The position numbers and the translations under genes are program-made. Of a DNA stretch of 46,402 nucleotides, positions 1 through 46,402 are shown piece by piece. Location: contig CACDDB010000005.1 of NCBI GenBank assembly GCA_902551445.1, positions 1-46,402 of the forward strand, written 5' to 3'. Every line of letters starts with the position of its first letter. Position 1 is the first letter of the stretch. Source of the DNA: an uncultured Pelagibacteraceae bacterium. GTDB lineage: Bacteria > Pseudomonadota > Alphaproteobacteria > Pelagibacterales > Pelagibacteraceae. A model generated the notes under the pieces. That model was not told where the DNA came from, made no database searches, and worked only from the letters and a program-made list of their open reading frames with translations.

Positions 1-180
1 CCCATATCATCGCTGAACTTACTAATATTATTATTTACTTCTTCTAAACCGTGTAAGATTGTAACTCCTAAATCACCATCTCCTATTTTTCCATCAGCAG
101 CATTAAAATCATCATAAGAATTTTTTGCTTCATCTAATAATTTTTTAAAAATACTGGTTAAAACTTCTTTATTAAGCATT
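1..180 (-). CDS. Dihydroxyacetone kinase subunit L (DhaL/DAK2-domain) N-terminus, partial at window edge
   Basis: Reverse translation from ATG at 180 gives MLNKEVLTSIFKKLLDEAKNSYDDFNAADGKIGDGDLGVTILHGLEEV...; the IGDGDLGVT motif is typical of DhaL. Confidence 0.75.
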
Positions 181-1179
181 TAATTTTTTTAGATCCTGAG
201 CAATATTTGTTGGGATATTAATTTTTTTAATTAGATTTTTTTTGTATCTTCGATGTTTGTTCTGACCAGGATATAAAATTTCTTTTACTCCCTTTATTTT
301 AGGTAATTTTTTTATTCTTCTAATATTTTCTTTTATTCTCTTGCTGTAATTTCCAACAAAAAGGTTAGGTTTCATAACAAAAAACAGATGACCAATGTTT
401 TGTGGACCTGAAAAATCGTCAAAAGGATCTTTTACTTTTCCACCGTGGTTACCACCAGTAAAGACTCCACTTAAAATATCAACCATCCAAGCAAGTCCCG
501 AACCTCTAAAACCTGCTATTGGTAACTGAACTCCAGCCAATGCTTTTTTTGCATCTGTAGTTGGTTTACCGAATTTATCTAAAGCAACTCCTTCTGGTAT
601 TTTTTTTCCAGTTCTTGCAGCGACTCTTATTTTGCCTCTATTAATTACTGAAACAGATGTATCTAAAATAAAAGGAACTTTTGATGATGTAGGGGTTCCA
701 AAACATATTGGGTTTGTTCCAAATAAACTTTTTTTTGCACCATGAGGCGCTATTGCAGGAGGTGCGTTAGTGAAACAAAAAACTATCAAATTTTTTTTAA
801 CAGCTTGCTCTGCATAGTAACCTGACAAACCATAATGACCACTATTTTTAATTCCAACTAAACCTATTCCTGTTTTTTTAGCATTTTTAATTGCTTGTTT
901 TATTCCAATATCAGCAGCAACAAAACCAATACAATTATTTGCATCGATTTGAGTTATAGATTGAGAAATTTTTTTTATTTTAATTTTTGGTCTTGGATTT
1001 ATGACTTTTTTCTGAATTCTGTCACAATACATTTTTAATCTCGACAATCCGTGAGAATGAGCCCCGACTAGCTCTGCATTGATTAATGCATTTGAACAAA
1101 TTTTTGCATGTTTTAAACTTAAACCATTTTTCCTTAAAATCTTGATTATAATCTGATTTAGTTTTTTTCCATTAACCAT
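172..1179 (-). CDS. Ldh-family (malate/L-lactate/ureidoglycolate type) NAD(P)-dependent oxidoreductase
   Basis: Motifs SHGLSRL, GHYGLSGYYAE, FCFTNAPPAIAPHGAKKSLFGTNPICFG, GFRGSGLAWMVDILSGVFTGG. Confidence 0.85.
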   Translation of the reverse strand: MVNGKKLNQIIIKILRKNGLSLKHAKICSNALINAELVGAHSHGLSRLKMYCDRIQKKVINPRPKIKIKKISQSITQIDANNCIGFVAADIGIKQAIKNAKKTGIGLVGIKNSGHYGLSGYYAEQAVKKNLIVFCFTNAPPAIAPHGAKKSLFGTNPICFGTPTSSKVPFILDTSVSVINRGKIRVAARTGKKIPEGVALDKFGKPTTDAKKALAGVQLPIAGFRGSGLAWMVDILSGVFTGGNHGGKVKDPFDDFSGPQNIGHLFFVMKPNLFVGNYSKRIKENIRRIKKLPKIKGVKEILYPGQNKHRRYKKNLIKKINIPTNIAQDLKKLNA

Positions 1180-2219
1180 AATGCATTTTGACTTAAAAAA
1201 TATATTTTACCAGTTCCAGGGTGTATTTGTATATCTCTTATTCTCCCAATTTTACTTTTAAAAATAATATCTTCCTTTACGTTGTCCAAGTTTTTAAAGT
1301 TTAATTTTCTAAGAGACTGATCTTTCAAAGAAGTAATTAAGGCGTGTCCATTCCATTTTTCAAATTCATTCCCTTTATAAATTGTAATTGCACTTGTCGC
1401 AATTGATGGAACCCAATAATATATTGCTTTTGTAAAACCTGGTTTCCATTTCGGACCAATTTTAGTTCCACTATAATTTGTTCCACCCCAACCAAGTACT
1501 TTCCATCCATAGTTTTCTCCTTTCTTGGATTCACCGAACCAATCACCACCTTTTGCACCATGATTACTCAAATAAATTTTTCCATCATATGGAGATAGTG
1601 TAAGTCCTTGTGGATTTCTAATGCCAATTTGATAAATTTCTGGCAGCCAACTTTCTTTGCCCTCAAATTTTGGATTATCTTTTGGGATACTTCCATCTAA
1701 ATGAATTCTAATAATACTTCCTGGATGTTTAGTTGGATCTTGAGCTATCATTCCTTCTCCTCTTTCGCCAGCAGATGCAAAAATATAATTATCTTTGATA
1801 GCCAGCCTTGATCCAAAATGATAACCTGATCTGATTGGCGGTTCTGCTCTAAAAATATTTTTAAAAGTTATTTTTTTCTTATCAAATTTTCCTAGAGCAA
1901 TTGATGTACTTGATTTACCATTTCCTCTATTTTCAGAGTAAGAAACCAATACTTTATTTTGATAAAATAAAATATCCAATAAACCTCCCTGTCCATCCTC
2001 CAAGATATTTAGATTATGATCAATGTTTATAATTTCATTTGAAGTTAGATTTATTAACTTAATTGATCCAGATTTTTCTGTTATCAGAAGTTCTTGATCA
2101 TTTATAAAAGAAGATCCCCAAGGACTTTTAAATTTAGATATTTCGTTTAATTTGAAAGTATATCCAAAAGCATTATTCGAAAAAATAACAATTGATATTA
2201 AAAAAATAATTTTTTTCAT
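1158..2219 (-). CDS. PQQ-dependent aldose sugar dehydrogenase-like beta-propeller protein, exported
   Basis: N-terminal signal peptide; motifs GQGGLLDILF, HFGSRLAIKDNYIFASAGERG, GIRNPQGLTLSP, NHGAKGGDWFGESKKGENYGWKV. Confidence 0.85.
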   Translation of the reverse strand: MKKIIFLISIVIFSNNAFGYTFKLNEISKFKSPWGSSFINDQELLITEKSGSIKLINLTSNEIINIDHNLNILEDGQGGLLDILFYQNKVLVSYSENRGNGKSSTSIALGKFDKKKITFKNIFRAEPPIRSGYHFGSRLAIKDNYIFASAGERGEGMIAQDPTKHPGSIIRIHLDGSIPKDNPKFEGKESWLPEIYQIGIRNPQGLTLSPYDGKIYLSNHGAKGGDWFGESKKGENYGWKVLGWGGTNYSGTKIGPKWKPGFTKAIYYWVPSIATSAITIYKGNEFEKWNGHALITSLKDQSLRKLNFKNLDNVKEDIIFKSKIGRIRDIQIHPGTGKIYFLSQNALWLMEKN

Positions 2220-2243
2220 TTTAATAATATGTATTCTATGAAA

Positions 2244-2468
2244 TTAAAACCAACGCACCATTCCAATTATGCCCGCTGTGGCATAAAAGAGTTGAAGAAA
2301 AAGAATTCCTTTATGTCTTCCAAAATAAGCCCATAAACCAATTAGAAGTGCGGATATAAAAAGCAATAAGAAACCCAAAAACTCTGCACCAATATTCATT
2401 GCAACCAAAAGGGAATAGATTATTGCGGTAATTACCCCTAACCATTCTAAAATTTTTTGTTTATTCAT
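2244..2468 (-). CDS. Small 3-TM membrane protein at the end of the tau-like operon
   Basis: ORF track 2244..2486; the likely start is the internal ATG at 2468 (MNKQKILEWLG...), which overlaps the tauC stop as TAATG. Confidence 0.6.
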   Translation of the reverse strand: MNKQKILEWLGVITAIIYSLLVAMNIGAEFLGFLLLFISALLIGLWAYFGRHKGILFLQLFYATAGIIGMVRWF

Positions 2469-4393
2469 TAACCTTTGCCTCTCCAAGGTATTGTTTTGTC
2501 TATAATTTTTCTTAATGTAACGTCAAACAATAGCCCCAGCATTCCCATAATAAATATTGTTATCCAAATAACTTCATATTGAAAGTATTTCTTAGCGACG
2601 TTTTCGACAAATCCTATTCCTGTAGTTCCTGCTAAAAATTCTGCTGCTACGAGAGTTCCCCAACACATACCAACGGCAACTCTTATTCCGGTTAAGATTT
2701 CAGGCAAAGAGTTGGGAAAAATTACGTACCTTAATATTTGTTTCTTGGAAGCACCAAGAGAATGAGCAGCATGAATTTTTGATAGTTGAGTTCCAGAAGC
2801 ACCAGCTCTTGCTGAAATAATCATTATGGATAAAGATACCATAAATAATAAGAATACTTTTCCAGTGTTGTCTATACCTAATACAGATATAATTAGTGGA
2901 GCCCAGGCCAAAGGTGGTACAGGTCTGTAAAGTTCAATTAATGGATCAAAGAAACCTTTGGCAAATCTATTTAAACCCATAAACAGTCCCAAAGGAACAC
3001 CAATTAAAATTCCAAAAATTAGTCCTAAAAATACTCTTAAAAACGAATCCCAAATATGTCCATAAGGAACTGGAATTTTAAATAATTTAAAATCACCTGT
3101 AACAATTTTTAGAACGTTTCCTTTGAAATTTTGTTTAACAGTACCTTCATTAGTATGTATAGGGTATTCTCCAGGTATAATATCAGCTATCCAATCAGGT
3201 AAAATAAATCCAATTATTTTACTTACATCCATCATGTCAATCCAAAGTAGAGGAATATTTTTGTAACCAACGCTAGGCTTTGACATTAAAATAAATTTAT
3301 TTAATGTATCAGATGGTTTTGGTAACCATCTTCCGGAGCCTTGCTCAGAGCAACTAGGACCGCTTGCAACGATCGTTCCTGCGGGAAACAAAAGTATGTC
3401 AACCAATCTTAATCCACCTTGCTCAGATTTTTGAAGATTATCAAATTCAATGATTGCATCTTGCATCTCATTAAGAGCATTCGGCGGGTATATGCTAGCG
3501 TATTCAATTCTTCTTGCAATTTTAACAATATCTTTTGCATAAGTTGATGCTATTTCTTGTGTATCATCTAAGTTTTTTCTATATGTTTTTATCTCTTCTT
3601 TTAATTCTTTAATTGAATTTTTGAATTGAGAATTATGATTTCTTAACTTAAAAAATTTATCATTAATTACTTGAAGTTCTTCCGCAGCTGCATGGAATTT
3701 TAAACCTTTATCGGTAGCAGGTACCAATGGAACCTCTAAAGTATTTTCTATTGATCCAGTTCCTGCTTGTACTTTTATAATACCCCATTTACCTTGTTCT
3801 AATATAGCTTTTTGCCTTTCATTTTTTTCTGTCTCGGTTTCAAATGGATAATCTTTCTTTTTAAAATTCGAACTCAACAATCTTAACTCTTCAGTCATTT
3901 CTTTAATTTTAGTCTTAGTATTCATTTCCATTAAATTCTCATTTGTTAGTAGAGGTATTAGCTGACTGGTTTCTTTGATAAATCTAATCAAAGTAGTTTT
4001 TTGTTGAGTATTTAAATCTTGAGAATTTTGAATTTCAACAGTGATCTTGCTAAGGTTTTTATTTTCAATTTTTATTATTGAGGTACTTTTAAATTCTCTT
4101 TCTTCGATTGGAAATTGATATTTTAACCCTAATAGAGAGTCGTTTACTTTAGCAACCTGACACAATTCATTAGCTGATTTTGGATAAAATCCCTTAGCAA
4201 TATCCCAAGAATAATATAGCCATATTAATAAGAGTGCACTACTTCCAACAATAACCCAGTGCGTGCCTCCCTTGGCTCTTTCAGGGTTACCAAAAACTGC
4301 ATCAACTTTTTCTGTTTTTATTAATCTTCTACCGTAAAGAATGCATCCAACAATTGAAACAAGGATTAATATTGTTATGATTTGGGTAAACAT
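2468..4393 (-). CDS. tauC: TauC/SsuC-type ABC transporter permease with a long N-terminal extension
   Basis: C-terminal ~220 aa matches the nitrate/taurine permease family (GIPLGLFMGLNRFAKGFFDPLIELYRPVPPLAWAPLIISVLGID; EAA-like loop HAAHSLGASKKQILRYVIFPNSLPEILTGIRVAVGMCWGTLVAAE); ~390 aa precede it. Confidence 0.85.
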   Translation of the reverse strand: MFTQIITILILVSIVGCILYGRRLIKTEKVDAVFGNPERAKGGTHWVIVGSSALLLIWLYYSWDIAKGFYPKSANELCQVAKVNDSLLGLKYQFPIEEREFKSTSIIKIENKNLSKITVEIQNSQDLNTQQKTTLIRFIKETSQLIPLLTNENLMEMNTKTKIKEMTEELRLLSSNFKKKDYPFETETEKNERQKAILEQGKWGIIKVQAGTGSIENTLEVPLVPATDKGLKFHAAAEELQVINDKFFKLRNHNSQFKNSIKELKEEIKTYRKNLDDTQEIASTYAKDIVKIARRIEYASIYPPNALNEMQDAIIEFDNLQKSEQGGLRLVDILLFPAGTIVASGPSCSEQGSGRWLPKPSDTLNKFILMSKPSVGYKNIPLLWIDMMDVSKIIGFILPDWIADIIPGEYPIHTNEGTVKQNFKGNVLKIVTGDFKLFKIPVPYGHIWDSFLRVFLGLIFGILIGVPLGLFMGLNRFAKGFFDPLIELYRPVPPLAWAPLIISVLGIDNTGKVFLLFMVSLSIMIISARAGASGTQLSKIHAAHSLGASKKQILRYVIFPNSLPEILTGIRVAVGMCWGTLVAAEFLAGTTGIGFVENVAKKYFQYEVIWITIFIMGMLGLLFDVTLRKIIDKTIPWRGKG

Positions 4394-5191
4394 TTAATTT
4401 TCTTTCCCCATAATTTCTTCTTCCATGTTCCAGATCATAGATAATATTTCTTCTCTTTTTGATGAAAATTCTTTGTTCTTTTTAATTTCTCTTAAATCTT
4501 CTTTTAAACCCATTTCTGCAAAAGGAAGATTATATTCTTTGTGTATTCTTCCAGGTCTAGGTGCCATTACATATAATCTTTCACCAAGTAACAAAGCTTC
4601 TTCTACTGAGTGAGTAATTAAAATAATTGTTTTTCCTGTCTCCTTCCAAATTTTTAAAACCAGAGACTGCATCTTTTCTCTTGTTAATGCATCAAGTGCA
4701 CCTAAAGGCTCATCCATAAGAATTAAGTCTGGGTCATTTATTAAACATCTTGCAAGAGCAACCCTTTGCTGCATACCACCAGATAATTGATAAGTTGGTG
4801 TATTTCCAAATCCTTTTAATCCAACTATATCTAGCCACTCATCAACTTTTTTTTGAGTAATAACAGAATCTTCTTTCTTCATTCTTAATCCAAAATTTAC
4901 ATTTTCAGAAACTGTTAACCATTCAAATAGAGCTCCTTGCTGAAAGACCATACCTCTATCAACCCCTGGTCCATTAATTTCATTATTACCTAAAGTTATA
5001 GTTCCAGATGTTGGTCTGATAAAACCAGCTGCAATATTTAACAATGTAGTTTTTCCACAACCAGAGGGACCTAATACTGTCAAAAGTTCACCTTTTTTAA
5101 TTGTGAAATTTAAATCTTTTAATGCATGTACAGTTTCTCCCTTTGGAGATTTAAAGATCATGTTTAGATTTTGAGAAACTAAATCACTCAT
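4394..5191 (-). CDS. tauB: TauB/SsuB-type ABC transporter ATP-binding protein
   Basis: Walker A GPSGCGKTT, signature LSGGMQQRVALAR, Walker B LILMDEPLGALD, ITHSVEEALLL. Confidence 0.92.
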   Translation of the reverse strand: MSDLVSQNLNMIFKSPKGETVHALKDLNFTIKKGELLTVLGPSGCGKTTLLNIAAGFIRPTSGTITLGNNEINGPGVDRGMVFQQGALFEWLTVSENVNFGLRMKKEDSVITQKKVDEWLDIVGLKGFGNTPTYQLSGGMQQRVALARCLINDPDLILMDEPLGALDALTREKMQSLVLKIWKETGKTIILITHSVEEALLLGERLYVMAPRPGRIHKEYNLPFAEMGLKEDLREIKKNKEFSSKREEILSMIWNMEEEIMGKEN

Positions 5192-5224
5192 AAGATGACT
5201 TTATATTAAAATTTTAATAAAAAA

Positions 5225-5256
5225 AATAGGCACCAATTAAAAAATTGGCGCCTATT
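5225..5256 (-). promoter_or_regulatory. Intergenic stem-loop between tauA and tauB (attenuator/mRNA stabiliser candidate)
   Basis: aataggcaccaatt-aaaaa-attggcgcctatt; on the minus-strand transcript this pairs with one G:U wobble and is followed by a U-rich run. Confidence 0.65.
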
Positions 5257-5278
5257 AAATTTTTCTTTCTCTATTTAA

Positions 5279-6220
5279 TTATAGAGGTAAGAAACTAGTG
5301 TCTACATTTCCTTTTGGCGTTCCCATTCCGTCTAAGAATGCCTTAAGATTACCACTCTCCATAGATTGTTTAGTTTCTGCTGGAGTTAGAAATTTAAATC
5401 CACCAATAGTTTCTTTCATATCTGCTAACTTCATTTCAGCATCTTTAGCTATAACATTTAAGTCAGATTTACCTGCTGCATATCTAGCATTTGCTTCATG
5501 AGTCACTTCGATGAAAGTTCTTAACATTCCTGGATTTTCCTTCATAAACTTTGTAGTTACTGAAGTAATATCTATACCTAAGATACCAGCATCTCTAGCT
5601 TCTTGGACTGTAAGTAATCTACCACCAACTGCAGTTGCAGCTTTGATAGAGTTACCACCAAATAAACATGCCATTACAACATCGCCACTTACTAATGCAG
5701 CAGCTCCTTCTTCAGGATCCATTTGAATAACGTCCATTTTTGTTCTATCAGCTCCAACAACTTTCATACTTTCATCAAAAACATACTCAGCCATAGTTCC
5801 TAGAGGAACTGCAACTTTTTTACCTTCTAATTCAGAAGCATTAGCTTTTGTGATTCCTGAAGCGTTTGAAGTAACACAAGTTGTTCCACCCATACCGTAC
5901 TCCATAGCAATATCTACAAGTTTGATTGGTGCTTTAGATTTTACAGCATTAATAAATGGTACTAATCCTTGTGAGTAAGAAATATCAATATCTCCAGCTA
6001 ACATAGCATCAGTCATTGCTCCACCATTAGTGAAGTTTGTCCACTTAACAGGAACTCCTAATGCTTTTTCGTACATACCTTTAACCTTGTCTTCTTGGTT
6101 AGGCGTTGGCCATTCTAAGAAAAAAGCAACTCTAACTTCGTTCGCAGCAGCATTAGCAACTGATACAGATAAGTTTAAAGCAACTACTATTCCTAGAAGA
6201 AAACTTATTATTTTTTTCAT
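5279..6220 (-). CDS. tauA: TauA-type periplasmic substrate-binding protein (taurine/sulfonate family)
   Basis: Signal peptide; EVRVAFFLEWPTPNQ, GTMAEYVFDESMK, DPEEGAAALVSGDVVMACLFGG; adjacent tauBC-like genes. Confidence 0.85.
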   Translation of the reverse strand: MKKIISFLLGIVVALNLSVSVANAAANEVRVAFFLEWPTPNQEDKVKGMYEKALGVPVKWTNFTNGGAMTDAMLAGDIDISYSQGLVPFINAVKSKAPIKLVDIAMEYGMGGTTCVTSNASGITKANASELEGKKVAVPLGTMAEYVFDESMKVVGADRTKMDVIQMDPEEGAAALVSGDVVMACLFGGNSIKAATAVGGRLLTVQEARDAGILGIDITSVTTKFMKENPGMLRTFIEVTHEANARYAAGKSDLNVIAKDAEMKLADMKETIGGFKFLTPAETKQSMESGNLKAFLDGMGTPKGNVDTSFLPL

Positions 6221-6407
6221 TTAATCTCCTCTTTAAATTTAAATTTAAAAAGCTGATTTAAGTTGATTATAAGAGTGATGTAAATGGAAGAATTGTTCGA
6301 AACGGTGCATATAAATATTTATACAATTATAAGTTGCATATATGGAACAATAATTTTCTAGTTAAAGCTTTTAAATTAGTCTAAATACAATTTTTTATTA
6401 ATTTTAT

Positions 6408-7754
6408 ATGAGCTCAGAAAATAAAACATCTATTCCAAATTCGTTAAATGAACATTGGATGCCATTTACATCTAATAAAGATTTCAAAGAAAATCCTAGA
6501 TTAATTACTGAAGCTAATGGTTGTTATTTAAAAAATCACCAAGGAAAGACAATGATTGACGCTAGCTCAGGTCTTTTTTGCAATCCACTTGGACATGGTA
6601 GAAAAGAAATAATTGATGCAGTAACTAAACAGTTAAAAACTTTGGATTATTGTCAACCATTTCAACAGGGATTTGGTGGATCATTTGAATTAGCAACTAA
6701 AATATCCAAGCATACTCCAGGAAATCTTAATAGAATATTTTATACAATATGTGGATCAACTGCTGTTGAGACTGCGATAAAAATTGCAGTAGCTTATCAT
6801 AAAGCAAGAGGAGAGGGTCATCGATATAGATTTGTAGGAAGGGAAAGAGCGTACCACGGTATGAATATAGGAGCTACATCAGTTGGTGGCATGGTTAACA
6901 ATGTTAAAACTTTTGCAAGTGTAATGATGCCTGGTGTATTACATATGAGACACACTCATTTGCCAGAACATAAATTTGTTTCTGGACAACCAGAAACAGG
7001 CGCTGAACTAGCAAATGATTTAGAGAGATTTTGTATTAACTTCGGTGCAGAAAACATTGCTGCTTGCATAGTAGAACCAGTTGCAGGATCTACAGGAACT
7101 TTGGTTCCACCTAAGGGTTACTTACAAAGATTAAGAGAAATTTGTGATAAACATGGAATACTTCTTATTTTTGATGAAGTGATTACAGGATGGGGAAGAA
7201 TGGGATCAGCCTTTGGATCACAAGAATTTGGAGTGACTCCAGATTTAATGACAATGGCAAAAGCTACAACAAATGGAATTGTCCCAATGGGTGTAGTTGC
7301 ATGCAAGGAAGAAATTTATGATGCAGTAATGGAAGGCTCACCTAAAGGTACTATAGAATTATTTCATGGTTACACTTACTCAGGTATACCGGTTTCAGTT
7401 GCGGCAGCTTTAGCTGTACAAGAAATATTTGAAAAAGAGGATATATTTAAAAGGGCAAGAGATTTATCTCCATATTTCCAAGAAGCTATTTTTTCATTAC
7501 AGGATATTGATGTAGTTGAAAATATTAGAGGCTATGGAATGATGGCAGGTGTAGATGTTAAAATGGATCAAAAACCAGGTAGAGCAGGCTTTACCTGCTT
7601 CAAACATTGTTACGAGGCAGGGGTTAATTTTAAAGCTACTGGAGACTGCTTAATTATTGCACCTATGTTTATTTCTGAAAAAAAACATATTGATGAGATA
7701 ATAGATAAACTAAGAACCGGTATTCTAAATTATTCAAAAAGTAAAAAAAATTAA
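6408..7754 (+). CDS. Class III PLP aminotransferase, taurine-pyruvate / omega-amino acid-pyruvate aminotransferase type
   Basis: LIFDEVITGWGRMGSAFGSQEFGVTPDLMTMAKATTNGIVPMG (PLP-lysine region), RERAYHGMNIGATSVGG; divergent from tauA and upstream of ald. Confidence 0.85.
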   Translation: MSSENKTSIPNSLNEHWMPFTSNKDFKENPRLITEANGCYLKNHQGKTMIDASSGLFCNPLGHGRKEIIDAVTKQLKTLDYCQPFQQGFGGSFELATKISKHTPGNLNRIFYTICGSTAVETAIKIAVAYHKARGEGHRYRFVGRERAYHGMNIGATSVGGMVNNVKTFASVMMPGVLHMRHTHLPEHKFVSGQPETGAELANDLERFCINFGAENIAACIVEPVAGSTGTLVPPKGYLQRLREICDKHGILLIFDEVITGWGRMGSAFGSQEFGVTPDLMTMAKATTNGIVPMGVVACKEEIYDAVMEGSPKGTIELFHGYTYSGIPVSVAAALAVQEIFEKEDIFKRARDLSPYFQEAIFSLQDIDVVENIRGYGMMAGVDVKMDQKPGRAGFTCFKHCYEAGVNFKATGDCLIIAPMFISEKKHIDEIIDKLRTGILNYSKSKKN

Positions 7755-7763
7755 TTTTCATTT

Positions 7764-8879
7764 ATGAAAATTGGCGTTCCCAAAGAAATCAAACCTCAGG
7801 AAAATAGAATTGGTTTAACTCCAGAAAGCGTCAAAATTTTAGTTTCCAATGGCCACGAAGTATTAGTAGAAAATAATGGAGGATTTGAAGCTGGATTTTA
7901 TAATGAACAATATAAATCAGCAGGAGCTAAATTAATTGATAAAGCAGAAGATATATTTGATGATGCTGAAATTATAGTCAAAGTAAAAGAACCTCTTGCA
8001 AACGAAGTAAAGATGATAAGAGAAAATCAAATAGTTTTTACATATCTTCATTTAGCAGCTGCAAAAGAATTAACCCAAGGACTAATTAATTCTAAAAGCG
8101 TTTGTATAGCCTATGAGACTGTAACAGATAAAAATGGCAGACTTCCATTATTGGCTCCTATGAGTGCTGTAGCAGGAAGAATGTCTGTTCAGGCAGGTGC
8201 TCATTGTTTAGAAAAAAATCAAAAAGGAAGGGGCTTGTTATTAGGAGGGGCACCAGGCGTTGAACCAGGAAACGTTGTAATTTTAGGTGGTGGAGTTGTA
8301 GGAGAAAATGCTGCTATTATTGCAACTGGAATGAAGGCAAAAGTACATATTGTTGATAAATCAGAGGCTAGATTAAAGCAATTAACAGAAATATTTGGAG
8401 ACAAAATTATACCTGAGCATAGTGATAAAATTGATTTAGAAAAGTTAATTTCAAATTGTGACTTATTAGTTGGAGGAGTATTAATACCAGGCGCGGAAGC
8501 ACCAAAACTTGTTACTAAGGGTATGATAAAAAAAATGAAAAGAGGATCTGTAATTGTTGATGTGGCTATTGATCAAGGAGGATGTGTTGAAACGAGCAAA
8601 CCAACAACACATGCTGAACCAACTTATATAGTAGATGACATTGTGCATTATTGTGTAGCAAATATGCCAGGTGGAGTTCCAAGAACATCAACACTCGCTT
8701 TAAATAAAGCAACATTACCTTTCTTGAATAAACTTGCCAAAGATGGTTATCAAAAAGCCTTAAGTGAAGATGCTAATTTTTTAGCAGGACTTAATGTTTG
8801 TAAAGGTAATGTTACATATAAGGCAGTAGCTGATGCTTTTGGCCATAAATTTACATCTTCAAGAGAGGCGATTGCATAA
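7764..8879 (+). CDS. ald: Alanine dehydrogenase
   Basis: MKIGVPKEIKPQENRIGLTPESV, LHLAAAKELTQGL, PMSAVAGRMSVQAGAH, VVILGGGVVGENAA, VANMPGGVPRTSTLALNKATLPF. Confidence 0.95.
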   Translation: MKIGVPKEIKPQENRIGLTPESVKILVSNGHEVLVENNGGFEAGFYNEQYKSAGAKLIDKAEDIFDDAEIIVKVKEPLANEVKMIRENQIVFTYLHLAAAKELTQGLINSKSVCIAYETVTDKNGRLPLLAPMSAVAGRMSVQAGAHCLEKNQKGRGLLLGGAPGVEPGNVVILGGGVVGENAAIIATGMKAKVHIVDKSEARLKQLTEIFGDKIIPEHSDKIDLEKLISNCDLLVGGVLIPGAEAPKLVTKGMIKKMKRGSVIVDVAIDQGGCVETSKPTTHAEPTYIVDDIVHYCVANMPGGVPRTSTLALNKATLPFLNKLAKDGYQKALSEDANFLAGLNVCKGNVTYKAVADAFGHKFTSSREAIA

Positions 8880-9319
8880 TGTACAGACCGTTACCAGATG
8901 GATTAACAATAAAAAACTCACCTATCGAAGGATTGGGTTTATTCACAAATATTAGTATTAAAAAAAATACTTTTATTGGCGTAACTCATATTAGAGATGA
9001 GCAATTTGATAATAAATATATTAGGACACCGTTAGGTGGTTTTTATAATCATTCAAACGATCCAACAGTAATGAGAATGGTATCAGATACGCTACCAAGA
9101 TTAAAATTTGGCGATGAAATAGATCCTAAAATGGCTGGTAAAAAAATAAAAGATGGAAAAACTGATAGAGAAAACATGTATTACAATTTACAAGATAAAA
9201 TTGATGCAAAGTTTATGTTTATTGTAACTGTAAAAGATGTCAAACCAGGCGACGAACTGACAGCTAATTATAATCTTTATACCTATCCTAAAACAGGAGT
9301 AGGAATACAAATGATTTAA
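8879..9319 (+). CDS. SET-domain protein (putative protein lysine methyltransferase)
   Basis: SPIEGLGLFTNISIKKNTFIG, GGFYNHSNDPTVMR (NHSxxP motif), DVKPGDELTANYNLYTY. Confidence 0.8.
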   Translation: MYRPLPDGLTIKNSPIEGLGLFTNISIKKNTFIGVTHIRDEQFDNKYIRTPLGGFYNHSNDPTVMRMVSDTLPRLKFGDEIDPKMAGKKIKDGKTDRENMYYNLQDKIDAKFMFIVTVKDVKPGDELTANYNLYTYPKTGVGIQMI

Positions 9320-11763
9320 TGAAAGAACTCCCTAGCGCTACAAAAGTCATTGTAATAGGTGGTGGAGTAGCAGGATGTTCAACAGCCTATCATCTAGCAA
9401 AATTTGGATGGAAAGACACAATATTACTTGAAAGAGATCAGCTAACTTCCGGAACAACGTGGCATGCAGCTGGATTAGTAAGTCAGCTAGGACCCTCTGC
9501 TGCAATTACTAAAATTAGAAAGTATTCATTAGAGTTATATAAAAAATTAGAGAAAGAAATAGATTTTTCAAGTGGTTTAAAACTAAATGGAGCTTTATCA
9601 ATTGCTACTTCACAAGGAAGGTGGCAGGAATTAAAACGACAAGCAACTACAGCTCAATTGTTTGATGTAAATGTTGAAGTACTTAATGTTGATCAAATAA
9701 AAAAAATATATCCAATAATTAATGACAGTAACATTTTAGGGGGCATTTTCATGCCAGGAGATGGTCAAGCAGATCCCATAGGTGTTACTAATTTACTTGC
9801 AAAGGCAGCTAGAAAAGAAGGAGTTAAAATTTTTGAAAAATCTCCTGTTGAAAAAATAATTAAAAAAAATGGAAAAGTAGCTGGTGTAACAGTAAATGGT
9901 AAAAATATAGAATGTGAATACATAGTTTTAGCAACAGGAATGTGGTCTAGGCAAATAGGAGAAGATATGGGTTTTAGTATTCCACTTTATCCAGCAGAAC
10001 ATTTTTATGTAATAACTGAAGCAATTAAAGAATTACCAGAAAAGATACCTGTACTTAGAGATTTTAACGACAGTTTATATTTAAAAGAAGATGCAGGTAA
10101 AATGTTAATTGGAATATTTGAAGGAAAATCAATTCCAGCATTTAACAAAACTAATAGAGTTCCCGAAGACTTTTCATATGGAGAATTTCCAGAAAATTTT
10201 GAACATTTTGAACCTTATTTAGAAGCTGCTTTAAAAAGAGTTCCTCTCTTAGAAAAAGCAGGGATTAGAAAATTTTTCGCAGGACCAGAATCGTTTACAC
10301 CAGATACTAATACTCTCTTAGGTGAAGTGCCAGAAATGAAAAATTTATTTGCTTGTTGTGGTTTAAATAGTATTGGAATTGGAAGTGGAGGTGGAGTAGG
10401 AAAAGTAACAGCTGAATGGATGATTAATGGACATATAAATGAAGATTTATTTATTTACGATATAAAAAGATTCCAAAAATTCCATTCAGAAATAAATTTT
10501 ATTAAAGAACGAATTACTGAAACCTTAGGTGATTTATATGGAATGCACTGGCCATACAAACAACACAAAACATCTAGAAACCAAAAATTACTTCCATATC
10601 ATGACGAACTAAAGAAAGCAGGAGCATGCTTTGGAGTATCATCAGGATATGAAAGACCAATGTGGTTTGCAAAAAAAAATGAAAAACCTGAAATTGAATA
10701 CAGTTATAATTATCAAAATTGGTATCCCTCAGTAGAATTTGAAACGAAAAATACAAGAGAAAACGTTGGCTTGTTTGATCTTACTGCTTTTTCAAAATAT
10801 GAATTAAAAGGAGAAAAGGCTCATGATGAATTACAAAAAATTTGTACTGCAAACGTAAAAAACGAAATAGGTAAAACAACTTATACTCAAATGCTTAATG
10901 AAGATGGTGGAATAGAAACGGATTTGACTGTGGTTTGTGTGGAAAAAAACTATTTTAGAATTATTACATCAGCTGCCAATAGAGAAAGAGATAAATTTCA
11001 TATTTTAAAACATTTGAATAAAGAAATAGATTTTAAAGATGTAACAGATGATATTGCATGCTTTGGAGTATTTGGTCCTAAAAGTAGAAATTTAATGTCC
11101 AAATTATCCAATGAAGATTTTTCTAGTAGTAGTTTTAAATTTGGAAATAGCAAAAAAATTAAAATTAATAATAAAGAAGTTTGGGCTCAAAGATTATCTT
11201 ATGTAGGAGAATTAGGTTTTGAACTATATGTAAATATGAATGAAGCTAAGGAATTATATAATTTAATTGTTGATGCTGGCAAAGATTTTAAGATTTCACA
11301 TTGTGGTATGTTTGCTTTGGATACGATGAGAATGGAAAGTGGTTTTTTACATTGGGGACATGATATTTCACCAGAAGAAAATCAATATCAGGCTGGTCTT
11401 CAATTTGCAATTAGTTATAAAAAAAATGTAGATTTTGTAGGAAAAAAATCTTTATTGAAAATTAAAGATAAAAAACCATCAAAAAAAATTATGATGTTTA
11501 ATTTAAAGGATGCTACACCAGGAAAGCCTCTATTGCTGCATGATGAACCAATTTATTTAAAAGACAAAATAATTGGCAGAACAACATCTGGAAATTATTC
11601 TTTTAACTACAAAAAAAATATTTCTTTTGGGTATGTTAATTCTGAATATTCAATAGAAGATCTTATAGATAAAGATTTATTTATTGAGGTAGAAAAGAAA
11701 AAGTACCCCGCAAGTGCACTTTTAAAACCTTTAAATAATCTGTTAAAACAAAACAGAAATTGA
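9319..11763 (+). CDS. FAD-dependent dimethylglycine/sarcosine dehydrogenase-like oxidoreductase with C-terminal GcvT-like (THF-binding) domain
   Basis: N-terminal VIVIGGGVAGCSTAYHLAKFGWKDTILLERDQLTSGTTWHAAGLV; C-terminal YVGELGFELYVNMNEAKELYNLIVDAGKDFKISHCGMFALDTMRMESGFLHWGHDISPEENQYQAGL. Confidence 0.92.
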   Translation: MKELPSATKVIVIGGGVAGCSTAYHLAKFGWKDTILLERDQLTSGTTWHAAGLVSQLGPSAAITKIRKYSLELYKKLEKEIDFSSGLKLNGALSIATSQGRWQELKRQATTAQLFDVNVEVLNVDQIKKIYPIINDSNILGGIFMPGDGQADPIGVTNLLAKAARKEGVKIFEKSPVEKIIKKNGKVAGVTVNGKNIECEYIVLATGMWSRQIGEDMGFSIPLYPAEHFYVITEAIKELPEKIPVLRDFNDSLYLKEDAGKMLIGIFEGKSIPAFNKTNRVPEDFSYGEFPENFEHFEPYLEAALKRVPLLEKAGIRKFFAGPESFTPDTNTLLGEVPEMKNLFACCGLNSIGIGSGGGVGKVTAEWMINGHINEDLFIYDIKRFQKFHSEINFIKERITETLGDLYGMHWPYKQHKTSRNQKLLPYHDELKKAGACFGVSSGYERPMWFAKKNEKPEIEYSYNYQNWYPSVEFETKNTRENVGLFDLTAFSKYELKGEKAHDELQKICTANVKNEIGKTTYTQMLNEDGGIETDLTVVCVEKNYFRIITSAANRERDKFHILKHLNKEIDFKDVTDDIACFGVFGPKSRNLMSKLSNEDFSSSSFKFGNSKKIKINNKEVWAQRLSYVGELGFELYVNMNEAKELYNLIVDAGKDFKISHCGMFALDTMRMESGFLHWGHDISPEENQYQAGLQFAISYKKNVDFVGKKSLLKIKDKKPSKKIMMFNLKDATPGKPLLLHDEPIYLKDKIIGRTTSGNYSFNYKKNISFGYVNSEYSIEDLIDKDLFIEVEKKKYPASALLKPLNNLLKQNRN

Positions 11764-11862
11764 AAATTTTCTGATACAGAATATAAAATTTAATACAAAA
11801 CTCATTTTGAGCGCAGGGCTAGTTGAGGTGATTCGCTTGTTATGATTTACTCGTATTTGGAT

Positions 11863-12069
11863 ATGAGCGGGGAACAGACATCAATAGACAGTAATTACCA
11901 AGAAGTAACAGCCGAAACTGCTACTAAAAAAAGACCAGCAAAAGTAGATATTAATGTTCTTTTAAACAAAGTTAGAAAAGAAAAGAAAAAAGAAAAAATA
12001 GAAGGTTATATTTTTTTAGGATTGATAAGCTCAGTAATTTTAATCGGCGGAATAATAGTATCTTTATAA
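11863..12069 (+). CDS. Small single-TM protein of unknown function
   Basis: ORF track 11842..12069; internal ATG at 11863 (MSGEQTSID...) is an alternative start; C-terminal hydrophobic helix IFLGLISSVILIGGIIVSL. Confidence 0.5.
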   Translation: MSGEQTSIDSNYQEVTAETATKKRPAKVDINVLLNKVRKEKKKEKIEGYIFLGLISSVILIGGIIVSL

Positions 12070-12118
12070 TTCAATAATAATCCTTAATTTTACCCCAAAA
12101 AATATGTAGTTAATAGTT

Positions 12119-12562
12119 ATGGGAAGAATTATTAAAATTGGAATTACAAAATTAATACATAATCCAATTGATAGCGTAGAATCAATAGAAGTTGTTGCAG
12201 GAAAAGGAATAAAAGGAGATAGAAAATTTCAAGATAATAATGCCAAAGATCAACAATTAACTTTAATTGAAAGCGAAAACATAGATTATTATAACAAAAA
12301 ATATAATTCGAATTTTTCTTATTTGGATTTTAGAAGAAATTTAATTACTAAAAATATTAGACTTAATGATTTAGTTGGTAAAAATCTACTTATCGGAGAA
12401 GCTAAGGTTAAAGGGATAGATCTTTGTAGACCGTGCAAAGAACTTGAAGAAAAATTACGAGCCACCAATTATTTAAAAGAATTTTTAAGGAGTGGTGGAC
12501 TTAGGTGTGAAATATTAAGTTCAGGATCAATAAAAGTTGATGATAAAATATCTATTTTGTAA
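12119..12562 (+). CDS. MOSC-domain protein
   Basis: IEVVAGKGIKGDRKF, QLTLIESENI, LDFRRNLITKNI, DLCRPCKELEE. Confidence 0.85.
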   Translation: MGRIIKIGITKLIHNPIDSVESIEVVAGKGIKGDRKFQDNNAKDQQLTLIESENIDYYNKKYNSNFSYLDFRRNLITKNIRLNDLVGKNLLIGEAKVKGIDLCRPCKELEEKLRATNYLKEFLRSGGLRCEILSSGSIKVDDKISIL

Positions 12563-13586
12563 AAGTTTCGTTAAATTGATTACTAACTCTTACAAACGTT
12601 GTGCACTTACTTAATTGTTTTAATGATGGAGCGCCAACATAAGTACAACTGCTTCTAACGCCACCTAGAATATTCAATATTGTATCATTTATTTTGCCTC
12701 TATATTTAATTCTAACAGATCTCCCTTCACTACTTCTGTAAGAAGACAATCCACCATAATGTTTTTTATTAGCTGTTTCAGAACTTGAACCATAAAATTC
12801 AACAAACTTACTTCCATTCGATTTTAAAATTTTACCACCACCTTCATCATGACCTGCAAACATTCCACCAAGCATAACAAAATCTGCTCCACCACCAAAC
12901 CCCTTTGCAACATCTCCAGGACAAGTACATCCTCCATCTGCAATTATATGTGCACCTAATCCGTGCGCTGCATCAGCACATTCAATAACGGCACTTAGCT
13001 GAGGATATCCAACACCAGTTTGAATTCTTGTTGTACAAACACTTCCAGGTCCAATTCCAACTTTAACTATATCAGCTCCACTTAATACAAGTTCTTGCGC
13101 CATATCAGCCGTTACAACATTTCCTGCAATTATTGTTTTGGTTGGATATTTATCTCTTACAGATTTTATAAATGCACTAAAATGTTCAGAATAACCATTT
13201 GCTACATCGACACAAATAAATTTAATAAATGAAAATTCTTTTAATACTTTGTCTAACCTTTCAAAATCTTCTTTTTTAATGCCAATACTTAAAGCTAAAT
13301 TTTTATAAATAGATTTTAATTTCTTATACTTTTTTAATTTATTAACATCATGCTGCTTAGTTAAACATGTGATCATTTCAAATTTTGACAAAGATTCTGC
13401 AACACTTAATTCACCAACACCGTCCATATTTGCTGCCATTATTGGAATACCTGACCACTCATTTTTACTATACTTAAATTTGTAAGTTCTTTTTAGATCA
13501 ACATCTTTTCGACTTGATAGAGTACTCCTTTTTGGCCTAAATAAAACGTCTGAATAGTCTAATTTAAGATCTTCTTCAATTCTCAT
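12552..13586 (-). CDS. guaC: GMP reductase / IMPDH-family protein
   Basis: LDYSDVLFRPKRSTLSSRKDV, IMAANMDGVGE, IAGNVVTADMAQELVLSGADIVKVGIGPGSVCTTRIQTGVGYPQLSAV, GADFVMLGGMFAGHDE. Confidence 0.9.
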   Translation of the reverse strand: MRIEEDLKLDYSDVLFRPKRSTLSSRKDVDLKRTYKFKYSKNEWSGIPIMAANMDGVGELSVAESLSKFEMITCLTKQHDVNKLKKYKKLKSIYKNLALSIGIKKEDFERLDKVLKEFSFIKFICVDVANGYSEHFSAFIKSVRDKYPTKTIIAGNVVTADMAQELVLSGADIVKVGIGPGSVCTTRIQTGVGYPQLSAVIECADAAHGLGAHIIADGGCTCPGDVAKGFGGGADFVMLGGMFAGHDEGGGKILKSNGSKFVEFYGSSSETANKKHYGGLSSYRSSEGRSVRIKYRGKINDTILNILGGVRSSCTYVGAPSLKQLSKCTTFVRVSNQFNETFTK

Positions 13587-13721
13587 CGAACAACAAATTA
13601 TAGTTGATTAAATTATTTGCAAACGAATAATTTGAATGTGGATAAGTTCAATTTCTTAAGTATTTATTAATTATATTTTAATGAAATTGAAAAAGGTTAT
13701 AAAATATGATCATTATAATTT

Positions 13722-14606
13722 ATGAAAATATTTGATTGTACAATGTTTTTTGATGAGAAAATGATGTACGATCTTAGGCTTAATCTTTTAAATGACTATG
13801 TTGATAAATTTGTAGTAGTCGAGTCACTTTATACTCACAGAGGTAACAAAAAAAAACAGAATTTTAACATCGATGATTATAAAAAATTCAAAGATAAAAT
13901 AATATATATATTAATAGATGAAGAACCTAACGATCTTTATGAAATAAATAACCAGAAAGATAACGAGGGTTTAAAAAGATTAAACACACTCAAGAGAATT
14001 AAGCTACAATATAATAGCCTAGCAAAAGGTATTAAAGAAGCAGATCCAGATGATTTAATAATCTTAAGTGATTGTGATGAAATACCAAATCTCAAAAATA
14101 TTAAAAATACTTTAAACAATGATATATTGGTATTTAAACAACAACTTTATTATTTTAAATTTAATTTTCTTTATAAGAATTATGACTGGTTTGGATCTAA
14201 AGCATGCAAAAAAAAAACATTGAAAACTTTTGAATGGTTAAGATATGTTAAGAGCAAAAAGTATGGTTTTTGGAGAATAGATACGATGTTTTCGAACACT
14301 AAATACAAAAACATAAAAATCATTGAAGATGGTGGGTGGCATTTTACAAAAATAAAAAAGCCCGAAGACATTTTTTATACTTTAAGTAATTTTGGCGAAT
14401 ACAATGAATTTGTGACAAGCGGTCTGACAGTTGATGATTTTAAGGATTTTATTTCAAAAGGAGAGTTACCTTATGACCATTCAGCTGATAAAAAATCTAG
14501 TGTAAAGGATAAGTTTTCCAATATCGTTAAATTAGAAAAAAACTCAGAACACTTACCAGAATTTTTAATAAAAAATAAAGAAAAATATAAAAGTTGGTTT
14601 TCATAA
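13722..14606 (+). CDS. Glycosyltransferase family 17-like protein
   Basis: MKIFDCTMFFDEKMMYDLRLNLLNDYVDKFVVVESLYTHRGNKK, DLIILSDCDEIPNL, GGWHFTKIKKPEDI. Confidence 0.8.
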   Translation: MKIFDCTMFFDEKMMYDLRLNLLNDYVDKFVVVESLYTHRGNKKKQNFNIDDYKKFKDKIIYILIDEEPNDLYEINNQKDNEGLKRLNTLKRIKLQYNSLAKGIKEADPDDLIILSDCDEIPNLKNIKNTLNNDILVFKQQLYYFKFNFLYKNYDWFGSKACKKKTLKTFEWLRYVKSKKYGFWRIDTMFSNTKYKNIKIIEDGGWHFTKIKKPEDIFYTLSNFGEYNEFVTSGLTVDDFKDFISKGELPYDHSADKKSSVKDKFSNIVKLEKNSEHLPEFLIKNKEKYKSWFS

Positions 14607-14615
14607 AATTTTTTA

Positions 14616-15584
14616 ATGATTAGATGGGGAATTTTAGGATTGGGAAATATGGGAAACCATTTTTCAAATGCCGCAAAAGAGGTAAATGATATAAAAATAA
14701 ATGGTATTGCAAGCTTAAGTGAAAATAAACTAAAAAAATTTAGTGAAAGACTTAGTATACCAAAAAAAAATTGCTTTAATAGTTATGATGAATTAATCAA
14801 CAGTGATTTAGTTGATGCTATTTATATATCAACTTTAAACAATACTCATTTCGAACTTATCTCAAAATGTGCAAAATCAAAAAAACATATTTTATGTGAA
14901 AAACCAATGAGCATTAATTATAATGAATCACTAGAAGCAAAAAAAATTATTAAAGACAATGAGGTCAATTTTTTTGAAGCCATTGCTTATTATTCACATC
15001 CATTGAGAAATGAAATTGAAAAAATTATATCTGAAAGGGAAATTGGCGATCTTTTAAGCATTGAATCAAGTTTTGGATTTAAATCAAAATTTAGACCTAC
15101 TTCAAGATTATACGATAGAAAACTTGGTGGAGGGGCTATATTAGATATTGGATGTTACCCAATGAGCTTTTTAATGTTGTTTTCTGAAGATTTTAAAAAT
15201 TTTATCTTTAAAAACAAAAAAATTAATTTTGCAGATAGCAATGTTGATAATTATGCAGAAGCAAACATCGAAATTCCAGAAAAAATATCCGCTAATATAA
15301 AGGTGAGCATTAAAGATAATTATACAAACAATTGTATATTAAGAGGAACTAAAGGTGATATTGTGATACCAGAGCCATGGTTACCTGGTAAAAAAACTTT
15401 CATAGAAGTTAAAAATAAAAAAAAATATTATAAGAAATTCATAAGTACAAAAAAATCAATATATGCTCATCAAATTGAAAAAGTTTCAAATGCTATACTT
15501 AATAATTCTATTAATGATGAAAATTTATTTAACATTAACAAATCTATATTCTGTAGTAACCTATTAGAAAAATGGAAAGAATGA
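14616..15584 (+). CDS. Gfo/Idh/MocA-family oxidoreductase
   Basis: IRWGILGLGNMGNHFSNAA, ILCEKPMSINYNESLEAKKI, GGGAILDIGCYPMSFL. Confidence 0.9.
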   Translation: MIRWGILGLGNMGNHFSNAAKEVNDIKINGIASLSENKLKKFSERLSIPKKNCFNSYDELINSDLVDAIYISTLNNTHFELISKCAKSKKHILCEKPMSINYNESLEAKKIIKDNEVNFFEAIAYYSHPLRNEIEKIISEREIGDLLSIESSFGFKSKFRPTSRLYDRKLGGGAILDIGCYPMSFLMLFSEDFKNFIFKNKKINFADSNVDNYAEANIEIPEKISANIKVSIKDNYTNNCILRGTKGDIVIPEPWLPGKKTFIEVKNKKKYYKKFISTKKSIYAHQIEKVSNAILNNSINDENLFNINKSIFCSNLLEKWKE

Positions 15585-15588
15585 TCAT

Positions 15589-16461
15589 ATGAATTTAGAT
15601 AAAGTAACAGCAGTAATAGTTTTATATGATGCTAGCAATATAGTTCTTGATTGTATAAAAAATCTTGAAAATATTAAACTAATCATTGTAGACAATGGAA
15701 GAAATAATCCTGAGTTAATTGATAAAATAAAAGAATCAAAAAATCTTTTCAAATACATTAAAACAGAAAAAAATTTGGGTTTTGGCAAAGGGTGTAATCT
15801 AGCTTATAAGGAAGTTAAAACTGAATTTACATTGTTTATTGAAGCAGATGTAATAATAAATATAAAAAATATTGAAAATTTAATTTCTACATTTTTAAAG
15901 TATCCTAAAGCAGCAATTACTGCTCCAGTATTGTGTGATAGTAGTGGTAAAAATATTGATAAGTTAGAAAATTTACCTGAATATTATTCTAATAATAAAG
16001 ATAAAAAAATCCAAGAAATAAACCATAGATTATTTAATTCAAAAATTGAAGGTGATGTTTGTGTGAATTTTTGTTGGGCAGCTATATTCTTAACTAATAA
16101 CAAAATAATTGATCAAGTTGGACTTTTCGATGAAAAATACTTTTTATTTTGGGAAGATTTTGATTTATGTAGAAAATTAAGGAAATTAAAAATTCCCATA
16201 ATTAAATCATCCAACTCCTTTGCCGAACATAAAGTAGCAAAATCAACAAAAAATAGCCTTAAAACTTATTTTATAATTCACAAATATCATATTTTATCAT
16301 CATATATTTATTTTGGCGTTGATAAAAAAGATAAAAAACTTATTAAAAAATTATTGTTATATATTTTTAGGTCTTTTGCTTATCTATTTATTTTAAATAT
16401 TAAAAAATCTTTAAAAAATATTGCAAGAGCATCCGCGGTAACAACTTATATTTTAAAATAA
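15589..16461 (+). CDS. Glycosyltransferase family 2 (rhamnosyltransferase-like)
   Basis: VTAVIVLYDAS, IIVDNGRNNPE, TEKNLGFGKGCNLAYKEVKTEFTLFIEADV, FLFWEDFDLCRKLRK. Confidence 0.88.
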   Translation: MNLDKVTAVIVLYDASNIVLDCIKNLENIKLIIVDNGRNNPELIDKIKESKNLFKYIKTEKNLGFGKGCNLAYKEVKTEFTLFIEADVIINIKNIENLISTFLKYPKAAITAPVLCDSSGKNIDKLENLPEYYSNNKDKKIQEINHRLFNSKIEGDVCVNFCWAAIFLTNNKIIDQVGLFDEKYFLFWEDFDLCRKLRKLKIPIIKSSNSFAEHKVAKSTKNSLKTYFIIHKYHILSSYIYFGVDKKDKKLIKKLLLYIFRSFAYLFILNIKKSLKNIARASAVTTYILK

Positions 16462-17550
16462 AAATCTTTTTAATTCGTCTATTTTCAAATTAATATCACC
16501 ATTTTTTTTATCACCATTAATTTTTTTGGTACTTATTAATCTGTAATTCAATTTGTTTATATCACTTAATCTATTGTAAATTGTATTTGGGTGATCTTCT
16601 GGTCTTACTTCTATAATATTTGTATTTTCATTACAGAATGCAAGATTGCTAAATCCAGCACCATGAGCACCAATTATATGTTTTGCATTTTTGAATAAAT
16701 ATAATTGTTTACTAAAACTTAAATCTTCAAGCTTATATTTTGTGAAACCCTTTTCTTTTAAATAATCATTTATTTCTGATTCATTGATAAATTGACAGTG
16801 TTTAGCGCCACCTGATCTATCAATATATATTTTATCGTTACATTCAAATTTTTCAGCTTTATCTAGAAAAATGTTTCTTAACCATTGAACTATCCAAGTA
16901 GGTACATATTTCGCTTGTTCTAGTATATAGCCTTTGTAGTATGAAGGATGATCAGTGCAAATGATTTCATCAGCTTGTATATGTCTAAATTTGTTACTAT
17001 CTATTGTTTTTAAATTATTCCAACCAACTAACTTAAGACTTTCAAATTGAAAATTATTTAATTTATTAAGATATATAAAGTCTAAATCTTTAATATTATA
17101 TATTTCTGAATACAATTTAATTTTAGGAAGTATGTCAAAAAGCCAATGTGAGTAATTTTTATGTCCACTAGCCCCTTGAGCTAAAGATAAAACTCTTCCT
17201 TTAAATTTTTTTTTTAATCTGGGGGTACCATTTTTTAAAGCAATATTTTTATTAGCAGTAACCAAATCACCAATTATTTGTTGGTAAGAAATATTATCAA
17301 CAATATTGTTACCATCAATTATAGCAACACTTTCAACTGTATCCGTATAAACTCTACCATTAATTATTTTATAAACTTTATAATTATTTTTAAAAAAATT
17401 GATAATCTTTGTATTTTTTAATTCAGATATTTGTATATTTTCAGAATTGAGATTATCTTTATTGTAAACTATCTTTCCATAAATCAATTTAAATAAAAAT
17501 CTAAAAAAATTTTTGAATAAACTTTTTGCTATATTTCTTATTTTTTCCAT
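16453..17550 (-). CDS. Glycosyltransferase family 61-like (DUF563) protein
   Basis: GHKNYSHWLFDILPKIKLY, KIYIDRSGGAKHCQFINESEI, IIGAHGAGFSNLAFCNENTNIIEVRP. Confidence 0.82.
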   Translation of the reverse strand: MEKIRNIAKSLFKNFFRFLFKLIYGKIVYNKDNLNSENIQISELKNTKIINFFKNNYKVYKIINGRVYTDTVESVAIIDGNNIVDNISYQQIIGDLVTANKNIALKNGTPRLKKKFKGRVLSLAQGASGHKNYSHWLFDILPKIKLYSEIYNIKDLDFIYLNKLNNFQFESLKLVGWNNLKTIDSNKFRHIQADEIICTDHPSYYKGYILEQAKYVPTWIVQWLRNIFLDKAEKFECNDKIYIDRSGGAKHCQFINESEINDYLKEKGFTKYKLEDLSFSKQLYLFKNAKHIIGAHGAGFSNLAFCNENTNIIEVRPEDHPNTIYNRLSDINKLNYRLISTKKINGDKKNGDINLKIDELKRFLF

Positions 17551-17654
17551 CCAATTTAAATTAACTTATACCTTGAAATATCTATAAATTAAAACTTTTC
17601 AAAAACTTGATTGCATAACAATTAAAAAGTAATATATATCATTACGAATTGTAT

Positions 17655-17731
17655 GGCGGGGTAGCTCAGTTGGTTAGAGCGCGGGACTCATAAGCCCGAG
17701 GTCAGTGGTTCGATCCCACTTCCCGCTACCA
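17655..17731 (+). tRNA. tRNA-Met (anticodon CAT), CCA encoded
   Basis: ggcggggtagctcagttggttagagcgcgggactcataagcccgaggtcagtggttcgatcccacttcccgctacca folds as a cloverleaf; anticodon loop CTCATAA; a modified-C34 Ile tRNA is not excluded. Confidence 0.9.
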
Positions 17732-17753
17732 TTCTAGAACGTTTAGTCAATTC

Positions 17754-17773
17754 TTGACACACATATGACACAC
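17754..17773 (+). repeat. Internal end repeat TTGACACACATATGACACAC (left copy)
   Basis: Near-identical to 19264-19282 (TTGACACACATATGACTCA). Confidence 0.8.
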
Positions 17774-17832
17774 TCAGAAACGGAATTTTGAGAACTCGGG
17801 AAGTTACTTTAATGAATAAGGTATTAATATTA

Positions 17833-18138
17833 TTAAGATTGGCTAAATAAATACATCGATATGAAAAAAAAAACTAAACTAAATGCTAGATCGCTCCAAT
17901 TGTTTTTTAAAAAATCATTCATTTCATAATTTTTTTTAATTTCTTTATGGATTTTTTGTTCATATTTGAGCCCGCTATAATAAATATATAAAAAAAAACC
18001 GCTTATACCCAATGCAAGCAAAGCACCAGGTAGAATTAAATTTTCACAAGAACTACCTCCACTGCAAATTCTAAATCTAGCATATGAATTTGTTGACCAC
18101 AACAAACCCAGAACCACGATCCCTAAAAGCTTTTTCAT
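17833..18138 (-). CDS. Small exported/membrane protein of unknown function carried by the element
   Basis: Signal peptide MKKLLGIVVLGLLWSTNSYA plus two hydrophobic helices. Confidence 0.65.
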   Translation of the reverse strand: MKKLLGIVVLGLLWSTNSYARFRICSGGSSCENLILPGALLALGISGFFLYIYYSGLKYEQKIHKEIKKNYEMNDFLKNNWSDLAFSLVFFFISMYLFSQS

Positions 18139-18146
18139 TTATTTTT

Positions 18147-19217
18147 TTATTGTAAACTGTTAATATAATCTGCCAAAGCAGTTATAGTTTTTTTATTTTT
18201 AAATTTTCTAGCATCGTCAGATCCAAGTTTAACTCCTCTATTAAACTCATTATTAGAACTCAATAATTTTTCTGAGTCCATACAAATTTTTGCTCCTAGT
18301 TCTGCACCAAAAACCATACCAAAAAAAGCAAGACTACCAATTAACCAACTTTCTTCATCAGCTATTTTTCCTGAAGTTTGATAACAATAATCAGCAAAGC
18401 CATAAAGATATCCATAAACAAAATTATCTCTAGGAAGTGTTTTTAAAGGATCTTTATTTTTTTTAAAATAGTCCAAACCCTTAACCGTTATGCTTAATTG
18501 ATGCCTTATAACCCCTAGAAGTATACTATTCAGTTTCCCAGCAGTTTTAGAGTTTTCTTTCATTTGATCAAACATAATATTTTTCTTAGAATCTTTTGTT
18601 TTAAGGATAGGTTTAATTTTTGATTTAGTTTTATTCTTTTTAATATTCTGCATTATTTTTCTAGATAAATTTCTTTCTGAAGAGATTGATTTCTTTTTTT
18701 TTTTGAAAATAATAAAAATTATAAAAATAAATAATATGAATAATATTATTCCAAAAATCTTAATAAGATTTTCTTTTTTCAATTCATTATTATAAACATT
18801 TTCCCAATACACCATTCTCATTTTAGGATCAGATAATGAATTGATGCATTTTTTAGCATAATCAACCAAAAGTTCAGAATTTGAATAATCGTACCCAACT
18901 TTTTCAAGAAAAGACTTGTATATTTTTTCTACATTTGTCTGAACATTATCATTAGAAATTTTTAGTTCTTGTGCAAAAAAAAACATATTTTTTTCTGATT
19001 CCTCACTTAATGAAATAGCTTTACTCATAAATTTCTTTTGTTCATTAGTTAATTCCCCTCTTTTTTCTACACCTCTCGCTATAAATTTATAATAAACAGT
19101 ACATTCAGAATATTCTTGATAAAGTTTATTAAATACGAATTGTTCTGTTGGTGTGGCTGAAAATAAATTTGATGATGATAATAAATAAAAAATAGAATAA
19201 AATATATACCTCTTCAT
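18147..19217 (-). CDS. Membrane protein of unknown function (signal peptide, extracytoplasmic domain, TM, basic linker, C-terminal domain) carried by the element
   Basis: 356-aa ORF; signal peptide ...YLLSSSNLFSA; TM IFGIILFILFIFIIFIIF followed by KKKKK; C-terminal domain DNFVYGYLYGFADYCYQTSGK...AELGAKICMD. Confidence 0.75.
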   Translation of the reverse strand: MKRYIFYSIFYLLSSSNLFSATPTEQFVFNKLYQEYSECTVYYKFIARGVEKRGELTNEQKKFMSKAISLSEESEKNMFFFAQELKISNDNVQTNVEKIYKSFLEKVGYDYSNSELLVDYAKKCINSLSDPKMRMVYWENVYNNELKKENLIKIFGIILFILFIFIIFIIFKKKKKSISSERNLSRKIMQNIKKNKTKSKIKPILKTKDSKKNIMFDQMKENSKTAGKLNSILLGVIRHQLSITVKGLDYFKKNKDPLKTLPRDNFVYGYLYGFADYCYQTSGKIADEESWLIGSLAFFGMVFGAELGAKICMDSEKLLSSNNEFNRGVKLGSDDARKFKNKKTITALADYINSLQ

Positions 19218-19238
19218 ATCTAAACGTTATCAAATATT

Positions 19239-19247
19239 TTGACACAC
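19239..19247 (+). repeat. Internal repeat TTGACACAC (extra right-end copy)
   Basis: Matches the core of the 17754 and 19264 repeats. Confidence 0.5.
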
Positions 19248-19263
19248 TAAAATTGGAAATTCC

Positions 19264-19282
19264 TTGACACACATATGACTCA
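19264..19282 (+). repeat. Internal end repeat TTGACACACATATGACTCA (right copy)
   Basis: Near-identical to 17754-17773. Confidence 0.8.
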
Positions 19283-19345
19283 TTGCGTTAGGATTTTTAT
19301 TATTTTCTTAACGTTTTATGGTATAAAAACGTAGAGAAAGGGTGT

Positions 19346-19401
19346 AGCGCGGGACTCATAAGCCCGAGGTCAGTGGTTCGATCCCACTTCCCGCTACCAT
19401 T
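19346..19401 (+). pseudogene. Partial tRNA-Met duplication (3' part; attachment-site-like)
   Basis: 56 bp identical to 17678-17733; the sequence upstream (gtagagaaagggtgt) does not supply the acceptor 5' strand or D-arm. Confidence 0.9.
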
Positions 19402-19423
19402 TAAACAAAACAAACATAGTAAA

Positions 19424-20062
19424 ATGAAAAAAGAAATTAAAAGGTACTGGAACTCTTATTACAAAAAGAAAATGAATAATCAAAAACCATCAAATTTTTC
19501 TTATTTTATTTCAAAAAAATATTTAAAGAAACACAATGTATTATTGGATATAGGAACCGGAAACGGTAGAGATGCTTTTCATTTTACAAAGAAAGTTAAA
19601 TTTATTTACGGAATTGATATATCAAACGTTGTAATTAAACATAACACTAAACAAGCTAAATTATTAAATTTAAAAAACATATTATTCAAAAATATTTCTA
19701 TTATTTATTTAAGCAAAATTAAAAATAAGAAAATAGATTTTATATATGGAAGGTTTTTTCTTCATGCTATAGACAATGTAAAAGAAAATATATTTTTAAA
19801 TAATTTAAAGAAATATTTCAATATTGGGACATGTGTAGCTTTAGAATTTAGAACAACCAAAGATAAATTAATCAAAATAGGAAAAAAAATAGGAAAATAT
19901 GAAAGAATTACAGACCACTATAGAAGATTTATCAAAGTAAAAAATTTTGAAAAAAAATTAAAAGCTAAAAAATTTAAAATTATTTATAAAAAACAAGGAA
20001 TAAATTTATCAAAAACCAAAAATGAAAATCCTCATCTTTGTAGGTTAATTTTTAAAATTTAA
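19424..20062 (+). CDS. Class I SAM-dependent methyltransferase
   Basis: ORF track starts at 19373 inside the tRNA remnant; the likely start is ATG 19424 (MKKEIKRYWNSYYKKK). Motif I: LLDIGTGNGRDAFHF. Confidence 0.8.
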   Translation: MKKEIKRYWNSYYKKKMNNQKPSNFSYFISKKYLKKHNVLLDIGTGNGRDAFHFTKKVKFIYGIDISNVVIKHNTKQAKLLNLKNILFKNISIIYLSKIKNKKIDFIYGRFFLHAIDNVKENIFLNNLKKYFNIGTCVALEFRTTKDKLIKIGKKIGKYERITDHYRRFIKVKNFEKKLKAKKFKIIYKKQGINLSKTKNENPHLCRLIFKI

Positions 20063-20685
20063 TTAGTAGATAATTTAGTTTTAAACCAACGTGTTAATGA
20101 ACCCAAAAAACTTCTTTTGATTAATAGTGGTTTATTATCTACTATTTCCATTCTGTAGCTAATATTTTTCTTCAATGGCGTCTTCCATTCTACACCATAC
20201 AAAAAATGGCACATCATCTCTGGTTTTTTAGGTAAAGAAACTATTTTATAGTATTTATCTTTTTTAGTTGGAAAAATAAATTTTTTAGGAAAATGTATGG
20301 AAAATTTAGGGTCCTTGAAGTTAGATAAAAAATTATGTTTCTCAATTATGTAGTTATTTTTGGGCTTATCTATATAAAAATAAAAATCAACATAACTAGT
20401 AATACCAATATCTTCTTTAATATATTGAACAAAAAATTTATTTGAGACTTTTTTATTAATTTTAAATGATTTATTTGAAATCATTTTTTTTAAAACTCTA
20501 TTTTTATATTTGTAATTAATTAATAAATCTACATCATCATCACCAGGTATAATTTTATTATCTCTAGTCATTCCTAATAATGTTCCGTAGCATATAAAAT
20601 GTTCAATTTTGGAAAGAATTTTTGAAATCGTTAATAGATTTTGTAAATTTATGCTTTGAAAATTTTTACTTTTAGATTTTAACAT
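20059..20685 (-). CDS. LicD-family protein
   Basis: EHFICYGTLLGMTRDNKIIPGDDDVDLLI is the LicD signature. Confidence 0.8.
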   Translation of the reverse strand: MLKSKSKNFQSINLQNLLTISKILSKIEHFICYGTLLGMTRDNKIIPGDDDVDLLINYKYKNRVLKKMISNKSFKINKKVSNKFFVQYIKEDIGITSYVDFYFYIDKPKNNYIIEKHNFLSNFKDPKFSIHFPKKFIFPTKKDKYYKIVSLPKKPEMMCHFLYGVEWKTPLKKNISYRMEIVDNKPLLIKRSFLGSLTRWFKTKLSTN

Positions 20686-21875
20686 ATGATTTTAGGATAC
20701 GGAGTATGAGTAATAAATTTACCACCCCTTGATAAAAAATTTTTTTCTTTTTTAAATATTTCTTTTTTAAAGTTCCAAGCTCCAAGAAATATATAATCTA
20801 CGCTTTTATCAATTTTTTTATATTTTTTTATTATAATTCTTGATCCAGGAGTGTATTTATTTTGCTTATCAGGAGTAGTGTCCAAAAAATAATCTATGTG
20901 TTCATTACCAATTTTACAGTAATTTAATATTGTGGTTGATTTAGCTGTTGCACCATATCCAATAATTCTTTTTTTTTGTTTTTTTATTTTATTAACTAAT
21001 AATAAAAGATTTTTTTTCGATTTTTCTACTCTTTTTTTAAATGAATAATATGTATTAATTTTATCAATTCCATACTTCTTTTCTTTCCTGAATTGGTTAT
21101 ATGAAGATATTTCTATTTTTTTATCATTATTTGTTTTTTTTATATAATATCTATTTGACCCTCCGTGCACTGAAAGATTTTCAACTTTATAAATTTCAAG
21201 ATTGTTTTTTTTTAATAAATAACTCAAACCGATAAATGAAAAAACATATATATGCTCATTATAAAATTGATCATAGGTATTTTTTTTAAGACATTCAATT
21301 AAAGATGGGTCTTCGATAATTAAAGAACCTTTGTCGGCCAAAACTAAATTAATATTCTTAAAAACATCATTTAAATTTTTAATATGACTTATAGTGTTGG
21401 CTGAATAAATTAAATCAAATTTACCAAAATTTTTTAAAATTTTTAAAGCAGTATTTTTGTTCCAATAATTTGCAAAAGTCCTATATCCATTTTGTTTCGT
21501 AATTTTTTCAATGTTTGAACACGGTTCAATACCTACGCTCTTTTTTTTATTAAAATTTTTTAAAAATGAACCATCGTTGCTACCAATTTCAAGTATTTTT
21601 CTTGGACTTATTTCTTTTTTTATTTTTTTTGAAAGTAATTTAAATGAATTGTTAACTGTTTTTGACATTGAGGATCTGTAAGGGTATTTATTATTAAACA
21701 TTTTTTTACTAGAAAAAGTTTTTTTTATAGAAACTAGTTTTGTCTTTTTATCGAAGCAAACTGATAATTTGTATTTTTTTTCTTTTTTTTTCAATTCTTT
21801 TTTACTTAAAAAAGAATTTGCGAATGGCTGAATACCTAAATTTAAAAATTCAATTTTTTTATATTTAATTTTCAT
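20679..21875 (-). CDS. Class I SAM-dependent sugar C-methyltransferase-like protein
   Basis: LGIQPFANSFLSKKE, ILEIGSNDGSFLKNF, YNEHIYVFSFIGLSYLLKKNNLEIYKVENLSVHGGSNRYYI, IGYGATAKSTTILNY. Confidence 0.82.
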   Translation of the reverse strand: MKIKYKKIEFLNLGIQPFANSFLSKKELKKKEKKYKLSVCFDKKTKLVSIKKTFSSKKMFNNKYPYRSSMSKTVNNSFKLLSKKIKKEISPRKILEIGSNDGSFLKNFNKKKSVGIEPCSNIEKITKQNGYRTFANYWNKNTALKILKNFGKFDLIYSANTISHIKNLNDVFKNINLVLADKGSLIIEDPSLIECLKKNTYDQFYNEHIYVFSFIGLSYLLKKNNLEIYKVENLSVHGGSNRYYIKKTNNDKKIEISSYNQFRKEKKYGIDKINTYYSFKKRVEKSKKNLLLLVNKIKKQKKRIIGYGATAKSTTILNYCKIGNEHIDYFLDTTPDKQNKYTPGSRIIIKKYKKIDKSVDYIFLGAWNFKKEIFKKEKNFLSRGGKFITHTPYPKIIC

Positions 21876-22680
21876 TATTTTTTTTCAGATCATAAAATAA
21901 TACTGGCCATTCAATAACTTTTGTATACTTGTTAAACCAAAATGGTAAGAACCTCTCAGCTAAAAAACCATATATTCTAGCTTTTCCGTAACCTTGAAGA
22001 TTAAAGCCAAAAACATTTTCACATTTTTCCAACCAATCAAATACTTCTTTATAATATTTTTGCATAATACTTTTCGATTTAGTTATAAACATATTTCCTT
22101 GATTGTATGAATTGCTATTTCTTGTGAAATTTCTGAAATCTTCCCTGTCTTTGCCTGGCAACAAATCAATTGCTTTATCCAAATTTCCATTTCCATGAAA
22201 CATATCAAAGTGAAATCTTATATTTCTTTTATTTTTAAAAATAACTTGAGGATTTCTTAAAAAGGAAATTTTTCCATATTTTAAAACTTTAATCCATTTA
22301 ATGTGATCAAAGTAAATTTTATCACCAAGTATCACATCATAATTTTTCCACTTATCATCAACACCTTGTATAACTTCATTTTTTAATTCTAAGATTTTGT
22401 TTTGTTTTGTGATATTTTTTGACCAAAACCTTCTATATGCACAAAATCCAATCCATGTATTTTCAGGAATTTTATCTAAATAATTTTTCCATAGCCAATA
22501 ATGAAATGTATACTCTCCATAATGTTTATTTTTTTGACTAATATTTTTTCCAGTATTGTCCCTTAACCAGTCTTCAGAAAACTTATTATCTCCCAGTCCA
22601 ACCGGTATATAGTTTAACTCTTTAATTTTGTTTTTAAGACTATCGTCAATAGCTAGACAATACATTTGCAGTTTATCCAT
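21865..22680 (-). CDS. DUF4422/glycosyltransferase-like protein
   Basis: GEYTFHYWLWKNYLDKIPENTWIGFCAYRRFW and NQGNMFITKS; family call tentative. Confidence 0.5.
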   Translation of the reverse strand: MDKLQMYCLAIDDSLKNKIKELNYIPVGLGDNKFSEDWLRDNTGKNISQKNKHYGEYTFHYWLWKNYLDKIPENTWIGFCAYRRFWSKNITKQNKILELKNEVIQGVDDKWKNYDVILGDKIYFDHIKWIKVLKYGKISFLRNPQVIFKNKRNIRFHFDMFHGNGNLDKAIDLLPGKDREDFRNFTRNSNSYNQGNMFITKSKSIMQKYYKEVFDWLEKCENVFGFNLQGYGKARIYGFLAERFLPFWFNKYTKVIEWPVLFYDLKKNNEN

Positions 22681-22710
22681 TATAAAATTTTTATTAATTA
22701 CAAAATTAAA

Positions 22711-23442
22711 TTAATCTTTATTTTTTGTAATAACCTTTCTAAATTTCGAAATATTCATTGTAGAATTAAGTGGAAATTCTTTTACCTGTTTTTTTTTTAC
22801 AAATATTTTTTTTACGGACGGATTGCTTTTCTTTGCAAAATTATAAATAGATTGTGATTTTCCACCTACATTTATTATCCCTTTAAGATTAATTAATTTA
22901 AATAAAATTTTAGCAATATCTTCATGAAACATAAAGTTTGTCCTCATATTTACAAAGGCTTTTTTATGAGTGAAAGGTTTTTCAGTCATACAAATTCTTA
23001 GAATTAGTGAATTTTTATACATTTGAACTGCAGTTTCACCTCCAAGTTTTGACCAACCGTATGTATTTCGAGGCAATAGTGGGTCTCTCTCATTATAATT
23101 TCCAGATTTGGATGGATAAACATAATTAGTAGAAAAATATATTAATTTAATTTTCAATTTTGAGCATACTTTGACTATATTGGAGGTCCCTATAATATTA
23201 GTATCTATACTCTTAATTATATTTTTATCATGAATTTCCATAGGTCTAGACAAAGCAGCCGCATGTATCAAAAATTTAGGTTTAATTTTTTTTATGTAAT
23301 TTTCGACTTTTTTAAAATTTGTTATATCTAATTGATTTCTTGAAGGAAAATACACTTTATATTTAGTTTTAATTTTTTTTAAAACACTTCCAAATCTACC
23401 ATTGCCCCCTGTAAAAACTATTTTGACGGCCTTTTTCTTCAT
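22711..23442 (-). CDS. RmlD-like dTDP-4-dehydrorhamnose reductase / SDR
   Basis: IVFTGGNGRFGSVLKK, LDITNFKKVENYIKKIKPKFLIHAAALSRPMEIH, STNYVYPSKSGNYNERDPLLPRNTYGWSKLGGE. Confidence 0.75.
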   Translation of the reverse strand: MKKKAVKIVFTGGNGRFGSVLKKIKTKYKVYFPSRNQLDITNFKKVENYIKKIKPKFLIHAAALSRPMEIHDKNIIKSIDTNIIGTSNIVKVCSKLKIKLIYFSTNYVYPSKSGNYNERDPLLPRNTYGWSKLGGETAVQMYKNSLILRICMTEKPFTHKKAFVNMRTNFMFHEDIAKILFKLINLKGIINVGGKSQSIYNFAKKSNPSVKKIFVKKKQVKEFPLNSTMNISKFRKVITKNKD

Positions 23443-23960
23443 TTATTTAAAAATTGTTTTAGTGTCTGAGCATACTTATCTTTTTTAGATAAAATTGGTT
23501 TTTTTATTCCCCAATTAATTTTTAAATCAGTATCATTCCAAAGAATTGTTTGTTCACTTTTTTTGTGTCTATAATTAGAACAACTATATAAAACAATGTT
23601 TTCTTTATCTAAACCTAAAAAACCGTGCGCGAAACCTCTTGGAATAAACAAAAACTTGGAATTTTTTTCACTTAAAAGAATTTTATAATGTTTTCCAAAA
23701 GTCCTAGAACCTTTTCTAACATCTACAGCAACGTCTAATATTCTACCTTTCAAAACTGTTATGAATTTATCTTGTGCTTTTTTAGTTTGAAGATGCAATC
23801 CTCTTAATACATTTTTATTTGATTTTGAAACTATAGAAAAAACAAGTTTTTTTTTAATTACATTTTCTCGAAAAATTTCTCTTAAAAATCCTCTATTATC
23901 ATCAAATTTTTTTCCTTGATATACTTTTAAATCTTTAAATATAGTTTTAATTTTTTTCAT
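23439..23960 (-). CDS. rmlC: dTDP-4-dehydrorhamnose 3,5-epimerase
   Basis: DNRGFLREIFRE, LRGLHLQTKKAQDKFITVLKGRILDVAVDVRKGSRTFGKH, FLFIPRGFAHGFL. Confidence 0.92.
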   Translation of the reverse strand: MKKIKTIFKDLKVYQGKKFDDNRGFLREIFRENVIKKKLVFSIVSKSNKNVLRGLHLQTKKAQDKFITVLKGRILDVAVDVRKGSRTFGKHYKILLSEKNSKFLFIPRGFAHGFLGLDKENIVLYSCSNYRHKKSEQTILWNDTDLKINWGIKKPILSKKDKYAQTLKQFLNK

Positions 23961-23968
23961 TTATAAAG

Positions 23969-24835
23969 TTAAATTAGTTTTTTTAAGTATTCTGAATATT
24001 GGCATTTACCATAAAACTTAATTGCATTCTTGATATTTTTTATACCTATCCATTTATTATTAAGTGCAATTTCTTCGATACAAGATATTTTGAATCCCTG
24101 TCTATTTTCAATAGCCGAAACAAAGGCACTTGTTTTATAAAAATCTTCAATTGAACCCGTGTCTAACCAAGCACCACCTCTACCAATGTAATCAGCATAA
24201 AGTTTGTGTTTTTTTTTATATTTATTTAGCAAATCAGTTATTTCTAACTCTCCTCTTTTGGATGGTTTTAATTGTTTGGAAAATTTAACTACATCTTTAT
24301 CAAAAAAATACAAACCTGTTATTGCTAAATCAGAAAAATATTTTTTTGGTTTTTCCTTAATAGATATAATTTTATTTTTACTTTTTATTTTGGCAACACC
24401 ATATAATTCAGGTTTAGAAACTTTATGCAATAAAACTTTTGCACCATTTTTTAGTTTAACGCAATTTAATAAGGTCTTCGATAAAGATTGACCGTAAAAA
24501 AAATTATCACCTAAAATTAATGCCACATTATTTTTTTCAATAAAATTTTCCCCTAAAATAAATGCATCAGGAAGTCCCTTTGGATACAATTGTTCTTTAT
24601 ATGTAATTTTTATTCCTAAGTTATCTCCATTTGGTAACAATTTTTTATATTGATTTAGTTGACCTTTATTAATGATAATTAAAATATCTTTAATTTTTGC
24701 TAGCATTAAAATCGATAATGGATAGTAAATTAATGGCTTATCATATATTGGAAGTAGCTGCTTATTTACAGCTTTTGTAAGAGGACTCATTCTTGTCCCG
24801 TGCCCGCCAGCTAATATAATACCTTTTTTGATCAA
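23969..24835 (-). CDS. rmlA: Glucose-1-phosphate thymidylyltransferase
   Basis: KGIILAGGHGTRMSPLTKAVNKQLLPIYDKPLIYYPLS, LILGDNFFYGQ, GRGGAWLDTGS. Confidence 0.95.
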   Translation of the reverse strand: MIKKGIILAGGHGTRMSPLTKAVNKQLLPIYDKPLIYYPLSILMLAKIKDILIIINKGQLNQYKKLLPNGDNLGIKITYKEQLYPKGLPDAFILGENFIEKNNVALILGDNFFYGQSLSKTLLNCVKLKNGAKVLLHKVSKPELYGVAKIKSKNKIISIKEKPKKYFSDLAITGLYFFDKDVVKFSKQLKPSKRGELEITDLLNKYKKKHKLYADYIGRGGAWLDTGSIEDFYKTSAFVSAIENRQGFKISCIEEIALNNKWIGIKNIKNAIKFYGKCQYSEYLKKLI

Positions 24836-25854
24836 GTTTTAATTCCTATTCTTTTTGTAATATTGCTCTTAGAAATGTTTTTATAATATTTTTGATTTTT
24901 CATATACCAAAAAAAAGTTTTATATATTCCTTTTTTAAAAGTAGTTTTTGGCATCCAACCTAATTTTTTTATGATCTTTGAACTATTTAAAGCGTATCTC
25001 AAATCATGACCTGGTCTATCTTTTACAAATTTAATTTTAACATTTTTTCCAACCTTGAAATTTGCCTTTGCTACAGACAGAAGAACTTTGACAACATCTT
25101 TATTATTTAAATTTTTGTTAGAACCAATGTTGTAAAATTCACCTTTTTTTCCATTTTTTAAAACTTTAACCAAAGCCTCACAATGATCTTCAACATAAAT
25201 CCATTCCCGGGAATTTTTACCCTTTCCATAGATTGGTAGATTTTTGTTATTTAAAATATTATAAATTAACTTTGGAATTAATTTTTCAGGATGTTGTCTA
25301 GGACCATAGTTATTTGAACAATTTGTAACAATTGCATTTAAACCATACGTTCTAACATAAGAAAATACAAGATGGTCAGATGATGCTTTTGATGCTGCAT
25401 AGGGCGAGCTAGGTTTATAAGAATGTCCTTCAGAACTTCTACCTGACAAAATATCTCCATAAACTTCATCAGTGGAAATATGTATAAGTTTTAAAGATTT
25501 ATTTTGTTTTGAATATTTCTTGAAAGCCTCTAACAATGAAAAAGTTCCATTAACATTGTTTTCAATGAAAACTTTTGGACCATCTATTGACCTGTCAACG
25601 TGAGTTTCAGCAGCTAAATTAAAAACACCCTTTGGTTTGTATTTTTTAAAAATTTCAAGAAGTTTTTTTCCATTCTTTATATCGCATTTTATGAATTTGT
25701 ATTGCTTATTTTTATTGAAATTTTTTACATTATAAAAATTAGACGCATAAGTAACTTTATCAAGGTTAATAACGTAATAATTTTTTTTTAATAAAATTTT
25801 AATTAAATTACTACCAATAAAACCAAGCCCACCAGTAACAATAATTTTTTGCAT
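24832..25854 (-). CDS. rmlB: dTDP-glucose 4,6-dehydratase
   Basis: IIVTGGLGFIGSNLIKILL, NLAAETHVDRSIDGP, HISTDEVYGDI, SPYAASKASSDHLV, NNYGPRQHPEKLIP. Confidence 0.95.
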   Translation of the reverse strand: MQKIIVTGGLGFIGSNLIKILLKKNYYVINLDKVTYASNFYNVKNFNKNKQYKFIKCDIKNGKKLLEIFKKYKPKGVFNLAAETHVDRSIDGPKVFIENNVNGTFSLLEAFKKYSKQNKSLKLIHISTDEVYGDILSGRSSEGHSYKPSSPYAASKASSDHLVFSYVRTYGLNAIVTNCSNNYGPRQHPEKLIPKLIYNILNNKNLPIYGKGKNSREWIYVEDHCEALVKVLKNGKKGEFYNIGSNKNLNNKDVVKVLLSVAKANFKVGKNVKIKFVKDRPGHDLRYALNSSKIIKKLGWMPKTTFKKGIYKTFFWYMKNQKYYKNISKSNITKRIGIKT

Positions 25855-25908
25855 TTAAGTTTTTTACATTAATAAAAAAAGAAGTATATAATTAATTAAG
25901 TCTAAATT

Positions 25909-26811
25909 ATGAAGAATTATTTAAACGAATTAACTACGATAGTAGTAACTTATAAAACGGATATTGAGATACTAAAAAATTGCCTAAAATCAATTGATCC
26001 AAAAGTTAAAATAATATTAGTTGAAAATTCTAATAAATTTAAACACTCCAATGAAATAGAAAATAATTTTCCTAATGTGGAGATAGTTTGTTCAGGTTCA
26101 AATATAGGAATGGGTTCAGGAAATAATTATGGTTTAAGAAAAGTAAGCACAAAATATGCTTTGGTTTTAAATCCCGACACAATTTGTGAAGATAGTTTTT
26201 TTACAAATATTAATAAATATTTATCCGGAGAAGTTGATTTTACTTTAATGGGTTGTGTTTATAATAAAAAAACTGTTTTCAATTCAGCAGGTTTTTTTGA
26301 CAATAAAGATATAAAACTAGCAAAGTTTATAAAAGAAATAAATTTGTATGAAGTAGATTGGATAGTTGGTCATACTATTTTATTTAACATGCAAAAATTT
26401 AAAGACAAAATTTTTTTTGACGAAAGTTTTTTCTTATTTTTTGAAGAGACTGATTTATGCATGAGAGTAAAAAAAAAAAATGAAAAAGTGTATATGTGTC
26501 CTGATTTAAAACTTGACCATCTAGGATGGAAGGGCTCATTTGCAACAGACAAAAATTTAGAGGAACAAGCAGACAAAATAAGAAACTGGCATTATATGTG
26601 GTCATTTTTTTATTATCATAAAAAAAACTATGGTTATATTTATTCTTTAATTAAATCTTCATCTAGATTATTTAGATCAATAATTAGAATTGCCTTTTAT
26701 TTTATTACATCAAACAAAAAGCAAAGAACTATCTATACTTATAGATTTCTTGGATTAATAAATTCCATACTTTTAAAAAAATCTTATTACAGAGTTGATA
26801 TTGAAGATTAG
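25909..26811 (+). CDS. Glycosyltransferase family 2
   Basis: TTIVVTYKTDIEILKNCLKSI, SGSNIGMGSGNNYGLRKV, ALVLNPDTICED, FLFFEETDLCMRVK. Confidence 0.88.
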   Translation: MKNYLNELTTIVVTYKTDIEILKNCLKSIDPKVKIILVENSNKFKHSNEIENNFPNVEIVCSGSNIGMGSGNNYGLRKVSTKYALVLNPDTICEDSFFTNINKYLSGEVDFTLMGCVYNKKTVFNSAGFFDNKDIKLAKFIKEINLYEVDWIVGHTILFNMQKFKDKIFFDESFFLFFEETDLCMRVKKKNEKVYMCPDLKLDHLGWKGSFATDKNLEEQADKIRNWHYMWSFFYYHKKNYGYIYSLIKSSSRLFRSIIRIAFYFITSNKKQRTIYTYRFLGLINSILLKKSYYRVDIED

Positions 26812-27335
26812 TGACCTGGAAATTTAACTAAACTTTCAACCATATAACCATCTTTAATTAATTTATCTATTCCACCTAAATCAAAAAGATTAATTACAAA
26901 TATAAATGCTGATATATTACCGCCTGACATTTTAATTAGTTTTGCAGCTGCATCCGCTGTTCCACCTGTTGCAATTAAATCATCAATAATTAGTACAGAA
27001 TCATTTTTTTCTACAGAGTCTTTATGTATTTCTATAGTGGCAGTTCCATATTCTAATTCAAAGTCCACAGAATATGTATCTGCAGGCAATTTATTTTTTT
27101 TTCTCAATAATACAAAAGGTTTTTTAAGTAAGTAAGATACTGCTGATGCAAATACAAACCCTCTAGATTCTATAGCGGCGATTTTATCTATCTTATATTT
27201 TTTAGATACCTCAATTATTTGATCTATAGTAGCTGCAAATGCTTTTTCATTCTTAATCAAAGTTGTTATGTCTCTAAACAATATTCCTTTTTTAGGATAA
27301 TCAGGAATTGATCTAATATATTCTTTTAAATCCAT
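26808..27335 (-). CDS. apt: Adenine phosphoribosyltransferase
   Basis: MDLKEYIRSIPDYPKKGILFRDITTL, AAIESRGFVFASAVSYLLKKPFVLLRKKNKLP, VLIIDDLIATGGTADAAAKL; start moved to the internal Met (ORF track begins at 27434). Confidence 0.93.
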   Translation of the reverse strand: MDLKEYIRSIPDYPKKGILFRDITTLIKNEKAFAATIDQIIEVSKKYKIDKIAAIESRGFVFASAVSYLLKKPFVLLRKKNKLPADTYSVDFELEYGTATIEIHKDSVEKNDSVLIIDDLIATGGTADAAAKLIKMSGGNISAFIFVINLFDLGGIDKLIKDGYMVESLVKFPGH

Positions 27336-27375
27336 AATTTTTTGAGTTATAAATAAATAAATCATTTTAAATAAT

Positions 27376-28245
27376 ATGACAAATAAATTAGCAATTATTG
27401 GTGGTAGTGGTTTGTATGATGTAGAAGAATTCAAAGATAGAGAGCTTTTAGATTTAAAAACTCCTTGGGGAAAACCATCAGATCAAATTTTAAAGACAAA
27501 ATTCAAGGGAAAAGAAGTATTTTTTCTACCAAGACATGGAAAAGGACATTTTATTTCTCCATCTCAAATAAATTTTAGAGCTAACATTGATGCATTAAAA
27601 CAACTAGGTGTATCAGATATCGTTTCTGTTTCTGCAGTTGGATCATTAAAAGAAGAATTAAATCCAGGAAAATTTGTAATTGTTGATCAATTTATTGACA
27701 GAACTTTTGCAAGAAATAAAACATTTTTTGATGATGAAATTGTTGCCCATGTTTCCATGGCCCATCCAACATCAAATGGTTTAATGAATGCATGCGAAGA
27801 TTCAATAAAGAAAGAGAAAATTCCTTATCAAAGAGGTGGTACGTACGTTGTTATGGAAGGACCCCAATTTTCTACCTTAGCAGAGTCTAATTTATATAGA
27901 TCATGGAAAGCAGATGTCATTGGTATGACTAATATGCCAGAGGCAAAATTAGCAAGAGAAGCAGAAATTAGATATGCATCTGTTTCAATGATTACAGATT
28001 ATGATTGTTGGCACCCTGATCATGCAAATGTAGATGTTCAGTCAGTAATTAAAGTATTGCTAGGTAATGCTGAAAAAGCAAAGAATATGATTAAAAATTT
28101 AATACAAAATTTTGAAAATCATATTGACCCAAAAGATCCAACAAATAATTGTTTAGACGTGGCAATTATAACAGCTCCAGAAAAGAGAACCCAAAAAACA
28201 AAAGATAAATTAAAAACAGTTGCAGGCAGAGTTCTAAATAAATGA
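27376..28245 (+). CDS. mtnP: S-methyl-5'-thioadenosine phosphorylase
   Basis: LAIIGGSGLYDVEEFKDRE, FLPRHGKGHFISPSQINFRANI, GTYVVMEGPQFSTLAESNLYRSWKADVIGMTNMPEAKLAREAE. Confidence 0.95.
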   Translation: MTNKLAIIGGSGLYDVEEFKDRELLDLKTPWGKPSDQILKTKFKGKEVFFLPRHGKGHFISPSQINFRANIDALKQLGVSDIVSVSAVGSLKEELNPGKFVIVDQFIDRTFARNKTFFDDEIVAHVSMAHPTSNGLMNACEDSIKKEKIPYQRGGTYVVMEGPQFSTLAESNLYRSWKADVIGMTNMPEAKLAREAEIRYASVSMITDYDCWHPDHANVDVQSVIKVLLGNAEKAKNMIKNLIQNFENHIDPKDPTNNCLDVAIITAPEKRTQKTKDKLKTVAGRVLNK

Positions 28246-29315
28246 AAATTGAAGGAAAAGAATATCGTACAATCTGGTTTGAAAACAATGTTGTAAAAAT
28301 TATTGATCAAACAAAACTTCCACATCAATTTATAATTAAAGATCTTAAAACAGTAAAAGATGCGATTAATGCTATAAAAGTTATGGAAGTTAGAGGAGCT
28401 CCTTTAATTGGAGCGACAGCTGCATATGGATTAGTTTTAGCTATAATAGAAAATAATGATCAGTCCTTTTTAAAAAAATCTAGTGAAAATTTAATTAGCT
28501 CTAGACCAACAGCTATTAATCTTAAATGGGCAGTTGATAGAATGATGAAAAAAATTTCAGGGGTAAATAGCGATCAAATTTTAAATATAGCATTAAATGA
28601 AGCAAAAGAAATCTGTGAAGAGGATATTAAGTTTTGTGAAAACATAGGTTTAAATGGTCTAAAAATAATTGAAGAAATTTACAATAAAAAAAAAGATACA
28701 GTAAATATTTTAACTCATTGTAATGCCGGTTGGCTTGCCACAATCAATTGGGGTACTGCTACTTCTCCAATTTATCATGCACATAAAAAAAAAATTCCGG
28801 TTCATGTTTGGGTTGACGAAACTAGACCAAGAAACCAAGGTGCAAATTTGACTTCTTATGAGTTAAACGAAGAGCAAATTCCAAATACAATTATTGCAGA
28901 TAATACTGGCGGAATATTAATGCAAAGAGGTGATGTTGATATGTGTATTGTTGGAACTGATAGAACTTTAGCTACTGGAGATGTTTGTAATAAAATTGGC
29001 ACATATCTAAAAGCTCTTGCAGCAAAAGATAACAATGTTCCTTTCTATGTGGCACTGCCAAGTTCAACAATAGATTGGAACATTAAAGATTATAAAGATA
29101 TTCCTATTGAAGAAAGAAGTTCAGAAGAACTTTCTAGTGTAGAAGGTTTAGATGAAAGTGGAAATGTTAAAAAAATTCAGGTTTATCCTAAAAAAAGCAA
29201 AGCAATGAATTTAGCTTTTGATGTAACTCCAGCAAAATACGTTACAGGTTTAATAACAGAAAAAGGAGTCTGCGAAGCTTCTTCTAATGGATTAAAAAAT
29301 TTATTTAATAGATAA
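28242..29315 (+). CDS. mtnA: S-methyl-5-thioribose-1-phosphate isomerase (or 5-deoxyribose-1-P isomerase)
   Basis: VMEVRGAPLIGATAAYGL, ILTHCNAGWLATINWGTATSPIYHAHKKKIPVHVWVDETRPRNQGANLTSYEL, VGTDRTLATGDVCNKIGTY. Confidence 0.95.
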   Translation: MKIEGKEYRTIWFENNVVKIIDQTKLPHQFIIKDLKTVKDAINAIKVMEVRGAPLIGATAAYGLVLAIIENNDQSFLKKSSENLISSRPTAINLKWAVDRMMKKISGVNSDQILNIALNEAKEICEEDIKFCENIGLNGLKIIEEIYNKKKDTVNILTHCNAGWLATINWGTATSPIYHAHKKKIPVHVWVDETRPRNQGANLTSYELNEEQIPNTIIADNTGGILMQRGDVDMCIVGTDRTLATGDVCNKIGTYLKALAAKDNNVPFYVALPSSTIDWNIKDYKDIPIEERSSEELSSVEGLDESGNVKKIQVYPKKSKAMNLAFDVTPAKYVTGLITEKGVCEASSNGLKNLFNR

Positions 29316-30253
29316 ATTAAACTGTATTTATTTTTTTTACCATTTAGTAAAAAATCGGATATTTGATTAGCGACCATTTCAGCAACTACAATTGATGCTT
29401 CAGTAGTTGAAGCTGCGATGTGAGGAGTCAGTACTGCTTTAGGATTGTTAAACAGTATGTTTTCTTTAGCTGGTTCTTTAGAAAATACATCGACAGCTGC
29501 TCCTGCAATTAAGTTTTCGTTTAATGCATCATTTAAATCATTTTCATCAATTATATTTCCTCTTGCTGCATTAATTATATAAGAAGTTGGTTTCATTTTT
29601 TTAAAGTTTTCTTTTGTAAGCATAGGTTTTCCATCTGCAGCAGCTTTACAATGAAAGCTTATAATGTCACTTTTGCTTATTAAATCATCAAAACTTACAT
29701 TTTCTACATGTGGATAATCTTTTTTTCTAGATTCCAATGATTTTGAATTTACTAATATTTTCATATCAAAGCCTTTAACAAGATTACTTAGCCTTACTCC
29801 AACATTTCCAAAACCAATTATTCCCAATGTTTTTTTCGAAAGTTCAGTACCTTTGATGTTTTTTTTCTCCCACTGACCCTTGTGAGTAGTTTCATTTGCA
29901 AAAGGAGTTTTTCTAAGTACAGACATTATTAATGCAAATGCATGTTCTGCTGTTGCATTTGCGTTTCCACCTGGAGTATTCATAACTATCATATTTTTTT
30001 CTTTAGCAGTTGAAACATCTATATTGTCTACTCCTGCACCAGCTCTTCCTATTACTTTTAAATTTTTTGCAGCTTCAATGATTTTTTTTGTTACTTTTGT
30101 AGCTGATCTAACAACCATTCCGTCGTATTCAGGAATAATTTTAACAATCTCATCCTCTGAAAGGCCCGTTTTTACATCTACTGCAATTTTGTTTTTCTCA
30201 AAAATTTTCTGAGCAACAGAGCTCATTGAGTCTGAAATTAGAACTTTAGGCAT
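29183..30253 (-). CDS. serA: D-3-phosphoglycerate dehydrogenase, short form; true 3' end probably near 29317
   Basis: VIGRAGAGVDNIDVSTAKEKNMIVMNTPGGNANATAEHAFALIM, LGIIGFGNVGVRLS, INAARGNIIDE, LTPHIAASTTEAS; C-terminal 44 aa are antisense to mtnA. Confidence 0.9.
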   Translation of the reverse strand: MPKVLISDSMSSVAQKIFEKNKIAVDVKTGLSEDEIVKIIPEYDGMVVRSATKVTKKIIEAAKNLKVIGRAGAGVDNIDVSTAKEKNMIVMNTPGGNANATAEHAFALIMSVLRKTPFANETTHKGQWEKKNIKGTELSKKTLGIIGFGNVGVRLSNLVKGFDMKILVNSKSLESRKKDYPHVENVSFDDLISKSDIISFHCKAAADGKPMLTKENFKKMKPTSYIINAARGNIIDENDLNDALNENLIAGAAVDVFSKEPAKENILFNNPKAVLTPHIAASTTEASIVVAEMVANQISDFLLNGKKNKYSLIYLLNKFFNPLEEASQTPFSVIKPVTYFAGVTSKAKFIALLFLG

Positions 30254-31400
30254 TATTTTTTACAGAATTATAAGCCCAATCAATCCAAGGCAAAAGAGCT
30301 TTCATGTCACTGTTTTGCACAGTTGATCCTCCCCATATCCTTATACTAGGAGGTGCTTTAGGATAACCATTAATATCATTTGCCACACCTTCCTTTTCAA
30401 GAAGTGAGAACAATTTTTTCAATACTCCTCTTTGATCTTCCTCGTTATGTTTTGTAAACCAATCATCTTTGATTAAAACTGTGATACTAGTTGAAGATCT
30501 AATGTTTTTATCTTCACACATAAATTTAAAATTATCATTTTTTTGAATCCAATCTTCTACAATTTTTAAATTTTGATTTGAAATTTTTACTAATTCTTTA
30601 GTTCCCCCTACAGACTCAACCCAGTTTAAAGCATCCAAGCCATCTTCAACACAAATCATTGATGGGGTGTTAATTGTTCCACCTTCAAATATACCTTTAA
30701 TTAATTTTTTCTTACTAGCCAATCTAAATAATTTTGGAATAGGCCAAGAAGGAACATGAGTTTCTAATCTTTGAACTGCACGAGGAGACAAGGCTATCAT
30801 TCCATGAGCAGCTTCTGCTCCTAAAACTTTTTGCCAGGACCATGTAATTACATCAAGTTTACTATAATCAATATCCATAGCAAAAATACCTGATGTTGCA
30901 TCACAAATTGTTAAACCTTCTCTATCATTAGGTATCCAATCACCGTTTGGAATTCTAACCCCTGCTGTTGTTCCATTCCAAGTAAAGACTACATCATTTT
31001 TAAAGTTTACTTTAGATAAATCAGGAAGAACTCCATAATCTGTTACGTAGCTGTTTACGTCTTTTATTTTTAATTGATCAAGTATATCTATTACCCAATC
31101 TTTTCCAAAATTTTCCCAAGCTAAAACATCAACACCTCTACATCCTAAAAGAGACCACAAAGCTGCTTCCAAAGCTCCAGTATTTGACCCAGTCATTATA
31201 CCTACATAATACCCATCAGGTAATTGAAGAATTTTTTTTGATTTTACTATCACTTCGTTAAGTTTTTCCTTACATACTTTATGTCTATGAGATCTTCCTA
31301 TAGGAGAACTTTTTAATACATCTATTGTCCAACCAGGACGTTTTGAACATGGGCCACTAGAAAAATTTGGATTTTTAGGTTTAGTACTTGGTTTTTCCAT
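30246..31400 (-). CDS. serC: Phosphoserine aminotransferase
   Basis: KPKNPNFSSGPCSKRPGWTIDVL, GRSHRHKVCKEKL, DATSGIFAMDIDYSKLDVITWSWQKVLGAEAAHGM. Confidence 0.92.
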   Translation of the reverse strand: MEKPSTKPKNPNFSSGPCSKRPGWTIDVLKSSPIGRSHRHKVCKEKLNEVIVKSKKILQLPDGYYVGIMTGSNTGALEAALWSLLGCRGVDVLAWENFGKDWVIDILDQLKIKDVNSYVTDYGVLPDLSKVNFKNDVVFTWNGTTAGVRIPNGDWIPNDREGLTICDATSGIFAMDIDYSKLDVITWSWQKVLGAEAAHGMIALSPRAVQRLETHVPSWPIPKLFRLASKKKLIKGIFEGGTINTPSMICVEDGLDALNWVESVGGTKELVKISNQNLKIVEDWIQKNDNFKFMCEDKNIRSSTSITVLIKDDWFTKHNEEDQRGVLKKLFSLLEKEGVANDINGYPKAPPSIRIWGGSTVQNSDMKALLPWIDWAYNSVKNNA

Positions 31401-31513
31401 AAAGACTTTTACCTATATTGTTTTTAAAAAATTTATCATTATTTTTTTTATATATATATTTTAGAAATAAACTATAGAAATTGATTCAGCTAAACAAATT
31501 AAGATTTTTTGTT

Positions 31514-32716
31514 TTATTCAAAATCGTATGCCACCAAACCATCCAATGGTTTAGGATCAAACCATGTAGATTTGGGCGGCATATTCAATTTATTATCCGC
31601 AAAGCTTATTACATTTTCCATTTGTGTAGCAAATAAAGCAAAGCCAACTTTAGCTTCTCCAGAATCCACTTTTGCTTCAATTCCTTCTAAACCATGAAAA
31701 CCAGCCAAAAAATCTATTCTATTATCGTGTCTAGGATCTCCAATACCTAAAATAGGCTCTAGTAAATAGTAGTGCAACAAATTTATATCTAAATTAATAA
31801 TGTGAAATAAATTTTGATGGGGTTTTTCTTTAAGCTCCAAAGAGTACCATTGTTTTTCAAAATACATACCAAATATTTGAGATCTTGCAGGCCTGTATGA
31901 AGAATTTTGTTTTTCGACTTTAAATTTTTTTTTAACTTCCTTAATAAAATCTTTAGGTGAATAACCATATAAATCTTTAATAAGTCTGTTATAATCAAGT
32001 ATTCTTGCTTGGCTTGTAGGAAAAATTGCTATCATAAAATAATTGTATGCTTCTTCGCCAGAGTGGTTAGGGTTTTTATGTTGCTTAAATTTTGAGAGTT
32101 TTAATAAAGCTTCCATTCTATGATGTCCATCAGCAATATAAATTCTATTTATAGAATTAAACAAATCACGTATTTGTAATACTTTTTTTTCATCATTCAG
32201 CAGCCACATTTCATGTTTGTTTTCATCCATGCCTTTAAAAGAATAAACTGGAGAATTAACCAATTCTTTTTCTATTAAATCGTTAAGTTGTTTATTATCA
32301 GGATAAACAGCATATATAGGACCTATTTGTGCATTTAAATTATCCATTTGTTTCATTCTTCTTTGTGATCTTTCAAAGAAAATTTCTTCATGACCTCTAA
32401 TATGTAAATTATCATAAGCAGACAATTTTGCAGTACCAACTATACCAACTTGTGAATGATCTTCTGTCGAAATTTTGTAAATATAAAATGAATTTTTATT
32501 ATCTTTAGTCAGTATAGATTTTGTTTTCATTAATTCAAATTTTTCTTTTGACTTAGAGTCATTATCTGACTCAAAAATATTTAAATAACTCCAGGGATTA
32601 TTTTTTTTGTGATTCTTGACTATGTCTTTTGACATATGATCAGTGCTAGCAATGGTTACTGATGCTGCATTTTCTTTGGTCGGCCTCAATCCTTTAAATG
32701 GGTTTATAAAATACAT
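31514..32716 (-). CDS. DUF1015 family protein
   Basis: INPFKGLRPT, FERSQRRMKQMDNLNAQIGPIYAVY, RIYIADGHHRMEALLKL, next to serA/serC. Confidence 0.8.
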   Translation of the reverse strand: MYFINPFKGLRPTKENAASVTIASTDHMSKDIVKNHKKNNPWSYLNIFESDNDSKSKEKFELMKTKSILTKDNKNSFYIYKISTEDHSQVGIVGTAKLSAYDNLHIRGHEEIFFERSQRRMKQMDNLNAQIGPIYAVYPDNKQLNDLIEKELVNSPVYSFKGMDENKHEMWLLNDEKKVLQIRDLFNSINRIYIADGHHRMEALLKLSKFKQHKNPNHSGEEAYNYFMIAIFPTSQARILDYNRLIKDLYGYSPKDFIKEVKKKFKVEKQNSSYRPARSQIFGMYFEKQWYSLELKEKPHQNLFHIINLDINLLHYYLLEPILGIGDPRHDNRIDFLAGFHGLEGIEAKVDSGEAKVGFALFATQMENVISFADNKLNMPPKSTWFDPKPLDGLVAYDFE

Positions 32717-32797
32717 GCAGATATTTAATTAATAGAACCAAATAGAACAATACTTTTTTTAATATATAATTAGTACTAATAATGATTATTATTGCTG

Positions 32798-34159
32798 TTA
32801 TGCGATTTTAGGTAGTTTTTCTAAAGCTTTATTTACTTCACTCTCATTATATTTGTCTTCAGAAAGTTTATTATTGAAATAATCCCCATAAGCTTGCATG
32901 TCAAAGTGTCCATGGCCACATAAATTAAATAGAATTGTTTTCTTTTCTCCTTTTTTTTTGCATTCAAGAGCCGCATCTATTGCTCCTTTTACTGCATGAG
33001 TAGCCTCTGGAGCCGGAACAATTCCTTCTGCATTTGCAAATTTTACACCTGCATCAAAACATTCTTTTTGACCAAACGCTTTAGCTTCAACGGCCCCTAT
33101 ATCCACAAGATGACTTACCATTGGTGCCATACCATGATATCTCAAACCACCAGAATGTGTTGATGGAGGCATAAAGGAAGAGCCAAGTGTATGCATTTTA
33201 ACTAAAGGAGTTCTATTCCCTGTATCACCAAAATCATATGCAAACTTACCTTTTGTTAAAGAAGGACAAGATTTTGGTTCACATGCAATCACTCTGATAT
33301 CTTTCTTTTCTCTAAATTTTTTTCCAAGAAATGGAAAAACTAATCCTGAAAAATTACTTCCACCACCTGTACATCCAACTAATATATCTGGATAATCATC
33401 TGCCATTTCCATTTGTATTATAGCTTCATTACCAACTATGGTTTGATGCATTAAAACATGGTTTAAAACACTTCCTAATGAATATTTTGTATTGTTGTCT
33501 TGTGCAGCCATTTCTACTGCTTCAGATATAGCAATGCCTAAGCTTCCTGTGTTATTTGGATCTTTTTCCAGAATTGCTTTACCAGTTGGAGTCCGATTTG
33601 ATGGACTTGCATAACAGTTTGCACCAAAAGTTTGCATAATCATTTTTCTGTATGGTTTTTGTTCGTAGCTTACTTTAACCATATAAACATCAAGCTCGAT
33701 TTTAAAAATCGAACATGCAAAAGCAAGTGAACTTCCCCATTGACCTGCACCAGTTTCAGTTGTAATTTTTTTTGTTCCTTCTTCTTTATTGTAAAAAGCT
33801 TGAGCAACAGCAGTATTAGGTTTATGACTTCCTGTAGGACTTACACCTTCGTATTTATAATAAATTTTTGCAGGAGTATCTAAAGCTTTTTCAAGTTTTC
33901 TTGCCCTGTATAATGGTGAAGGTCTCCATTGCTTATAAATTTCCCTAACTGGTTCTGGAATTTCAATTTCTCTTTCTTGCGAAACTTCTTGGCCAATAAG
34001 TGCCATTGGAAATAATGGAGCTAAATCATCTGGCCCAACAGGTTTATGTGTTCCAGGATGTAAAACTGGAGACAGAGGTTTTGGAAGGTCTGCAGCAATA
34101 TTATACCAAGCTTTTGGCATTTTGCTTTCTTCTAGTAAAAATTTAATTTTATCAGACAT
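32798..34159 (-). CDS. TrpB2-type PLP-dependent tryptophan synthase beta-like protein
   Basis: YEGVSPTGSHKPNTAVAQAFYNKEEGTKKITTETGAGQWGSSLAFAC, VGCTGGGSNFSGLVFPFLGKK, NLCGHGHFDMQAY; N-terminal extension typical of TrpB2. Confidence 0.92.
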   Translation of the reverse strand: MSDKIKFLLEESKMPKAWYNIAADLPKPLSPVLHPGTHKPVGPDDLAPLFPMALIGQEVSQEREIEIPEPVREIYKQWRPSPLYRARKLEKALDTPAKIYYKYEGVSPTGSHKPNTAVAQAFYNKEEGTKKITTETGAGQWGSSLAFACSIFKIELDVYMVKVSYEQKPYRKMIMQTFGANCYASPSNRTPTGKAILEKDPNNTGSLGIAISEAVEMAAQDNNTKYSLGSVLNHVLMHQTIVGNEAIIQMEMADDYPDILVGCTGGGSNFSGLVFPFLGKKFREKKDIRVIACEPKSCPSLTKGKFAYDFGDTGNRTPLVKMHTLGSSFMPPSTHSGGLRYHGMAPMVSHLVDIGAVEAKAFGQKECFDAGVKFANAEGIVPAPEATHAVKGAIDAALECKKKGEKKTILFNLCGHGHFDMQAYGDYFNNKLSEDKYNESEVNKALEKLPKIA

Positions 34160-34214
34160 TTTATTTTTATGATAGTTTGTTATGTATAGAAATTAAAATC
34201 AAGTATTAATTGTA

Positions 34215-34874
34215 ATGATAGAATTGAAAAAAGAAGTAATAAAATATGCTCAAAAGCTTAATAGCACAAATTTATCACCTTTAAGATCAGGAAATGTTTC
34301 GGTAAGAGCAACTCAAGATGGAGTTGAGGGATTTCTTCTTACTCCGTCAGGAAAGAGGTATGAAACATTGATACCTGAAGATATAGTTTTTTTAGCTTTA
34401 AAAGAAAAATACGATAATCTTAAATTATTTAATACAGGACTTAATCCTTCATCAGAATGGAGATTTCATCAAGATATTTATTTAAAAAAGATTGAAGCAA
34501 AAGCCATAGTTCACGCACATTCTCCAAATGCTACAGCAGTTTCTTCACACGGAAAATCAATTCCTGCTTTTCACTATATGGTAGCATTAGCTGGTGGAGA
34601 CGATATTAAATGTTCAGAATATGCAACATTTGGAACTGACGAACTGTCAATAAATATTCTTAAAGCCTTAGAAAAAAGAAAGGCCTGTTTAATGTCAAAC
34701 CACGGACAGGTTGCATTTGGTACAAATTTAAAACAAGCATTTGAACTTGCAGAAGAAGTAGAAAATATTTGCCATCAATACATAATTGCTTTAAAAATTG
34801 GTAATCCAAAGATTCTCTCATGGGCTGAGATGAATAAGATTTTGGATAAGATAAAGCATTACAAAAAAGCATAA
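34215..34874 (+). CDS. Class II aldolase/adducin-family aldolase
   Basis: SGNVSVRATQDGVEGFLLTPSGKRYETLIPEDIV, PSSEWRFHQDIYLKKIEAKAIVHAHSPNATAVS, IPAFHYMVALAGGDDIKCSEYATFGTDELS, NHGQVAFG. Confidence 0.9.
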   Translation: MIELKKEVIKYAQKLNSTNLSPLRSGNVSVRATQDGVEGFLLTPSGKRYETLIPEDIVFLALKEKYDNLKLFNTGLNPSSEWRFHQDIYLKKIEAKAIVHAHSPNATAVSSHGKSIPAFHYMVALAGGDDIKCSEYATFGTDELSINILKALEKRKACLMSNHGQVAFGTNLKQAFELAEEVENICHQYIIALKIGNPKILSWAEMNKILDKIKHYKKA

Positions 34875-34900
34875 TTTTTTTGTAATAACTTAAGGGAGCT

Positions 34901-35941
34901 ATGACAAAAGTAGGTGAGCATATAACATTAGATATTATTGGTACTAATAAGGAATATTCACCATCATTTTATGAAAAATTAGTTTATAAAATTGCAAAAA
35001 AATCAAAAGTTACTGTTCTAGGTATATCAAAACATAAATTTGAGCCACAAGGATTCACAATGGTAGCCTTATTAGCAGAAAGTCATATTAGTTTTCATAC
35101 TTTTCCTGAAAAAGGAATTATAAGCTTTGATTTTTTTACTTGTGGAAAGGTTTCTCCATCAATAGCCTTAGATATAATTAAAAAAGAAATTAACCATAAA
35201 AGAATTGTTAAAAAGGAATTTAATAGAGACTCTCTAGGTTTATACGATGACATTTACAGTTCACCTGGCCAAAAAAAATATTATGTAGTTAAAAAATATT
35301 TAGAAAATTTTACGTCAAAAGTTGGTCAGCACATAGAAATTATTGATATTGAAGAGTTTGGTAAATCATTATTCATAGATAACGAACTACAAGTTGCTGA
35401 AAAAGATGAGCATCTTTATAGTTCTACATTTGTAAATTCAGGAATGAAGCTAAGTAAGAAAAAAGATAATGCAGCAATAATTGGAGGCGGAGACGGCGGT
35501 GTTGCGAGAGAATGTATTAGTCAAAATTTTAATTTTATTGACTGGTATGAATTGGATCCAGAAGTAGTAGAGGTTTGTGATAAACATTTGTCTAAAGTAG
35601 GCCAAAGAGCTACAAAGAAAAATTCTGTGAAATGTATATGGGGAGATGCGTTTGAAAGTATAAAAAAAATTGAAGATAATAAATATGATAAAATATTTGT
35701 GGATTTAAATGACGATCAATACTGTATAGACCTTGCGGCTAAAAATATAAAATCAATAAAGAGAATTTTAAAATCTAATGGTACTATAACGGCTCAAGTG
35801 GGAAGCCAAGACAAAAAGCCTAAACAAGTTAGAAATTGGTTAAAATTGCTTAATAAGAACTTTGGTAATGCTGAATTAGATAGAGTCTACATACCAAGTT
35901 TTGACTGTAGTTGGAATTTTGCCTCGTCAATAAACAATTAA
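34901..35941 (+). CDS. S-adenosylmethionine decarboxylase - spermidine synthase fusion
   Basis: N-terminal SpeD: GFTMVALLAESHISFHTFPEKGIISFDFFTCG; C-terminal SpeE: AIIGGGDGGVARECISQNFNFIDWYELDPEVVEVCDKHL, DKIFVDLNDDQ. Confidence 0.92.
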   Translation: MTKVGEHITLDIIGTNKEYSPSFYEKLVYKIAKKSKVTVLGISKHKFEPQGFTMVALLAESHISFHTFPEKGIISFDFFTCGKVSPSIALDIIKKEINHKRIVKKEFNRDSLGLYDDIYSSPGQKKYYVVKKYLENFTSKVGQHIEIIDIEEFGKSLFIDNELQVAEKDEHLYSSTFVNSGMKLSKKKDNAAIIGGGDGGVARECISQNFNFIDWYELDPEVVEVCDKHLSKVGQRATKKNSVKCIWGDAFESIKKIEDNKYDKIFVDLNDDQYCIDLAAKNIKSIKRILKSNGTITAQVGSQDKKPKQVRNWLKLLNKNFGNAELDRVYIPSFDCSWNFASSINN

Positions 35942-36000
35942 TTTATCTTTTTAAATCTTCAAATTTGTGGAATAATCTAACTTATATTTTTGGAGGGAAA

Positions 36001-36828
36001 ATGAATATAATAAAAAGATTCAGCTTAGGTTTATTGATAAGTTTGTTTTTATCAATATCTGCTAACGCTGACAAAATAAGAATAGGTACGGAGGGAGCTT
36101 ACCCACCTTGGAATTCAAAAGATGCTTCAGGCAAACTAATTGGATTTGAGGTTGAGTTAGCTTGGTCGCTTTGCAGATATATGGGGAAACAATGCGAAAT
36201 TGTTGAACAAGATTGGGATGGAATGATTCCAGCGCTCATAATGAGAAAGTTCGATGCAATTATGGCAGGAATGTCTATTACTGCAGAAAGACAAAAAGCA
36301 ATTAGTTTTTCACAAGGTTATGCTGATGAAGTTGCTCAATTAGCAGTGATGAAAGGATCTAGTTTAGAAGGTATGGATACACCATCGGGTATAAATTTAT
36401 CTATAGGCGGATCAGATGTTAAAAAAGCTCTTAAAACCTTAACAGGAGCTCTTGCAGGAAAAACTGTTTGTGTTCAAACAGCTACAATTCACCAAAACTT
36501 TTTAGATTCAGGTGACGTTGGTAAAGTAAATGTTAGAACTTATAAAACTCAAGACGAAGTAAACTTAGACTTAGCTTCAGGAAGATGTGATGCTGCATTA
36601 GCTGCTGCAGTTGCATTCACTGATTATGCTGAAAAATCAGGCAAACCAGTTGTACTTGTAGGCCCAACTTTTTCTGGTGGCGCTTTTGGTAATGGTGTTG
36701 GAGTTGGTATTAGACAAGATGATACTGAGCTATTAAAAGCTTTTAACAAAGCCATTGATAAAGCTAGAAAAAATGGAGACATTAGCAGAATCGCAACTAA
36801 ATGGTTTGGTTTCGACGCTTCTATGTAA
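36001..36828 (+). CDS. Amino-acid (Lys/Arg/Orn-like) ABC transporter substrate-binding protein
   Basis: Internal ATG at 36001 preceded by ggaggg and followed by a signal peptide; RIGTEGAYPPWNSKDASGKLIGFEVELAWSLCRYMGKQCEIVEQDWDGMIPALIMRKFDAIMAGMSITAERQKAISFSQGY. Confidence 0.9.
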   Translation: MNIIKRFSLGLLISLFLSISANADKIRIGTEGAYPPWNSKDASGKLIGFEVELAWSLCRYMGKQCEIVEQDWDGMIPALIMRKFDAIMAGMSITAERQKAISFSQGYADEVAQLAVMKGSSLEGMDTPSGINLSIGGSDVKKALKTLTGALAGKTVCVQTATIHQNFLDSGDVGKVNVRTYKTQDEVNLDLASGRCDAALAAAVAFTDYAEKSGKPVVLVGPTFSGGAFGNGVGVGIRQDDTELLKAFNKAIDKARKNGDISRIATKWFGFDASM

Positions 36829-36842
36829 TTAATTTTAGATTT

Positions 36843-36865
36843 GGCGACTATACTATATAGTCGCC
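36843..36865 (+). promoter_or_regulatory. Intergenic stem-loop between binding-protein and permease genes
   Basis: ggcgactata-cta-tatagtcgcc, perfect 10-bp stem. Confidence 0.75.
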
Positions 36866-36872
36866 AGTCTGT

Positions 36873-37565
36873 ATGGAACTTCTAGCATTTGGAAAAACTG
36901 GTTGGGGAGACGAGCTTCTTATTGCTACTCTAATGACTATAGCTGTTTCAATAACAGCAATGTTGATAGGTTTTCTTTTTGCTTTAATATTTACTCCACT
37001 CAAACTATCAAAAAATAAATTTTTGAATATTGTTGGAAATTCTTACACTACTGTAATCAGGGGAGTTCCAGAACTATTAGTAATTTATTTATTTTTTTTT
37101 GGAGGAAGTGGCGCAGTTATGTATGTAGCATCAATTTTTGGTTATAACGAGTATATAGAAATTAATGCATTTATAACTGGTTCTTGTGCCATTGGAATCA
37201 TTTCAGGTGCATATTCTACCGAAGTTTTTAGGGGAGCTATTCAATCAATAGATAAAGGACAATTTGAAGCTTCTAAAGTTCTAGGAATAAAAAAAAATAT
37301 ACAATTTTATAAAGTTGTTTTGCCACAAATGCTTAGATTAGCAATTCCAAATTTGAGTAATGTTTGGCAAATTACTTTAAAAGATACGTCACTTATTTCT
37401 GTTACTGGATTAGTAGAAATAATGAGACAATCTTATATAGCAGCAGGGTCAACACGAGATCCTTTATTTTTTTACTCATTTGCAGCAGTTTTATATTTGT
37501 TGCTTACATACTTTAGTATGAAATTAATAAATAGATTGGAAGTTAAATATAGTAGGGGATATTGA
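36873..37565 (+). CDS. Amino-acid ABC transporter permease (HisQ-like)
   Basis: TTVIRGVPELLVIYLFFFGG, GAYSTEVFRGAIQSIDKGQFEASKVLGI. Confidence 0.9.
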   Translation: MELLAFGKTGWGDELLIATLMTIAVSITAMLIGFLFALIFTPLKLSKNKFLNIVGNSYTTVIRGVPELLVIYLFFFGGSGAVMYVASIFGYNEYIEINAFITGSCAIGIISGAYSTEVFRGAIQSIDKGQFEASKVLGIKKNIQFYKVVLPQMLRLAIPNLSNVWQITLKDTSLISVTGLVEIMRQSYIAAGSTRDPLFFYSFAAVLYLLLTYFSMKLINRLEVKYSRGY

Positions 37566-38236
37566 TGGATTTTGAATTAATGATTAACAGTTTTCCAAAG
37601 TTGCTAAATGCCACTTTTATTACATTAAAATTATTATCAGCATCACTATTTTTTGGATTATTTATTGGACTTCTATTTGCAGTCTTAAGATTGAACAAAA
37701 ATCCAATTATAAATAAATTTGCTTATGGCTATTCTTATGTATTTAGAGGAACCCCGCTTTTGGTACAAATATTTATTATTTATTTTGGATTAGGCCAGAT
37801 TGAATATTTAAGATCAACAATACTGTGGGTTATATTGAAAGAGCCTTATTGGTGTGCAATCATTGCTTTTGCATTGAATACAGGCGCTTACACTTCTGAA
37901 ATTTTACGATCAGCCTTTCAAACAATTAAACCTGGATTTATTGAAGCTGGAAAAAGTTTGGGAATATCAAATAAAATAATATTTTATAAAATACAAATTC
38001 CAATAGCAATTAGACAGTCATTGCCTGCATATGGTAACGAAATCATTTTAATGCTTAAAGGGACATCTTTGGCAAGTACTGTAACTTTAATGGATCTTAC
38101 AGGTGTAGCAAAATATATAATTTCAACAACATTTAAACCTATTGAAGTTTTTATTGTAGCTGGAAGTATTTATTTATTTATGACTTTTTTGATACATAAT
38201 TTAATAAAATTTTTGGAAAAAAAATATAGTTATTAA
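37562..38236 (+). CDS. Amino-acid ABC transporter permease (HisM-like)
   Basis: YVFRGTPLLVQIFIIYFGLGQ, NTGAYTSEILRSAFQTIKPGFIEAGKSLGIS. Confidence 0.9.
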   Translation: MMDFELMINSFPKLLNATFITLKLLSASLFFGLFIGLLFAVLRLNKNPIINKFAYGYSYVFRGTPLLVQIFIIYFGLGQIEYLRSTILWVILKEPYWCAIIAFALNTGAYTSEILRSAFQTIKPGFIEAGKSLGISNKIIFYKIQIPIAIRQSLPAYGNEIILMLKGTSLASTVTLMDLTGVAKYIISTTFKPIEVFIVAGSIYLFMTFLIHNLIKFLEKKYSY

Positions 38237-38622
38237 TAATTCGTATATTCTTTAATCTCTTTGATTTTTGAACCAGTATGATTATTTATTTCTAATTTAA
38301 TTTTTCCTCTTTCGTCATTCAAAAAATGGATATCTCTTGATACTTTGATAAATTTTTCACCAAAATCTGAGTTTTTTTCACATAATCTTTTTTCGTTTTC
38401 TATATTCCAAAGTTTGTTATTTATTTCTTTTAAAGATTTGAAAAGATTATTAAGTTTTTCGTCAATTTTAACCTCTTTTTCAAATTGATTCTTTAAAATG
38501 ACATATTCATCATTTATAAACTTAATTTTTTCAGCATCCTTAATGTTATTTTTTTTAATTTCTAAAATAGATACTTTATCCAAAAGTTCACCAATTGATA
38601 CTTCAACGAGAATTTTATTCAT
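38233..38622 (-). CDS. DUF6165-like protein
   Basis: KILVEVSIGELLDKVSILEIKKNNI, RDIHFLNDERGKIKLEIN; tentative family. Confidence 0.6.
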   Translation of the reverse strand: MNKILVEVSIGELLDKVSILEIKKNNIKDAEKIKFINDEYVILKNQFEKEVKIDEKLNNLFKSLKEINNKLWNIENEKRLCEKNSDFGEKFIKVSRDIHFLNDERGKIKLEINNHTGSKIKEIKEYTNY

Positions 38623-38654
38623 AAAAAATTATAGTATGTTAAATTGTTAAAAAT

Positions 38655-39593
38655 ATGTCCAACATTTTAATTATCAAGCATGGCTCTTTAGGTGATATAG
38701 CCCAAGCAAGCGGTGCAATTCAAGATATTTTTGAAAATCATAAGAATGATAAAATATATATATTAACAACCAAGCCTTATTTGGAATTATTTAAAAAAAA
38801 CCCATTCATACATGATGTTATAATTGATAAGCGTCTTTCGAGATTTAATTTAATATATCTTTTTACTTTAATGAGAAAAATAAAAAATCTTAAAGTTTCA
38901 AAAGTTTTTGATCTACAAAACTCATCAAGAACTAATTTTTACAAAAAAATATTGTTTCCAAAAGCAAACTCAAACATTTGGTCTAGTTCCGAAACAACAC
39001 TACCTAAAGATAATAATAAAGCAGATTTTGATAAAAATCCGGTATTAGATAGATTTGACCATCAATTAAAAACTTCAGGACTAAAAACGAAACATACTAT
39101 GAAACCTGATTTTAATTGGTCCTGTAATGATATAAAAAATATAAAAGATAAATACAATCTTAACAAATTTATTTTGTTACTTCCTTTTTGTTCACCACAT
39201 TTGTCACATAAAAAATGGCCTTATTATAATGAATTAATAAGATTAATTAAAAATAATTATCAAGATCAATTTAATATTGTTGTAGCACCGGCGCCTCACG
39301 AAATAAATGAAGCAAAAAACATAAATGCTATTTGTGTTTTAGATGATGATAAAGCTTTGAACATATTGCAATTATCAACTTTAATTAAAGAAAGCTCCTT
39401 CGTTATAGCCAATGATACTGGTCCAGCGCACATGGCTGCTCATTTAAATGTTAAAGGATTAACTTTATTTGGTTCACACACTACTGCAAAAAAAGTAAGT
39501 ATTGAAAGAGATAAATTTAAAGCTATTCAAGTTTCAGATTTAAATAAACTTAGTGCTAAAAATGTTTTTGAAAGAATCGTAAATGAAATATAA
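38655..39593 (+). CDS. Glycosyltransferase family 9 (heptosyltransferase-like)
   Basis: MSNILIIKHGSLGDIAQASGAIQDI, VFDLQNSSRTNFY, FVIANDTGPAHMAAHLNVKGLTLFGSH. Confidence 0.88.
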   Translation: MSNILIIKHGSLGDIAQASGAIQDIFENHKNDKIYILTTKPYLELFKKNPFIHDVIIDKRLSRFNLIYLFTLMRKIKNLKVSKVFDLQNSSRTNFYKKILFPKANSNIWSSSETTLPKDNNKADFDKNPVLDRFDHQLKTSGLKTKHTMKPDFNWSCNDIKNIKDKYNLNKFILLLPFCSPHLSHKKWPYYNELIRLIKNNYQDQFNIVVAPAPHEINEAKNINAICVLDDDKALNILQLSTLIKESSFVIANDTGPAHMAAHLNVKGLTLFGSHTTAKKVSIERDKFKAIQVSDLNKLSAKNVFERIVNEI

Positions 39594-39610
39594 ATATAAA
39601 GCTTTTTAAA

Positions 39611-39805
39611 ATGAAAAATAAAATCAAATCTATCTTATTTATAATAATATCAATCCTTGCCTTATGGTTTGTCAGAAATCAATACAGTGATTACAATATT
39701 AGTAAGACAATTTCTGCTTGTATAGTTGCTCAAAAACAGACATCAGAAACATTCAATCCAAAAGAAGCGAAAGAGTACTGCGAAGCAAAATTAAAAAAAA
39801 AATAA
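39611..39805 (+). CDS. Small membrane-anchored protein of unknown function
   Basis: 64-aa ORF with N-terminal TM, followed by two Cys residues. Confidence 0.5.
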   Translation: MKNKIKSILFIIISILALWFVRNQYSDYNISKTISACIVAQKQTSETFNPKEAKEYCEAKLKKK

Positions 39806-39806
39806 T

Positions 39807-40592
39807 CTATTCTTCCCATAACAATTCAGATGGAGGAGATTTAGAATATTTAAACTTTTCAAAAAAGTAGCCAGCTTCTTTAAAAATAATTTCAATATTT
39901 TTTTTATCCAATAATTTTTTTGGTTTATAACTATTATCATTTTTTTTAAACTTAAAATCATTTAGTATATACTTATATTTTTCATTTATTTTTAATTCTT
40001 TCATTAAATTTTTTAAATCTGACTCTAAGTTTTCATAAAACAGATATTTGTTAATGCTATATTCATTCTTCTCATTGATGATGATTTTTTTCTGATAATA
40101 AAAATTTTTACTACAATTTTTTACATATTCATCAAAATTTCTTTTTATCTCTTGTTTTGACTCATCGCTTCTGTAGATTTTATTTTTTTTTAAATTATGC
40201 CAATAAAATTGACTTATTAAAAAGGAATAGGGATTTCTTATTATGCAAAATTTAAGATAATTTTTGACAATATGATTCGGAAAATACTTGTTTATTTCAC
40301 TAATAGAAGAATGATCGTAAAAAATATGTTTTTTTTTAAAGCTGGTTGTTTTTTTATTAAAAAAATCTTTAATAAAATTTCCTATAAATTTTAGACCTAA
40401 AGAACTGTATGTTTTTTCATAATTTTGAGCATTTCTTAGATTTAATCTTTTTTTTACTTGTTCTTCATCCTCATATAGGGGCGAAATAACATCATTATCT
40501 TCACAAAATTGTGACAAAAAGCATTCAACGGAAGTTCCAGCAGTTTTTCCAGTTCTAATAAATATAAATTTGTATTTATGATTTAAAATCAA
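39807..40592 (-). CDS. Sulfotransferase-family protein
   Basis: KYKFIFIRTGKTAGTSVECFLSQFC (PAPS-binding-like), KFCIIRNPYSFLISQFYWH. Confidence 0.75.
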   Translation of the reverse strand: MILNHKYKFIFIRTGKTAGTSVECFLSQFCEDNDVISPLYEDEEQVKKRLNLRNAQNYEKTYSSLGLKFIGNFIKDFFNKKTTSFKKKHIFYDHSSISEINKYFPNHIVKNYLKFCIIRNPYSFLISQFYWHNLKKNKIYRSDESKQEIKRNFDEYVKNCSKNFYYQKKIIINEKNEYSINKYLFYENLESDLKNLMKELKINEKYKYILNDFKFKKNDNSYKPKKLLDKKNIEIIFKEAGYFFEKFKYSKSPPSELLWEE

Positions 40593-40635
40593 AAAAAGCC
40601 CTTAATTTAAAAATTATAACAACATTTTTAGTTTT

Positions 40636-41787
40636 TTAAAGAATAACGAGGTCTAGTTTCATCTTGCCAAGTCTTTCATTTCCTTTTTCATTAACAATAT
40701 AAGTTTCACCTAAATTCATAGCTAGTTGATTTTCTGAGTCCATTAATATCATATGTATAAAAAAGACATTTCCAACTTCAATTACATATGGGTTATCAGC
40801 ATATATCATAGGCCAATCCATCCAATTAGGTGAAAAAGTTGCACCAAGTGAATAACCACAAGCGTTCATTCTTGCTTTATTAAATCCTAAATTGTCAAAA
40901 GTTTTTGCGTGAACATCAAAAACTTCACCAATTTTATTTCCTGGTTTTAATTTATTTTCACAATTTTTTAGCGCTTCAATGCAAGCTTCATGCATTTTGA
41001 AATGCTTAAGGTCAGCTTTACCAATAGGTATTGTTCTAAACATTGCTGAGTGATAATGTCTGTAGGTTCCAGCCCATTCGATAGTTAGCTGATCTGGATT
41101 TTTTAAAATTTGTTTTTCTGATTGATAACGACATAGAAGTGCATTCTTACCTGAGCCAATTATAAATTCATTAGCAGGAAAATCTCCACCTCCTTCAAAT
41201 ATAACTCTATTCATCTCGGCTAATATTTTAGACTCGCTAACACCAGCTTTTGCATATTTCCAAGCTTCATCCAAAGCTTTATCGGCAAGCTCTGCAGCTT
41301 TTCTTGCATAAACAATTTCTTCTTTTGATTTAACTACTCTTAACTTAGTAACTAAATTAGACGTGTCTTCCGTAGAACAATAATCTTTAAGTGATTTATT
41401 AAGTCTTAAAGTATTTTGTCCGGTTAATCCGTAAGCATCATATTCTATTCCTAATTTTTTTCCTTTAAGATTTAATTCATCCAAAATGACTTTAAGATCA
41501 TCAGTAGGATTAGAACTATCTTTATCAACCCAAATTCTAATATCTTCAATAATTGAAGTATTTTGTGCTTGCCGCAAGTCTGGAGCTCTAGTTAATAAAA
41601 CAATATTTCCTTTTTGATCTAAAATTAGAGTTTGAAAAAAAACATAACCAAATGTGTCATATCCAGTTAACCAATACATAGACTCTTGTCTAAACATTAA
41701 AAGAGCATCTATATTTTGCCCTTTCATTGATTTTAAAACCCTTGCTTTTCTTGATGTAAATTCTTCTTTTGAAAAATGAAGACCCAT
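40636..41787 (-). CDS. M24 family protein of the creatinase/ectoine hydrolase (DoeA)-like type
   Basis: ALLMFRQESMYWLTGYDTFGYVFFQ, FIIGSGKNALLCRYQSEKQ, ACGYSLGATFSPNWMDWPMIY. Confidence 0.8.
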   Translation of the reverse strand: MGLHFSKEEFTSRKARVLKSMKGQNIDALLMFRQESMYWLTGYDTFGYVFFQTLILDQKGNIVLLTRAPDLRQAQNTSIIEDIRIWVDKDSSNPTDDLKVILDELNLKGKKLGIEYDAYGLTGQNTLRLNKSLKDYCSTEDTSNLVTKLRVVKSKEEIVYARKAAELADKALDEAWKYAKAGVSESKILAEMNRVIFEGGGDFPANEFIIGSGKNALLCRYQSEKQILKNPDQLTIEWAGTYRHYHSAMFRTIPIGKADLKHFKMHEACIEALKNCENKLKPGNKIGEVFDVHAKTFDNLGFNKARMNACGYSLGATFSPNWMDWPMIYADNPYVIEVGNVFFIHMILMDSENQLAMNLGETYIVNEKGNERLGKMKLDLVIL

Positions 41788-42593
41788 TAATTTATATCCA
41801 ATACAGTTGCTGGATCCAATCGAGTCCCAAACCAGTTTAATCTCACATCTAAATGAGGACCTGTAGATCTACCACTTGAACCAACCGTTCCAATTATATC
41901 TCCTTGCTTTACTATATCACCTTTCTCAACAAAGATTTCATTTAAATGCATATATAAAGTTGAAATACCATGACCGTGATCAAAAATTAAAGTTGCACCT
42001 GTAAAATATAAATCTTTTTCTGCTAAAGTAACTATGCCATCAGCCATTGCTTTAATGGGAGTTCCAAGATCGCCAGCAAAATCAATTCCATAATGTGGCC
42101 AGCGAGGTTTACCATTTAATATTCTTTGACTACCATAAACACCAGTGATTATTGCATTTTCTAATGGCAAAATGAATTTATCCTTAAAAAAATCTAAATC
42201 CGAATTTATTTCTCTTGCTATAGCTATTAGTTTATTTTCTTTTTTAATTCTTGCAAAAACTTCCTCTGGTGGAGTAACTTTTTTTTCCTCCAATCCATCA
42301 ATTCTTTGAATATTATATTGTCTTTTTTGAACTTTTTTAATAATTTTATTTATATCACCATCTTTTTCAATTTGGATTACAACATCATATTTTCTTTCTC
42401 TATCTAATCCAAATGCAAAATATCCATCTTTAGAAACTTTGATTTTTCTTTTATCTATTTTAACTGTAGAACTTGGATCAGTTTTACCTATTATGTAATG
42501 TCCTTGAATAAACTTTCCATTAAACTCTACGGCATATGATTTAAAAGAAATAAAAAAAAATAATAAAAAAAACTTAATTATTTTGCTGTCCAT
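41787..42593 (-). CDS. M23 family (LytM) peptidase
   Basis: ITGVYGSQRILNGKPRWPHYGIDFAGDLGTPIKAMADGIV, GHGISTLYMHLNEIFVEKGDIVKQGDIIGTVGSSGRSTGPHLDVRLNWFG. Confidence 0.9.
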   Translation of the reverse strand: MDSKIIKFFLLFFFISFKSYAVEFNGKFIQGHYIIGKTDPSSTVKIDKRKIKVSKDGYFAFGLDRERKYDVVIQIEKDGDINKIIKKVQKRQYNIQRIDGLEEKKVTPPEEVFARIKKENKLIAIAREINSDLDFFKDKFILPLENAIITGVYGSQRILNGKPRWPHYGIDFAGDLGTPIKAMADGIVTLAEKDLYFTGATLIFDHGHGISTLYMHLNEIFVEKGDIVKQGDIIGTVGSSGRSTGPHLDVRLNWFGTRLDPATVLDIN

Positions 42594-43345
42594 CCGCCGT
42601 CTACTAATATAGAAGTTCCATGAATCATTGAAGCCGCATCAGATGCTAAAAAAACAACGGTAGATGAAATTTCTGACATTTCTGCAAATCTACCTAAAGG
42701 GATATTATTTAAAGTTTCTCTTCTAAATTTTTTATTTTTTAAGAATTTCTTTGTCATTGGTGTTACAACAAAAGTAGGGGCAACCGTGTTTACTCTTATA
42801 TTATATTTTGCTAAATCCACAGCCATACCTTTTGTTAGACCTTCCAAGCCCCATTTATTCATATTATAAACACTTCTTATTGGTCCGCCCACATGACCCA
42901 TTTGTGAAGACATATTGATAATTGATGCACCAATTTTTTTTCTATTTTTAAGTTTTATCATTTTTAATGCACACAATTGAGCTACATTAAAAGCTGCTAT
43001 AGTATTTATCTTTACTAAATATTCCATATTTTTAGTTTTAACCTTTGTAAAATGTTCAGGAATATTATTTCCAGCGTTATTTACAAGAATGTCAATTCGT
43101 TGCTGTTGACTAATTATCGATTTTACTTGATTATAATTTGTTATATCGCAAGTGTATGATTTGCATTTTACTTTGAATCTTTTTATAAATTTTGCAACTA
43201 AATCTAAATCTTTTTTTGTTCTACTAAGAATAATTAAGTTACATCCTGCTTCCGCAAGAGCAATTGCGCAGGCTTTACCTAAACCTTTACCAGCTCCTGT
43301 TACTAGGGCATGCTTATTTTTTAAATTATATTTTTTTAAGTACAT
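42578..43345 (-). CDS. SDR-family oxidoreductase
   Basis: HALVTGAGKGLGKACAIALAEAG, ILVNNAGNNIPEHF, YNMNKWGLEGLTKGMAVDLAKYNIRVNTVAPTFVVTPM. Confidence 0.93.
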   Translation of the reverse strand: MYLKKYNLKNKHALVTGAGKGLGKACAIALAEAGCNLIILSRTKKDLDLVAKFIKRFKVKCKSYTCDITNYNQVKSIISQQQRIDILVNNAGNNIPEHFTKVKTKNMEYLVKINTIAAFNVAQLCALKMIKLKNRKKIGASIINMSSQMGHVGGPIRSVYNMNKWGLEGLTKGMAVDLAKYNIRVNTVAPTFVVTPMTKKFLKNKKFRRETLNNIPLGRFAEMSEISSTVVFLASDAASMIHGTSILVDGGWTAK

Positions 43346-43347
43346 TT

Positions 43348-43929
43348 TTATAAAAATAGTTTTAAATCAGTATAAATCAATTCAATGGCAACAACCAGTA
43401 TTGCAATTAAACCAAGCCATGCAATCCACCTATATTTTTTAATCCAGCCAGATATTAATGTAGCTCCAACGGCCATAATCGCAATTGATAAAAGTAAACC
43501 AAAAACTAAAAGAAAATAATGATCTTTAGCTGCACCGGCTACACCTAAGACATTATCTAAACTCATTGTAAAATCTGCGATTAAAACAGTGCTTATTGCT
43601 TTAAAAAAACTAGAATTGTCGACTTTAATATTTTGATGTTCGTCTAATTGTTTTTTAATTACATCTACATAAAGTTTATAAACTATGTAAAGTAATGCTA
43701 ATCCTCCAATCAATCGTAATCCTTTGATTTGCAATAGATAGGCAGTTAATAAAGTAAGTATTATCCTTAAAACAACTGCTCCACCAATACCCCAGAAAAT
43801 AATTTTTTTTCTTTGTTCAGCAGGAAATTGTGAAGCAACCATTCCTATAATAATTGCATTATCACCTGCTAAAACTAAATCTATCAAAACTATTTGGATA
43901 AATATTATGATTTGTTCGGACAACATCAT
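43348..43929 (-). CDS. TerC/YjbE-family integral membrane protein
   Basis: DLVLAGDNAIIIGMVASQFPAEQRKKIIFWGIGGAVVLRI, IADFTMSLDNVLGVAGAAKDH. Confidence 0.9.
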   Translation of the reverse strand: MMLSEQIIIFIQIVLIDLVLAGDNAIIIGMVASQFPAEQRKKIIFWGIGGAVVLRIILTLLTAYLLQIKGLRLIGGLALLYIVYKLYVDVIKKQLDEHQNIKVDNSSFFKAISTVLIADFTMSLDNVLGVAGAAKDHYFLLVFGLLLSIAIMAVGATLISGWIKKYRWIAWLGLIAILVVAIELIYTDLKLFL

Positions 43930-45599
43930 TCGCTCAATATCATATCCGCGCCCTTTTCAGCAATCATAATTGTAGGAGCATTAGTATTACCAGAAGTAAT
44001 GTTAGGCATGATTGATGCATCAATTACTCTTAAATTTTGAATTCCCTTTACTTTTAAGGAATCATCAACAACTGCCATATCATCATTACCCATTTTGCAA
44101 GTACCAACAGGATGAAAAATTGTTTGAGTAAAATCTGAACCTGCCTTAACTAATTCTTCATCATCTGTAATGTGGACCCCAGGTCTATATTCTTCAGGCT
44201 CATACTTTTTAAATGTTTCAGTTTCTAACATTATTTTTCTAACTATTTTTAAACCTTGAGCAGCAACTTTTCTATCTTCATCAGTAGATAAATAATTCAT
44301 TTTGATTTTAGGATAAACTCTACTGTCATTGCTCACTATATTTATTTCACCTCTGCTCGTAGGTCTTATGTTAGCTACTGTTGGAGTAATTCCTTCAAAA
44401 TTATGCATTGGAGTTACACCTAATATGTCTGTACTAACAGGCGAAACATGAAATTGTAAATTAGGCGTAGCTCTAGAGGCGTCACTTTTAACAAAACCAC
44501 ATACTTGGCTGGCACCCATTGTCACAGGACCACTTTGATTAATAATATATTCGAGCCCCATTAAAAATCTACCAAACAAACTCTCAACTTTTTTATTTAA
44601 AGACTTTAAATTTTTCACTTTGTAAACTGGTCGAAACATTAAATGATCCTGTAAATTTTTACCAACACCATTTAAGTTATGTACAATTTCTATCCCAAAA
44701 TTCTTAAGTTTATGACTATCACCAATTCCAGATACTTGTAGAATATGTGGAGAACCAATTGAACCAGCAGATAAAATCACTTCTTTTTTAGCACCAACTG
44801 TATTCAGTTTATCACCTACGTAATAATTGACTCCTGTAGTTTTTTTTCCTTCAAAATTTATTTTTTGTACATGGGCATTTACAACAATTTTTAAATTAGA
44901 TCTTTTTTTTACTGGATTTAAATAACCTTTAGCAGCACTACATCTTAACTTTAGGCCAAATTTATTAAAGCTTGTGGTGAACTGAAAAAATCCAATTCCA
45001 AAATTATTACCTGTATTAAAATCAATTGTTTTTGGAATTCCATACTCTTCAGCAGCATTTTGAAACTCATCAAGTAATTTTAAATTAATTTTTTTGTTCG
45101 CAACAGAAATTGGCCCACTATCATTATGAAATTCACTTTTACCCAATTCATTATTCTCTGACTTTAAAAAATAAGGCAATACTTCATCCCAACCCCAACC
45201 AGTATTACCTAATTGTCTCCATATATCGTAATCTTCTTTTTGACCCCTGATCCATAAAAGTCCATTGATTGAAGAACTTCCACCTAAAGTTTTACCTCTA
45301 GGATATCTTATTGATCTATTATTCATACTTTCATCTTTTTCAGTATGAAAACACCAGTCAACTTTTGGATTATGCATTGTTTTAAAGTAACCCACTGGAA
45401 TATGTATCCATGGATAATTATCTTTACCACCTGCTTCCAAGAGCAAAACTTTATTGTTTGGATTTGACGAAAGTCTATTTGCTAAAACACATCCCGCAGA
45501 CCCTGCACCAATTATAATGTAATCAAAATTTTCCATTTCTAGTTGAATAAATTTATTTATAATACTTATATAATGTTTTTTTACACTCATATTTATCAA
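43926..45599 (-). CDS. GMC oxidoreductase (choline/alcohol dehydrogenase-like)
   Basis: DYIIIGAGSAGCVLANRLSSNPNNKVLLLEAGG, RGKTLGGSSSINGLLWIRG, SAGSIGSPHILQVSGIGD, HPVGTCKMG; true start probably the internal MENFDYIIIG. Confidence 0.93.
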   Translation of the reverse strand: MINMSVKKHYISIINKFIQLEMENFDYIIIGAGSAGCVLANRLSSNPNNKVLLLEAGGKDNYPWIHIPVGYFKTMHNPKVDWCFHTEKDESMNNRSIRYPRGKTLGGSSSINGLLWIRGQKEDYDIWRQLGNTGWGWDEVLPYFLKSENNELGKSEFHNDSGPISVANKKINLKLLDEFQNAAEEYGIPKTIDFNTGNNFGIGFFQFTTSFNKFGLKLRCSAAKGYLNPVKKRSNLKIVVNAHVQKINFEGKKTTGVNYYVGDKLNTVGAKKEVILSAGSIGSPHILQVSGIGDSHKLKNFGIEIVHNLNGVGKNLQDHLMFRPVYKVKNLKSLNKKVESLFGRFLMGLEYIINQSGPVTMGASQVCGFVKSDASRATPNLQFHVSPVSTDILGVTPMHNFEGITPTVANIRPTSRGEINIVSNDSRVYPKIKMNYLSTDEDRKVAAQGLKIVRKIMLETETFKKYEPEEYRPGVHITDDEELVKAGSDFTQTIFHPVGTCKMGNDDMAVVDDSLKVKGIQNLRVIDASIMPNITSGNTNAPTIMIAEKGADMILSE

Positions 45600-45671
45600 T
45601 TGTCACTTGTGTGAAGTTTATTTTTCTGAAATTATGCCGCCGTTAAATTTAACTAACAAAAAAGGGAAAAA

Positions 45672-46402
45672 ATGAAAAAAATCATTTCAATGATATTTGC
45701 TGTTATTTTAGTTTCTGGTTTTGCGACTAGTGCTAACGCAGCAAAAACATTAAAGTGCCAAACTGTAATTAGCGCAAAAGCTGATGAAGTTGTAATGTTA
45801 AAAGACTTCACAGATACAGTAACTGCTCTTACAGGTGGATCACTTAAATTTGAAATCATGCCTGCTGGAACAGTAGTTGGAGTTAAAGAAACTTTAGATG
45901 CTGTAGACAAAGGTTTGATTGACTGTGGATTTGCTTGGACACACTATTGGTCAGGTGACCATCCAGCTGCCATGTTATTTGGTTCGCCAGTAGCAGGTGG
46001 TGGAGTAGGTATTGACAATTTAGCTTTCTTATCATGGTTCCAATATGGCGGTGGTAAAGAGTTATACGACCGACTATGGAAAGAAATGGGAAGAGACATC
46101 AAAGGATTTATGCTTCAGCCTGTTGGACCTGAAGCTTTAGGCTGGTTTCCAAAACAAATCAAAAATATGGATGACTTTAGAACTTATAAGTTTAGAACTC
46201 CTCCAGGAATTCCAGGACAAACATATAAAGATATAGGTATTGCATCAGTTGCTATGGGAGGTGGAGATATTCTTCCAGCTCTTCAAGCAGGAACAATCGA
46301 TGCTGCTGAATGGTGTTGTCCAAAACCTGATATGGTATTCGGTTTCCAAAAGGTTTTAAAACACTATTATCTACAAGGACTTCACCAAGTGGTAGTTAAT
46401 GC
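45672..46402 (+). CDS. TRAP transporter DctP-type substrate-binding protein, partial (runs off window)
   Basis: Manual translation from ATG 45672: MKKIISMIFAVILVSGFATSANAAKTLKCQTVISAKADEVVMLKDF...WTHYWSGDHPAAMLF...FKTPPG-like RTPPGIPGQ...GGGDILPALQAGTIDAAEW. Confidence 0.88.
   Translation, partial: MKKIISMIFAVILVSGFATSANAAKTLKCQTVISAKADEVVMLKDFTDTVTALTGGSLKFEIMPAGTVVGVKETLDAVDKGLIDCGFAWTHYWSGDHPAAMLFGSPVAGGGVGIDNLAFLSWFQYGGGKELYDRLWKEMGRDIKGFMLQPVGPEALGWFPKQIKNMDDFRTYKFRTPPGIPGQTYKDIGIASVAMGGGDILPALQAGTIDAAEWCCPKPDMVFGFQKVLKHYYLQGLHQVVVN

Follow-up and report, generated by a model that had tools for sequence, protein, structure and literature searches.

Integrase-less DNA flanked by attachment sites and standing in tandem at one RNA gene is known from CIMEs and from the ssrA islands of Dehalococcoides (PMC3146451). 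The latter were interpreted as possible cis-mobilizable elements, and mobilisation together with a neighbouring element was proposed for them (PMC3146451). Here we describe a family of small gene cassettes at a tRNA-Met gene of SAR11 bacteria. Like CIMEs, the SAR11 cassettes are flanked by attL and attR and encode neither integration nor transfer genes, but they go down to 0.55 kb and fall into four end classes, and their integrase-bearing relatives resemble phage satellites rather than conjugative elements. In the portions of the published accounts available to us, fGI1 of Actinomarinales (PMC7771536) and fGI-2 of Methylopumilus (PMC10872708) are likewise small tRNA cassettes with direct repeats of part of the tRNA, and fGI1, like the SAR11 cassette, forms part of a glycan island in a marine bacterium with a streamlined genome (PMC7771536). 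Those islands belong to other tRNAs and other taxa (tRNA-Lys repeat islands in Methylopumilus, PMC10872708), and the same portions mention neither paired subterminal repeats nor end classes and give no recombination anatomy. Occupancy that varies between relatives, the mark of additive genomic-island tRNA cassettes, was found here as well.

CALIN arrays and MITEs ('hitchers', PMC11389934) also retain only recognition sites around small cargo units and depend on a recombinase acting in trans. In the SAR11 family, however, the site consists of a tRNA anticodon-loop core with putative arm repeats rather than attC sites or terminal inverted repeats. No integron integrase was found at the cassette loci and, judged from the form of the site (tRNA cores plus 11-bp-period repeats, no integrase gene), these are not integron or CALIN units. 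Tycheposons, as PMC10872708 presents them, and tRNA-targeting phage satellites share with the cassettes integration at tRNAs, streamlined marine hosts and accessory metabolic cargo; as described there, they carry a tyrosine recombinase and span 4-200 kb, whereas the cassettes have none and span 0.55-5 kb. The cassettes are thus not tycheposons, which encode their own tyrosine recombinase, nor are they phage satellites of the PICI/PICMI-like kind, which have an integrase of their own together with replication or packaging-interference genes and which only two integrase-bearing elements described below (L242 and L243, with Int and a primase-like gene) partly resemble. We found no description of a tRNA-Met cassette family in SAR11 in the literature searched, which took in few subscription papers, and we claim no priority. 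What our comparisons appear to add to the known systems is the attachment anatomy: end classes, 11-bp-period pairs set at a constant spacing, and satellites with the same geometry.

The window, by which we mean the whole 46,402-bp stretch of DNA analysed, comes from a genome (G000) of 729 kb that is 56% complete. Because the members of its genus in genome_contigs are uncultured Pelagibacteraceae and 'Ca. Pelagibacter ubique', we place it in SAR11, the dominant bacteria of the ocean. A repeat search of the window returned an exact 56-nt direct repeat at 17678-17733 and 19346-19401, with a spacing of 1668, and an exact repeat of this length within 46 kb is not a chance event. ARAGORN called one intact tRNA-Met in the window, at 17655-17731, which is completed by the left copy; the right copy, which lacks a 5' half, gave no tRNA call. 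These results agree with the first-pass annotation, which had described a 1,668-bp insert bounded by an exact duplication of the 3' part of tRNA-Met with the tRNA intact on the left only. Its placement of the insert inside a glycan island also holds, given the surrounding GT61, GT2, GT17, LicD and methyltransferase genes. The features of the locus are as follows.

17655..17731, plus strand: intact tRNA-Met (CAT), the integration target, whose 3' half forms attL (ARAGORN).
17678..17733, plus strand: attL core, the left copy of the 56-bp duplication (repeat search).
17687..17693, plus strand: left CTCATAA of the anticodon loop, the putative strand-exchange overlap (sequence; the class B duplication begins just before it).
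17755..17772, plus strand: left paired repeat TGACACA-N4-TGACACA, TGACACACATATGACACA, with an 11-bp period, 68 bp from the overlap; putative arm site.
17833..18138, minus strand: cargo ORF of 101 aa, beginning with a recurrent signal-peptide module, MKKLLGIVVLGLLW (ORF list, cassette comparison).
18147..19217, minus strand: cargo ORF of 356 aa, matching no family, which begins like a signal peptide and has one hydrophobic stretch (ORF list, Pfam, PADLOC, PHROGs).
19237..19341, plus strand: block conserved at the right end of class A (mean identity of 10 cassettes 88% across the final 150 bp).
19265..19282, plus strand: right paired repeat TGACACA-N4-TGACTCA, TGACACACATATGACTCA, 90 bp before the overlap; putative arm site.
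19346..19401, plus strand: attR, the right copy of the 56-bp duplication, without the tRNA 5' half (repeat search and ARAGORN).
19355..19361, plus strand: right CTCATAA overlap.

Comparison with relatives narrowed the extent of the duplication. The repeat had been described as running from the 3' side of the D stem through CCA plus 2 bp; of this, the part from the anticodon stem/loop to CCA is truly duplicated, the preceding AGCGCGGG is borne by the element, and the TT that follows CCA matches by chance, since flanks elsewhere diverge immediately past CCA. In another cassette class, identity is kept only from GACTCATAAG onward.

Between the repeats lie the two minus-strand ORFs noted earlier, and neither the ORFs nor an integrase profile revealed a recombinase in the 1,668-bp insert. 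The description of the products as membrane proteins draws on signal-peptide-like and hydrophobic stretches visible by eye; neither the 101-aa nor the 356-aa protein reaches a Pfam cut-off. Neither has a PADLOC match, and the larger has no PHROG match and no relative among viral contigs. A role in phage defence or surface modification had been suggested; no gene of either kind was identified in this insert by Pfam or PADLOC. The first ~40 nt of the shorter ORF (window 18100-18138, minus strand), ATGAAAAAACTTTTAGGGATCGTGGTTCTGGGTTTGTTG, encode a signal peptide, MKKLLGIVVLGLL, and recur at 14 further cassette starts. The copies are nearly identical, stand ahead of otherwise unrelated ORFs in class A and class D cassettes, and include a dead copy in L045; the module looks like a shuffled secretion start.

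The insert belongs to a larger family. In draft genomes, which make up the whole sample, the tRNA-Met core is present in 300 of the 399 genomes of the genus, and 19 of these, that of the window included, have two or three same-strand core copies 552-3,479 bp apart. The junction pattern occurs in 41 genome_contigs records, nearly all of them uncultured Pelagibacteraceae single-cell genomes that partly overlap the genus set. After de-duplication there were 40 distinct inserts at 33 tRNA-Met loci, ranging from 552 to 5,001 bp (median 1,698 bp); because they share ancestry, these 40 are not independent, and it is safer to count the four end classes. Tandem pairs occur at seven loci (L036, L044, L047, L084, L092, L093 and L096), one of which, L093, continues into a third cassette. 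No recombinase ORF came up at any cassette locus in a search with a profile made from six integrases of SAR11 and phages. Among the cargo are trypsin-like proteases (6 proteins), an ArsP-type permease with a small regulator-like protein, LysE, pirin with a flavodoxin-fold protein and HxlR, HupE, cytochrome b561, an ECF sigma factor, GCV_T, a tautomerase, a UvrD helicase and many secreted proteins of unknown function. A separate tandem array at L140 (G141:C41, ~6400-13040) is made of about nine ~700-bp units encoding one paralogous secreted-protein family, and most units have a tRNA-Met anticodon-loop core followed 67-68 bp later by a TGACACA-type arm pair.

The cassette ends carry paired repeats that the first-pass annotation did not record. 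TGACACACATATGACACA and TGACACACATATGACTCA are the only such sites in the window, against 0 expected in shuffled sequence. The 40 cassettes fall into end classes A (10, including that of the window), B (16), C (5) and D (9); within class A the left 75 bp are 93% identical and the right 150 bp 88%, around an interior at the alignment baseline of 33%. A 7-mer pair with an 11-bp period is present at 34 of 40 left ends, compared with a mean of 2.4 and at most 9 in shuffles and with 10 of 40 for the next best period. On the right it is present at 31 of 40 ends, compared with a mean of 6.8 and at most 13 in shuffles. Much the same repeat occupies both ends in classes A, C and D, and class B mixes TGCTCCA and GCGTCA. 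Distances are constrained as well. On the left, measured on the contigs, 66-69 bp separate the CTCATAA loop from the arm pair in the 33 cassettes whose pair matches in at least 6 of 7 positions; on the right, the pair precedes the loop mostly by 90-93 bp (A, C and D) or 132-135 bp (B). We interpret the pairs as putative integrase arm sites. A mirror-image arrangement was seen at L142 (G073), L146 (G191) and L143 (G061), where class A-like arms either follow a tRNA-Met with a replaced 3' half or stand upstream of a complete one.

Several lines of evidence indicate precise insertion of cassettes at this site. The first-pass annotation had read the repeats as an attL/attR footprint, had suggested looking for empty tRNA-Met sites in relatives and, in metagenomic reads, for the same ends around other cargo, and had held that a lack of empty sites, with the insert conserved in vertical synteny, would speak against integration. 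Empty and occupied sites both occur among relatives. The flanks of L038, which holds a 1,640-bp cassette, match those of the empty L031 at 94.3% over 1,122 bp upstream and at 93.9% over 1,200 bp downstream, counted from the first base past CCA; both flanks also match in the occupied/empty pairs L063/L012, L054/L012 and L066/L025. These four pairs, and the recurrence of one set of ends around different cargo in 10 class A cassettes, bear out the footprint, and the contrary outcome does not hold. No empty site with the 3' flank of the window itself was found among 200 genomes, since none of them holds a close relative of the gene in that flank. The features expected of tyrosine-integrase integration at a tRNA, namely a duplicated 3' part, an intact tRNA on one side and an empty site, are all present. 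Moreover, cassettes that are 94-99% identical lie between flanks that show no detectable similarity on one side or on both (L051/L084, L049/L054 and L038/L050), and therefore appear to have moved in integrase-less form.

Elements that do encode an integrase occupy the same tRNA. Each of the complete elements L242 (4.5 kb) and L243 (5.5 kb) is bounded by two tRNA-Met cores, has an arm pair at either end and encodes an integrase together with a primase-like gene and a few small ORFs; the integrases, of 328 and 329 aa, are 71% identical. CIMEs derive from an ICE or IME through the loss of its modules; an unsystematic look at the few ORFs of L242 and L243 noticed no conjugation gene. In the integrase elements L195 and L194 (complete as L242 and L243), the overlap lies 69 and 68 bp from the arm pair, compared with 66-69 bp in the cassettes. 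By eye, the arm pair of L242 and L243 stands ~14-17 nt ahead of the integrase start codon; in class D cassettes the cargo start codon likewise follows the arm pair, by ~16 nt, so that cargo appears to sit in the place of the integrase gene. Relative to the cassettes, L242 and L243 are reversed, the tRNA promoter and 5' half being borne by the element, and we accordingly regard them as analogues, not as proven helpers. A decayed relative adjoins the G246 cassette, directly past whose attR come an arm pair and the truncated start of an integrase (N-terminal ~60 aa). Other integrase elements at tRNA-Met (L164-L168) have different arms (TGTGACA repeats) and distances; they measure 2.5-7.6 kb where complete, and ORFs in L165 and L168 resemble, by eye, a type I restriction-modification system. 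The IMG/VR phage contigs L057-L060 have the tRNA-Met core as attP, with CGTACC arm pairs at other distances and, where the sequence suffices, an adjoining integrase of 424-436 aa; both junctions of an element of this type were seen on two contigs of G392 (L055 and L056). The layout of a repeat before the integrase is not limited to tRNA-Met, as other SAR11 integrases (L192, L193, which is at tmRNA, and L244) have an 11-bp-period repeat just before their start codon.

With regard to the enzyme that moves the cassettes, a single PF00589 protein, of a kind found genus-wide, is encoded in 13 of the 19 cassette genomes, and the recovered part of the other six encodes none; these proteins have 305-327 aa, one of them being truncated at the end of its contig. 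An integrase has also been reported in HVR2 of HTCC1062 (PMC2217521). We set the genus-wide recombinase (~317 aa) aside as the enzyme; it has SAM-like and catalytic domains only, and arm binding is unlikely for that reason. Neither the genomes nor IMG/VR yielded an integrase with arm sequences of class A, B, C or D, and class A arms and the right ends of classes A and B had no match in IMG/VR. Matches to the B/D and C arm motifs fell in unrelated phages, a few with an integrase nearby and none at this tRNA core. Among GenBank phages, the integrase of L060 had no match, and the sole match to the tRNA core was the tRNA-Met of Sphingomonas phage PAU, which gave no attP lead. An integrase in the same cell may exist, given that the genomes are incomplete (56% for that of the window); the simplest reading would be that the source lies in satellites or phages yet to be sampled.

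We consider a non-autonomous integrative gene cassette, served in trans by the tyrosine integrase of another element, the likely identity of the insert, and cassettes of this kind probably spread by borrowing such integrases. The boundaries are precise, empty sites exist, ends are shared around different cargo, similar cassettes stand in unrelated contexts, tandem arrays occur, recombinases are lacking and satellites have the same geometry. From this we infer that excision would release a circle of 1,668 bp. Its attP would comprise the anticodon-loop CTCATAA, arm repeats on both sides and, on one of them, the tRNA 3' half. An integrase supplied in trans would bind the paired repeats and recombine attP with the anticodon loop of tRNA-Met, the cassette's own 3' half would restore the tRNA, and repeated rounds at one tRNA would give rise to tandem arrays; a route between cells would complete the cycle.

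The first-pass annotation had named both mobilisation in trans and decay, and our comparisons favour the former. If a larger integrase-bearing element had lost its integrase after integrating, the insert would be fossil DNA; the remnant beside the G246 cassette shows that such decay occurs, and integrase satellites are present at this very site. Independent decay, however, predicts varied ends and pseudogenes, whereas the 40 inserts keep both class-specific ends intact around unrelated cargo, with mostly intact ORFs and no integrase fragment, which is why we prefer a cargo-only cassette; the near-identical integrase-less copies amid unrelated flanks likewise argue for spread in that form. We therefore regard a decayed remnant as unlikely. 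Long blocks adjoining one end, common to L036/L061 and to L046/L096, fit crossing over in shared ends, as would be expected if homologous recombination between tRNA-Met regions were the chief means of spread, with ancient tRNA repeats and site-specific recombination no longer active. Yet the flanks just beyond the cores are often dissimilar although the cassettes are 94-99% identical, and the period and position of the arm repeats are kept at both ends in four sequence classes, which homology-driven exchange does not need. As the main route it seems to us quite improbable, although homologous recombination may contribute to the exchange of cargo. The draft state of the genome is the one point in favour of ordinary vertical sequence or an assembly artefact that repeats the tRNA end; many independent assemblies have the same anatomy, and precise empty sites refute this account, whose probability we put close to nil.

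Non-autonomous cassettes moved in trans may be part of a more general arrangement, which we advance tentatively, as possible rather than probable: a trans-acting cassette system of SAR11 on tRNA-Met, in which cargo would lie between arm sites in the integrase gene's place and the arm sequences (mostly TGnnnCA twice, at an 11-bp period) would be addresses read by the arm-binding domains, themselves exchangeable, of integrases from satellites or phages. If true, tRNA-Met would be an integron-like capture platform without a resident integrase. SAR11 genomes are streamlined and contain few recognised mobile elements, and the route by which they gain and swap accessory genes has been described as unknown (PMC7542561). 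Cassettes of kilobase size at a single tRNA, moved by borrowed integrases, would offer a testable route, with transporters, proteases, redox enzymes, regulators and secreted proteins of unknown function as its cargo, and their fixed geometry combined with changing arm sequences would provide a natural series for the evolution of integrase arm specificity.
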